NCBI GenBank assembly: GCA_902790935.1 | Contig: CADATP010000017.1 | Location: 1 to 37,933 of the forward strand | Direction: 5' to 3' | From: an uncultured Lachnospiraceae bacterium | GTDB lineage: Bacteria > Bacillota > Clostridia > Lachnospirales > Lachnospiraceae | Length of the DNA: 37,933 nucleotides | Part shown: positions 1-37,933 of the stretch, in pieces | Numbering within the stretch: position 1 is the first letter of the stretch | Layout of the letters: each line of letters begins with the position of its first letter | The notes under the pieces: generated by a model | Seen by the model: only the letters and a program-made list of their open reading frames with translations | Told to the model about the DNA's origin: nothing | The model's database searches: none | Position numbers and translations under genes: made by a program

Positions 1-446
1 CATTAGATGTTACAGATCCTGAACTTGCTAAAGAATGGAGCAAGAACAATGATCGTACTCCAGATACAGTATCTAAAAACACAAGAATATCTGTATTGTG
101 GACTTGCCCAACATGTCATGGAGATTATAGTTTTCCAGTAAATGAAAGAGTAGTGGGAGATTGTGCTTGCCCTTATTGCGATTATAGAAAGGCTTTAAAA
201 GGATATAATACATTTGCTGTATTACATAAAGAGCTTCTTTCAGAATGGGATTATATCAGCAATTATCTGATTTGCGATCCTGATACGATACTTGATAACT
301 TTAACAAGCCTGTTTGGTGGAATTGTAAGACCTGTGGAAGGCGTTACGAACTTAGTCCTAAGATGAAAGTTTTATATGAAAAACGCCATATGAAGTCTTG
401 TAAGTATTGCAAAGGTAACAGACGAAAGAGAAAACATTTTTATTAA
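1..446 (+). CDS. Zinc-ribbon (treble-clef) repeat protein, C-terminal fragment
   Basis: The reading frame is open from the left edge (codons in phase with position 3), so this is the C-terminal part of a longer protein that starts outside the window. The visible part begins with a PELAKEW-type stretch and then has two zinc-ribbon modules, each built from paired CxxC motifs: CPTC/CPYC and CKTC/CKYC, with conserved WxC and LxxEWDY context. This matches the DUF4379-type family of probable zinc-ribbon repeats (residues such as ELAKEW, WTCPTC), often found as multi-repeat proteins in accessory regions of Firmicutes. The function of that family is not established; nucleic-acid binding is only an inference. 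The basic tail (KGNRRKRKHFY) ends just before a hairpin terminator. The in-frame TTG at 96 is not a convincing start because homology continues upstream. Confidence 0.75.
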   Translation, partial: LDVTDPELAKEWSKNNDRTPDTVSKNTRISVLWTCPTCHGDYSFPVNERVVGDCACPYCDYRKALKGYNTFAVLHKELLSEWDYISNYLICDPDTILDNFNKPVWWNCKTCGRRYELSPKMKVLYEKRHMKSCKYCKGNRRKRKHFY

Positions 447-449
447 AAT

Positions 450-495
450 AATAATTGTGTCTAAAAATACATTTTAGACACAATTATTTTATTTA
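450..495. terminator. Perfect 17-bp inverted repeat, probable bidirectional terminator
   Basis: Left arm 450-466 and right arm 472-488 are perfect reverse complements around a 5-nt loop (467-471), followed by a T-rich tract. It lies 4 nt after the stop of the zinc-ribbon gene and also downstream of the recombinase, which is read from the other strand. The arms carry the same GTCTAAA core found in the repeats at 509 and 565, so the element may have a second role. Confidence 0.7.
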
Positions 496-577
496 ACTTT
501 TCTTTATGAATTACGTCTAAATATTGAGTAAATTATAAATTTTTAATTTTAACTTTAGTTGATGAATTCCGTCTAAA
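453..577. repeat. Three direct copies of AATTnYGTCTAAA at exact 56-bp spacing
   Basis: Copies start at 453 (AATTGTGTCTAAA), 509 (AATTACGTCTAAA) and 565 (AATTCCGTCTAAA), each 56 bp apart. An inverted copy lies at 473-485. The sequence just before copies 2 and 3 is also shared (TTAACTTT then ATG/GATG). The interval is AT-rich and has no gene. The tandem arrangement lies at the 3' side of the tyrosine recombinase, so recombinase arm or core sites are possible, but this is inference. Confidence 0.6.
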
Positions 578-629
578 ATTTGCTATTTTTTAAAAAAAAT
601 TTTTTTTACTTTTTTACTTTTTACGCGAG

Positions 630-1652
630 TTATTTATTATCATCCATATCCTTACGCCAGTTTCTTGTACGTAGAGAAGCCGATTCAAAGGCTTTAGCGT
701 AGATATTTGTCGTATTAAGGCTTGTATGTCCCATTCTTTGTTGCAGGGCAAGGATGTCCCTTTCAACTCTGTAAAACTCCATGGCGAAGCTTGAACGAAG
801 CTTGTGAGGACTGATAGTACCAGCCTTTTCCGGAAGAGCCGCCGCAACGTATTTAGGGACAATTTCCTGTATTTGTCTGATAGTAAGGCGTCTTCCCTGG
901 TTTGTAACGAAGAGTGGCTCCTTGGGGCCGCAGGAGAGTGGCACATTAATCTGTTTTTCGTCAAGATAATCAGATATATAGGTGGCGGATTCATCAGAAA
1001 AATAGATTTTGCTCTGTTTTCCACCTTTTCTTGTAACTACAACGGAACATTCATTTAAATCTAAATCACCATTGTCTATACCGTTTAATTCGGAAACACG
1101 CATACCTGTATCAAGGAACAAAAAGATCATTGCCAGATCGCGTTTTTCGTAATGTTTATGCCAGGCTAACTGACGTGGAGATAAACCGGTTCCATAAAGA
1201 ATCGTATTAAGTAATTTTTGTTGTTCTTCGCTTGTTAAATAAATAACATAGTCCTTTTCGGGGATTTTTATCTTTTGAGCCCCTGAAACCGGATTATAGT
1301 CAACAGCTCTTATAGTATCTGTTAAATACTTGTAAAACGAAGAAATGGCGCTTCGAACACGAGCTGTAGCTTTAATTTGATGTTCATCGGAATAAACCTC
1401 TAAGAATTTATCCATGTCAGAGGCTGAAATCCGGCCAAAATCCGAGGGCTTAATATGACGTTTTTCGAGAGTGCAAAAATAGGGGTGATTAGCGATCATC
1501 CAGTCGATAAAATGATTTAAATCCCTTGCGTAGCCGATTCTTGTACTAAGAGCACGCTCATTTTTTCTCCCGATAAAAAAATCCTGGCAAAATTCGGGTA
1601 ATTCATCCATTAAAGCTATAAGAACTGATGAGTCGCGTTTTTTTTCAAGCAT
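630..1652 (-). CDS. Tyrosine recombinase/integrase (XerC/D-like)
   Basis: A 340-residue site-specific recombinase of the phage-integrase superfamily. The N-terminal SAM-like core-binding domain covers about residues 15-112 and the catalytic domain about 135-330. The catalytic set is complete: Arg185 (TGMRVSEL), Lys209 in the beta-hairpin (VTRKGGK), His283-x-x-Arg286 (PHKLR), His309 (GHTSLNTT) and nucleophile Tyr318 (IYAKAF). I chose ATG at 1652 over a longer frame beginning at 1775. It has a GCGAGG ribosome-binding site, the extra 41 residues are hydrophobic and unlike any recombinase, and a likely promoter places transcription start downstream of 1775. It stands alone between the zinc-ribbon fragment and dtd. 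It could be a chromosomal Xer enzyme or the integrase of a small element; the repeats at 453-577 beyond its 3' end make the second possibility worth testing. Confidence 0.88.
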   Translation of the reverse strand: MLEKKRDSSVLIALMDELPEFCQDFFIGRKNERALSTRIGYARDLNHFIDWMIANHPYFCTLEKRHIKPSDFGRISASDMDKFLEVYSDEHQIKATARVRSAISSFYKYLTDTIRAVDYNPVSGAQKIKIPEKDYVIYLTSEEQQKLLNTILYGTGLSPRQLAWHKHYEKRDLAMIFLFLDTGMRVSELNGIDNGDLDLNECSVVVTRKGGKQSKIYFSDESATYISDYLDEKQINVPLSCGPKEPLFVTNQGRRLTIRQIQEIVPKYVAAALPEKAGTISPHKLRSSFAMEFYRVERDILALQQRMGHTSLNTTNIYAKAFESASLRTRNWRKDMDDNK

Positions 1653-1775
1653 AGATAAAACCTCGCAAAAAACTAAAACTAAATCAAACTGATACAGAAA
1701 TAAATACAAATGATAAATCAAGTAGTAATCGTAGCTATCCGGGCCGTAAAACACCAAGAATAAGGCCTTACCCAT

Positions 1776-1804
1776 ATTATATCATATTTCATGCATTATG
1801 TACA
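1776..1804 (-). promoter_or_regulatory. Putative promoter of the recombinase gene
   Basis: Read on the minus strand, a consensus TATAAT (complement of 1776-1781) lies 17 bp after TGTACA (complement of 1799-1804), a 4/6 match to TTGACA. The predicted start near 1769 gives a leader of about 115 nt before the ATG at 1652. Confidence 0.5.
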
Positions 1805-1846
1805 CGCAAAATATAAATTTAACGCATACTTTGCTCTAAGGAAATA

Positions 1847-1865
1847 GCGCTCTTTTTCGGAGCGC
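1847..1865 (-). terminator. Hairpin downstream of dtd
   Basis: GCGCTC (1847-1852) pairs with GAGCGC (1860-1865) across a 7-nt loop, just after the dtd stop. The following T-run on the minus strand is poor, so it is a weak intrinsic terminator at best. Confidence 0.45.
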
Positions 1866-1871
1866 ATATCT

Positions 1872-2321
1872 CTACATTATTTCATTTGAATCTAAAACGA
1901 TTGTAAAAGGTCCGTCATTTAATAGAGAAATTTTCATATCAGCACCAAATATTCCGGTACCAAGATCAGGAAATTCTTTACGGCATTCATCGCAAATATA
2001 TTCATATAAAGGAATTGCAAGGTCCGGCTTAGCAGCATCTGTAAAACCGGGACGATTTCCGTGCTTACAATCGGCATATAAAGTAAACTGACTTATAAGA
2101 AGTAAATTTCCATCTACAGCTTTTAAATCCAGGTTTGTTTTGCCGTTTTCATCCTCGAATATCCGCATACCAATAAGCTTTTTGATCATCTTATCAGCAA
2201 TTTCCTTTGTATCGTTTGCTGCGATTCCGATCAGTACGAGAAATCCTTTATTTATCTTACCTGTTACCTTACCATCAACTTCACAGGCTGCATTTGTTAC
2301 ACGCTGAATTACAAATTTCAT
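1872..2321 (-). CDS. dtd: D-aminoacyl-tRNA deacylase
   Basis: A 149-residue DTD-type cytosolic enzyme that hydrolyses D-amino acids (and mischarged glycine) from tRNA. The first residues MKFVIQRVTNAACEVDGKVTGKI are typical (MRxVIQRVxxAxVxVxGxxxGxI). The two active-site segments are present: SQFTLYADCKHGNRPGF near residues 77-93 and the cross-subunit Gly-Pro motif NDGPFTIVLDS near the C-terminus. Length is normal for the family. It lies 33 nt downstream of the AI-2E family gene on the same strand and is followed by a weak hairpin. No convincing Shine-Dalgarno sequence sits right before the ATG; the nearest purine stretch is about 18 nt upstream. Confidence 0.93.
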   Translation of the reverse strand: MKFVIQRVTNAACEVDGKVTGKINKGFLVLIGIAANDTKEIADKMIKKLIGMRIFEDENGKTNLDLKAVDGNLLLISQFTLYADCKHGNRPGFTDAAKPDLAIPLYEYICDECRKEFPDLGTGIFGADMKISLLNDGPFTIVLDSNEIM

Positions 2322-2354
2322 GATTATTTTAAATAAACTACCTTGGCGGCAAAA

Positions 2355-3884
2355 TTATTTATCCTTATTCTTCTTTTTCTCTTTTATCTTTTCGATAAGC
2401 TTTTGGAAGAAAGGAACTTTGAAAGAATTTTTTCCTTCCTTTGCAAAAGGCTTTTTCGATTCAGGGATGAACTCTTCTACTTCTCCTTCATCATTGACCT
2501 TAACGAGGTTGACGTAGTCAGATGTATGGTGAGGTAAGTCTTTCTTTTTAAGTCTGTTTCTTGCCCAGGCCTTAACACCGGCATAAAATACAGCAAATAT
2601 AGGCACGCCTAAAATCATACCGGGCACCTTGAAGAATCCTCCGAAAAGCGTAATCGAGAATATAACCCAGAATCCTTCGAGCCCTGTTGAATCTCCCAAA
2701 ATCTTAGGTCCGATAACATTTCCGTCAAGCTGCTGCAGAACGAGAATAAAAATAACGAAAAACAGTGTATTTAAAGGATGCATAGGATCTACAACGAATA
2801 TAAGTATCGCACTCGGTATAGCTCCGATAAACGGACCGAAATAAGGAATAATATTTGTCACACCTACGAATAAGCTTATAAGTCCTGCATAAGGTGTCTG
2901 AAGTATCGTAGTTCCGATAAAGCAAAGTATTCCGATTATAACGGAATCCACTATCTTACCGCCTAAGAATCCGATAAATGTTTTATGGGTAAATCTAAAG
3001 GCTGAAATAAGGTTGTTTGCAGTCTTTCTATTAAATATAACATAGGTGAGCTTCTTGCTTCTTCCGGCAAATTTCTCTTTACCGCCAAGTAAATAAATAG
3101 AGATAATAAAGCCGATAATGAAATTCCAAAGTCCACCAAGAAACTTTCCTAAGCTTCCTATGATTGATCCGATAATGGGCATAACCTGACTCATATTTAC
3201 GGATCCGTCATCATTGATGAAAGGAATGATCTTTGAAATAAAGTCAAAGGAAAGAATATCACCATTTATCCATTCTTCTATTCCTTCGGATGAAACTCCG
3301 ACTATCTTAATAATATTGTCCTTTAGGTCAGGGTTATTATTAAGAGTCTTGTTTGCCCATGTCTGGAAGTTGGAAACGTATGTATCAAGATTATCAACAA
3401 TCTGTTTAATTGAAGGAACTATCTGGCTTATCATCAAATAGATTAACCAAAAAACAATTGCAACGGCGATAACAAGTGTAATAAAGATACAGATACCGCG
3501 AATCAGCTTATCACGTTTTTCTCCCTTTTTAGCCTTAGTCTTGTCAAATATGGGAGTTACTATCTTACATTCTATAAAATTAAGTAAAGGGGTAAGTAAA
3601 TAAGCGATGATCATACCTAAATATACAGGCATCAGCACTTTGTTTACAGATTGGAAGAACTTAAATACGACACCGATATTTACAAGAAGTAAATATACGG
3701 CAATACAAGCGATAATAGTAAGAAATCCCGTTAAACCCCAAAGAAAATATTTATTGCTGAGATATTTTTTGTTAGAATGGTAATCTCTGTATTTCTTTCC
3801 CTCATTTTTGGAAGTATCTATATTTATACTATCAGTACTTTGGGAATTATTTATATTAATGTTTTCATTTATATTTTCGGACAT
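2355..3884 (-). CDS. AI-2E family transporter (PerM/YdiK-like membrane protein)
   Basis: A 509-residue polytopic membrane protein with about eight hydrophobic segments. They run from residue 49 (FLWGLTGFLTIIACIAVYLL) through the C-terminal block rich in Gly/Pro (IIPYFGPFIGAIPSAIL, LQQLDGNVIGPKILG, GLEGFWVIFSITLFGGFFKVPGMILGVP), which is the diagnostic part of the AI-2E exporter-like family. A soluble loop lies between the second and third helix pairs. The N-terminus is Asn-rich and low in complexity, and the C-terminus is a basic, Lys-rich tail. The ATG at 3884 has a GGGGG stretch upstream. Family members have been linked to autoinducer-2 or sodium/proton transport, so the substrate cannot be inferred here. 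Confidence 0.88.
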   Translation of the reverse strand: MSENINENININNSQSTDSINIDTSKNEGKKYRDYHSNKKYLSNKYFLWGLTGFLTIIACIAVYLLLVNIGVVFKFFQSVNKVLMPVYLGMIIAYLLTPLLNFIECKIVTPIFDKTKAKKGEKRDKLIRGICIFITLVIAVAIVFWLIYLMISQIVPSIKQIVDNLDTYVSNFQTWANKTLNNNPDLKDNIIKIVGVSSEGIEEWINGDILSFDFISKIIPFINDDGSVNMSQVMPIIGSIIGSLGKFLGGLWNFIIGFIISIYLLGGKEKFAGRSKKLTYVIFNRKTANNLISAFRFTHKTFIGFLGGKIVDSVIIGILCFIGTTILQTPYAGLISLFVGVTNIIPYFGPFIGAIPSAILIFVVDPMHPLNTLFFVIFILVLQQLDGNVIGPKILGDSTGLEGFWVIFSITLFGGFFKVPGMILGVPIFAVFYAGVKAWARNRLKKKDLPHHTSDYVNLVKVNDEGEVEEFIPESKKPFAKEGKNSFKVPFFQKLIEKIKEKKKNKDK

Positions 3885-4021
3885 AGCGGTTTTATTACCC
3901 CCTAAATATTTTCAACATCAATACAATAATACCTAAGTTTTACCCTTTTTTCAAGCAATTGAATCAATTATACGTGCTTTATGGATTCCCACATTTCATA
4001 CTATCTGTCCGGAAAGTTTTG

Positions 4022-4420
4022 TTAATGAATATCAGAGTAATAAGGGACATAGATAATATAGCCGCCGGGAATGGCCGAATACTCGTTTATATGATTCACT
4101 TCCATAATCTCCTTCTTTACAGACTCTGCAGAAGTAAAGTAAGCAGGATCATAATACTCTTCTGCTATGTCATCGAGAGTCTTGCCGTATTCGAGCATAA
4201 TAGTTTTGAAGTATTTGCACTTTTGTTCTTTATCGGCATTGGAAGCATTTGAAACAAAGCCTTTGATCGCTAAGGATAAAACAAATATCATAAGGATCGT
4301 TGCTGCTACGCTTAAAAGGAACTTTCTCCTAATATAGTAAGCCTCTCTTCTCTTTTTGAAGATCGCGTATTCTCTGTCGGTCATCTCTGTAATTTTCTTG
4401 GTTCCTGAATAGTATCCCAT
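4022..4420 (-). CDS. Membrane-anchored LysM protein, YneA-like SOS division inhibitor candidate
   Basis: A 132-residue protein with a basic cytoplasmic N-terminus (FKKRREAYYIRRK), one membrane helix at about residues 34-53 and an extracytoplasmic LysM-type domain at about 70-126 (GKTLDDIAEEYY, ending IPGGYIIYVPYY). The architecture and position match Bacillus YneA, a membrane LysM protein divergent from lexA that delays division during the SOS response. I chose ATG 4420 (MGYYSGTKK) because GAGG lies 9 nt upstream; the ATG at 4435 has no ribosome-binding site. Its promoter is a perfect TTGACA-17-TATAAT with a LexA-box-like palindrome inside the spacer, so SOS control is likely. The sequence is not close enough to YneA by eye to claim orthology. 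Confidence 0.75.
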   Translation of the reverse strand: MGYYSGTKKITEMTDREYAIFKKRREAYYIRRKFLLSVAATILMIFVLSLAIKGFVSNASNADKEQKCKYFKTIMLEYGKTLDDIAEEYYDPAYFTSAESVKKEIMEVNHINEYSAIPGGYIIYVPYYSDIH

Positions 4421-4459
4421 AATTAAAATCCTCATATTTAATACCTGAATATTTGTTCG

Positions 4460-4473
4460 AGAACATCTGTTTG
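4460..4473. promoter_or_regulatory. lexA box: LexA-box-like site A
   Basis: AGAACATCTGTTTG keeps the GAAC-N4-GTTY layout of Gram-positive SOS boxes. It lies between the predicted transcription start of the LysM gene and its start codon. An overlapping GTTCGAGAAC palindrome covers 4455-4464. Confidence 0.55.
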
Positions 4474-4480
4474 TATCTGC

Positions 4481-4509
4481 ATTATATCGAACGTATTTTC
4501 GTCTGTCAA
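4481..4509 (-). promoter_or_regulatory. Consensus promoter of the LysM gene with an embedded SOS box
   Basis: On the minus strand TTGACA (complement of 4504-4509) is followed after exactly 17 bp by TATAAT (complement of 4481-4486). The spacer contains CGAACGTATTTTCG (plus strand 4488-4501), which fits the Firmicutes LexA operator pattern CGAAC-N4-GTTCG with one substitution. A repressor there would cover both promoter elements. Confidence 0.8.
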
Positions 4510-4528
4510 TACTTTTTGAATAAAAATT

Positions 4529-4542
4529 CGAACAAAATTTCG
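4529..4542. promoter_or_regulatory. lexA box: LexA-box-like site C
   Basis: CGAACAAAATTTCG fits CGAAC-N4-GTTCG with one substitution. It is centred between the two divergent promoters and upstream of the lexA -35 element. Confidence 0.6.
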
Positions 4543-4543
4543 A

Positions 4544-4581
4544 GAAAATATGTTTGCTTTTTTCGGGTTTTATGTTATACT
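4544..4581 (+). promoter_or_regulatory. lexA promoter with an overlapping SOS-box-like sequence
   Basis: TTTGCT (4553-4558) and TATACT (4576-4581) are 17 bp apart, and TG at 4573-4574 makes an extended -10 element. GAAAATATGTTT (4544-4555), a degenerate GAAC-N4-GTTC site, overlaps the -35 region, consistent with autoregulation by LexA. Confidence 0.6.
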
Positions 4582-4612
4582 CTCATTAGTTAATCGAACG
4601 GAGGTTCCTATT

Positions 4613-5233
4613 ATGGCTGGTTCAAATAAGATTTCACAAAAGCAACAGGAAATTCTTGATTATTTAAAGGAAGTTATTTTAAAAAGAGGATATCCGCCTA
4701 CAGTTCGCGAGATCTGTGAGACGGTCAAGCTTAAATCCACTTCATCCGTACATTCACATCTTGAGACTCTTGAAAAAAAGGGTTATATAAAGCGCGACCC
4801 TTCAAAACCCAGAGCTATTGAGATCTGTGATGACTCTTTCCAGATGGTCAGAACGGAAATGGCTACTTTGCCTGTGTATGGAAATGTTGCTGCCGGACAG
4901 CCTATATTTGCCAGTGACAACCTTCTCGATTACTTCCCTATACCCGCCTCCGAGCTTCCTGCCGGTGAATCCTTTATACTTAATGTTAAAGGTGATTCGA
5001 TGATAAACGCCGGAATCTTAAGTGGCGATAAGATTCTTGTCAATAAATGTGAAACAGCCCGTAACGGGGATATGGTGGTAGCTCTTATAGATGACTCCGC
5101 TACCGTTAAGACTTTTTATAAAGAAGAGGATCATATCCGTCTTCAGCCTGAAAACGACAACATGGATCCGATTATTGTTCCCGATTGTCAGATACTCGGA
5201 AAAGTCTTTGGCGTTTACAGATTCTTCCACTGA
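4613..5233 (+). CDS. lexA: LexA repressor, SOS regulator
   Basis: A 206-residue transcriptional repressor that cleaves itself when RecA filaments form. The N-terminal winged helix covers residues 7-70 (QQEILDYLKE, GYPPTVREIC, STSSVHSHLETLEKKGYI). The cleavage bond is Ala94-Gly95 (GNVAAGQP), and the Ser/Lys protease dyad is Ser129 (KGDSMINAGI) and Lys166 (SATVKTFYKEE). The ATG at 4613 is preceded by GGAGG 8 nt upstream; the frame extends another 21 codons but without a ribosome-binding site and into the promoter. It is the only complete plus-strand gene in the window and is divergent from the LysM gene. A strong bidirectional terminator follows. Confidence 0.97.
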   Translation: MAGSNKISQKQQEILDYLKEVILKRGYPPTVREICETVKLKSTSSVHSHLETLEKKGYIKRDPSKPRAIEICDDSFQMVRTEMATLPVYGNVAAGQPIFASDNLLDYFPIPASELPAGESFILNVKGDSMINAGILSGDKILVNKCETARNGDMVVALIDDSATVKTFYKEEDHIRLQPENDNMDPIIVPDCQILGKVFGVYRFFH

Positions 5234-5304
5234 TACATATACTTAGATTATTATCGTTTACAAACATCCCTCTTATAATGCATTTACAAATGCATCTTCC
5301 AAAC

Positions 5305-5344
5305 AAAAAACAAGCAATGTGAAATACCACATTGCTTGTTTTTT
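5305..5344. terminator. Bidirectional intrinsic terminator between lexA and rsfS
   Basis: A 17-bp stem (5305-5321 with 5328-5344) has a 6-nt loop and is flanked by A and T runs, so each strand reads as a GC-containing hairpin followed by U residues. It sits between convergent lexA and the obgE-yhbY-yqeK-rsfS transcript. Confidence 0.88.
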
Positions 5345-5375
5345 ATCTAAATATTTTAGTGTATAGATTTACGCT

Positions 5376-5732
5376 TTATTTTAGTTCAGAAAGCTCAACT
5401 GTTTTACCGTCTCTCCAGATTCTTTCGAGGTCGTAAAGAGTACGATTTTCCTTATCAAAGATATGTACGATGATATCTCCGAAATCAAGTAAGATCCAGT
5501 TTGCTGTTTCATACCCTTCTATATGATTCTCGGGGAAACCGGCTCTTCCCAGCTTTTCTGTCACATTGTCGCAAAGTGCCTGAACCTGGTTCTTATTTGA
5601 ACCACCGGCTATAATAAATAAATCTGCAATAACAGAAACATCGCTAATATCAAGAACCCTGATATCTTCTGCTTTTTTATCTTCCAAAGCTTCTATTGCA
5701 AGCTTTGCCATATTTAAAGATTTGTTATCCAT
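5376..5732 (-). CDS. rsfS: Ribosomal silencing factor RsfS
   Basis: A 118-residue Iojap/RsfS-family protein that binds ribosomal protein L14 and blocks subunit joining under nutrient limitation. Family features are the ALEDKKAEDIRVLDISD start, ADLFIIAGGSNKNQVQAL in the middle, and a WILLDFGDIIVHIFDKENRTLYDLERIW block that is almost diagnostic. The ATG at 5732 has AAAGGGGA upstream. It ends the obgE-yhbY-yqeK-rsfS run, 51 nt after yqeK, and faces the terminator shared with lexA. Confidence 0.95.
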   Translation of the reverse strand: MDNKSLNMAKLAIEALEDKKAEDIRVLDISDVSVIADLFIIAGGSNKNQVQALCDNVTEKLGRAGFPENHIEGYETANWILLDFGDIIVHIFDKENRTLYDLERIWRDGKTVELSELK

Positions 5733-5783
5733 TATAAATCCCCTTTACTAATATTTTTTTGAGCTCTTTAATTTACTAAGAGT

Positions 5784-6350
5784 TTATCTGAGCTTTTTAT
5801 AATACTCGTAGGTTTCTTTTGTCATAGGGTCAACTGCCTTTGTGCCTTCACCTAAATAAGTCAAAGTATCCTTTAAAACCCTTAATACCGCTCCGTCTAA
5901 ATCAGTAAAAGCAAGATGTCTTACTTCATCCATATTATCAAGATGCTTTCTGTTTGGCTCGATATAATCCGCTATAAAGACGATCTTTTCAAGAAGGGTC
6001 ATACCGGGGCGTCCTGTTGTATGCCACTCGATGGCTCCTAAGATTTCAGGATCCTCGACTTCGTATATACTCTTGGCCAGGTAGGCTCCAAGTTTAGCAT
6101 GCAATAACCCGGGGTTGCTTCGCTCCGTATCATTTACAGAAAGTCCGTATTTTTCACAAAGCTTTATCTTTTCATCATCTTCTATAGCCTTAGCACAGTC
6201 ATGCAAAAGCCCTGCATATAAAGCCTTTTGGATATCCGCTCCATGTACCATAGCTAATGACGCGGCGGTGTATTCTACACCTTTTGTATGCTCGTATCTT
6301 TTATAATCAAGCTCTTTTTCGAGAAGCTTTCCGATCTTTTTAAGTTCCAT
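5784..6350 (-). CDS. yqeK: YqeK family HD phosphohydrolase (Ap4A hydrolase)
   Basis: A 188-residue HD-domain protein. Metal-binding residues are visible in order: RYEHTKGVE (first His), LLHDCAKA (His-Asp) and IADYIEPNR (Asp). Characterised YqeK proteins hydrolyse diadenosine tetraphosphate symmetrically to ADP. The ATG at 6350 has a good GGAGGG site. In most Firmicutes nadD lies directly upstream of yqeK. Here yhbY ends 38 nt before yqeK, so nadD is absent from the cluster. Confidence 0.92.
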   Translation of the reverse strand: MELKKIGKLLEKELDYKRYEHTKGVEYTAASLAMVHGADIQKALYAGLLHDCAKAIEDDEKIKLCEKYGLSVNDTERSNPGLLHAKLGAYLAKSIYEVEDPEILGAIEWHTTGRPGMTLLEKIVFIADYIEPNRKHLDNMDEVRHLAFTDLDGAVLRVLKDTLTYLGEGTKAVDPMTKETYEYYKKLR

Positions 6351-6388
6351 ATAAACCCTCCGGGTAATTAAGTAAAATTTAGACTAAA

Positions 6389-6688
6389 TTACTTAGGAAG
6401 TACAATCTTTGCATTCTCTTTAAAAGGTTTATATAAAACGATCTTCTTACCGATAACCTGAACAACTGTAGAATGTGTTCTGTCAGCAATAACCTGTGCA
6501 ATCTGTCTTGCATCGTCATCGCAATTTTTAAGTACATTAAGCTTAATAAGCTCGTTGTTGTTGAAGCATTCTCCTACAGCCTCTGTAATCTCAGGAGTAA
6601 CGCTCCCTTTTCCTATCTGGAAAACAGGGTTTAAGTTACTTGCAAGGCTTTTAAGATATGCTCTTTGCTTACTTGAAAGTTCTATCAT
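6389..6688 (-). CDS. yhbY: YhbY family RNA-binding (CRM domain) protein
   Basis: A 99-residue single-CRM-domain protein associated with pre-50S ribosomal particles. It starts with the family signature LSSKQRAYLKSLASNLNPVFQIGKGSVTPE, with the GxxG-type loop IGKGSV, and ends in VVQVIGKKIVLYKP. The ATG at 6688 has TTGAGG upstream. It lies 26 nt after obgE, in the same 50S-assembly cluster as obgE and rsfS. Confidence 0.95.
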   Translation of the reverse strand: MIELSSKQRAYLKSLASNLNPVFQIGKGSVTPEITEAVGECFNNNELIKLNVLKNCDDDARQIAQVIADRTHSTVVQVIGKKIVLYKPFKENAKIVLPK

Positions 6689-6714
6689 ATTCTTATCCTC
6701 AATTTATTTAAAAC

Positions 6715-8007
6715 TTATTTATAATAGTCAAATGAATGGCCGTACATTCTAACGGTGTCGCCGTCGGAAATACCAAGCTGTTCAAGCTGTTCAAGCATTC
6801 CCTGATCCTTAAGGAAATCCTGGAAGAATTTAAATCCTTTTTCGGATTCAAGATTTGTATATCCCAGCATCTTTTCAATCCTGGGCCCTTCGATAACGTA
6901 CTCGTCAGTCTCATCATCGTAATATACGGTGTAGGGCTCGTCAGATACGGCAAGAGCTATCTCGGGATCGTATTCCTGTTCAAATACGGTAGGTTCACCG
7001 CCTATAGTTTCAAGCTTCTCGCTAATAGCATAAAGAAGCTCCTTAACTCCCTGACCGGTTACAGCTGATATAGGGAAAACAGGAACACCCATACCCTTTT
7101 CGAATACTTCTTTTATTTTTGCAACCGGGTCTTCACCATCTGCATAAATGGCATCTATTTTATTTGCAACAATGATCTGAGGTCTATTAGCGATATCAGC
7201 ATTGTACTTTTCAAGTTCGTTATTTATAGCCTTAATATCTTCGATAGGATCTCTGCCTTCCGTACCGGCAGCATCAACTATATGAACAAGAAGTCTTGTT
7301 CTCTCGATATGTCTTAAGAACTCATGTCCAAGTCCTATTCCTTCGGAAGCTCCCTCTATAAGTCCGGGTATATCGGCTATAACAAAGCCCTTACCTCCGT
7401 CCATATCAACAACACCTAAATTGGGATTGAGGGTTGTGAAATGGTAATTGGCTATCTTGGGTCTGGCATTGGTAACTCTTGAAAGGAAAGTTGATTTGCC
7501 AACATTAGGGAATCCCACGAGTCCTACATCAGCTATAACTTTAAGCTCAAGAATCACTTCAAGTTCCTTTGATTCCTGACCGGGCTGTGCATACTTGGGT
7601 GCCTGCATGGTAGGTGTTGCGTAATGCTGGTTACCCTTGCCTCCGCGTCCGCCCTTAAGAATAGTGTACTCACGGGTATCTCCGCTCATATCCACAATAA
7701 CCTTGCCGGACTGTGCTTCCTTGACAACAGTACCCTGAGGAACCGTAAGAACAATATCCTCTCCGTCTTTACCGCGGCAGTTCTTTTTACCGCCTTCTTC
7801 TCCGTTTTGAGCCTTATACTTGTGGACATGACGGAACTCGGAAAGTGTATTGAGGCCTTCATCAATTTTTAGTATTACGTCACCGCCCTTACCGCCGTCT
7901 CCGCCGTCGGGGCCACCGTTTGTAACGTATTTTTCGCGTCTGAAGGAAACGTGTCCGTCTCCGCCTTTACCGCTGATTATAACAATCTTCGCTCTGTCCG
8001 CAAACAT
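6715..8007 (-). CDS. obgE: GTPase Obg/CgtA
   Basis: A 430-residue essential GTPase acting in 50S subunit maturation and stringent-response control. The N-terminal glycine-rich Obg fold covers residues 1-158 (ISGKGGDGHVSFRREKYV, GGPDGGDGGKGGDV). The G domain has a P-loop at 165-172 (GFPNVGKS), switch region ADIPGLIEGASEG and the NKID specificity motif. The C-terminal OCT domain ends in DGDTVRMYGHSFDYYK. I chose ATG 8007 (MFADRAKIVI) because AAGGAG lies upstream and it matches the family start; the 20 extra codons of the longer frame are unrelated and reach towards the rpmA terminator. Transcription may come from read-through of that terminator, as no clear separate promoter is visible. Confidence 0.97.
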   Translation of the reverse strand: MFADRAKIVIISGKGGDGHVSFRREKYVTNGGPDGGDGGKGGDVILKIDEGLNTLSEFRHVHKYKAQNGEEGGKKNCRGKDGEDIVLTVPQGTVVKEAQSGKVIVDMSGDTREYTILKGGRGGKGNQHYATPTMQAPKYAQPGQESKELEVILELKVIADVGLVGFPNVGKSTFLSRVTNARPKIANYHFTTLNPNLGVVDMDGGKGFVIADIPGLIEGASEGIGLGHEFLRHIERTRLLVHIVDAAGTEGRDPIEDIKAINNELEKYNADIANRPQIIVANKIDAIYADGEDPVAKIKEVFEKGMGVPVFPISAVTGQGVKELLYAISEKLETIGGEPTVFEQEYDPEIALAVSDEPYTVYYDDETDEYVIEGPRIEKMLGYTNLESEKGFKFFQDFLKDQGMLEQLEQLGISDGDTVRMYGHSFDYYK

Positions 8008-8052
8008 AACTAACTCCTTATGTAACCGGCTTAATAAGCCACTAAAGTTGCG

Positions 8053-8086
8053 AAAAAAAAGCTCCAAACATTTGAATGTCTGGAGC
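8053..8086 (-). terminator. Intrinsic terminator after rpmA
   Basis: On the minus strand an 11-bp stem (8076-8086 with 8061-8071, one G-U pair) and a 4-nt loop are followed by eight T residues (complement of 8053-8060). The G-U pair would be A-C on the other strand, which fixes direction. It separates rplU-prp-rpmA from obgE. Confidence 0.88.
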
Positions 8087-8097
8087 CTTGTAATAAT

Positions 8098-8382
8098 TTA
8101 CTGCTCTACGGGATAAACAGAAGCCTGCTTCTTGTCTCTGCCCTTTCTCTCGAAACGAAGTACTCCGTCGGTAAGTGCAAACAAAGTATCATCTCCGCCG
8201 ATTCCAACATTCACACCGGGGTGAATCTTAGTTCCGCGCTGTCTGTAGAGAATGTTTCCGGCCTTAACGAACTGACCGTCTGCACGCTTAGCGCCAAGTC
8301 TCTTGGACTCAGAGTCTCTACCGTTCTTGGTGGAACCAACACCCTTTTTATGAGCGAAAAACTGAAGGCTTAAATTCAGCAT
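8098..8382 (-). CDS. rpmA: 50S ribosomal protein L27 with cleavable N-terminal extension
   Basis: A 94-residue ribosomal protein L27. After the leader MLNLSLQFF comes [21 protein letters not shown], the normal mature start that reaches the peptidyl-transferase centre. The leader matches the Firmicutes motif cut by the cysteine protease Prp between Phe and Ala (LQFF/AHKKG), and prp is the gene immediately upstream. AAGGAGG lies 9 nt before the ATG. It ends the rplU-prp-rpmA unit, 11 nt before the intrinsic terminator. Confidence 0.98.
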
Positions 8383-8386
8383 TATA

Positions 8387-8728
8387 TTATACCTCCTTAA
8401 AGTTTACTGTTAAATTCTTACCATACTGCTTACTGTATTCAGTTAAGGATAAAACATAGGAATCCAAAAGGATAACCGAGCTTTCCTTAAGGGAGGATTC
8501 GATAACGCATTTAAGAAATCCGTCCTCTTCATTTTGCGTAATGGTAAGCTTTTCGCCAGCGACTTCGGTAAGTCCGTTGACAACATTGGAAGTCAACGCC
8601 GAAATAGCCGCGCAGAGGATATCCGGTTCATATTTACCGAATCTCTTTTTGGCGAATCCGGCATGTCCAAACAAAACAAATCCTTTGTATGAACCATGCT
8701 CATCTTTTTCAATAGTGACTGTAGTCAT
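8387..8728 (-). CDS. prp: Ribosomal-processing cysteine protease Prp
   Basis: A 113-residue protein of the former DUF464/YsxB family, now known as Prp, which removes the N-terminal extension of L27. Catalytic residues expected from Staphylococcus Prp are visible: His22 in GHAGF and a Cys at position 39 in [20 protein letters not shown]. It sits between rplU and rpmA as in other Firmicutes, 2 nt after the rplU stop and 4 nt before rpmA, so substrate and protease are made from one transcript. Confidence 0.95.
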
Positions 8729-8730
8729 TA

Positions 8731-9033
8731 TTAAGCCTCGATCTTGTCGATCTTAACCTGAGTGTAAGGCTGTCTGTGACCGTTCTTCTTGTGATAGCCG
8801 GACTTTCTCTTGTATCTGTAAACAACAACCTTCTTACCACGTCCCTGCTCAACTACGGTAGCAGAAACCTTAGCCTTGGCTGCATCAGATCCGACAACAA
8901 GCTTTCCGTCACTTACTGCTAAAACATCTAAAGAAACAGTATCACCCTCAGCTGCGTCGATCTTCTCGATCTTAACGAGATCGCCCTCTGAAACCTTATA
9001 CTGTTTTCCGCCTGTTGCAATAATTGCGTACAT
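8731..9033 (-). CDS. rplU: 50S ribosomal protein L21
   Basis: A 100-residue L21 protein: [18 protein letters not shown] at the start and [21 protein letters not shown] at the end are universal L21 signatures. It binds 23S rRNA in the large subunit. A strong AGGAGG site precedes the ATG. It is the first gene of rplU-prp-rpmA and is preceded by a structured leader and a near-consensus promoter. Confidence 0.98.
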
Positions 9034-9151
9034 AAATAGGCACCTCCTTTTTCATGATATGGCCATGAAGTATGCTATCGGCCTTTTAAACGCTAACTTC
9101 GGTGGTATCCAAGAGGACACACTTCTACCTCATTAAGCGGCATACTCAAGT
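9034..9151 (-). ncRNA. L21-type 5' leader of rplU
   Basis: The transcript from the promoter at 9152-9180 has an untranslated leader of about 110 nt. AGTATGC near its 5' end (complement of 9140-9146) pairs with GCATACT (complement of 9069-9075), giving a closing stem placed just upstream of the ribosome-binding site. Rfam-type L21 leaders, thought to mediate autoregulation by L21, sit in this position in Firmicutes. Assignment to that family is by position and fold only. Confidence 0.55.
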
Positions 9152-9180
9152 ATCATAGCAGAGGTGCCAAATTATGTCAA
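9152..9180 (-). promoter_or_regulatory. Promoter of rplU-prp-rpmA
   Basis: On the minus strand TTGACA (complement of 9175-9180), a 17-bp spacer and TATGAT (complement of 9152-9157). This is a near-consensus housekeeping promoter, as expected for a ribosomal protein operon. Confidence 0.82.
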
Positions 9181-9220
9181 TAAAATTTGTGTATTTTTTC
9201 CAAGTAATTTACTAAAAAAC

Positions 9221-9850
9221 TTATGCCTGCTTGAAAGCTTCGAAATCTTCCACATACTGGCAGATAAGCTTTACGCAGCCTTCAACCCCAAGCTTTGAGG
9301 AATTGATGCAAAGGTCATAGGAATCGCTTCTGCCCCATTTTTTAGATGTGTAGTAATTGTAATAGCTCTGGCGCTGTTTATCCTTTTTAATCATCATATC
9401 GCGGGCTTTTTTCTCATCGATATTGAAGCGCTCCATGATGTGCTTTACCTTATAATCATCATCGCCAAAAATGAAAAGCTTTACACAGTTGGGATTATCG
9501 TTAAGTGCGTAGTCGGCGCAGCGTCCTACAATAACGCAGGGGCCCTCCTCAGCGATTTTCTTGATAGCATCAAACTGAGCAAGGAAAACCTTATGGCTTA
9601 TAGGCATATCAGAGTAAGATGCCGAGTTGTAACCAAATGAATAGGTATCCATTACAAGGTTGTAAAGGAAAGAATTGGTAGGTCTCTCGTCGTGGTTTTG
9701 AAGCATTTCCTCACAGAAACCGCTCTCCTTGGCTGCTCTTGTCAAAAGCTCTTTGTCGTAAAAAGGAATACCGAGCCTTTCAGCAAGCTTTTCACCGATT
9801 TCTCTTCCTTCTGAGCCAAACTGTCTTCCGATTGTTATTATAGTATTCAT
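9221..9850 (-). CDS. Cytidylate kinase-like family protein
   Basis: A 209-residue protein of the cytidylate kinase-like group. It begins MNTIITIGRQFGSEGREIGEKLAERLGIPFYDKELL, with the modified P-loop GSEGREIG in place of a classical GxxGxGKS. GPCVIVGRCADYAL and an Arg/Lys-rich lid region (KDKQRQSYYNYYTSKKWG) follow. The family resembles CMP kinase but its substrate is not established and it is distinct from Cmk. It is a monocistronic unit with a strong promoter of its own. Confidence 0.85.
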   Translation of the reverse strand: MNTIITIGRQFGSEGREIGEKLAERLGIPFYDKELLTRAAKESGFCEEMLQNHDERPTNSFLYNLVMDTYSFGYNSASYSDMPISHKVFLAQFDAIKKIAEEGPCVIVGRCADYALNDNPNCVKLFIFGDDDYKVKHIMERFNIDEKKARDMMIKKDKQRQSYYNYYTSKKWGRSDSYDLCINSSKLGVEGCVKLICQYVEDFEAFKQA

Positions 9851-9902
9851 AAAGCACCTGCCTTTCCGGGATAAAGATCTTCCCGAGTTTGGTTATATAT
9901 GA

Positions 9903-9931
9903 ATTATAATGTATTTTGCACAAATTTTCAA
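9903..9931 (-). promoter_or_regulatory. Promoter of the cytidylate kinase-like gene
   Basis: On the minus strand TTGAAA (complement of 9926-9931), a 17-bp spacer and a perfect TATAAT (complement of 9903-9908). The start would lie about 45 nt upstream of the ATG at 9850. Confidence 0.8.
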
Positions 9932-9974
9932 TTAAAAATGAAAGTTTTTCGTAAAATTGATACAATTTGTTGAT

Positions 9975-10874
9975 TTATTTAAGTATTTCGAGAAGATGTT
10001 TAAAATACTCGGGAAGCGGAGCATCAGTTTCGATATATTCGCCGCTTGCAGGGTGTTTAAAGCCCAAAATCTTAGCATGCAGGCACTGCCCTTCAAGCTT
10101 ATAGGGAGCTTTCAAAGAAGAATATACCGAATCTCCCAACAAAGGATGTCCAATAGAAGCCATATGTACTCTTATCTGATGGGTTCTGCCTGTTTCAAGT
10201 TTACATTCAATATAAGTGTATTTTTCAAATCTTTTAAGGACTTTAATATGGGTAATCGCTTCTTTTCCGTCGGGCCGTATAGCCATCTTTTTTCTGTCGG
10301 AGGGATTTCTACCTATTGGCTTATTGATCGTAAGCTCGTCTTCTTTTAGTACGCCGTAACAGATGGCATGATATCTTCTTGTTATGGAATGCTCCTTAAG
10401 CTGCGCAGCTATGCTGGTGTGTGCCGCATCGTTTTTACAGGCTATTACAGACCCGGTAGTATCCATATCAATGCGGTGTACTATTCCGGGGCGAAGGATG
10501 CCGTTGATCCCGGATAAAGAGCCCTTGCAATGATACATCAGGGCATTTACAAGGGTACCGCTAAAATGTCCGGCTGCCGGATGAACCACCATTCCCTTAG
10601 GCTTATTAACGACGATAACATCCGAATCCTCGTACAAAATATCCAGTGGAATATCCTCGGGTACAATATCGGGAGTCTTAGCCTCGGGAATTTCAAATTC
10701 TATCTCGTCACCCTCTGAAAGATTGAAACTTGGCTTAACTTTTTTACCGCCAACCGTAACAAGTCCATCTTTGATCAGTCCGGCAATATATGATCTTGTA
10801 AGTCCTTCGCAAAAAATGGGGATGCATTTGTCAATGCGCTCCCCATCCATCTCTTCGGAAACTATTAATTTCAT
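9975..10874 (-). CDS. rluD: RluD-family 23S rRNA pseudouridine synthase
   Basis: A 299-residue RluA/RluD-family enzyme. An N-terminal S4 RNA-binding domain covers about residues 10-75 (ERIDKCIPIFCEGLTRSYIAGLIKDG). The catalytic domain carries GILRPGIVHRIDMDTTGSV with the nucleophilic Asp in HRID, then TRRYHAICYG and GRTHQIRVHMASIGHPLLGD. The start overlaps the lspA stop by one base (TAATG), the common lspA-rluD arrangement. Genus-level specificity (positions 1911/1915/1917) is inferred from family and context. Confidence 0.92.
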   Translation of the reverse strand: MKLIVSEEMDGERIDKCIPIFCEGLTRSYIAGLIKDGLVTVGGKKVKPSFNLSEGDEIEFEIPEAKTPDIVPEDIPLDILYEDSDVIVVNKPKGMVVHPAAGHFSGTLVNALMYHCKGSLSGINGILRPGIVHRIDMDTTGSVIACKNDAAHTSIAAQLKEHSITRRYHAICYGVLKEDELTINKPIGRNPSDRKKMAIRPDGKEAITHIKVLKRFEKYTYIECKLETGRTHQIRVHMASIGHPLLGDSVYSSLKAPYKLEGQCLHAKILGFKHPASGEYIETDAPLPEYFKHLLEILK

Positions 10875-11416
10875 TATTTCTCCATGTCTCTGTAACGATT
10901 CTGTTTAAACTTAAGAAACTCAAGGTCATTTTCCTTATATACGAAAAGGAAAAGAATAAACAGACCGATAACGCCGATAACAACGCAGCAATCCGCAAAA
11001 TTAAATATGGGAAAATGAATAAGTACAAATGAAATAAAGTCTACAACATAATCAAATCTGAAACGGTCGATCATATTTCCGATACCGCCGGCAACAACCA
11101 TAGCAAAGAAGATATTTGCAGGGATGAACTTGCGTTTAAGAGGAAGTTTAAATATCAAAAAGACTATTAGCGCCATAAACACAAAGCCCACAAGAAGTAT
11201 GAAAATCTTCTGGTTTTGAAGCATACCGAAGGCAGAACCTCTGTTTTCAAGATAATCAAACTCAAGTACATTGGGAATAAGCACAAAAGCTTCATTGTCT
11301 TTTAAAGTCCTGATTACAGAAGCCTTAATAATCTGATCAAGAGCAATAAGTACTCCAAGAATGATCAGGTCCATAAGTATAACAATTTTTCTGGAATAAT
11401 GATTCTTCTTTTCCAT
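10874..11416 (-). CDS. lspA: Lipoprotein signal peptidase
   Basis: A 180-residue integral-membrane aspartyl protease that cleaves prolipoprotein signal peptides. There are four hydrophobic segments, the motif DQIIKASV near residues 27-34, ENRGSAFGML at 57-66, catalytic Asp117 in GGIGNMIDR and Asp142 in FNFADCCVVIG. I chose ATG 11416 because GGAG lies 7 nt upstream; the alternative TTG at 11428 overlaps that site. A likely substrate, the DacA-like lipoprotein, is encoded nearby. Translation is coupled to rluD. Confidence 0.95.
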   Translation of the reverse strand: MEKKNHYSRKIVILMDLIILGVLIALDQIIKASVIRTLKDNEAFVLIPNVLEFDYLENRGSAFGMLQNQKIFILLVGFVFMALIVFLIFKLPLKRKFIPANIFFAMVVAGGIGNMIDRFRFDYVVDFISFVLIHFPIFNFADCCVVIGVIGLFILFLFVYKENDLEFLKFKQNRYRDMEK

Positions 11417-11437
11417 TTTTATCTCCAAATCTGCGCT

Positions 11438-12544
11438 TTATAAACCGTTTTCTTCATCAAAATTAATCTCACTTAATGCATCAAGTATCTCTGAGTCAGA
11501 AACGGTATCATCGATAACAGCCTTACCGATCTTTTTTAAAAGAATAAATCTTATATGTCCCGCATCCATCTTTTTATCGGACTTTGTAAGCTCCAAAACC
11601 TTTTCCATATCGAGTTTGTCGACAGATATGGGTAGATTAAAGGGAACAAACATATCTCTTATTTCATAGTATTCGTCCTTGGTAAGGAGGTCCTTTTTCC
11701 AGGAAATGAAAGCAGCGCAGACGCAACCCAAAGCAACGCATTCTCCATGATAAAGAGTAAAGTCCATATACTTTTCGATGGCATGTCCGATGGTGTGTCC
11801 AAAATTGAGGAGGGCTCTTTCACCTTTTTCCGTAGGATCTTTTTCGACAATAGCTCTCTTGATATCACAGCTTCTGGAGATCATCTCTTCAAGCACAGCC
11901 GGATCCTTTTCACAGATCTCGTACAGATTGTCGATAAGCCAGGTGTAGAAAAATTCATCTCTTATAAGGCCGTATTTCATAACCTCCGCAAAACCGGAAA
12001 AATACTGTCTGTCGGGAAGGGTTTTGATAGTGGACATATTCATATAAACAAGTCTTGGCATCTTAAAGGCACCGATCATATTTTTATATCCGTCAAAATC
12101 AACACCGGTCTTTCCGCCAACAGAGCTGTCAACCTGCGCAAGAAGAGTTGTGGGAATCTGGATAAAGTCGATTCCTCTAAGATATGTAGCTGCAGCGTAT
12201 CCCGTCATATCTCCGACAACGCCGCCACCCAATGCAACAAGAATATCCTTACGGTCAAAATGCTCTTTAATAAGAAACTTATAGAGCTCTTTTATATTGT
12301 CCAATGTTTTATTGTCTTCGCCGGCGGGAAATACGTACTTAACACATTTAGCAGAAACCTCTTTTAAGCAGCTAACCATTTCCTCACCGTACAAAGGATC
12401 GACATTGGAATCGGTAACTACGCATATCTTACGCTTTCCAAGTTCGAGGCTTTCGATCTCGGAAGGCAGATCTTTAAATCCGTCCGTAATAACAATATCA
12501 TAGCAGGGCTTTTTGTTGTATGAAACAGTCATTCTCAGGGGCAT
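11438..12544 (-). CDS. aroB: 3-dehydroquinate synthase
   Basis: A 368-residue NAD- and metal-dependent enzyme of the shikimate pathway, converting DAHP to 3-dehydroquinate. Visible motifs are PAGEDNKTLDNI, ALGGGVVGDMTGYAAATYLRG (nucleotide binding), IPTTLLAQVDSSVGGKTGVD, metal ligands in the GHTIGHAIEKY and LYHGECVALGCV segments, and KSDKKMDAGHIRFILL. Full family length. It lies directly after a terminator that closes the sepF transcript and just upstream of lspA, an unlinked function. No other shikimate genes are in the window. Confidence 0.96.
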   Translation of the reverse strand: MPLRMTVSYNKKPCYDIVITDGFKDLPSEIESLELGKRKICVVTDSNVDPLYGEEMVSCLKEVSAKCVKYVFPAGEDNKTLDNIKELYKFLIKEHFDRKDILVALGGGVVGDMTGYAAATYLRGIDFIQIPTTLLAQVDSSVGGKTGVDFDGYKNMIGAFKMPRLVYMNMSTIKTLPDRQYFSGFAEVMKYGLIRDEFFYTWLIDNLYEICEKDPAVLEEMISRSCDIKRAIVEKDPTEKGERALLNFGHTIGHAIEKYMDFTLYHGECVALGCVCAAFISWKKDLLTKDEYYEIRDMFVPFNLPISVDKLDMEKVLELTKSDKKMDAGHIRFILLKKIGKAVIDDTVSDSEILDALSEINFDEENGL

Positions 12545-12555
12545 GATATATCTCC

Positions 12556-12588
12556 AAAAAATGAGAACTTCCCTTGTAGGAAGCTCTC
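12556..12588 (-). terminator. Intrinsic terminator after sepF
   Basis: A 10-bp stem (12579-12588 with 12563-12572, one G-U pair on the minus strand) with a 6-nt loop is followed on the minus strand by A then six T residues. It marks the end of the long mutS-to-sepF run. Confidence 0.85.
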
Positions 12589-12620
12589 TTACCTAACAGG
12601 CATATTCTTTTAAGTAAGTA

Positions 12621-13127
12621 TTAATTCTCAAAATCCTTAGTTCCCATACCGATTCCGGAATCGGTAGTAGCTCCGGAAATATATACAGCTTCGGGAGTGA
12701 TAACAAATACGAATTTTGAAATAGATTCAAAATGAGCTTTAAGTGAATAACAAACACCGGTTACAAAGTCAACTATACGCTGAGCAAGAGCACTGTTGAT
12801 TCCCTCTAAATTAAGGACAACACTTCTTCCCTCAAGAAGAGCATCTGCAATCTGAAGAGCCTCTTCAAAAGTGGTGGGCTTGATTACGCAAACTTCCATA
12901 TTATTCATGTCCTTTCCTTTCTTTGAACCGCCTGAAGATTTGCCGGTCATAGGTGATAAAAAGCTTCTTGTCTTTTTCTCATTGTCTGAAAAATCGCCTG
13001 CAGGAGCATCTGACTTGCGGGATGACTTAGGAGCGGCGTCATAATCGTCGTAGTCATCGTAATCGTCATAATCTTCTTCTTCGTTGTTCATCTTAAAAGC
13101 ATTAATAATACTATCGAACTTACCCAT
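12621..13127 (-). CDS. sepF: Cell division protein SepF
   Basis: A 168-residue FtsZ-binding protein that bundles FtsZ and tethers the Z-ring to the membrane. The N-terminal amphipathic stretch MGKFDSIINAFKM is the membrane-targeting helix. An acidic linker with a DYD repeat follows. The conserved SepF domain is at about residues 75-155 (VCVIKPTTFEEALQIADALLEGRSVVLNLEGI, AQRIVDFVTGVCYSL, FVFVITPEAVYISG). Start chosen at ATG 13127 with GGAGG 6 nt upstream; a TTG 12 nt earlier overlaps that site. It follows yggS, as in most Firmicutes. Confidence 0.95.
   Translation of the reverse strand: MGKFDSIINAFKMNNEEEDYDDYDDYDDYDAAPKSSRKSDAPAGDFSDNEKKTRSFLSPMTGKSSGGSKKGKDMNNMEVCVIKPTTFEEALQIADALLEGRSVVLNLEGINSALAQRIVDFVTGVCYSLKAHFESISKFVFVITPEAVYISGATTDSGIGMGTKDFEN
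13038..13073 (-). repeat. Four tandem 9-bp units encoding the DYD repeat of SepF
   Basis: Four adjacent 9-mers (GTCATAATC, GTCGTAGTC, ATCGTAATC, GTCATAATC on the plus strand) each encode Asp-Tyr-Asp in the SepF linker. Third-position variation shows they are old enough to have drifted. Confidence 0.8.
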
Positions 13128-13158
13128 CTTGTCCTCCAAAAATATATTTATAAAAAGG

Positions 13159-13851
13159 CTAAATTGTATAATTTCTCTCTCCGAAAATACCGGTTCCTAC
13201 TCTTACGTAAGTAGCCCCTTCTTCTATGGCAACTTCGTAATCCCCCGTCATACCCATTGACAATTCGCCCATAGAATTATTATCTGTGTTTTGGGCTTCT
13301 ATGTCAACAAGCAATTGCTTTAAAGTGCTAAAATAAACGCGATTTTCTTCAGGATTTTCAGTATAAGGAGCAACGGTCATAAGCCCCTTTACGCAGATAC
13401 CGGGAAGCATCATCGCTTCCTTAACAAGCTCGGCGCTCTCCTTTAGATTTCCGCCCCATTTACTCTCTTCCCCGGAGGCATTTACCTCGATCAAAATATT
13501 CGAAGTAACACCGGCTTTAACCGATTCCTTGCTTATCTCCTGCGCAAGCCTTAAGGAATCAACACTGTGAATAAGATAAACCTTACCGACTATGTACTTT
13601 ACCTTGTTGCGCTGCAAGTGACCTATCATATGCCACCTGACGTCGGAAGGCATGGCAGGTATCTTCTCTACAAGTTCCTGCACATGATTCTCGCCAAAAT
13701 CCCTGGCACCGGCTTCGTAGGCCTCTTTAAGCATCTCTAAAGGCTTAGTCTTACTGACAGCGATAAGAGTAACATCATTTTCGCTTCTCCCGGCCTTCTT
13801 TGCGCATCTTTTAACATTTTCCAAAACTTTTTTATAATTCTCGGCAACCAT
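13159..13851 (-). CDS. yggS: YggS family PLP homeostasis protein
   Basis: A 230-residue single-domain PLP-binding protein (PLPBP/COG0325) that buffers free pyridoxal phosphate. PLP lysine is Lys34 in LIAVSKTKP. Other family motifs are DFGENHVQEL, WHMIGHLQRNKVKYI, IHSVDSLRLA, GLMTVAPYTE and LSMGMTGDYEVAIEEGATYVRVGTGIFG. It has no clear catalytic role. It lies upstream of sepF and directly abuts the HlyD-like gene (the ATG shares its base with that gene's stop region). Confidence 0.95.
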   Translation of the reverse strand: MVAENYKKVLENVKRCAKKAGRSENDVTLIAVSKTKPLEMLKEAYEAGARDFGENHVQELVEKIPAMPSDVRWHMIGHLQRNKVKYIVGKVYLIHSVDSLRLAQEISKESVKAGVTSNILIEVNASGEESKWGGNLKESAELVKEAMMLPGICVKGLMTVAPYTENPEENRVYFSTLKQLLVDIEAQNTDNNSMGELSMGMTGDYEVAIEEGATYVRVGTGIFGERNYTI

Positions 13852-15263
13852 TACTTTGACTGGCTGATAAACTGATCGTCCGATACAGAATCCGCATCAA
13901 GAGCGATATAATCGTAATACCTTAGTCCGTAAGCGGAATTTGACTTTACGATAGCATACTCACTGTTTTGGTAAAGTATCGTGATCTCTTTAAAATCAGC
14001 ATATCCTTTATTTATATTATAAACTCCTATAAGAGAGCCTTTATCATGTACAACGAAGGTCGTTTCGTCGTTTCCGAAAAGCACATCTCCCGCGCTTAAG
14101 ATGGAGTTATCTACATAATATACTCCTTTTTCCTCATCATAAGAATACACTTCAAGGCTGACTGCGCTCTTTGTCTTGGAGCCGTCCTCTCCGTATACCT
14201 GCATTAGCACGGTGTAAGTATTGTTTACATTTTCCGTAACATACTTTTCATCAATAAGATAAAATTCTTTTTCAGCAATGGCTGAGTTGGGGATCTTAAG
14301 TCCCTTTTCATCCTTTATAACAAGCTCAACATCAAGAAATCTGTCATCTACAAAGCTTATCAGGGAATTGGTAAATGAAAGGCAGAGGAAATATTCTCCG
14401 TCATTGTCAAGGACAGAGGCTTTTCCCCAACTTTCCGTCTGGTTTTTAAGGAACTTTACAAGGATGTAATCGTTCTCAACAAGAGATTCTGCCAGGGCCT
14501 TTGTCATAGGTATGACAAGTGACCAGTCCTCTCCGAGATTTATCTTGTATACCGTATCCTCTGCGGACCTGAGTTCATTGCTGAGAAGCTGAGTCCTTTG
14601 GTAATTCTGTTCCTTGAATACATCATTGGTAACCATCTCCGGAAGCATATCTTCGTATCCGTCATACCAATAGGAAACAATGCCCGTATTTCCGGCATAA
14701 GCATACTTTAAGCTGATTCCGCTGCTGGCAGCTGACGCAGATGTCATATTGTTTAAAAGCTTTGTATTGGCAAGCTTTAAAACAGTATTCTTAAGGGAAT
14801 ATTTGAAATTGTAAAGCTCTGAAAAATCAGCCGGGTCGTATCCGTGAACAAAATTGATGATATCTGTACGAAACTCCGATAATTCCCTGTCGGAAAGAGT
14901 ATTTTCCCCAAGAGACTGAGCTTCGATGAATTCATTCAAAGTTCCTGTCTCGTCTACGGTATAAACAAGATCTCCTACAGCAACCCTCTGTCCTTCCCTC
15001 GCCAGATAATTGACATATCCGGGAGCAGTATTACTGACAAGAAGCTCATCTCTTAAGATAACGCCTCTGTAGATTGTAGTGCTTGCAAGAGCGCCTTCTA
15101 CCACCTCATACCTGACGGTATGTGTTCTGCGGAGGTAGATTATACCTACAATGATAACGTAAACAAGAATTAGCAGGAATAAAATCAGCGTAATATTTAT
15201 TTGTCTTTTTTTTCTGAACCGAAAAACGTTATTTTCTTCGGATTCGTTAGTATTATTAGCCAA
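13851..15263 (-). CDS. HlyD-like membrane adaptor protein in the division cluster
   Basis: A 470-residue protein with a short basic cytoplasmic N-terminus (FRFRKKRQ), one membrane helix at about residues 22-43 and a large external domain. Residues 50-115 look like a split biotinyl-lipoyl/HlyD hairpin (TTIYRGVILRDELLVSNTAPGYVNYLAREGQRVAVGDLVYTVDETG). The C-terminus has a second domain resembling the CusB/HlyD family (VPNSAI-like IPNSAIAEKEFYLI). No partner ABC transporter or TolC-like gene is adjacent, and Gram-positive HlyD-like proteins at this position, beside yggS-sepF, are conserved in Clostridia. The role is unknown; an envelope or division role is inferred from context only. Confidence 0.75.
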   Translation of the reverse strand: MANNTNESEENNVFRFRKKRQINITLILFLLILVYVIIVGIIYLRRTHTVRYEVVEGALASTTIYRGVILRDELLVSNTAPGYVNYLAREGQRVAVGDLVYTVDETGTLNEFIEAQSLGENTLSDRELSEFRTDIINFVHGYDPADFSELYNFKYSLKNTVLKLANTKLLNNMTSASAASSGISLKYAYAGNTGIVSYWYDGYEDMLPEMVTNDVFKEQNYQRTQLLSNELRSAEDTVYKINLGEDWSLVIPMTKALAESLVENDYILVKFLKNQTESWGKASVLDNDGEYFLCLSFTNSLISFVDDRFLDVELVIKDEKGLKIPNSAIAEKEFYLIDEKYVTENVNNTYTVLMQVYGEDGSKTKSAVSLEVYSYDEEKGVYYVDNSILSAGDVLFGNDETTFVVHDKGSLIGVYNINKGYADFKEITILYQNSEYAIVKSNSAYGLRYYDYIALDADSVSDDQFISQSK

Positions 15264-15288
15264 TTTACGTACAAACCTTTTTTATATT

Positions 15289-16284
15289 TTAGGTACCGAT
15301 CTGTTCAAGAAGGGTATTCATATTTTTATACAAAGAATCCGTTCCGTCGGATTTAAGTATCACAGATATAAACGGTGATCCGTTTACGTCCTTTGAAAGA
15401 AGTATAAGGCAATGGCCTGCCGCTGTAGTTGTTCCTGTCTTTCCGCCGATAACAGTAACATTTGCCGGCGGATTAAGGGTTCCGTTTATATATGCATTGG
15501 TATTTTTAACGGACAAAACAACTTCTTTTCCGTTCTTATTGGTGTAAGTAGCATCAAAGGTCTGAAGAGATATGATCTGCGTAAACTCTTCGTACTTTAT
15601 ACACTCGTTAAAGATCAGATAAAGATCGTAAGCCGTTGTATAATGCTCAGGATTTGAAAGTCCGTGGGGATTTGTAAAATGTGTGCCTGTTGCTCCCAGA
15701 TTTATTGCCTCTTCATTCATCATAGCAACAAATCCGTCAACGCTTCCGCCGATATTTTCAGCAATTAAAAGCGCCACATCATTTGCCGAATACAAAAGCA
15801 GCATTCTAAGAGCCTGGTAAAGGGTCATAGAGTCTCCGGCTACTATTCCCGCAAGCTGAGCCCCGGTCTCCTTAATATTTACGGCATTTGTCGCTGTTAA
15901 AACCTGATCCATTTTGCCGTGCTTTATGGCAACAAGTGCGGTCATTATCTTGGTAAGGGAAGCAGGATACAGGGTTTCCAATGCGTTTTTGGAATAAACA
16001 ACCTCTTTATTGTTTATGTCAAACAAAACAGCGCTTTCACATGAATCAAGATCGATAGCTCCATCTCCCACAAGATCATTTGTGGCAACGCAAAGGGATG
16101 ATGCAAAAGCGTCGGCTCTGTCCTCAACTGAGGCCTTATCACTTATAGCTCCCATATTCAGACTGCCATACTCTGACGAGTATGGAATCTGGGCACATCC
16201 GCAGGCTGACAATATGCAAATTACAGATAAAAGCCCCGCAATAAAACGATATTGCAGGGCCTTGGCCTTATTTATACATCTCAC
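15289..16284 (-). CDS. dacA: D-alanyl-D-alanine carboxypeptidase lipoprotein (PBP5/S11 family)
   Basis: A 331-residue penicillin-binding serine peptidase that trims peptidoglycan pentapeptides. Catalytic motifs: Ser109-Leu-Thr-Lys112 (YPASLTK), Ser166-Ala-Asn168 (LYSANDVA) and Lys282-Thr-Gly284 (GGKTGTT). The signal sequence ends in a lipobox, LSAC with Cys28, so it is likely a lipoprotein processed by LspA rather than anchored by a C-terminal helix. The beta-rich C-terminal domain of classical DacA is missing; the protein stops soon after the KTG domain. The start is GTG at 16284, inside mgsA (17-nt overlap), with GAGGAG 12 nt upstream. Confidence 0.9.
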
Positions 16285-16663
16285 GCCACTCTAAATCTCC
16301 TCTTTCCGAGGACTTGATAAGAAGCTCTGCACTGGCAAGATTAGTTGCCAGGGGAATATTATTGGTGTCGCAAAGTCTGACTACGATGTTAACATCAGGC
16401 TCATGAGACTTGGGATTAAGAGGGTCTCTGAGGAATATGACCATATCTATCTGGTTACACTCAATGAGAGCACCTATCTGCTGCATTCCTCCAAGGTGTC
16501 CCGCAAGGGATTTATGAATGGTCAGATTGGTTACTTCCTCAATAAGTCTTCCTGTAGTAGCTGTTGCGTATAGTTCGTTCTTACTAAGAATCCCCTTGTA
16601 AGCTATACAAAAATTCTGCATAAGCTTTTTCTTTGCGTCATGCGCAATAAGCGCAATATTCAT
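16268..16663 (-). CDS. mgsA: Methylglyoxal synthase homologue lacking the catalytic aspartate
   Basis: A 131-residue homologue of MgsA, which converts dihydroxyacetone phosphate to methylglyoxal. Fold and motifs are retained: [10 protein letters not shown] at the start, the phosphate-binding ATTGRLI (usual TGTTG reads TATTG), [22 protein letters not shown] and [11 protein letters not shown]. In the hallmark GPxGGDQQ segment this protein reads [12 protein letters not shown]: Pro is His and the catalytic Asp (Asp71 in E. coli) is Met60, encoded by ATG at 16484-16486. The protein may be inactive, or have a changed reaction or regulatory role. It overlaps dacA and follows rodA by 20 nt. Confidence 0.85.
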
Positions 16664-16683
16664 ACCCCTATACCTCCGATAAA

Positions 16684-17835
16684 CTAAAGTTTGGATAGAT
16701 CATTAAATATATAATCGTCAACAGTCGAATTACCCCTTTTCGCCTGTGTACGAACATTTATAACAATTCCTATGCCGAAAAACAGCGTAAGAAGCGAAGT
16801 TAAACCGTAACTGACAAAAGGAAGCGGCAATCCTGTGTTTGGTAAAATAAATGTCGCAACACCGATATTTATAAAACTCTGAAAGCCGATAAGCGCGCCC
16901 ATAGCCGCACCTATGATACTTCCGCCCACATCCGGGGCTCTTCTGCCCACAGATATGCATTCGAGAGCAATGAGGATAAGGAGTCCTATAACGACAACGC
17001 TTCCTCTGAATCCAAATTCCTCTCCAATTATTGCGAAGATAAAGTCCGTCTGATCCTCGGAAAGGAAATTTCCGTTTTTGACAGAGGTTATCTCATTATT
17101 CCGATATCCCTTACCCTCGAGCATCCCGGATGCTATGGCAGTAACGGAATTTTGCTGTTGATAAACAAGATCCGGATAGCTCTCGGGATCCTGGAAGGAC
17201 CAGACTCTCTCCATCTGATAGGTCTTAAGGATGGTTGAATCGGGCCTTAAAGCAACAGACATAAATATAAGCGCCGCCGGCACTATAACAGCCAAAATGC
17301 CAAGGATGATCCTGAATTTAAGCTTGCCTGCAAACATGATAGCAGAAAATATTAAAGCTAACATGATGGTAGTTGACAGATCCGGCTGCGCAAGGACAAG
17401 CGCAACAGGCACACCGATAAACAAAATGCAGAGCAATATGATAGGAAAAGAATTAAATTTTTCTCTCTGTATCATAATAAACTGTGCGAAGAATAAAATC
17501 AATAAAATTTTAGCCAGTTCGGAGGGCTGAAACTTAATTGAACCGATCATAAGCCAGCGCTGTGCATTATGTGAGGACTCTCCGGTAAATATAACCAAAA
17601 CTAAAAGCGCCAAGTTCAAAATATAGATAACCCAGTAAAACTTAAGTATAAAATGGTAATCTATAAATGAAACGAAAAGCATTACAACAAGGCCTGCTAT
17701 ATAGCCGTAAAGCTGCTTCTTAAAAAGACTGGGCTGAGCGCTTCCCACCGCAAAAACTCCGATAAGGGCCACAGCCGCCACAAGTAATATTAACTTAAAA
17801 TCATAATCCGTGATCTTGAATTTCTTAAAGGGCAT
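16684..17835 (-). CDS. rodA: RodA, SEDS-family peptidoglycan polymerase of elongation
   Basis: A 383-residue SEDS glycosyltransferase with about ten membrane helices. Conserved segments are [20 protein letters not shown], the large extracellular loop after LAQPDLSTT (with the catalytic-type Asp), [33 protein letters not shown] and [20 protein letters not shown]. FtsW and RodA cannot be told apart on motifs alone; position with mreBCD and the class B PBP makes RodA the better call. The start lies 11 nt inside minC, with GGAG 8 nt upstream. minD and minE, often found between minC and rodA, are absent. Confidence 0.92.
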
Positions 17836-18514
17836 ATACTTGCTCCAATACGGACTTGTTTAAGTTGTCAAACACAAGCTCTCCGTTTTGCATATAAACT
17901 ATTTTGGGACTGATCTTTTTTCTAAATCCCCACTTAGGCTTTGTATCGGGAACATATTTTGCGGGGCCGACTCCTATAGCTTCTGCCGAAAGCTCAAGCG
18001 CTATGACAAATGCATCCGTATCGTCAAAGTCTGCACCGGCATATGCTTCACCGTATAAACCACCTAAAACAATGATGCTTCCCGAGCTTCTTACTACGCA
18101 GCCGGGATTCACATCGCCTAAAATAACTATTCCGTCATCATACTCAAGCTTTTGACCATCGGTTACGCTTCCGCGATAAAAATGTCCGGTATCTCCGGGC
18201 TTTGTCATATCCTGAATATGCTTAACCGCCTTAAGATAGTGCTTATTGTGGATCTCATCATCACAGACTATGCAAAGCACATTTAGTGAGCAGGTAGAGC
18301 GGATTATGGTAAGGATCTCAAGCTCCTGGGCGTCGGTCAGCTTTTGACCTTCAATGGCAAGAGCCACGGTAGCATCACCGAAAAAGGATCTTCCTTCGGT
18401 GAATTTCTTTGCAAGCTCATCGCATATCTCATCAAATCCCGCCTCAGGGTCAAGCATCAGCTTGATTCCGTCCTTGAAACTTCTGATAACCAGTGGAGTT
18501 TTTTTATTGTTCAT
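17825..18514 (-). CDS. minC: MinC-like septum-site determining protein without adjacent MinD
   Basis: A 229-residue MinC homologue. The N-terminal FtsZ-inhibiting domain is residues 1-100 (LVIRSFKDGIKLML) and the C-terminal beta-helix 108-185 (DGIVILGDVNPGCVV, GSIIVLGGLYGEAYAGA). MinC normally binds MinD through an RSGQ motif in the C-terminal domain; here that position reads Thr118-Asp-Gly-Gln121 (GSVTDGQKL). Start is ATG 18514 with AAAGG 7 nt upstream; eight further upstream codons lack support. It overlaps rodA directly. Whether it still acts in division-site selection is unclear. Confidence 0.88.
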   Translation of the reverse strand: MNNKKTPLVIRSFKDGIKLMLDPEAGFDEICDELAKKFTEGRSFFGDATVALAIEGQKLTDAQELEILTIIRSTCSLNVLCIVCDDEIHNKHYLKAVKHIQDMTKPGDTGHFYRGSVTDGQKLEYDDGIVILGDVNPGCVVRSSGSIIVLGGLYGEAYAGADFDDTDAFVIALELSAEAIGVGPAKYVPDTKPKWGFRKKISPKIVYMQNGELVFDNLNKSVLEQVYAL

Positions 18515-18541
18515 TCCAAAACCTTTCTGATAAAACAAACA

Positions 18542-21442
18542 TTAAAGTTCGTTAGTAATACCGCCATCGGGTGAATCGGCCTTACCATCGATAAGATCCT
18601 CTTCGTTTACAAGGTCAAAGTAATACTTATATATATCTCTTGCAAGCTGAGCCGCGTAGTCGGATGAATAACCAAAGGGTATACGAACTGCCATTCCGAT
18701 CTCCGGTTCTTCATAAGGAGCAAAGCTTACAAAAAGCGCGTGGCTGGGTCTTGAAGTAGACTGCTGTGCAGTACCGGTTTTTCCGGCTACATTTACGCCT
18801 ACATCATTAAAATAGGACTTATTCTGTACAACGTTTCTCATACCCTTATGAAAAACATCCCAGTACTCCGCAGGAATATCGATTACGTTTCTGACGGAAG
18901 GCACAGATTCGGTTACGGTATTTCCGTAGGCCTTTTGGGTGTGGTCGATCAATGTGAGATTATAAACCGTTCCTTTGTTTGCGATTGCCGAAACGTATCT
19001 CGCAAGCTGAGCCGTAGTATAGCTGTTGGTACCCTGTCCGATAGCGGAACGCACTGCGTCGTTATCTGATACGTCGGGTTCGTACTCCGAAATCTCTACC
19101 CCCGACTTTGAAGAAAGTCCGTAAAGATCGGCGTATTCCGCAAGGGCTGCAAGACCCTCTTCATCGTTGTAAACACCATCCTTTGTAGCAAGCCTGTAGC
19201 CTACTTCATAAAAATAATAGTTACAAGAATCTCTGATGGCCGTCTGGACTATTTCATTACCGTGTCCCCAGACATTCCAGCACTTAGGGGAAGGTGTGAT
19301 TGCTTCGAAGGTTCCGAGACACCGTATAGGTTCCCGCAGCGTAATTACATCGTCCATAAGCCCTGCTGTCGCGGTTACGATCTTGAAGGTCGATCCGGGT
19401 GCCGCTTTATACTGCGTAGCAAAATTCAAAAGAGGCGAAGCCTTGTCGCCGGTAAGCTTTTCATAATAAGCCGCATCAACAGAGTTTGCCATCATATTGT
19501 TGTTATATCCCGGATAAGAAACCATACATAAAACTTTACCGGTATTAACATCATTGATAACAACAGAAGCGTTACAAGGATCAAGTGCGAGCTGGGCCGG
19601 TGTGATATCGATATTGGTGATCCGGTTCATCATAAACTGATATGCGGAAATCCTTGATTTCTTAAGCTTTTCAATCTCGTCTATGGGGATATTGCAGGCA
19701 TCCTGCTCATATAGGAGCATGCAAATCTGTCTGCCGGATATCTTGCCGTTTAAAAGCATATATTTATAAAAACGCTTTTGAAACTCGGTATTGCCCTCGA
19801 TTGTAGCTATAATTTCATTGTAAAGCGCATCAAAGATCTGTGCGGATGAAGGGTATTTTTCGGCTATAGTAAGCTTTGAAGTATCTACCCAGTTCATAGC
19901 TATACAGTAATCCAGATATTCTCCCAGTGAAATTGATTCATCCACGGTCCAGGCATTGTATGTAGAATCCTTAGGATCTATCTTTTCAAAGTCTATAATA
20001 TCATATTTATACAAAAGACTTACGATATTACTCTCATATACCTGATACTCTTTTGAGAGTCTTTTATAGGCTGTGCGCTTTGTGTAAAGCTCATCGTGAA
20101 GTTTTTCATAGGAAAGAGCCTTATAATCAAGGAAAGCCTGATAAACTTCTTTTTCGGTCTGCGCTGCATCTTCGCTTTCAAAATGCTTAATATTGACGAT
20201 GGAGTTGTTTATAACAGCAAAATAAACATCATAGATCGGAATCTTGATATTGGCGCTGCTTGAGTTTTCGGAAGGGATGTACTCTTTTGCATTTATGATC
20301 TTAGAAGCAACAAGTCCCGCAAGTTTTTGTTCAATAAGCTGATATACTGCAATGGTAAGGTCCTTGTCGATAGTAAGATATATATCTTCACCGGAGGTGG
20401 CTTCCTGTCTTTCGAGGACAGAAATAACCTTACCGGTATTATTTACCATAACCTTCTCGTACCCCTTTACTCCCTGAAGCTTTGTCTCCATAGAGCTTTC
20501 GATGCCGCCCTTACCTACAACATCATTTATAGAGTAGGTGTAGGATGTGATCTCCTCCTCCAAAAGCCTTTCATTTAAAGCATCCAGCTCATCTGAAGAA
20601 ATCTTTCCGGTATATCCGAGAATATGGGAAAAATAGGAGCTGTCCACATATCTCCTAACAGTATCCTCCTCAATTGATACGCCGGGCAGGGAATCCGAGT
20701 TTTCAAGAATGACGGCAACTGTCTCATCGCTTACATCAGTAGCGATAGTTGTTCCCATATATTTCCTGAAGGATGTCTGGCTCATTGCAAAGCGCATAGT
20801 TACAATCTTAAGCCAGTTTTCTTTCGAATATCCTTTTCCGGGGATCCACTCTGATTTACTGTTTTCGGGATCTTCGTACTCACCGACAAAATACCTGTAC
20901 CCTTTACCGGAAGCACGGCTTAAATAGATCATAACATCTTCGGCAGTGGAGCTAAGCTCTTCATCAGTAAGTTCAGTAATGTAAGGGTGGTCATAAACAT
21001 CCGCCAAAAATCTGTCAAGGGAATTTCCCGTAACATTAAAAGCGAAATTTCCGTCCTCATCAAGATAGATCTTAAAATCCGAATTGATATGGTCTCCATT
21101 TTTCTCTATGTAATTAATAAGGTTTAACAAAAGAGTGTTGAGCTCTTTATTTTTGGTATTTCCCGAAGATTCAAAGGTATCTTCTACCTTAATGGAATAA
21201 GCGAGTTCATTATAAGCAAGCAGATTACCGTTTCTATCGTAAATATTTCCTCTTGTAGGTGCAATATCGCGAGTCTTTTCCTGGTTAAGAACAAAGTTGT
21301 CAAGGTATGTCTGGCCCTCGATTATCTGAAGCTTATAGCAGCGATAGACCAGCACTCCGCCAAGCAAAAGTACTATTACCCAAAGGATAGTCAGGCGATT
21401 TGTAAATATATTTATTAATCTTTCTCTGAAGCTGTTAAACAC
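18542..21442 (-). CDS. mrdA: Class B penicillin-binding protein 2, unusually long
   Basis: A 966-residue elongation transpeptidase, partner of RodA. It has a membrane anchor at residues 17-35 and the class B dimerisation domain (TRGNIYDRNGNLLAYN; DVVGKGGIE). The transpeptidase domain has Ser684-Thr-Phe-Lys687, Ser739-Cys-Asn741 and Lys888-Thr-Gly890. Typical PBP2 is 600-720 residues. The extra length is mainly an insertion of about 240 residues (roughly 378-620) between TIDKDLTIAVYQ and the NASVVINDVNTGKVL strand. This insert is charged and helical, with no motif I recognise. An extra extension also lies in the N-terminal domain near 90-200. It lies 3 nt after mreD. Confidence 0.93.
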   Translation of the reverse strand: MFNSFRERLINIFTNRLTILWVIVLLLGGVLVYRCYKLQIIEGQTYLDNFVLNQEKTRDIAPTRGNIYDRNGNLLAYNELAYSIKVEDTFESSGNTKNKELNTLLLNLINYIEKNGDHINSDFKIYLDEDGNFAFNVTGNSLDRFLADVYDHPYITELTDEELSSTAEDVMIYLSRASGKGYRYFVGEYEDPENSKSEWIPGKGYSKENWLKIVTMRFAMSQTSFRKYMGTTIATDVSDETVAVILENSDSLPGVSIEEDTVRRYVDSSYFSHILGYTGKISSDELDALNERLLEEEITSYTYSINDVVGKGGIESSMETKLQGVKGYEKVMVNNTGKVISVLERQEATSGEDIYLTIDKDLTIAVYQLIEQKLAGLVASKIINAKEYIPSENSSSANIKIPIYDVYFAVINNSIVNIKHFESEDAAQTEKEVYQAFLDYKALSYEKLHDELYTKRTAYKRLSKEYQVYESNIVSLLYKYDIIDFEKIDPKDSTYNAWTVDESISLGEYLDYCIAMNWVDTSKLTIAEKYPSSAQIFDALYNEIIATIEGNTEFQKRFYKYMLLNGKISGRQICMLLYEQDACNIPIDEIEKLKKSRISAYQFMMNRITNIDITPAQLALDPCNASVVINDVNTGKVLCMVSYPGYNNNMMANSVDAAYYEKLTGDKASPLLNFATQYKAAPGSTFKIVTATAGLMDDVITLREPIRCLGTFEAITPSPKCWNVWGHGNEIVQTAIRDSCNYYFYEVGYRLATKDGVYNDEEGLAALAEYADLYGLSSKSGVEISEYEPDVSDNDAVRSAIGQGTNSYTTAQLARYVSAIANKGTVYNLTLIDHTQKAYGNTVTESVPSVRNVIDIPAEYWDVFHKGMRNVVQNKSYFNDVGVNVAGKTGTAQQSTSRPSHALFVSFAPYEEPEIGMAVRIPFGYSSDYAAQLARDIYKYYFDLVNEEDLIDGKADSPDGGITNEL

Positions 21443-21445
21443 CCT

Positions 21446-21955
21446 TTAGGCCTCTTTCCTGACTTCCCTTTTTTCAAAGGCGTTATATATCAATACAATA
21501 ATAGGATACAGAATAATGGTTATGAGCATCGTATAAAGCATCTCCGGAAAGATTATGTGCCCAAAATAGTAGGAGAAATGCACTCTTCCCCTGATCAGAT
21601 ACCCGAAAATATAATCAAGTACACCGCAGGAAATATTGCTGAGGAAGATAAGGAGCAGCGGAAGCTTGATATCTTCGGGATAGTATATTCCGCAGAATTT
21701 CCCGTTGATGTAACCGATGTACATAAAAATAAGAGCGTGAAGCCCAATTATATCGCCGTAAAAAATATCGAATCCAAGCCCAAGAAGAAAGCCGGCTATA
21801 AGCCCCGCTTTTTCGCCGTGCATAAAACCGTAGATCCCGGTGATAAGAAGAATAAGATTAGGAACGATACCACCGGTATTAAATTGTGTAAATACGCAGT
21901 TTTGAAGCAAAAAGATGATAAATGCTCCCAAAACCATTATTATTCTTCTAATCAT
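21446..21955 (-). CDS. mreD: Rod shape-determining protein MreD
   Basis: A 169-residue membrane protein with about five or six hydrophobic helices and the MreD features NLILLITGIYGFMHGEKAGLIAGFLLGLGFDIFYG and HALIFMYIGYING. It is a small elongasome component between MreC and PBP2. Identification relies on both the sequence and its exact place between mreC and pbp2. Confidence 0.92.
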   Translation of the reverse strand: MIRRIIMVLGAFIIFLLQNCVFTQFNTGGIVPNLILLITGIYGFMHGEKAGLIAGFLLGLGFDIFYGDIIGLHALIFMYIGYINGKFCGIYYPEDIKLPLLLIFLSNISCGVLDYIFGYLIRGRVHFSYYFGHIIFPEMLYTMLITIILYPIIVLIYNAFEKREVRKEA

Positions 21956-21965
21956 ACTTCAAAGA

Positions 21966-22835
21966 TTACTCGTAATCGTTATTTTTCATGTCGGTAATAA
22001 CAAGTACTTCGGACATATGCTCAAAATCAACCGCAGGCGTGATATAGCCCGACTTGGTAAGATTGTTGTTGTCATTTTCGATATACTGTATAAATCCGAT
22101 AAGTATACCCGGAAGATATTTATCGCTTATCTTACTTGTAACAACCTTGTCTCCTACAACTACAGCGTCATTTTCATCTTCAAGCATAGAAAAAGAGATA
22201 ATGTTGCTGTTTAAAAGTTCAAGGTCGCCTTCAACAAACAAAGTCTCTCCGGTAGACAAAACCTGTCCGCTGACAAAGTTTTTATCGGATACGATAGCCT
22301 TTACTCTGGCCCAATTGGGGCCGATACCTGTAATACTTCCCACAAGACCGCCGCCGGAAATAACATTCATATCAACCTCAAGACCGTCATTTGTTCCCTT
22401 GTCGATTATAAAGGATGAAAACCAGTTTCCGCTGTCTTTGGCAATGATCCGGGCGCCGACTTTGTTGTAAGAATCGTACTCGTTGCTAAGTTCAAATAAA
22501 GACCGAAGCGAGTTAAGTTCATACCTTTCCTGGCTGAGAATGGCATTTTCTTCAGTAAGCTTAGTGATCTCATTTTTCAGCTCTTCATTTTCAGCAAGCA
22601 GTCTTTTGACATCCGTAAACTCTTCGGAACGGTTTGAAAGCCACTCTCCGAGTCTTCCGATTCCCTTTTCAAAGGGTACGACAACATATCCCACGACAGT
22701 ATTAAACGGTCCGTCAAAGGCCGTAGTGCCGTAGGTTACCACCATAAGAGCTATACTTAAGATTGAAAAAATTAAAAGGAGATATTTACCCGGAAAAGTA
22801 AATTTCTCCTTTTTTGGTTTAACTACAGGGCTCAT
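21966..22835 (-). CDS. mreC: Rod shape-determining protein MreC
   Basis: A 289-residue bitopic elongasome protein. Membrane helix at about residues 17-37, coiled coil at about 73-115 (RLLAENEELKNEITKLTEENAIL) and a beta-rich external domain (GARIIAKDSGNWFSSFIIDKGTNDGLEVDMNVISGGGLVGSI), which is the MreC core. The ATG overlaps the mreB stop by 4 nt, so translation is coupled. Confidence 0.95.
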   Translation of the reverse strand: MSPVVKPKKEKFTFPGKYLLLIFSILSIALMVVTYGTTAFDGPFNTVVGYVVVPFEKGIGRLGEWLSNRSEEFTDVKRLLAENEELKNEITKLTEENAILSQERYELNSLRSLFELSNEYDSYNKVGARIIAKDSGNWFSSFIIDKGTNDGLEVDMNVISGGGLVGSITGIGPNWARVKAIVSDKNFVSGQVLSTGETLFVEGDLELLNSNIISFSMLEDENDAVVVGDKVVTSKISDKYLPGILIGFIQYIENDNNNLTKSGYITPAVDFEHMSEVLVITDMKNNDYE

Positions 22836-23839
22836 TTACTCATTCCTTCAACAGAATATGCAATGCTCTGGTAATAGCTTTCCTTGAGCATTCTGCCAAG
22901 TCCCTCCGCAACTGTTGTCATGGGATTGGAAGTAGCGTTAACTTTAAGCTTTGTTCCGTTTCCGATAGCCTCAACAAGGTGATTTACCTGAGATGCTCCG
23001 CCGGTAAGATAAATTCCGTTTTTGTAGATGTCTGCAGCAAGCTCGGGAGGCGTAAGATCAAGATATACCTTTATGGCATCAACAATCTTTTCAAACTCGG
23101 TCATAAGTGACTTGTCCACAAGCTCTGTCGGAATATCTCTCTCGACGGGAAGACCGGTCACAACGTCTCTTCCGTATACTGTAACAGGCTTACCTTCAGC
23201 TTCATGCTGGGTAAGGGAGCACTTGATAAACTCAGCGGATTTGTTACCGATATGAAGGTGGAAATCATTTCTGACAAGGCTCTTGATATTCTCATCAAAA
23301 GCAAGCCCTCCGACATTAAGAAGTCTGTTAAGAACGATTCCTCCCAATGAAATAACGGAAATCTCGGTAGTCTCATATCCAACGTCTACTACCATTATTC
23401 CCTGCGTACTCTTAACGTCAAGGCCCATTCCGAGGCCATCGGCAACCGCTTTGTCGGCAACAAGGATTTTCTTTCCCTTAACATTAGCTTCTTTAATAAG
23501 GTCGTAAAAAGCTCTTTTTTCAACATCGGTAATATCAGTAGGTACCGCAACGATAAAGTCTGCGGGCTTAAGCTGTCCGTCCTGAAGATCGCTTATAAAG
23601 AATTTAATAAGGGTCTCCATATTGTTAAGATCGGAAATAACTCCGTTGTTGACTGGGAAAGTGATGTCAAAATTAGCCGGAGCCTTCTCATACATATCGT
23701 ATGCAGAGTCTCCGTATGCAAAGATCGTATTTTTATTTTGAATTGCAATAAGGTTCTTTTGAACCATAATGTCATCATTTGCAAGGGAATAGATCTTTAT
23801 ATTGTTTGTTCCCAGATCAATACCGAATGCGTTACTCAT
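22832..23839 (-). CDS. mreB: Divergent MreB-like actin homologue
   Basis: A 335-residue actin-fold protein at the normal mreB place. The overall MreB pattern is clear: FGIDLGTNNIKIYS (phosphate 1), PVNNGVISDLNNMETLIKFFI, VAVPTDITDVEKRAFYD, EISVISLGGIVLNRLLNVGG and TPPELAADIYKNGIYLTGGASQV. However, the catalytic-loop IEEPxAAAIG reads ADKAVADGLG (residues 128-137), phosphate-2 DIGGGTTE reads DVGYETTE (152-159) and the adenosine-site GGGA reads GGA-S. Start is ATG 23839 with GGAAGG upstream; the longer frame lies inside radC. It may be a paralogue with altered ATP hydrolysis. Confidence 0.9.
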   Translation of the reverse strand: MSNAFGIDLGTNNIKIYSLANDDIMVQKNLIAIQNKNTIFAYGDSAYDMYEKAPANFDITFPVNNGVISDLNNMETLIKFFISDLQDGQLKPADFIVAVPTDITDVEKRAFYDLIKEANVKGKKILVADKAVADGLGMGLDVKSTQGIMVVDVGYETTEISVISLGGIVLNRLLNVGGLAFDENIKSLVRNDFHLHIGNKSAEFIKCSLTQHEAEGKPVTVYGRDVVTGLPVERDIPTELVDKSLMTEFEKIVDAIKVYLDLTPPELAADIYKNGIYLTGGASQVNHLVEAIGNGTKLKVNATSNPMTTVAEGLGRMLKESYYQSIAYSVEGMSK

Positions 23840-23840
23840 T

Positions 23841-24539
23841 TCATTCCTTCCGCCTTTTTGTTTGTAGTAAACCCTCTTCCATAAAGCTGAAATATCTGTT
23901 GTCACCGATAACGATATGGTCAAGAAGTCTTATCTCAAGGAAATCTCCTGCCTTCGCCACCATCTCGGTAAACTCCATATCCGACTTGCTTGGAGTAGGA
24001 TCTCCGCTGGGGTGGTTATGAAGAAGGATGATCGAAACCGCCTTTCCGGACAGGGCTTCGATGAAAATACTTCTCGGAGAAATAACGGATGCATTGACGT
24101 TTCCTACAGAGATCTTGGAGCTGAAAATAAGCTTAAGCTTAGTATCAAGTCCGCACAGCACAACCGTTTCATGGCTTAAATGTCTTAGGTCCTCCATAAA
24201 GTAGTCGGCTACTGTAGCGGGCTTATCCGCTCTGAAGGAGCTTTCGGCGCAGGCTCTGTGCATCCTCATAGACAATTCGGCAAGAGCTTTAAGCTTAATA
24301 GCCTTTACTTTTCCGACTCCCTTTACTTTACAAAGATCGTCAAGACTAAGGTCATAGAGGGAAAGAAGCCCTTCTCTCGGATACTTTCCGAGACTAAGCA
24401 CCTGCCTTGCAACATCAGTTGCATCATGTTCCTTGGTTCCGGTACGGAGTATTATCGCTAAGAGTTCACTCTCCGATAGTGAAAAGGCTCCATACTTTAC
24501 AAACTTTTCATAAGGCTGTTCAGTTTTTAAATTATTCAT
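23841..24539 (-). CDS. radC: RadC family protein (JAB/MPN domain)
   Basis: A 232-residue protein with a helix-hairpin-helix region near residues 62-85 (DDLCKVKGVGKVKAIKL) and a JAB/MPN domain at about 105-230. The JAMM metal motif is complete: His174-Asn-His176, Ser184 and Asp187 (ILLHNHPSGDPTPSKSD). RadC's biochemical role is unsettled; the old link with DNA repair is weak. The ATG at 24539 has GGGAGG right upstream. radC immediately upstream of mreB is a common Firmicutes order. Confidence 0.95.
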   Translation of the reverse strand: MNNLKTEQPYEKFVKYGAFSLSESELLAIILRTGTKEHDATDVARQVLSLGKYPREGLLSLYDLSLDDLCKVKGVGKVKAIKLKALAELSMRMHRACAESSFRADKPATVADYFMEDLRHLSHETVVLCGLDTKLKLIFSSKISVGNVNASVISPRSIFIEALSGKAVSIILLHNHPSGDPTPSKSDMEFTEMVAKAGDFLEIRLLDHIVIGDNRYFSFMEEGLLQTKRRKE

Positions 24540-24591
24540 ATACCTCCCAAATCTTCTTCGGGGACTTAAGAGGGATTAAACAGATTTTATT

Positions 24592-25881
24592 TTACCATAA
24601 AACTATGCCATTATCCACAAGGGATTGCAAAGATTTTAAAATGCCGAATTTACCATGAGGCCAGGTAAGTCCGCCCTGGAAATAAACTGCATAGGGTGGC
24701 TTAATGGGGCCGTCCGCAGAAAGCTCTATAGACGATCCGGATACAAAAGCTCCGGCCGCCATAATTACGGGAGCATCATATCCCGGCATATCCCAGGGAA
24801 TGGGGGTTACATGGGAATCTATAGGTGCCGCGGCCTGTATTCCTCTGCAAAAGGCTTCAACGGCATCTGCTCTTCCAAAGGTTATGGCCTGGATAATATC
24901 GTGGCGGTCTTCCGTACTGTTTGGAAGAACTGAAAATCCCAGCTTTTCATAAATATTTGCTCCAAAGATAGCGCTCTTTAAAGCTGAAGCGGTAACTGTC
25001 GGAGAAAGGAAAAGTCCCTGGTAAAAGCTCTGAAGTATGCCGAGAGAAGCTCCGACTTCTTTTCCGAGCCCGGGTGAAGTAAGTCTATAAGCCGCATTTT
25101 CAACGCAGGACTTCCTTCCGGCTATATATCCGCCGATAGGAGCCAGTCCGCCTCCGGGATTCTTAATAAGGCTTCCTACGCACATATCAGCCCCTACATT
25201 CGAAGGTTCAATAGTCTCAACAAATTCGCCGTAGCAGTTATCAACCATACAGATAACATCGCTCTTAATATTCTTTATAAAGCTTATAAGCTCTCCGATC
25301 TCCGAAACCGAAAGAGTATGTCTTGTCTGGTATCCCTTTGACCTTTGAATAGTAACAAGCTTTGTCTTAGGACCGACGGCCGCCTTAATACCTTCCCAGT
25401 CAAATCCGCCGTCAGGTAAAAGATCTACTTGCTTGTAAGAGACTCCGTACTCCGCAAGTGATCCAGCGGAAGGTCTTATTCCGATCACTTCTTCCAAAGT
25501 ATCATACGGCTTTCCCACGGGGCTTAAAAGCTCATCTCCGGGGCGCAGATTACTCATAAGAGCAAGGGCAAGAGCATGAGTCCCGCAGGTTATCTGGGGC
25601 CTTACAAGAGCATCCTCGGTATGAAAGATATCGGCGTAAACAGCCTCTAACTTTTCCCTTCCCATATCATTGTATCCGTAACCGCTGGTACCGTGAAGGC
25701 AAGCCTCGGAAACCTGATTCTTTTGAAGAGCCGCAAGAACTTTTAGCTGATTGATCTCAGCCACTTCATCAATCTTTTCGAATCTTTCCTTTAAAGCATC
25801 AAGAGTCTTTTCACCGAACTCAAACACTCTGTCGGATATACCTAAACTGCTGTAAATATTTTTTAAATCACTGTTCATCAT
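24592..25881 (-). CDS. Methionine gamma-lyase/aluminium-resistance family PLP protein (YnbB-like)
   Basis: A 429-residue PLP-dependent lyase-fold protein of the family annotated as aluminium resistance protein or methionine gamma-lyase family. Visible features: HGTSGYGYNDMGREKLEAVYA, RPQITCGTHALALAL, a VDNCYGEF segment (PLP-phosphate and Asp contact), GSLIKNPGGGLAPIGGYIAG with the PLP lysine, and the conserved end KPPYAVYFQGGLTWPHGKFGIL. The true reaction is not established for the family. It overlaps miaA by 14 nt; the second ATG (25878) has better spacing to the GGAG site. Confidence 0.9.
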   Translation of the reverse strand: MMNSDLKNIYSSLGISDRVFEFGEKTLDALKERFEKIDEVAEINQLKVLAALQKNQVSEACLHGTSGYGYNDMGREKLEAVYADIFHTEDALVRPQITCGTHALALALMSNLRPGDELLSPVGKPYDTLEEVIGIRPSAGSLAEYGVSYKQVDLLPDGGFDWEGIKAAVGPKTKLVTIQRSKGYQTRHTLSVSEIGELISFIKNIKSDVICMVDNCYGEFVETIEPSNVGADMCVGSLIKNPGGGLAPIGGYIAGRKSCVENAAYRLTSPGLGKEVGASLGILQSFYQGLFLSPTVTASALKSAIFGANIYEKLGFSVLPNSTEDRHDIIQAITFGRADAVEAFCRGIQAAAPIDSHVTPIPWDMPGYDAPVIMAAGAFVSGSSIELSADGPIKPPYAVYFQGGLTWPHGKFGILKSLQSLVDNGIVLW

Positions 25882-26833
25882 TTTCTCCGTCTATATTAAT
25901 TCCATCACATTTAGAGAGCATAAATGCAAGTATTTTTCTTTCATCTCTTCCAAATTCGTTTTTATTAACCCAGATTACATCTTTTTCTCTTTTAAACCAG
26001 GTTATCTGGCGCTTTGCAAAGTGCCTTGTCTGAAGCTTTATCTGATAGATGGCTTCTTCAAGAGAGCACTCACCGTATAAATATTCATAAAGCTGCCTGT
26101 ATCCTAGAGACTGCATGCTTACAGCTTCTCTTGGGACTTTTTTCTCAAACAAAGATTTAACCTCCAAAAGAAGACCGGCGTCCATCATCTTATCAACGCG
26201 CTCATCTATCCTTTTGTATAAAACCTCTCTCTCATCATTTAAAACAAAGAATCTTTGATCAAACTCAGGCTCTTTATTTTTCTCTCTTTCATTATGGACA
26301 GAAATCTTTTCTCCCGTAACCTTAAAATACTCCAGAGCTCTTATAACTCTTTTGACATTTCCGGAAGGAATGGCTTCTGCAGCTTCGGGGTCAACTTCTT
26401 TTAAATATTCATGCAGTGCCCCGGCTCCTTTTTGGGATGCAAACTTTTCGAGTTCTTCCCGATATTCCGGATCCGATGCGCCATCTGAAAAATCAACATT
26501 TTTAAGTACTGCCTGGATATAAAAGCCGGTTCCTCCGACAAGTATCGGAATATGTCCTCTGCTATAGATTTCATCCAGCGCCTTTATTACCAGTTCCTTA
26601 AACAGGGCAACATTAAAATCATCTTCCGGTTCTAAGATATCTATAAGATGGTGCGGCACCCCACCCATTTCTTCTTTTTTAATCTTTGCGGAACCGATAT
26701 CCATCCCCTTGTAAACCTGTACCGAATCAGCAGAAATAATCTCGCCGGAAACAGCCCTTGCGAGATTGATTGAGATTTCTGTCTTACCGACCGCAGTGGG
26801 GCCGGCTATTATGATAAGTGGTTTACGATTCAT
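25868..26833 (-). CDS. miaA: tRNA dimethylallyltransferase
   Basis: A 321-residue enzyme that adds a dimethylallyl group to A37 of tRNAs reading UNN codons. P-loop at residues 11-18 (GPTAVGKT), SADSVQVYKGMDIGSAK, LVGGTGFYIQAVL, and the C-terminal QIKLQTRHFAKRQITWFKRE are family hallmarks. It lies 4 nt after mutL. The next enzyme in the same modification, MiaB, is also in the window, on the other side of mutS. Confidence 0.97.
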   Translation of the reverse strand: MNRKPLIIIAGPTAVGKTEISINLARAVSGEIISADSVQVYKGMDIGSAKIKKEEMGGVPHHLIDILEPEDDFNVALFKELVIKALDEIYSRGHIPILVGGTGFYIQAVLKNVDFSDGASDPEYREELEKFASQKGAGALHEYLKEVDPEAAEAIPSGNVKRVIRALEYFKVTGEKISVHNEREKNKEPEFDQRFFVLNDEREVLYKRIDERVDKMMDAGLLLEVKSLFEKKVPREAVSMQSLGYRQLYEYLYGECSLEEAIYQIKLQTRHFAKRQITWFKREKDVIWVNKNEFGRDERKILAFMLSKCDGINIDGENDEQ

Positions 26834-26837
26834 ATTA

Positions 26838-28880
26838 TCAGTCTACAATACGCTTAAACTTCTTTTCCATCTCGCTTTCGGTCATAACGATGATGGTGGG
26901 CCTGCCGTGAGGACAGTTATAAGGGTTTTCCAGCGAAAGGAGCTCATCTATCAGGGCTTCTACTTCATCCCCGGAGATTATGTCGCCGCCTTTTATCGAA
27001 GCCTTGCAGGCCATGTCGGCAATTCTTTCCTCGATTGCAAGATAGCTTCCTCTTGAATTTCCTTCCGCAAGCTCATCAAGCACGGTAAGAAACAGCTCTT
27101 TTTCCGAATGTCCGTAAAGATCTACGGGAACGGCTCTCAGCGCATATTCATTTCCGCCGAAGTTTTCAATCTCAAATCCTAAGGCAGCAAAAGCATCTTT
27201 ATTTGTAAGATATACATTTTCCTCTGCGCCGTTTAAAGATACGATTATCGGCGGAAGCAGGGTCTGTGAAACAATCTCCTTTTTGCGGAAACGCTCCATC
27301 ATCCGCTCGAAATTTACTTTTTCATGGGCCGCATGCTGGTCGATTATAAAAAGCTTTCTGTCGTACTGTATAAGCCAGAAAGTTTCAAACACCTGTCCTA
27401 TTATACGGTATTTTTTGCGATTTTCAACTGTTAATATCTTATCTTCAAAAAGATCTGTCTGCTTAATATCTGTAATCTGCGGCGCCTTAGGCTCTATAGT
27501 AACCTCGGAAACCTTTTTTTCCTCGGAAATTTTACTTGTCTCGGTAATCGTCTTTTCTTCGAAAATCTCTTTTGATTCAGAAACTGCTTTCACCTCGGGT
27601 ATTTTTATTTCCTTGGGAGTCTCTTTTTCCTCGAAAACCGTATTGTCGGTGAAGAACTCTTCAGCTACCTTTGAAGGCTTTTCGGCATCTTCACTGTAAA
27701 AAACCTCTGCGGGCTTTTCTTTAAAAACCGGAACTGTTTCGGCAGTTTTTTCGCTGTAAACAGAAATTTTTCTTTCGGGATTGTTAGGTACAAGGAAAGG
27801 TTCCGGGTTAAATCCCTTTCTTGCTTCCTTTAAGCCTTCCGCCTCAGCTTTTTTAATCTCCGAGGGCTTGTCAAGGACATGCCCGGGTATCATCTCTCTG
27901 GATTTTAAAGTATCAAAGATAGCTTCCGAGAGTTTTGCAAAGAAACCGGGTCCGTCGGAAAACCTAACGTCCATCTTTGTGGGATGAACATTAACATCAA
28001 CATTCCCCGGCTCAAGCTCTAAAGATAAAAAGCAAACCGGGAATTTATGAAGCATCAGATACTCCCTGAAACCTTCTTCAATAGCTCTTGCAATAAGGTT
28101 GCTACGTATAAATCTTCCGTTTATAAAGTAAATCTCAAAGTTTCTGTTTGATCTTACCTGTTCAGGCTTTCCGAGAAAGCCTTTAATATGAAGATCACCT
28201 TTGGTTACATCTATCGGTATTACCGCATTCGCTACTTCCCTTCCGTAGATGCGGTATATTACTTCTTTCATATCTCCGTTTCCGGAAGTATGGAATCTTG
28301 TTTGCGAACCAATGGTGAATTGAAACGCTATATCGGGATGGGATAAAGCAAGGTGCTCCATCAGGTCCGATATATATCCCGCTTCGGTAACGGCCGATTT
28401 AAGGAATTTCTTGCGTACCGGGGTGTTGTAAAAGATATTTCTTACAAAAAATGTGGTTCCGTTCGGGGCTCCGACTTCCTCACAGTTTTTCTCTGTCGCT
28501 CCCTCCAAAACTATCCTTGTTCCCACAAGGTCGCTTTCTGTTTTGGTAATCACTTCAAGCATCGAGACTGCCGCTATCGAAGATAATGCTTCTCCTCTAA
28601 ATCCAAGGCTTGTAACCTTTGAAAGGTCCTCCGATGAGCTTATCTTGCTGGTAGCATGCCTAAGGAACGCTGTCCGAAGTTCCTTTGAAGGAATACCGCA
28701 TCCGTTGTCGCTGACTCTGATGTAGGAAATCCCTCCGTCCTTTATCTCTACCGTTATGGCATTTGCCCCTGCGTCAATGGAGTTTTCAACCAGCTCTTTT
28801 ACAACGCTCGATGGCCTTTCAACAACCTCTCCCGCAGCGATCTTGTCTATTGTTTCATTGTCCAATACTTGAATAGGCAT
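26838..28880 (-). CDS. mutL: DNA mismatch repair protein MutL
   Basis: A 680-residue MutL. The N-terminal GHKL ATPase has IAAGEVVERPSSVVKELVENSIDAGA, DNGCGI and SLGFRGEALSSIA. A linker of about 140 residues (330-473) is rich in Lys, Glu and Pro with imperfect EEK/TETSKISEEK-type repetition. The C-terminal domain keeps the endonuclease metal motif DQHAAHEKVNFE from Asp514 and a CPHGRP motif, so this is a nicking MutL as usual in bacteria without MutH. QTDLF at 474-478 just before the domain resembles a beta-clamp-binding motif. Tightly spaced downstream of mutS. Confidence 0.96.
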   Translation of the reverse strand: MPIQVLDNETIDKIAAGEVVERPSSVVKELVENSIDAGANAITVEIKDGGISYIRVSDNGCGIPSKELRTAFLRHATSKISSSEDLSKVTSLGFRGEALSSIAAVSMLEVITKTESDLVGTRIVLEGATEKNCEEVGAPNGTTFFVRNIFYNTPVRKKFLKSAVTEAGYISDLMEHLALSHPDIAFQFTIGSQTRFHTSGNGDMKEVIYRIYGREVANAVIPIDVTKGDLHIKGFLGKPEQVRSNRNFEIYFINGRFIRSNLIARAIEEGFREYLMLHKFPVCFLSLELEPGNVDVNVHPTKMDVRFSDGPGFFAKLSEAIFDTLKSREMIPGHVLDKPSEIKKAEAEGLKEARKGFNPEPFLVPNNPERKISVYSEKTAETVPVFKEKPAEVFYSEDAEKPSKVAEEFFTDNTVFEEKETPKEIKIPEVKAVSESKEIFEEKTITETSKISEEKKVSEVTIEPKAPQITDIKQTDLFEDKILTVENRKKYRIIGQVFETFWLIQYDRKLFIIDQHAAHEKVNFERMMERFRKKEIVSQTLLPPIIVSLNGAEENVYLTNKDAFAALGFEIENFGGNEYALRAVPVDLYGHSEKELFLTVLDELAEGNSRGSYLAIEERIADMACKASIKGGDIISGDEVEALIDELLSLENPYNCPHGRPTIIVMTESEMEKKFKRIVD

Positions 28881-28883
28881 TTA

Positions 28884-31568
28884 TTACTTATCCCCAAAAC
28901 TAAATCTGTTATTTATCTTATTTTGAAGCTTATAGAGCGTATTTAAAGCATCAAGAGGTGTCAAAGTCGAAATATTGATCTCCGCAAGCTCCTTTAATAC
29001 GTCTTCATCCTTAACTGTCTCGAAAAAGCTCATCTGTCCAAGATCCACATCATCTAACTTTTCAGTCTTTTTCTTAACCTTTTCGCCGGCAGAATTCACG
29101 CTTATGGCCTGAATCTTTTCTGTAATATCATTATCCGAAAGCTGTTCGGCAATTTCTTTTGCTCTGTCTATTACCATATCCGGAACGCCGGCAAGCCTTG
29201 CTACCTGAATACCGTAGCTTCTGTCTGCTCCGCCCTTAATGATCTTTCTTAAAAAGACAATATCATCTCCGGATTCTCTGACGGCTATGCAATAGTTATT
29301 AACATTGCTTATCTTACCCTCAAGCTCCGTAAGTTCATGGTAATGTGTGGCAAAAAGCGTCCTTGCTCCCAGGATATTGGTGTTTGATATATGCTCGATC
29401 ACGGCCCATGCAATAGAAAGTCCGTCAAAGGTGGATGTTCCTCTTCCGATCTCGTCCAATATAAGAAGGCTCTTGGAAGTAGCGTTTCTAAGGATATTGG
29501 AAACCTCATTCATCTCCACCATAAATGTGGACTGACCGCTTGCAAGATCGTCTGACGCGCCTACTCTGGTAAAAATCCTGTCTACTATGCCGATATTTGC
29601 GCTCTTAGCCGGAACAAAACATCCTATCTGTGCCATAAGTACTATAAGAGCGCTCTGACGCATATAAGTTGATTTACCCGCCATATTGGGGCCTGTAATG
29701 ATACTGATACAATTGTTTTTCGTATCAAGATACGTATCATTCTCAACAAAGAGCCCGCCATTTAACATCTGTTCAACTACAGGGTGTCTGCCGTCTTTTA
29801 TATCGATGATGCCTTTATCGTTAAGCTTAGGTCTTACATATCTGTTCTTTTCGGAAACATAAGCAAGACTCGCTAACATATCAAGTTCAGCTACTGCCTT
29901 GGCGGTCTTTTGGATTCTCTCCATCTCCGCGCCTATAGAATCTCTTATCTCGCAAAAGATATCATGCTCAAGTCTAAAAAGCTTTTCCTCGGAGTTTAAA
30001 ATAGTATCTTCAAGCTCGCTGAGTTTAGCGGTAGAGAATCTCTCGGCATTCGTCAAGGTCTGTCTTCTGACGAAATAATCTGGGACCATATCGGAATATG
30101 AATTTGTAACCTCAAAATAGTATCCGAAGGCTCTGTGGTATTTGATCTTAAGATTCTTAATACCTGTCTTTTCTCTTTCTTCCTCTTCGTATGCAGCAAG
30201 CCAGCTTTTGCCTTCGTTTTTGGCAACACGCAGCCTGTCTATATCCTCGCTGAAATCATTTTTTATGATACCGCCGTCATAAAGAGTAAGAGGCGCATCT
30301 TCCGAAATTGCTCTTTCAATAAGCCCAGTAATATCCTCAAGGCCGTCAATTTCTTCATCCACAGCCTTTAATGTATCGCTGTCAAAATCCTTTAAGGCGA
30401 TCTTTATCTGTGGAAGCATGGAAAGTGAGTTCTTAAACGCCAAAAGATCTCTGGGATTAGCCGTCTTAAAAGCAACTCTGCCGAGCAGCCTTTCAAGGTC
30501 ATAAATAGGATTAAGATATTCTCTTATCTCGTCCCTGGAAATAGCGTGATTGTTAAAGTCTTCAATGGCATCAAGCCTTTTGTTCATCTCGTTTATATCG
30601 ATAAGAGGCTGCTCTATGGTGGACCTTAAAAGTCTTCCACCCATAGCGGTCTTAGTCTTATCAAGTACCCAAAGCAGGGACCCTCTCTTTTGCTTTTCAC
30701 GGAGCGTCTCAGTAAGTTCTAAGTTTCTTCTTGTGGAAGAATCGATAAGCATGTACTTACTTGATACGTAAGGGGTTAAATGCGTAATATGCGAAAGCTC
30801 TGTCTTTTGCGTATCGTAAAGGTACTTAAGAAGAGAGCCGGCCGCTATAATTCCGTAGGAAAAGTCCTCTACTCCAAGTCCCACAAGACTGCTTACGTGA
30901 AAATGCTCTGTGAGCAGATTCTTGCAAAAAGTATCATCAAAGAGGTGTGAATCAAGTGTTGTAAAAGGAATATGAAGCCTTTCCTTCAGATCATTTATAA
31001 AATCACCGCAAAGATAAAAGGATTCGTTACAGGTAATCTCGCTTGGCTCAAACTTGGCGATCTCATCCCGAAGCTTGGAAAGATCATCAACCTCTGTAAG
31101 GAAAAAGTCTCCTGTAGATACGTCAGAAACCGCAATACCGATCTTGTTGTCTGAATAATAAACCCCAAAGCAGTAATTGTTTTTATTTGAATCAAGACTG
31201 GCTAAATTGGTATTCGTACCGGGCGTAACGATCCTTATAACTTCCCTTTTTACAAGGCCTTTTGCAAGCTTAGGATCCTCTACCTGCTCGCAGATAGCAA
31301 CTTTATATCCCCTTGATACGAGCCTGGGAAGATATGAATCAACAGCATGAAAAGGGATACCGCACATCGGAGCTCTCTCGTCAAGGCCGCAGCTTTTACC
31401 CGTAAGAGTAAGCTCTAACTCCTTTGATACAAGTTCGGCGTCTTCAAAAAACATCTCATAGAAATCACCGAGTCTGTAAAAAAGGATGCAATCCTCGTAC
31501 TCCTTTTTAGTCTCAAGGTACTTTTGCATCATCGGTGATAATTTACTTATCTCTTCTTCAGTCAGCAT
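28884..31568 (-). CDS. mutS: DNA mismatch repair protein MutS
   Basis: An 894-residue MutS1 protein. Mismatch-reading Phe-Tyr-Glu is at 36-38 (LGDFYEMFF). The ATPase has Walker A at 626-633 (GPNMAGKST), ROK loop GASDDLASGQSTFMVEM, LLILDEIGRGTSTFDG and FATHYHEL. Close to the C-terminus, QMSFF from Gln845 matches the beta-clamp-binding motif, and a short helical tail follows. It starts the mutS-mutL unit and is separated from miaB upstream by a terminator. Confidence 0.98.
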   Translation of the reverse strand: MLTEEEISKLSPMMQKYLETKKEYEDCILFYRLGDFYEMFFEDAELVSKELELTLTGKSCGLDERAPMCGIPFHAVDSYLPRLVSRGYKVAICEQVEDPKLAKGLVKREVIRIVTPGTNTNLASLDSNKNNYCFGVYYSDNKIGIAVSDVSTGDFFLTEVDDLSKLRDEIAKFEPSEITCNESFYLCGDFINDLKERLHIPFTTLDSHLFDDTFCKNLLTEHFHVSSLVGLGVEDFSYGIIAAGSLLKYLYDTQKTELSHITHLTPYVSSKYMLIDSSTRRNLELTETLREKQKRGSLLWVLDKTKTAMGGRLLRSTIEQPLIDINEMNKRLDAIEDFNNHAISRDEIREYLNPIYDLERLLGRVAFKTANPRDLLAFKNSLSMLPQIKIALKDFDSDTLKAVDEEIDGLEDITGLIERAISEDAPLTLYDGGIIKNDFSEDIDRLRVAKNEGKSWLAAYEEEEREKTGIKNLKIKYHRAFGYYFEVTNSYSDMVPDYFVRRQTLTNAERFSTAKLSELEDTILNSEEKLFRLEHDIFCEIRDSIGAEMERIQKTAKAVAELDMLASLAYVSEKNRYVRPKLNDKGIIDIKDGRHPVVEQMLNGGLFVENDTYLDTKNNCISIITGPNMAGKSTYMRQSALIVLMAQIGCFVPAKSANIGIVDRIFTRVGASDDLASGQSTFMVEMNEVSNILRNATSKSLLILDEIGRGTSTFDGLSIAWAVIEHISNTNILGARTLFATHYHELTELEGKISNVNNYCIAVRESGDDIVFLRKIIKGGADRSYGIQVARLAGVPDMVIDRAKEIAEQLSDNDITEKIQAISVNSAGEKVKKKTEKLDDVDLGQMSFFETVKDEDVLKELAEINISTLTPLDALNTLYKLQNKINNRFSFGDK

Positions 31569-31608
31569 ATTTCTTCTTCCAAAAAGTTCTGTTTAATAGT
31601 CTAAATCA

Positions 31609-31652
31609 AAAATAACCATGTACACTAAATTTAGTACATACATGGTTATTTT
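31609..31652 (-). terminator. Intrinsic terminator between miaB and mutS
   Basis: A 13-bp stem (31610-31622 with 31639-31651) encloses a smaller palindrome (ACTAAATTTAGT, 31624-31635); the minus-strand 3' side ends in ATTTTT. The gap 31569-31759 between mutS and miaB otherwise holds only a tight GGCTTT/AAAGCC hairpin (31696-31709), and no clear mutS promoter is seen. Confidence 0.75.
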
Positions 31653-31759
31653 ATCGCAAAATATTGTATTTGTATATAAAGAATTGCTTAATAAGGCTTT
31701 GTAAAGCCAATAATTTTTATCATAAAAGTGGGGTGTGGCTTTTAAATATCAATTTTATA

Positions 31760-33157
31760 TTACTCACAGACAGCCTCTCCGAGATAATAGAATCCCTTAC
31801 ACTCATTAAGCTTTACATTAACGTATTTTCCAACCATATCGGCGCTTCCGGGGAAATGAACGATGATATTGTTTGAAAGCCTTCCGGTAACGAGACTGCT
31901 GTCATTTTCGTTAACCTCCTCAACAAGAGCCTCCATAACGCGTCCCTCAAATCTTGAGCTTTGCTTCTTGGCGTACTTTTGTACCTCTGCAAGAACTCTG
32001 TCAAACTGCTTATGGCTCTCTTCTTCAGGAACCTGATTCTCCATAGAGGCAGCAGGGGTACCTGTTCTCTTGGAATAGATAAAGGTAAAGGCATTATCAT
32101 ATTCAACGCGGCGGATAACGTCAATCGTCTCATCCACATCTTCGGGAGTCTCTCCCGGAAAACCGACAATAATATCCGTCGTAATAGATACATCCGGAAT
32201 CTCGCGCCTTATCTTTTCCGCAACTTCAAGGTATCTTTCCTTGTCATAGCATCTGTTCATAGCCTTTAAGATCTTTGAAGATCCGGACTGAAGAGGCAGA
32301 TGAATATGTCTGCAGATTTTATCAGAGTTCTTGATAGTCTCTATAAGCTCGTCCGAAAGATCCTTTGGATGCGAGGTCATAAAACGGATCCTCTTTATTC
32401 CTTCAATCTTTTCAACCTCTTTTAACAGCTCGGGGAAAGATATGGGATTTTCCAGTCCTCTTCCATAGGAATTAACATTCTGTCCAAGGAGCATAACTTC
32501 AGTAACGCCCTCAGAAACAAGTCTTTCGCACTCTTTTATAATCTCCTTAGGTTCTCTGCTTCTTTCGCGACCTCTTACGTAAGGAACAATGCAGTAAGTA
32601 CAGAAATTGTTGCATCCAAACATAATATTAACGCCGGATTTAAAAGGATACTTCCTTACGGTAGGAAGATTCTCCTCTATCTCGTCGGGCTTATCCCAGA
32701 TGTCGATTATCTGTCCGTCCTGTGAAAGGCAGCTGACAAGATATTCGGGAAATTTATAAAGATTATGCGTACCAAAAACAAGATCTACAAATCTATAGGT
32801 CTTTTTAATCTTTTCTATAACCGTAGGTTCCTGCATCATACAGCCGCAAAGAGCGATCTTCATATGGGGATTTTTCTTTTTAAGTCCCCCCACATATCCG
32901 AGTCTTCCGTATACGCGCTGATTGGCGTTGTCCCTTACGGTACAGGTATTATAAATAACAAAATCTGCAGATTCTTCTTCAACAATTAAAAAGCCTGCCT
33001 GTATTAATATACCGGTAAGCTTTTCAGAATCACGTGCGTTCATCTGGCATCCAAATGTAACTACACATGCCGTAGGAACTCTTCCGAGCTTCGCCTTAAG
33101 CCCGGAAACAAGTTTCCTTGCTCTTTGAATAGAATCTGTCATCAAAGAACTGTCCAT
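31760..33157 (-). CDS. miaB: tRNA-2-methylthio-N6-dimethylallyladenosine synthase
   Basis: A 465-residue radical-SAM methylthiotransferase acting on the i6A37 made by MiaA. The N-terminal UPF0004 domain holds Cys37 (TFGCQMNARDSE), Cys72 (YNTCTVRDNA) and Cys106 (ALCGCMMQ) for the auxiliary cluster. Radical-SAM Cys182, Cys186 and Cys189 (GCNNFCTYCIVPYVRGRERSR) follow, with a C-terminal TRAM domain (about 395-462). NARDSE and VPYVRGRERSR point to MiaB rather than RimO or MtaB. It abuts degV: the degV stop and miaB ATG are adjacent. Confidence 0.96.
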   Translation of the reverse strand: MDSSLMTDSIQRARKLVSGLKAKLGRVPTACVVTFGCQMNARDSEKLTGILIQAGFLIVEEESADFVIYNTCTVRDNANQRVYGRLGYVGGLKKKNPHMKIALCGCMMQEPTVIEKIKKTYRFVDLVFGTHNLYKFPEYLVSCLSQDGQIIDIWDKPDEIEENLPTVRKYPFKSGVNIMFGCNNFCTYCIVPYVRGRERSREPKEIIKECERLVSEGVTEVMLLGQNVNSYGRGLENPISFPELLKEVEKIEGIKRIRFMTSHPKDLSDELIETIKNSDKICRHIHLPLQSGSSKILKAMNRCYDKERYLEVAEKIRREIPDVSITTDIIVGFPGETPEDVDETIDVIRRVEYDNAFTFIYSKRTGTPAASMENQVPEEESHKQFDRVLAEVQKYAKKQSSRFEGRVMEALVEEVNENDSSLVTGRLSNNIIVHFPGSADMVGKYVNVKLNECKGFYYLGEAVCE

Positions 33158-34027
33158 TTATCTTATGTCTCCCATAAAGAATAAAGCGATAAGACTGGGG
33201 CCTGTATGTCCGCCGATAACAGGGCTTAAGTTGTTGATCATACAATTCTCAAATCCAAAACGCTCCTTGATCATATCTCTTAAAAGCTCAGCATCTTCAA
33301 GACAGTCGCCGTGGTTTATCATGATCATCTCTTTGTTAAGATCTTTACGGCTTCCCATCTTTTCATCCATAAGCTCGAGGAGTCCTGCCAAAGCCTTCTT
33401 ACGTCCTCTTACCTTATCAACGGAAATAAGCTTTCCTTCGTAGTTTACATGTAAAAGAGGCTTAATAGAAGCAAGAGTTCCGAGGAAAGCACTTGTCTTT
33501 GAAACACGTCCGCCTCTCCAAAGATCGAAGAGATTGTCTACCGTAAAAAGATGAACCATATTCATCTTGTTGGATTCAGCCCAGTCCGCAGCTTCTCTTA
33601 AAGACTTTCCCTCTTTCCACATCTTGTTTACATAGTAAAGTAAAAGTCCCTGTCCCATAGCGGCGCAAAGAGTGTCAACCACAATGATCTTAACCTCGGG
33701 ATGTTCATCCATGATCTCTTCGGCAGCAATACGGCAGCTGTTTACAGTACCTGAAAGGCCGGATGAAAATCCAAGATACAGGATTTCCTTATATTCACCG
33801 ATATAACCTTCAAAAAATGCTTTTGCTTCCTGAGGGTTAACCTGCGAAGTAGTAGGTTTTGCACCGTTTCTCATACGAGCGTAAAAATCCTGAGCGGCAA
33901 TTTTCTTATCCTTGCCCCAGACAACCTCACCGTCAATAAAACAAGTAAGATTGATCACGCCAATTTCATTTTCCTCATAAAAGCTTTCAGGAAGGTCACA
34001 AGAACTGTCGGTTAATAATTTCCACAT
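33158..34027 (-). CDS. DegV family fatty-acid-binding protein
   Basis: A 289-residue DegV-family protein. It begins MWKLLTDSSCDLPESFYEE, the family start (xxIxTDSxxDLP). The lipid-binding Thr/Ser contacts lie in GAKPTTSQVNPQEA and LGFSSGLSGTVNSC, and GGRVSKTSAFLGTLASIKPLLHV is conserved. DegV/FakB proteins present fatty acids to the kinase FakA, but no fakA is nearby and many DegV proteins have no known role. The gap 34028-34130 upstream holds a Shine-Dalgarno (AAAGGAG) and a weak GGATC/GATCC hairpin. Confidence 0.9.
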   Translation of the reverse strand: MWKLLTDSSCDLPESFYEENEIGVINLTCFIDGEVVWGKDKKIAAQDFYARMRNGAKPTTSQVNPQEAKAFFEGYIGEYKEILYLGFSSGLSGTVNSCRIAAEEIMDEHPEVKIIVVDTLCAAMGQGLLLYYVNKMWKEGKSLREAADWAESNKMNMVHLFTVDNLFDLWRGGRVSKTSAFLGTLASIKPLLHVNYEGKLISVDKVRGRKKALAGLLELMDEKMGSRKDLNKEMIMINHGDCLEDAELLRDMIKERFGFENCMINNLSPVIGGHTGPSLIALFFMGDIR

Positions 34028-34130
34028 AATTCAAACTCCTTTTCGGATCGGCCTATTGCCTGATCCTATGTATAGCGCTAAACAAATCTGTAAAAATATA
34101 ACATAAATACGTTTAAAAAACAACAATATG

Positions 34131-34637
34131 CTATTTTGAGGTACTTCCGAAGCCTCCGTTTCTTACTCCGGTGGCATCATCATCCTCAGTAATACCGTAC
34201 TGCAGGAATATACCCTGGGAAAAAGCATCTCCTGTTTTTATCTCCACGCTTTTACCTTCATTTGAATCATTAGTGATCTTAACAAAGATATGTCCTTCAT
34301 TGTCAGAACCGTAATAATCGCTGTCAACTACTCCAACGGTATTGTTGAGCTGGAGTCTGTATTTAAATCCAAGACCGCTTCTCGGGAATATAAACAGGGC
34401 ATAATCATCGTTAATGCGGCATCTGATACCCGTAGGGATTTTGATCGTCTCTCCGGGGGAAAGCTTAAAATCAACAGTTGAGAAAATATCATATCCTGCT
34501 GAATACGCGGTAGCTCTCTTAGGAAGCTTGATCCCCTCGTATATTTCGTTTAACCTTTCATCAGAAAAGCCAAAATCTCCCATATCCTTTTTAAACTGCT
34601 TTAACGAAACCTTTTCAAATTTTGCTACTGCTTTCAT
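34131..34637 (-). CDS. dut: dUTP diphosphatase
   Basis: A 168-residue trimeric-type dUTPase that hydrolyses dUTP to dUMP. All five motifs are visible in order: SAGYDIFS, FPRSGLGFKY, VGVVDSDYYG, FSQGIFLQYG and the C-terminal RNGGFGSTSK arm. An N-terminal extension of about 35 residues (KFEKVSLKQFKKDM) precedes the core. The ATG overlaps the nrdG stop by 4 nt (ATGA), so the dUTP-removing step is coupled to deoxyribonucleotide synthesis. Confidence 0.96.
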   Translation of the reverse strand: MKAVAKFEKVSLKQFKKDMGDFGFSDERLNEIYEGIKLPKRATAYSAGYDIFSTVDFKLSPGETIKIPTGIRCRINDDYALFIFPRSGLGFKYRLQLNNTVGVVDSDYYGSDNEGHIFVKITNDSNEGKSVEIKTGDAFSQGIFLQYGITEDDDATGVRNGGFGSTSK

Positions 34638-35107
34638 GCTCTCTCCTTAGTCATTTCATTTAGTCTGATTACCCGTTGGTTAGTGGATCCCGCCCATTCG
34701 TACTTATTGTCCTTAAGGCTTTCTATAAATCTTCCGTCTACAAGAACGTCAATATATTTCATATGCTCGAGGTCTTTAATATCCTCATAGGTATACCCCG
34801 TATAGCACCAAACGGTTTTTTCGGGGAAAGATTCCTTTACCTCTTTAAGCAGCTTAAGAGTATCGCTTCTGTTTCCGGGAAAAAGCGGGTCACCGCCGCT
34901 TAAGGTAAGGCCGCTTATATAGTCTTTACTTAATATGCCAAAAAGCTCTTCCTTTGCTTTTTCGTCAAATATAAGTCCGTCGTCAGGATCCCATGTGATA
35001 GGATTTTGACAGCCCGGGCAGGCATGTTCGCACCCGGAGACCCAAAGGACAGCCCGAAGTCCGTCCCCATTTTTCATATCATCTTTTGTTATATCATGAT
35101 ATCTCAT
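34634..35107 (-). CDS. nrdG: Anaerobic ribonucleotide reductase activase
   Basis: A 157-residue radical-SAM enzyme that installs the glycyl radical in NrdD. The iron-sulphur motif is Cys26-x3-Cys30-x2-Cys33 (SGCEHACPGCQN). GDGLRAVLWVSGC, the SGGDPLFPGN motif and VLVDGRFIESLKD are all typical. It lies 15 nt downstream of nrdD and overlaps dut. Confidence 0.97.
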   Translation of the reverse strand: MRYHDITKDDMKNGDGLRAVLWVSGCEHACPGCQNPITWDPDDGLIFDEKAKEELFGILSKDYISGLTLSGGDPLFPGNRSDTLKLLKEVKESFPEKTVWCYTGYTYEDIKDLEHMKYIDVLVDGRFIESLKDNKYEWAGSTNQRVIRLNEMTKERA

Positions 35108-35122
35108 TAATACATCCTGTTT

Positions 35123-37276
35123 TTACATAGATTTTCTATCGGCGATCTCAGCCATTTTGGCGCTGTTGAGCCTTGTGTCGCCGTGAACTCTAGAATAAGA
35201 TAGATATCCGTTCATTCGCTCTATCTTTGTAAGATTTCTGCTTCCGCATTTAGGGCAGACATCCATCTCAAGCTCTTCGTGGCCGCAGTCGTCACAATAA
35301 GCAAGGGACATATTTACGCCCTCGTAAAAACCAAGCTTCATTGCACGTCTTATAAGAGTTCTGATGGCTTCGATATTGTAGCTTATGGGATACTTAACGT
35401 ACTGGATCTTTCCGCCGTTAAAAAGATCCCAAAACCGCTTTTCATAATCCTGTTTCTCAATGGGCGTAATGTCCTCGGAAACATGGCAATGAAAGCTGTT
35501 TGAAACGTAAGGCCTGTCGGATACGCCTTCAATAATACCGTAGATATTTCTAAACTGCGTGATCTGAAGTCCGCAAAGATTCTCGGCCGGCGTTCCGTAT
35601 ATTGCGTAAAGATTACCGTCCGCTTCTTTAAATTCCGTGACTCTTTTGTTTATATGCTCCATAACTTCAAGGGCAAAGGCGCCATCCTCCACAAGACTTT
35701 TTCCGTTGTAGAGTTCCTGAAGTTCATTGAGAGCCGTAATTCCAAAGGAAGCTGTCGCAACCTTTAAAATAGGTTTTATCTTATCATGCAGTCCCAAATG
35801 GCCGCCGTAAAAACCGCCCTCACAGTAAGCTAGAGGGTTTGTGGAAGCCGTCATCTCTCCGAGATATGCATAAGTCCTTATATGTATCTGACGGATCATC
35901 TCAAGATAATAATCAAGAACAGTATAGAAGTCTTTGTTCTCTTTTCTTGATTTTGCCAGGATCATCGGAAGATGAAGGGATACAACACCTATATTAAACC
36001 GTCCGATAAAAACAGGTTCATCATCTTCATCAGCAGGATGTATACCGCCTCTTTTAAAGTAAGGCGACAGGAAAGCCCTGCACCCCATAGGTGAGATAAC
36101 CTGTCCGTATTTTTGATATATTGAAGCTACGTAACCCTCTCCCGATAAAGAAAGCCAGTCGGGATACATTGATCTTGAGGAGCACTCTACTCCCGCTTCA
36201 AATACGTCCTCTAGAGGGCAGCCCTTTCCGTGAAGCTTTTCATCGTAGAGAAAGACGATTTTCGGGAAAAGAACCGGTTTTTTATGTCCTTTCTTTCCCT
36301 GACCATTCTTTCTGACATTAAGCATGGTAATAGCAGCAAGCTTCTCAAAGCGGCTCTGTCCAAGGCCTATCGTCATCGTAATAAAAGGGTAATCTCCGCG
36401 GCTTGAAGCTACGGTATTAAACTTGTACTCCCAGCCCTGAAATCCCTGTTCAAATTCCTTTGAAATATCCTCAAACGCCGTTTTATCCGCAAGATCATCG
36501 GCAATTCCGAGTCTTTGGTACTTTGCCAGATACTTGTTAAATGACTTTTCAGCATAAGGCTCTAAGATCTTGTCAACACAGCTTATAGTAAATCCGCCGT
36601 ACTGCTGGCTGGCAGCAGAAAGGATGATATCACCCATAACGTCGAAAGCTACGTCAAGAGTCTTCGGCTCATTGTACCAGACATTTCCCATCTCAAAGCC
36701 GCCCTTTAACACGCTTTCGATATCAAAGAGGCAGCAATTCATGGTATCTCGCCTTGCAGACATATCGTGAATATAAATATATCCGTCGTTATTGGCCTGG
36801 ATCTCTTCCTGGGTCATAAAAAACTTTTGATAAAGCTGGCGGTTAAGCTCATTAAATATAAGGCTTCTTCTTGTACTTACAAGGGCAGAATCCGTATTGG
36901 AATTTTCCTTGTCGCCGATGTACATGATGGACTGGCTTTTGCGATATACATCATCCAGCATATGTATAAAATCCTGCTTGTAATTGCGATAATCACGGTA
37001 GCTTTTGGCTACTGCAGGATTTACGGACTCTAATGCGCCCTCGACAATATTGTGCATAAGGGGTATATGAATCTCGTCCGATCCGCTTTCATCAACACGG
37101 CGCACAACGAATTTGCAGATGTTTTCTTTGTCCTCATCTGTAAATGTCACCATGGCTCTGTATGCACTTTTCTGAACAGCATTTATTACCTTCGTTACAT
37201 CGAAAGGAACTTTAGTGCCGTCTTTCTTGATGATATATACCTGTTTCGCAGGCTTATATACTTCTCCGTATTCCAT
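35123..37276 (-). CDS. nrdD: Anaerobic (class III) ribonucleoside-triphosphate reductase
   Basis: A 717-residue class III reductase making dNTPs from NTPs without oxygen. An N-terminal ATP-cone covers about residues 10-105 (VYIIKKDGTKVPFDVTKVINAV). The barrel carries GDIILSAASQQYGGFT and the MGCRAF segment. Near the C-terminus, a zinc site uses Cys661, Cys664, Cys674 and Cys677, followed by the glycyl-radical loop ERMNGYLSYSR with Gly690. The ATG has GGAG 7 nt upstream. The 490-nt structured region before it may act as its leader. Confidence 0.97.
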   Translation of the reverse strand: MEYGEVYKPAKQVYIIKKDGTKVPFDVTKVINAVQKSAYRAMVTFTDEDKENICKFVVRRVDESGSDEIHIPLMHNIVEGALESVNPAVAKSYRDYRNYKQDFIHMLDDVYRKSQSIMYIGDKENSNTDSALVSTRRSLIFNELNRQLYQKFFMTQEEIQANNDGYIYIHDMSARRDTMNCCLFDIESVLKGGFEMGNVWYNEPKTLDVAFDVMGDIILSAASQQYGGFTISCVDKILEPYAEKSFNKYLAKYQRLGIADDLADKTAFEDISKEFEQGFQGWEYKFNTVASSRGDYPFITMTIGLGQSRFEKLAAITMLNVRKNGQGKKGHKKPVLFPKIVFLYDEKLHGKGCPLEDVFEAGVECSSRSMYPDWLSLSGEGYVASIYQKYGQVISPMGCRAFLSPYFKRGGIHPADEDDEPVFIGRFNIGVVSLHLPMILAKSRKENKDFYTVLDYYLEMIRQIHIRTYAYLGEMTASTNPLAYCEGGFYGGHLGLHDKIKPILKVATASFGITALNELQELYNGKSLVEDGAFALEVMEHINKRVTEFKEADGNLYAIYGTPAENLCGLQITQFRNIYGIIEGVSDRPYVSNSFHCHVSEDITPIEKQDYEKRFWDLFNGGKIQYVKYPISYNIEAIRTLIRRAMKLGFYEGVNMSLAYCDDCGHEELEMDVCPKCGSRNLTKIERMNGYLSYSRVHGDTRLNSAKMAEIADRKSM

Positions 37277-37299
37277 ACATTTTCTCCAAGTATATTCAT

Positions 37300-37760
37300 T
37301 AATCCTCGGGCCTAGGCTACATATGCTATTTTCTGCGCGAAGATAACGCTCCGTCGAAATATTCCTCGAATTTCTATGCGCCTGCTAAAATTGTCTCTGG
37401 AGGGGAGACAATTTTTACGCATTCGCTTAGAACTTCGGGACAGATTTCTCCTGCGCTAAGTACATCTTCAGGTTGCACAGAAAACAGCATATGCACCCTC
37501 TCCCTCGAGTTTATGATATCTCAAGGCACAAGTGCGGTAAGATTGGTATCTGAGCGGGTAGATGGAGCACTTAGCAAGAGTCGCGTGCGGAAATCGGTCC
37601 CTGCGATATTGTTCGAGCAGTTCACGCCATATAGCGTGAACGTCGCGAGTTTGAGCAGGGCGATTTTGTCCTTAGCTAAGCGACTCGAGCTTAGTAGCGG
37701 AATCGTAGCGAAGAACCAACTTACCGTGATTGTGCCGTGAAATATCAAAATCTAGCCCGG
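37300..37760 (-). ncRNA. Candidate large structured RNA between the aminotransferase gene and nrdD
   Basis: This stretch (within the gene-free 37277-37766) has no credible protein gene and is visibly less AT-rich than other spacers. Helices: a 21-bp long-range stem (37318-37338 with 37475-37495); hairpins 37387-37397/37405-37415 (11 bp), 37621-37627/37634-37640 (7 bp), 37676-37681/37689-37694 (6 bp) and 37503-37509/37520-37526 (7 bp); and a possible end-to-end closing stem 37307-37314/37753-37759 with one bulge. The three non-Watson-Crick pairs of the long stem and the one in 37503/37526 are A-C on the plus strand but G-U on the minus strand, so minus-strand transcription is favoured. It could be a free RNA or a long nrdD leader. 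I recognised no rnpB, tmRNA, SRP, T-box, cobalamin or group I/II intron signature. Confidence 0.55.
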
Positions 37761-37766
37761 GGTTAA

Positions 37767-37933
37767 TTAAATAATTCCGCTAGTAGCGATGACCTTAACG
37801 GCCTCCTCGATAACAGGAACCGGCAAAACGAGTGCAAAACGGACATGTCCCGCACCTAAAGTGCCGAAGCTGCTTCCGGGAGTACAAAGAACTCCTGTAG
37901 CGTCAAAAAGATCCATAACAAATTTAACATCAT
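37767..37933 (-). CDS. Class I/II PLP-dependent aminotransferase, C-terminal fragment
   Basis: The last 54 residues of a gene that begins beyond the right edge. The frame reads DVKFVMDLFDATGVLCTPGSSFG, then LGAGHVRFALVLPVPVIEEAVKVI, ending ATSGII. The TPGSSFG and HVRFALV segment is the C-terminal small-domain signature of fold-type I aminotransferases of the aspartate/LL-diaminopimelate group, including the substrate-carboxylate-binding Arg. Substrate cannot be told from this part. Confidence 0.8.
   Translation of the reverse strand, partial: DVKFVMDLFDATGVLCTPGSSFGTLGAGHVRFALVLPVPVIEEAVKVIATSGII

What the first reader, a model, noticed from the sequence alone, without database searches (positions are those of the whole stretch)
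37277..37766. Candidate new large structured RNA upstream of nrdD
Seen: 490 bp without a gene, with a 21-bp long-range stem (37318-37338/37475-37495) enclosing further hairpins, several more hairpins outside it, and complementary ends (37307-37314/37753-37759). Four imperfect positions (37319/37494, 37328/37485, 37336/37477, 37506/37523) are A-C on the plus strand but G-U on the minus strand, a directional sign of selection on an RNA. Inference: a roughly 450-nt RNA transcribed towards nrdD, either a regulatory leader for anaerobic nucleotide reduction or a stand-alone RNA. No known large-RNA signature was recognised.
Basis: partly seen in the sequence, partly recalled or inferred. Interest (0 to 1): 0.78.

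Follow-up and report, generated by a model that had tools for sequence, protein, structure and literature searches.

The report
Mobile two-hairpin repeat beside nrdD
The folded stretch in front of nrdD is real, but it is most likely one copy of a family of jumping, non-coding DNA elements made of two very large hairpins, scattered between genes in related gut bacteria, rather than a switch for nrdD.

Summary
In detail: no convincing gene, the 21-bp stem (18 of 21 pairs), the named A-C/G-U positions, and folding far beyond shuffles. The nrdD reading does not. The stretch is a 459-bp insertion (37304-37762) between an aminotransferase gene and nrdD; one congener (G013) shares it, four others with that gene order have 24-45 bp there. 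Its hairpins A and B are dispersed repeats: B core in 14 of 31 genus genomes (up to 15 matches), A core in 5 of 31; neither matched Rfam. Pairs covary strongly. In G008 the same B-A composite has amplified recently and has ~23-bp terminal inverted repeats. All 11 composites detected are divergent. Best reading: a MITE-like, REPIN-like mobile element of two giant inverted hairpins, moved in trans. The enzyme, this copy's target duplication and any RNA function are not shown. Related: Rfam's Clostridiales-1 RNA, found at one of the same sites, is itself recently mobile: 15 of 16 copies examined have 6-7-bp target duplications.

The parts
37304..37762 (.). whole inserted element (459 bp): short terminal inverted repeats enclosing hairpins A and B
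   Evidence: absent from 4 congeners with the same gene order
37304..37315 (.). terminal inverted repeat, nrdD side (minus strand CTAGGCCCGAGG)
37752..37762 (.). terminal inverted repeat, aminotransferase side (minus strand CCCCGGGCTAG)
37299..37303 (.). possible target-site duplication, ATTAA on minus
   Evidence: no such repeat seen in the G013 orthologue, so only possible
37763..37767 (.). possible target-site duplication, ATTAA on minus
   Evidence: same caveat
37314..37499 (-). hairpin A; the more stable strand is minus
37325..37468 (-). conserved core of hairpin A (model R2 match)
37508..37753 (+). hairpin B; the more stable strand is plus
   Evidence: family-wide polarity
37580..37673 (-). 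conserved core of hairpin B (model R1 match; the model is written on minus)
35123..37276 (-). nrdD (PF13597 plus ATP-cone), downstream neighbour; its likely ribosome-binding site (GGAG, by eye) lies outside the element
37767..37933 (-). 3' end of an aminotransferase gene, upstream neighbour, cut by the window end
   Evidence: the orthologue in G014 matches PF00155

Best explanation
The stretch is a non-autonomous, non-coding mobile element of two very large imperfect hairpins in divergent inverted arrangement, bounded by short terminal inverted repeats. It inserted between an aminotransferase gene and nrdD in a common ancestor of this organism and G013. Shown: dispersal, absence from the orthologous spacer in relatives, recent amplification of the same B-A composite with terminal repeats in G008, one fixed arrangement of paired hairpins, strong two-sided covariation. 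Inferred: a transposase supplied in trans recognises the ends and/or the folded hairpins; the arms stay complementary because one is rewritten from the other at the DNA level, or because the fold is needed for movement. Once between codirectional genes the hairpins would become part of the mRNA and could affect its processing, as a by-product.
For: Own genome: besides this copy, 11 partial matches at 10 other places, in two separately dispersed modules. Genus: B core in 14 of 31 genomes (66 places), A core in 5 of 31. Aminotransferase-nrdD spacer 490 (own) and 537 (G013) against 45, 31, 42, 24 in G014, G012, G007, G016. G008: five left-half and seven right-half contigs of B-A elements; three left halves are 94.6-95.7% identical to a fourth, the fifth (C78) 80%; the right halves are 97.0-98.8% identical to one another's reference; the terminal repeat TAAATTGTAGTTTAACKKACTAA is on 11 of these 12 contigs with at most 3 mismatches. 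One right half begins at the nrdG stop codon and one left half has flanks syntenic with the window beyond nrdG. 11 of 11 composites detected are divergent. Covariation: 13 of 16 pairs with two-sided change, 94.5% of cells paired against 31-43% when slid. In-place inversion: at one site the hairpin (94% identical over 201 nt) lies in opposite orientation between 88% identical flanks in G000 and G013. Parallel: Clostridiales-1, found at the same pgk-tpiA gap, is mobile with target duplications.
Against: No transposase or autonomous partner was found (no family search was made on the sequences read). No clean target duplication for A/B copies: ATTAA in the own genome only, at most TA in G008. Terminal repeats differ between species. 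Many sites are shared by several species, so some copies are old and could be kept for a function. The 11 composites are not independent. Loss in the four congeners instead of gain was not excluded by a tree. The strand polarity of the folds would also fit selection on an RNA.
Confidence: 0.78

Rival explanations
1. A cis-acting leader RNA that controls nrdD.
For: Position in the spacer before nrdD; hairpin A folds best on the nrdD strand.
Against: Among congeners searched, found before nrdD only in G000 and G013; spacers of 24-45 bp in the four others with the same gene order; copies stand beside tpiA and at many other, mostly unidentified, genes; in G008 a B-A element lies after nrdG instead.
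Confidence: 0.03
2. A multicopy family of stand-alone structured RNA genes, transcribed from their own promoters.
For: Fold polarity: the sense strand of B is the more stable in 52 of 54 copies and that of A in 5 of 6, as for 6S RNA (23 of 24) and Clostridiales-1 (12 of 12). Strong covariation.
Against: The two hairpins of one element have opposite polarity. Few G-U intermediates: one-sided to two-sided changes 24:143 for B against 58:105 for 6S (6S figures are my sums). At pgk-tpiA the B core lies on the gene strand in 3 and on the opposite strand in 4 of 7 species, and one hairpin is inverted in place between G000 and G013.
Confidence: 0.12
3. An intergenic mRNA-processing or stabilising element kept by selection in operons (REP/BIME-like), whose dispersal is secondary.
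For: Hairpins often fill the gap between codirectional genes; sites such as pgk-tpiA carry one in several species.
Against: At pgk-tpiA three loci have 19-27 bp and others quite different elements, so no particular hairpin is required. Not exclusive of the mobile-element reading.
Confidence: 0.25

Closest known systems
Clostridiales-1 RNA (Rfam RF01699)
   Same: Structured, multicopy in the same genus (28 of 31 genomes at E 0.001, 25 of 31 over the cut-off, up to 27 matches), found in the same pgk-tpiA gap; few G-U intermediates (15:108 by my sums). Shown here to be mobile in G558 and G585.
   Different: Different sequence and fold (several shorter hairpins, 189 bp in those genomes); the A, B and C loci tested did not match it, nor did the window.
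REPINs / BIMEs moved by RAYT (TnpA-REP) transposases
   Same: Non-coding, dispersed between genes, two palindromic units in inverted arrangement (definition recalled; only starts of abstracts seen).
   Different: Units several times larger than the 20-40-bp REPs named in the abstract of PMC3733652; no RAYT was sought; no GTAG/CGTC tag was tested.
MITEs (non-autonomous insertion sequences with terminal inverted repeats)
   Same: Short, non-coding, terminal inverted repeats, several closely similar copies in G008.
   Different: Interior is two giant covarying hairpins; the parent transposase and the target duplication are not established.
6S RNA
   Same: Long imperfect hairpin with strand-polarised folding.
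   Different: Used here as a control, not a match (no Rfam hit); more one-sided (G-U) changes than in B.

Membership tests
MITE | terminal inverted repeats shared by copies | tested here: met
   G008: ~23-bp repeat at both kinds of end of the B-A composites, on 11 of 12 half-element contigs. Window copy: ~11-12 bp, CCCCGGGC-TAG / CCTCGGGCCTAG, weaker.
MITE | target-site duplication | tested here: inconclusive
   ATTAA flanks the window copy but no repeat is seen in the G013 orthologue; only TA is possible in G008.
MITE | no transposase gene of its own | tested here: met
   459 bp, no conserved reading frame
MITE | parent insertion sequence with the same ends | tested here: not met
   none seen beside the G008 terminal repeat in 31 genus genomes (loci read by eye, draft assemblies). 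For this reason it is called MITE-like, not a member.
MITE | presence/absence differences at orthologous sites | tested here: met
   nrdD spacer; pgk-tpiA gap
REPIN/RAYT system | two palindromic units in inverted arrangement | tested here: met
   11 of 11 composites detected, not independent
REPIN/RAYT system | RAYT (Y1 HUH) transposase in the genome | not tested
   no family search was made
Clostridiales-1 RNA (RF01699) | covariance-model match above gathering score | tested here: not met
   window; L002, L003, L189, L196, L204, L205, L208
nrdD leader / riboswitch | conserved before the same gene in relatives | tested here: not met
structured RNA | covariation beyond shuffles | tested here: met
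   0 of 500 shuffles reach the covariation score (the number of further pair types, however, is reached by 478 of 500); this cannot tell RNA from DNA
structured RNA | a transcript | not testable with these tools
   no RNA data

The most novel reading that the evidence does not exclude
Lachnospiraceae carry a class of mobile elements coded by structure more than by sequence: paired giant hairpins whose arms drift freely but are continually rewritten to stay complementary, recognised for movement by their folded single strand. Rfam's orphan Clostridiales-1 RNA is a second family of the class, so part of the catalogue of orphan structured RNAs is really mobile DNA.
Probability: 0.3. Interest if true: 0.75.

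Novelty: new variant of a known kind. Interest (0 to 1): 0.56.

Why it matters
Covariation and a strand-polarised fold are the usual grounds for calling a new structured RNA. Here they occur in an element that behaves like mobile DNA, and a curated Rfam RNA found at one of the same sites proves to be mobile. The scarcity of G-U intermediates may offer a simple test to tell such elements from true RNAs, and the family gives a natural system for studying hairpin-templated sequence correction.

Tried and rejected
nrdD leader: rejected by the short orthologous spacers. Protein-coding: rejected on loop-length changes not divisible by three. Known RNA: Rfam at gathering on the window gave 0 matches; a permissive scan (E up to 1) of nine loci gave RF01699 in L193 and L202 over its cut-off and three matches to other families below theirs. 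Phage or plasmid origin: 0 matches in viral contigs by pattern, none in plasmids with the G008 element or in phages with the window element. Autonomous partner: a pattern search for the G008 terminal repeat in 31 genomes gave 12 sites in G008 and 2 in G012; of the loci printed none showed a transposase by eye. For Clostridiales-1, 20 fetched regions beside end-like sequences showed no shared transposase in the ORF list, again by eye and without a family search.

Unresolved: short hairpins sharing outer arms with long ones at pgk-tpiA (L191 against L196, L199/L200 against L189/L197), and miniature B copies. G013:C19 has a mini-B where G029:C37 has a full B; G000:C46 has a mini-B where G014 (L169) has a full B. 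But the two mini-Bs lie at different sites with the same junction and are 86% identical over 88 bp, so internal deletion, a miniature that moves, and insertion at hairpin tips all remain possible.

Against my reading, or weaker than it looks: the G-U/A-C asymmetry of B is 210 A-C to 125 G-U on the core strand in 54 of 65 collected copies (6 interrupted or truncated copies left out by name, 5 lost because no loop was recognised, among them the own copy, measured apart: 3 A-C to 2 G-U on minus). Averaged over 20 clusters the sign test is 14 to 6, p 0.12, the count test p 0.002. A second aligner gave 218 to 79 on the sense strand. For A the counts are 35 G-U to 7 A-C in 7 full copies (my sum), but 13 to 5, with 2 of 6 copies the other way. 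6S gave only 91 to 69. Sequence homology of A, B and C is only suggested (A-B mean score 26.4 against 21.1, sd 3.4, shuffled; A-C no better than shuffled), so 'sense' is defined within each type. Models were built from 17 of 19 B copies (interrupted L021 and L031 left out) and 6 A copies (contig-edge ones left out). One-sided and two-sided totals for Clostridiales-1 (12 copies) and 6S (17 of the 24 used) are my sums; the alignments differ in depth and divergence, so the comparison is rough. The 16 Clostridiales-1 copies were chosen for their high, similar scores. One search's output was cut in the middle, so the list of shared sites is incomplete. The names pgk and nrdG are recalled or positional; Pfam was run on five proteins only.

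Full report
Observation. The 490 bases fold far better than shuffles on both strands. Inverted-repeat analysis shows two large hairpins side by side: A, arms 37314-37338/37475-37499, and B, arms 37508-37541/37720-37753, within a short outer stem. Elsewhere in the 38-kb window the best palindromes are only about 20-55 bp long.

It is a repeat. Searching the own genome with the 490 bases gave 13 matches: this copy, its own palindromic cross-match, and 11 partial matches at 10 other places, some to A alone and some to B alone. Of 97 genomes, 11 had a match, all in the same genus. Covariance models of the conserved cores found B in 14 of 31 genus genomes (most in G005, 15) and A in 5 of 31. In a family sample, 2 of 299 genomes had B at the stricter setting: the own genome and one of another genus, G300. 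An exact pattern scanned over the named genome collection gave 19 stretches, all titled as Lachnospiraceae metagenome assemblies; several titles name rumen or roe deer.

It is an insertion. NrdD was searched in 30 genomes. The aminotransferase-nrdD order occurs in the own genome, G013, G014, G012, G007 and G016. G013 has a 92% identical element at the same place; the other four have spacers of 45, 31, 42 and 24 bp against 490 here. The other congeners whose upstream sequence was read, G008 and G005 among them, have a different upstream gene; their spacers look short by eye and were not measured. No species tree was built.

It is a composite with one arrangement. In G008 the same B-A composite exists in several copies at which contigs break: left halves on five contigs, right halves on seven. 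Three left halves are 94.6-95.7% identical to a fourth, the fifth 80%; six right halves are 97.0-98.8% identical to the seventh. Both kinds of end carry TAAATTGTAGTTTAACKKACTAA with at most 3 mismatches, on 11 of the 12 contigs. One right half starts at the stop codon of the gene after nrdD, taken to be nrdG; one left half has flanks matching the window at 33528-34632, where a dUTPase gene lies. That these are the two sides of one insertion is inferred. Across all loci held, the 11 composites that the scan distinguished (B-A, B-B, B-C, C-A) are all divergent; several share ancestry.

Structure and selection. For 59 B cores, 94.5% of cells pair, 13 of 16 pairs have two-sided changes, and no shuffle reaches the covariation score. 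Two-sided changes dominate: 143 cells against 24 one-sided, 23 of the latter at one pair. In 6S RNA from 17 genomes of the order the figures are 105 and 58, and in 12 Clostridiales-1 copies 108 and 15, by my sums. Arms that change together almost without G-U intermediates suggest coupling at the DNA level, for example one arm copied from the other, or a need for both strands to pair. Yet the folds are polarised: the sense strand of B is the more stable in 52 of 54 copies, of A in 5 of 6, of 6S in 23 of 24.

Sites. Many sites are shared between species. The gap between pgk and tpiA is a hot spot: B hairpins, C hairpins, Clostridiales-1 elements, short hairpins or almost nothing, depending on the species. 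B lies on the tpiA strand in three and on the other strand in four of seven loci there. At another site a hairpin 94% identical over 201 nt lies inverted between 88% identical flanks in G000 and G013, which speaks against a need for one strand in the mRNA. Miniature B copies without the core exist; how they arose is unresolved.

Clostridiales-1. This Rfam family is listed in Weinberg et al. 2010 as a probable RNA of Clostridiales and human gut (PMC2864571; only passages seen). It is in 28 of 31 genus genomes (25 over the cut-off) and in 45 of 295 of the order (42 over it). Sixteen high-scoring copies fetched from two genomes, G558 (9) and G585 (7), are each 189 bp and at least 95.8% identical; 15 of 16 are flanked by direct repeats of 6-7 bp, against 26 of 240 with 5 bp or more when flanks are cross-paired. 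Their ends form an imperfect terminal repeat (16 of 19 by eye; both ends are hits). This is direct evidence of recent movement. Two name searches of the paper library brought no title or abstract reporting it; the library holds only part of the literature.

Conclusion. The element is best described as a MITE-like or REPIN-like mobile repeat of two giant inverted hairpins. Mobility of the family is well supported; the agent of movement, the target duplication of this copy and any cellular role are open. Comparisons with REPINs rest on recalled definitions and on starts of abstracts in search listings.

Noticed in passing
L267-L282 (G558 and G585): Rfam RF01699 Clostridiales-1 RNA is carried by a 189-bp recently mobile element with 6-7-bp target duplications in 15 of 16 copies and imperfect terminal inverted repeats.
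   Followed up: partly
L189-L212, pgk-tpiA gap: A hot spot where different species carry different structured elements (B, C, Clostridiales-1), a short hairpin, or almost nothing.
   Followed up: partly
L069:64-331, L204, L205, L208: A third hairpin type (C) with GCACTTAGCGA / GAGCTTAGT arms, found paired with B or A.
   Followed up: partly
L077 (as L021) and L078 (as L031): B hairpins interrupted by further hairpins nested inside them.
   Followed up: no
L070 (G000:C46) and L079 (G013:C19): Two miniature B copies at different sites with the same core-less junction; relatives have full B hairpins at the orthologous sites (L169; L010). Origin unresolved.
   Followed up: partly
L153 (G300:C185:1040-1131): A single B core match in another genus of the family.
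   Followed up: no
L073 (G000) and L099 (G013): The same hairpin lies in opposite orientation between orthologous flanks, an apparent in-place inversion.
   Followed up: partly
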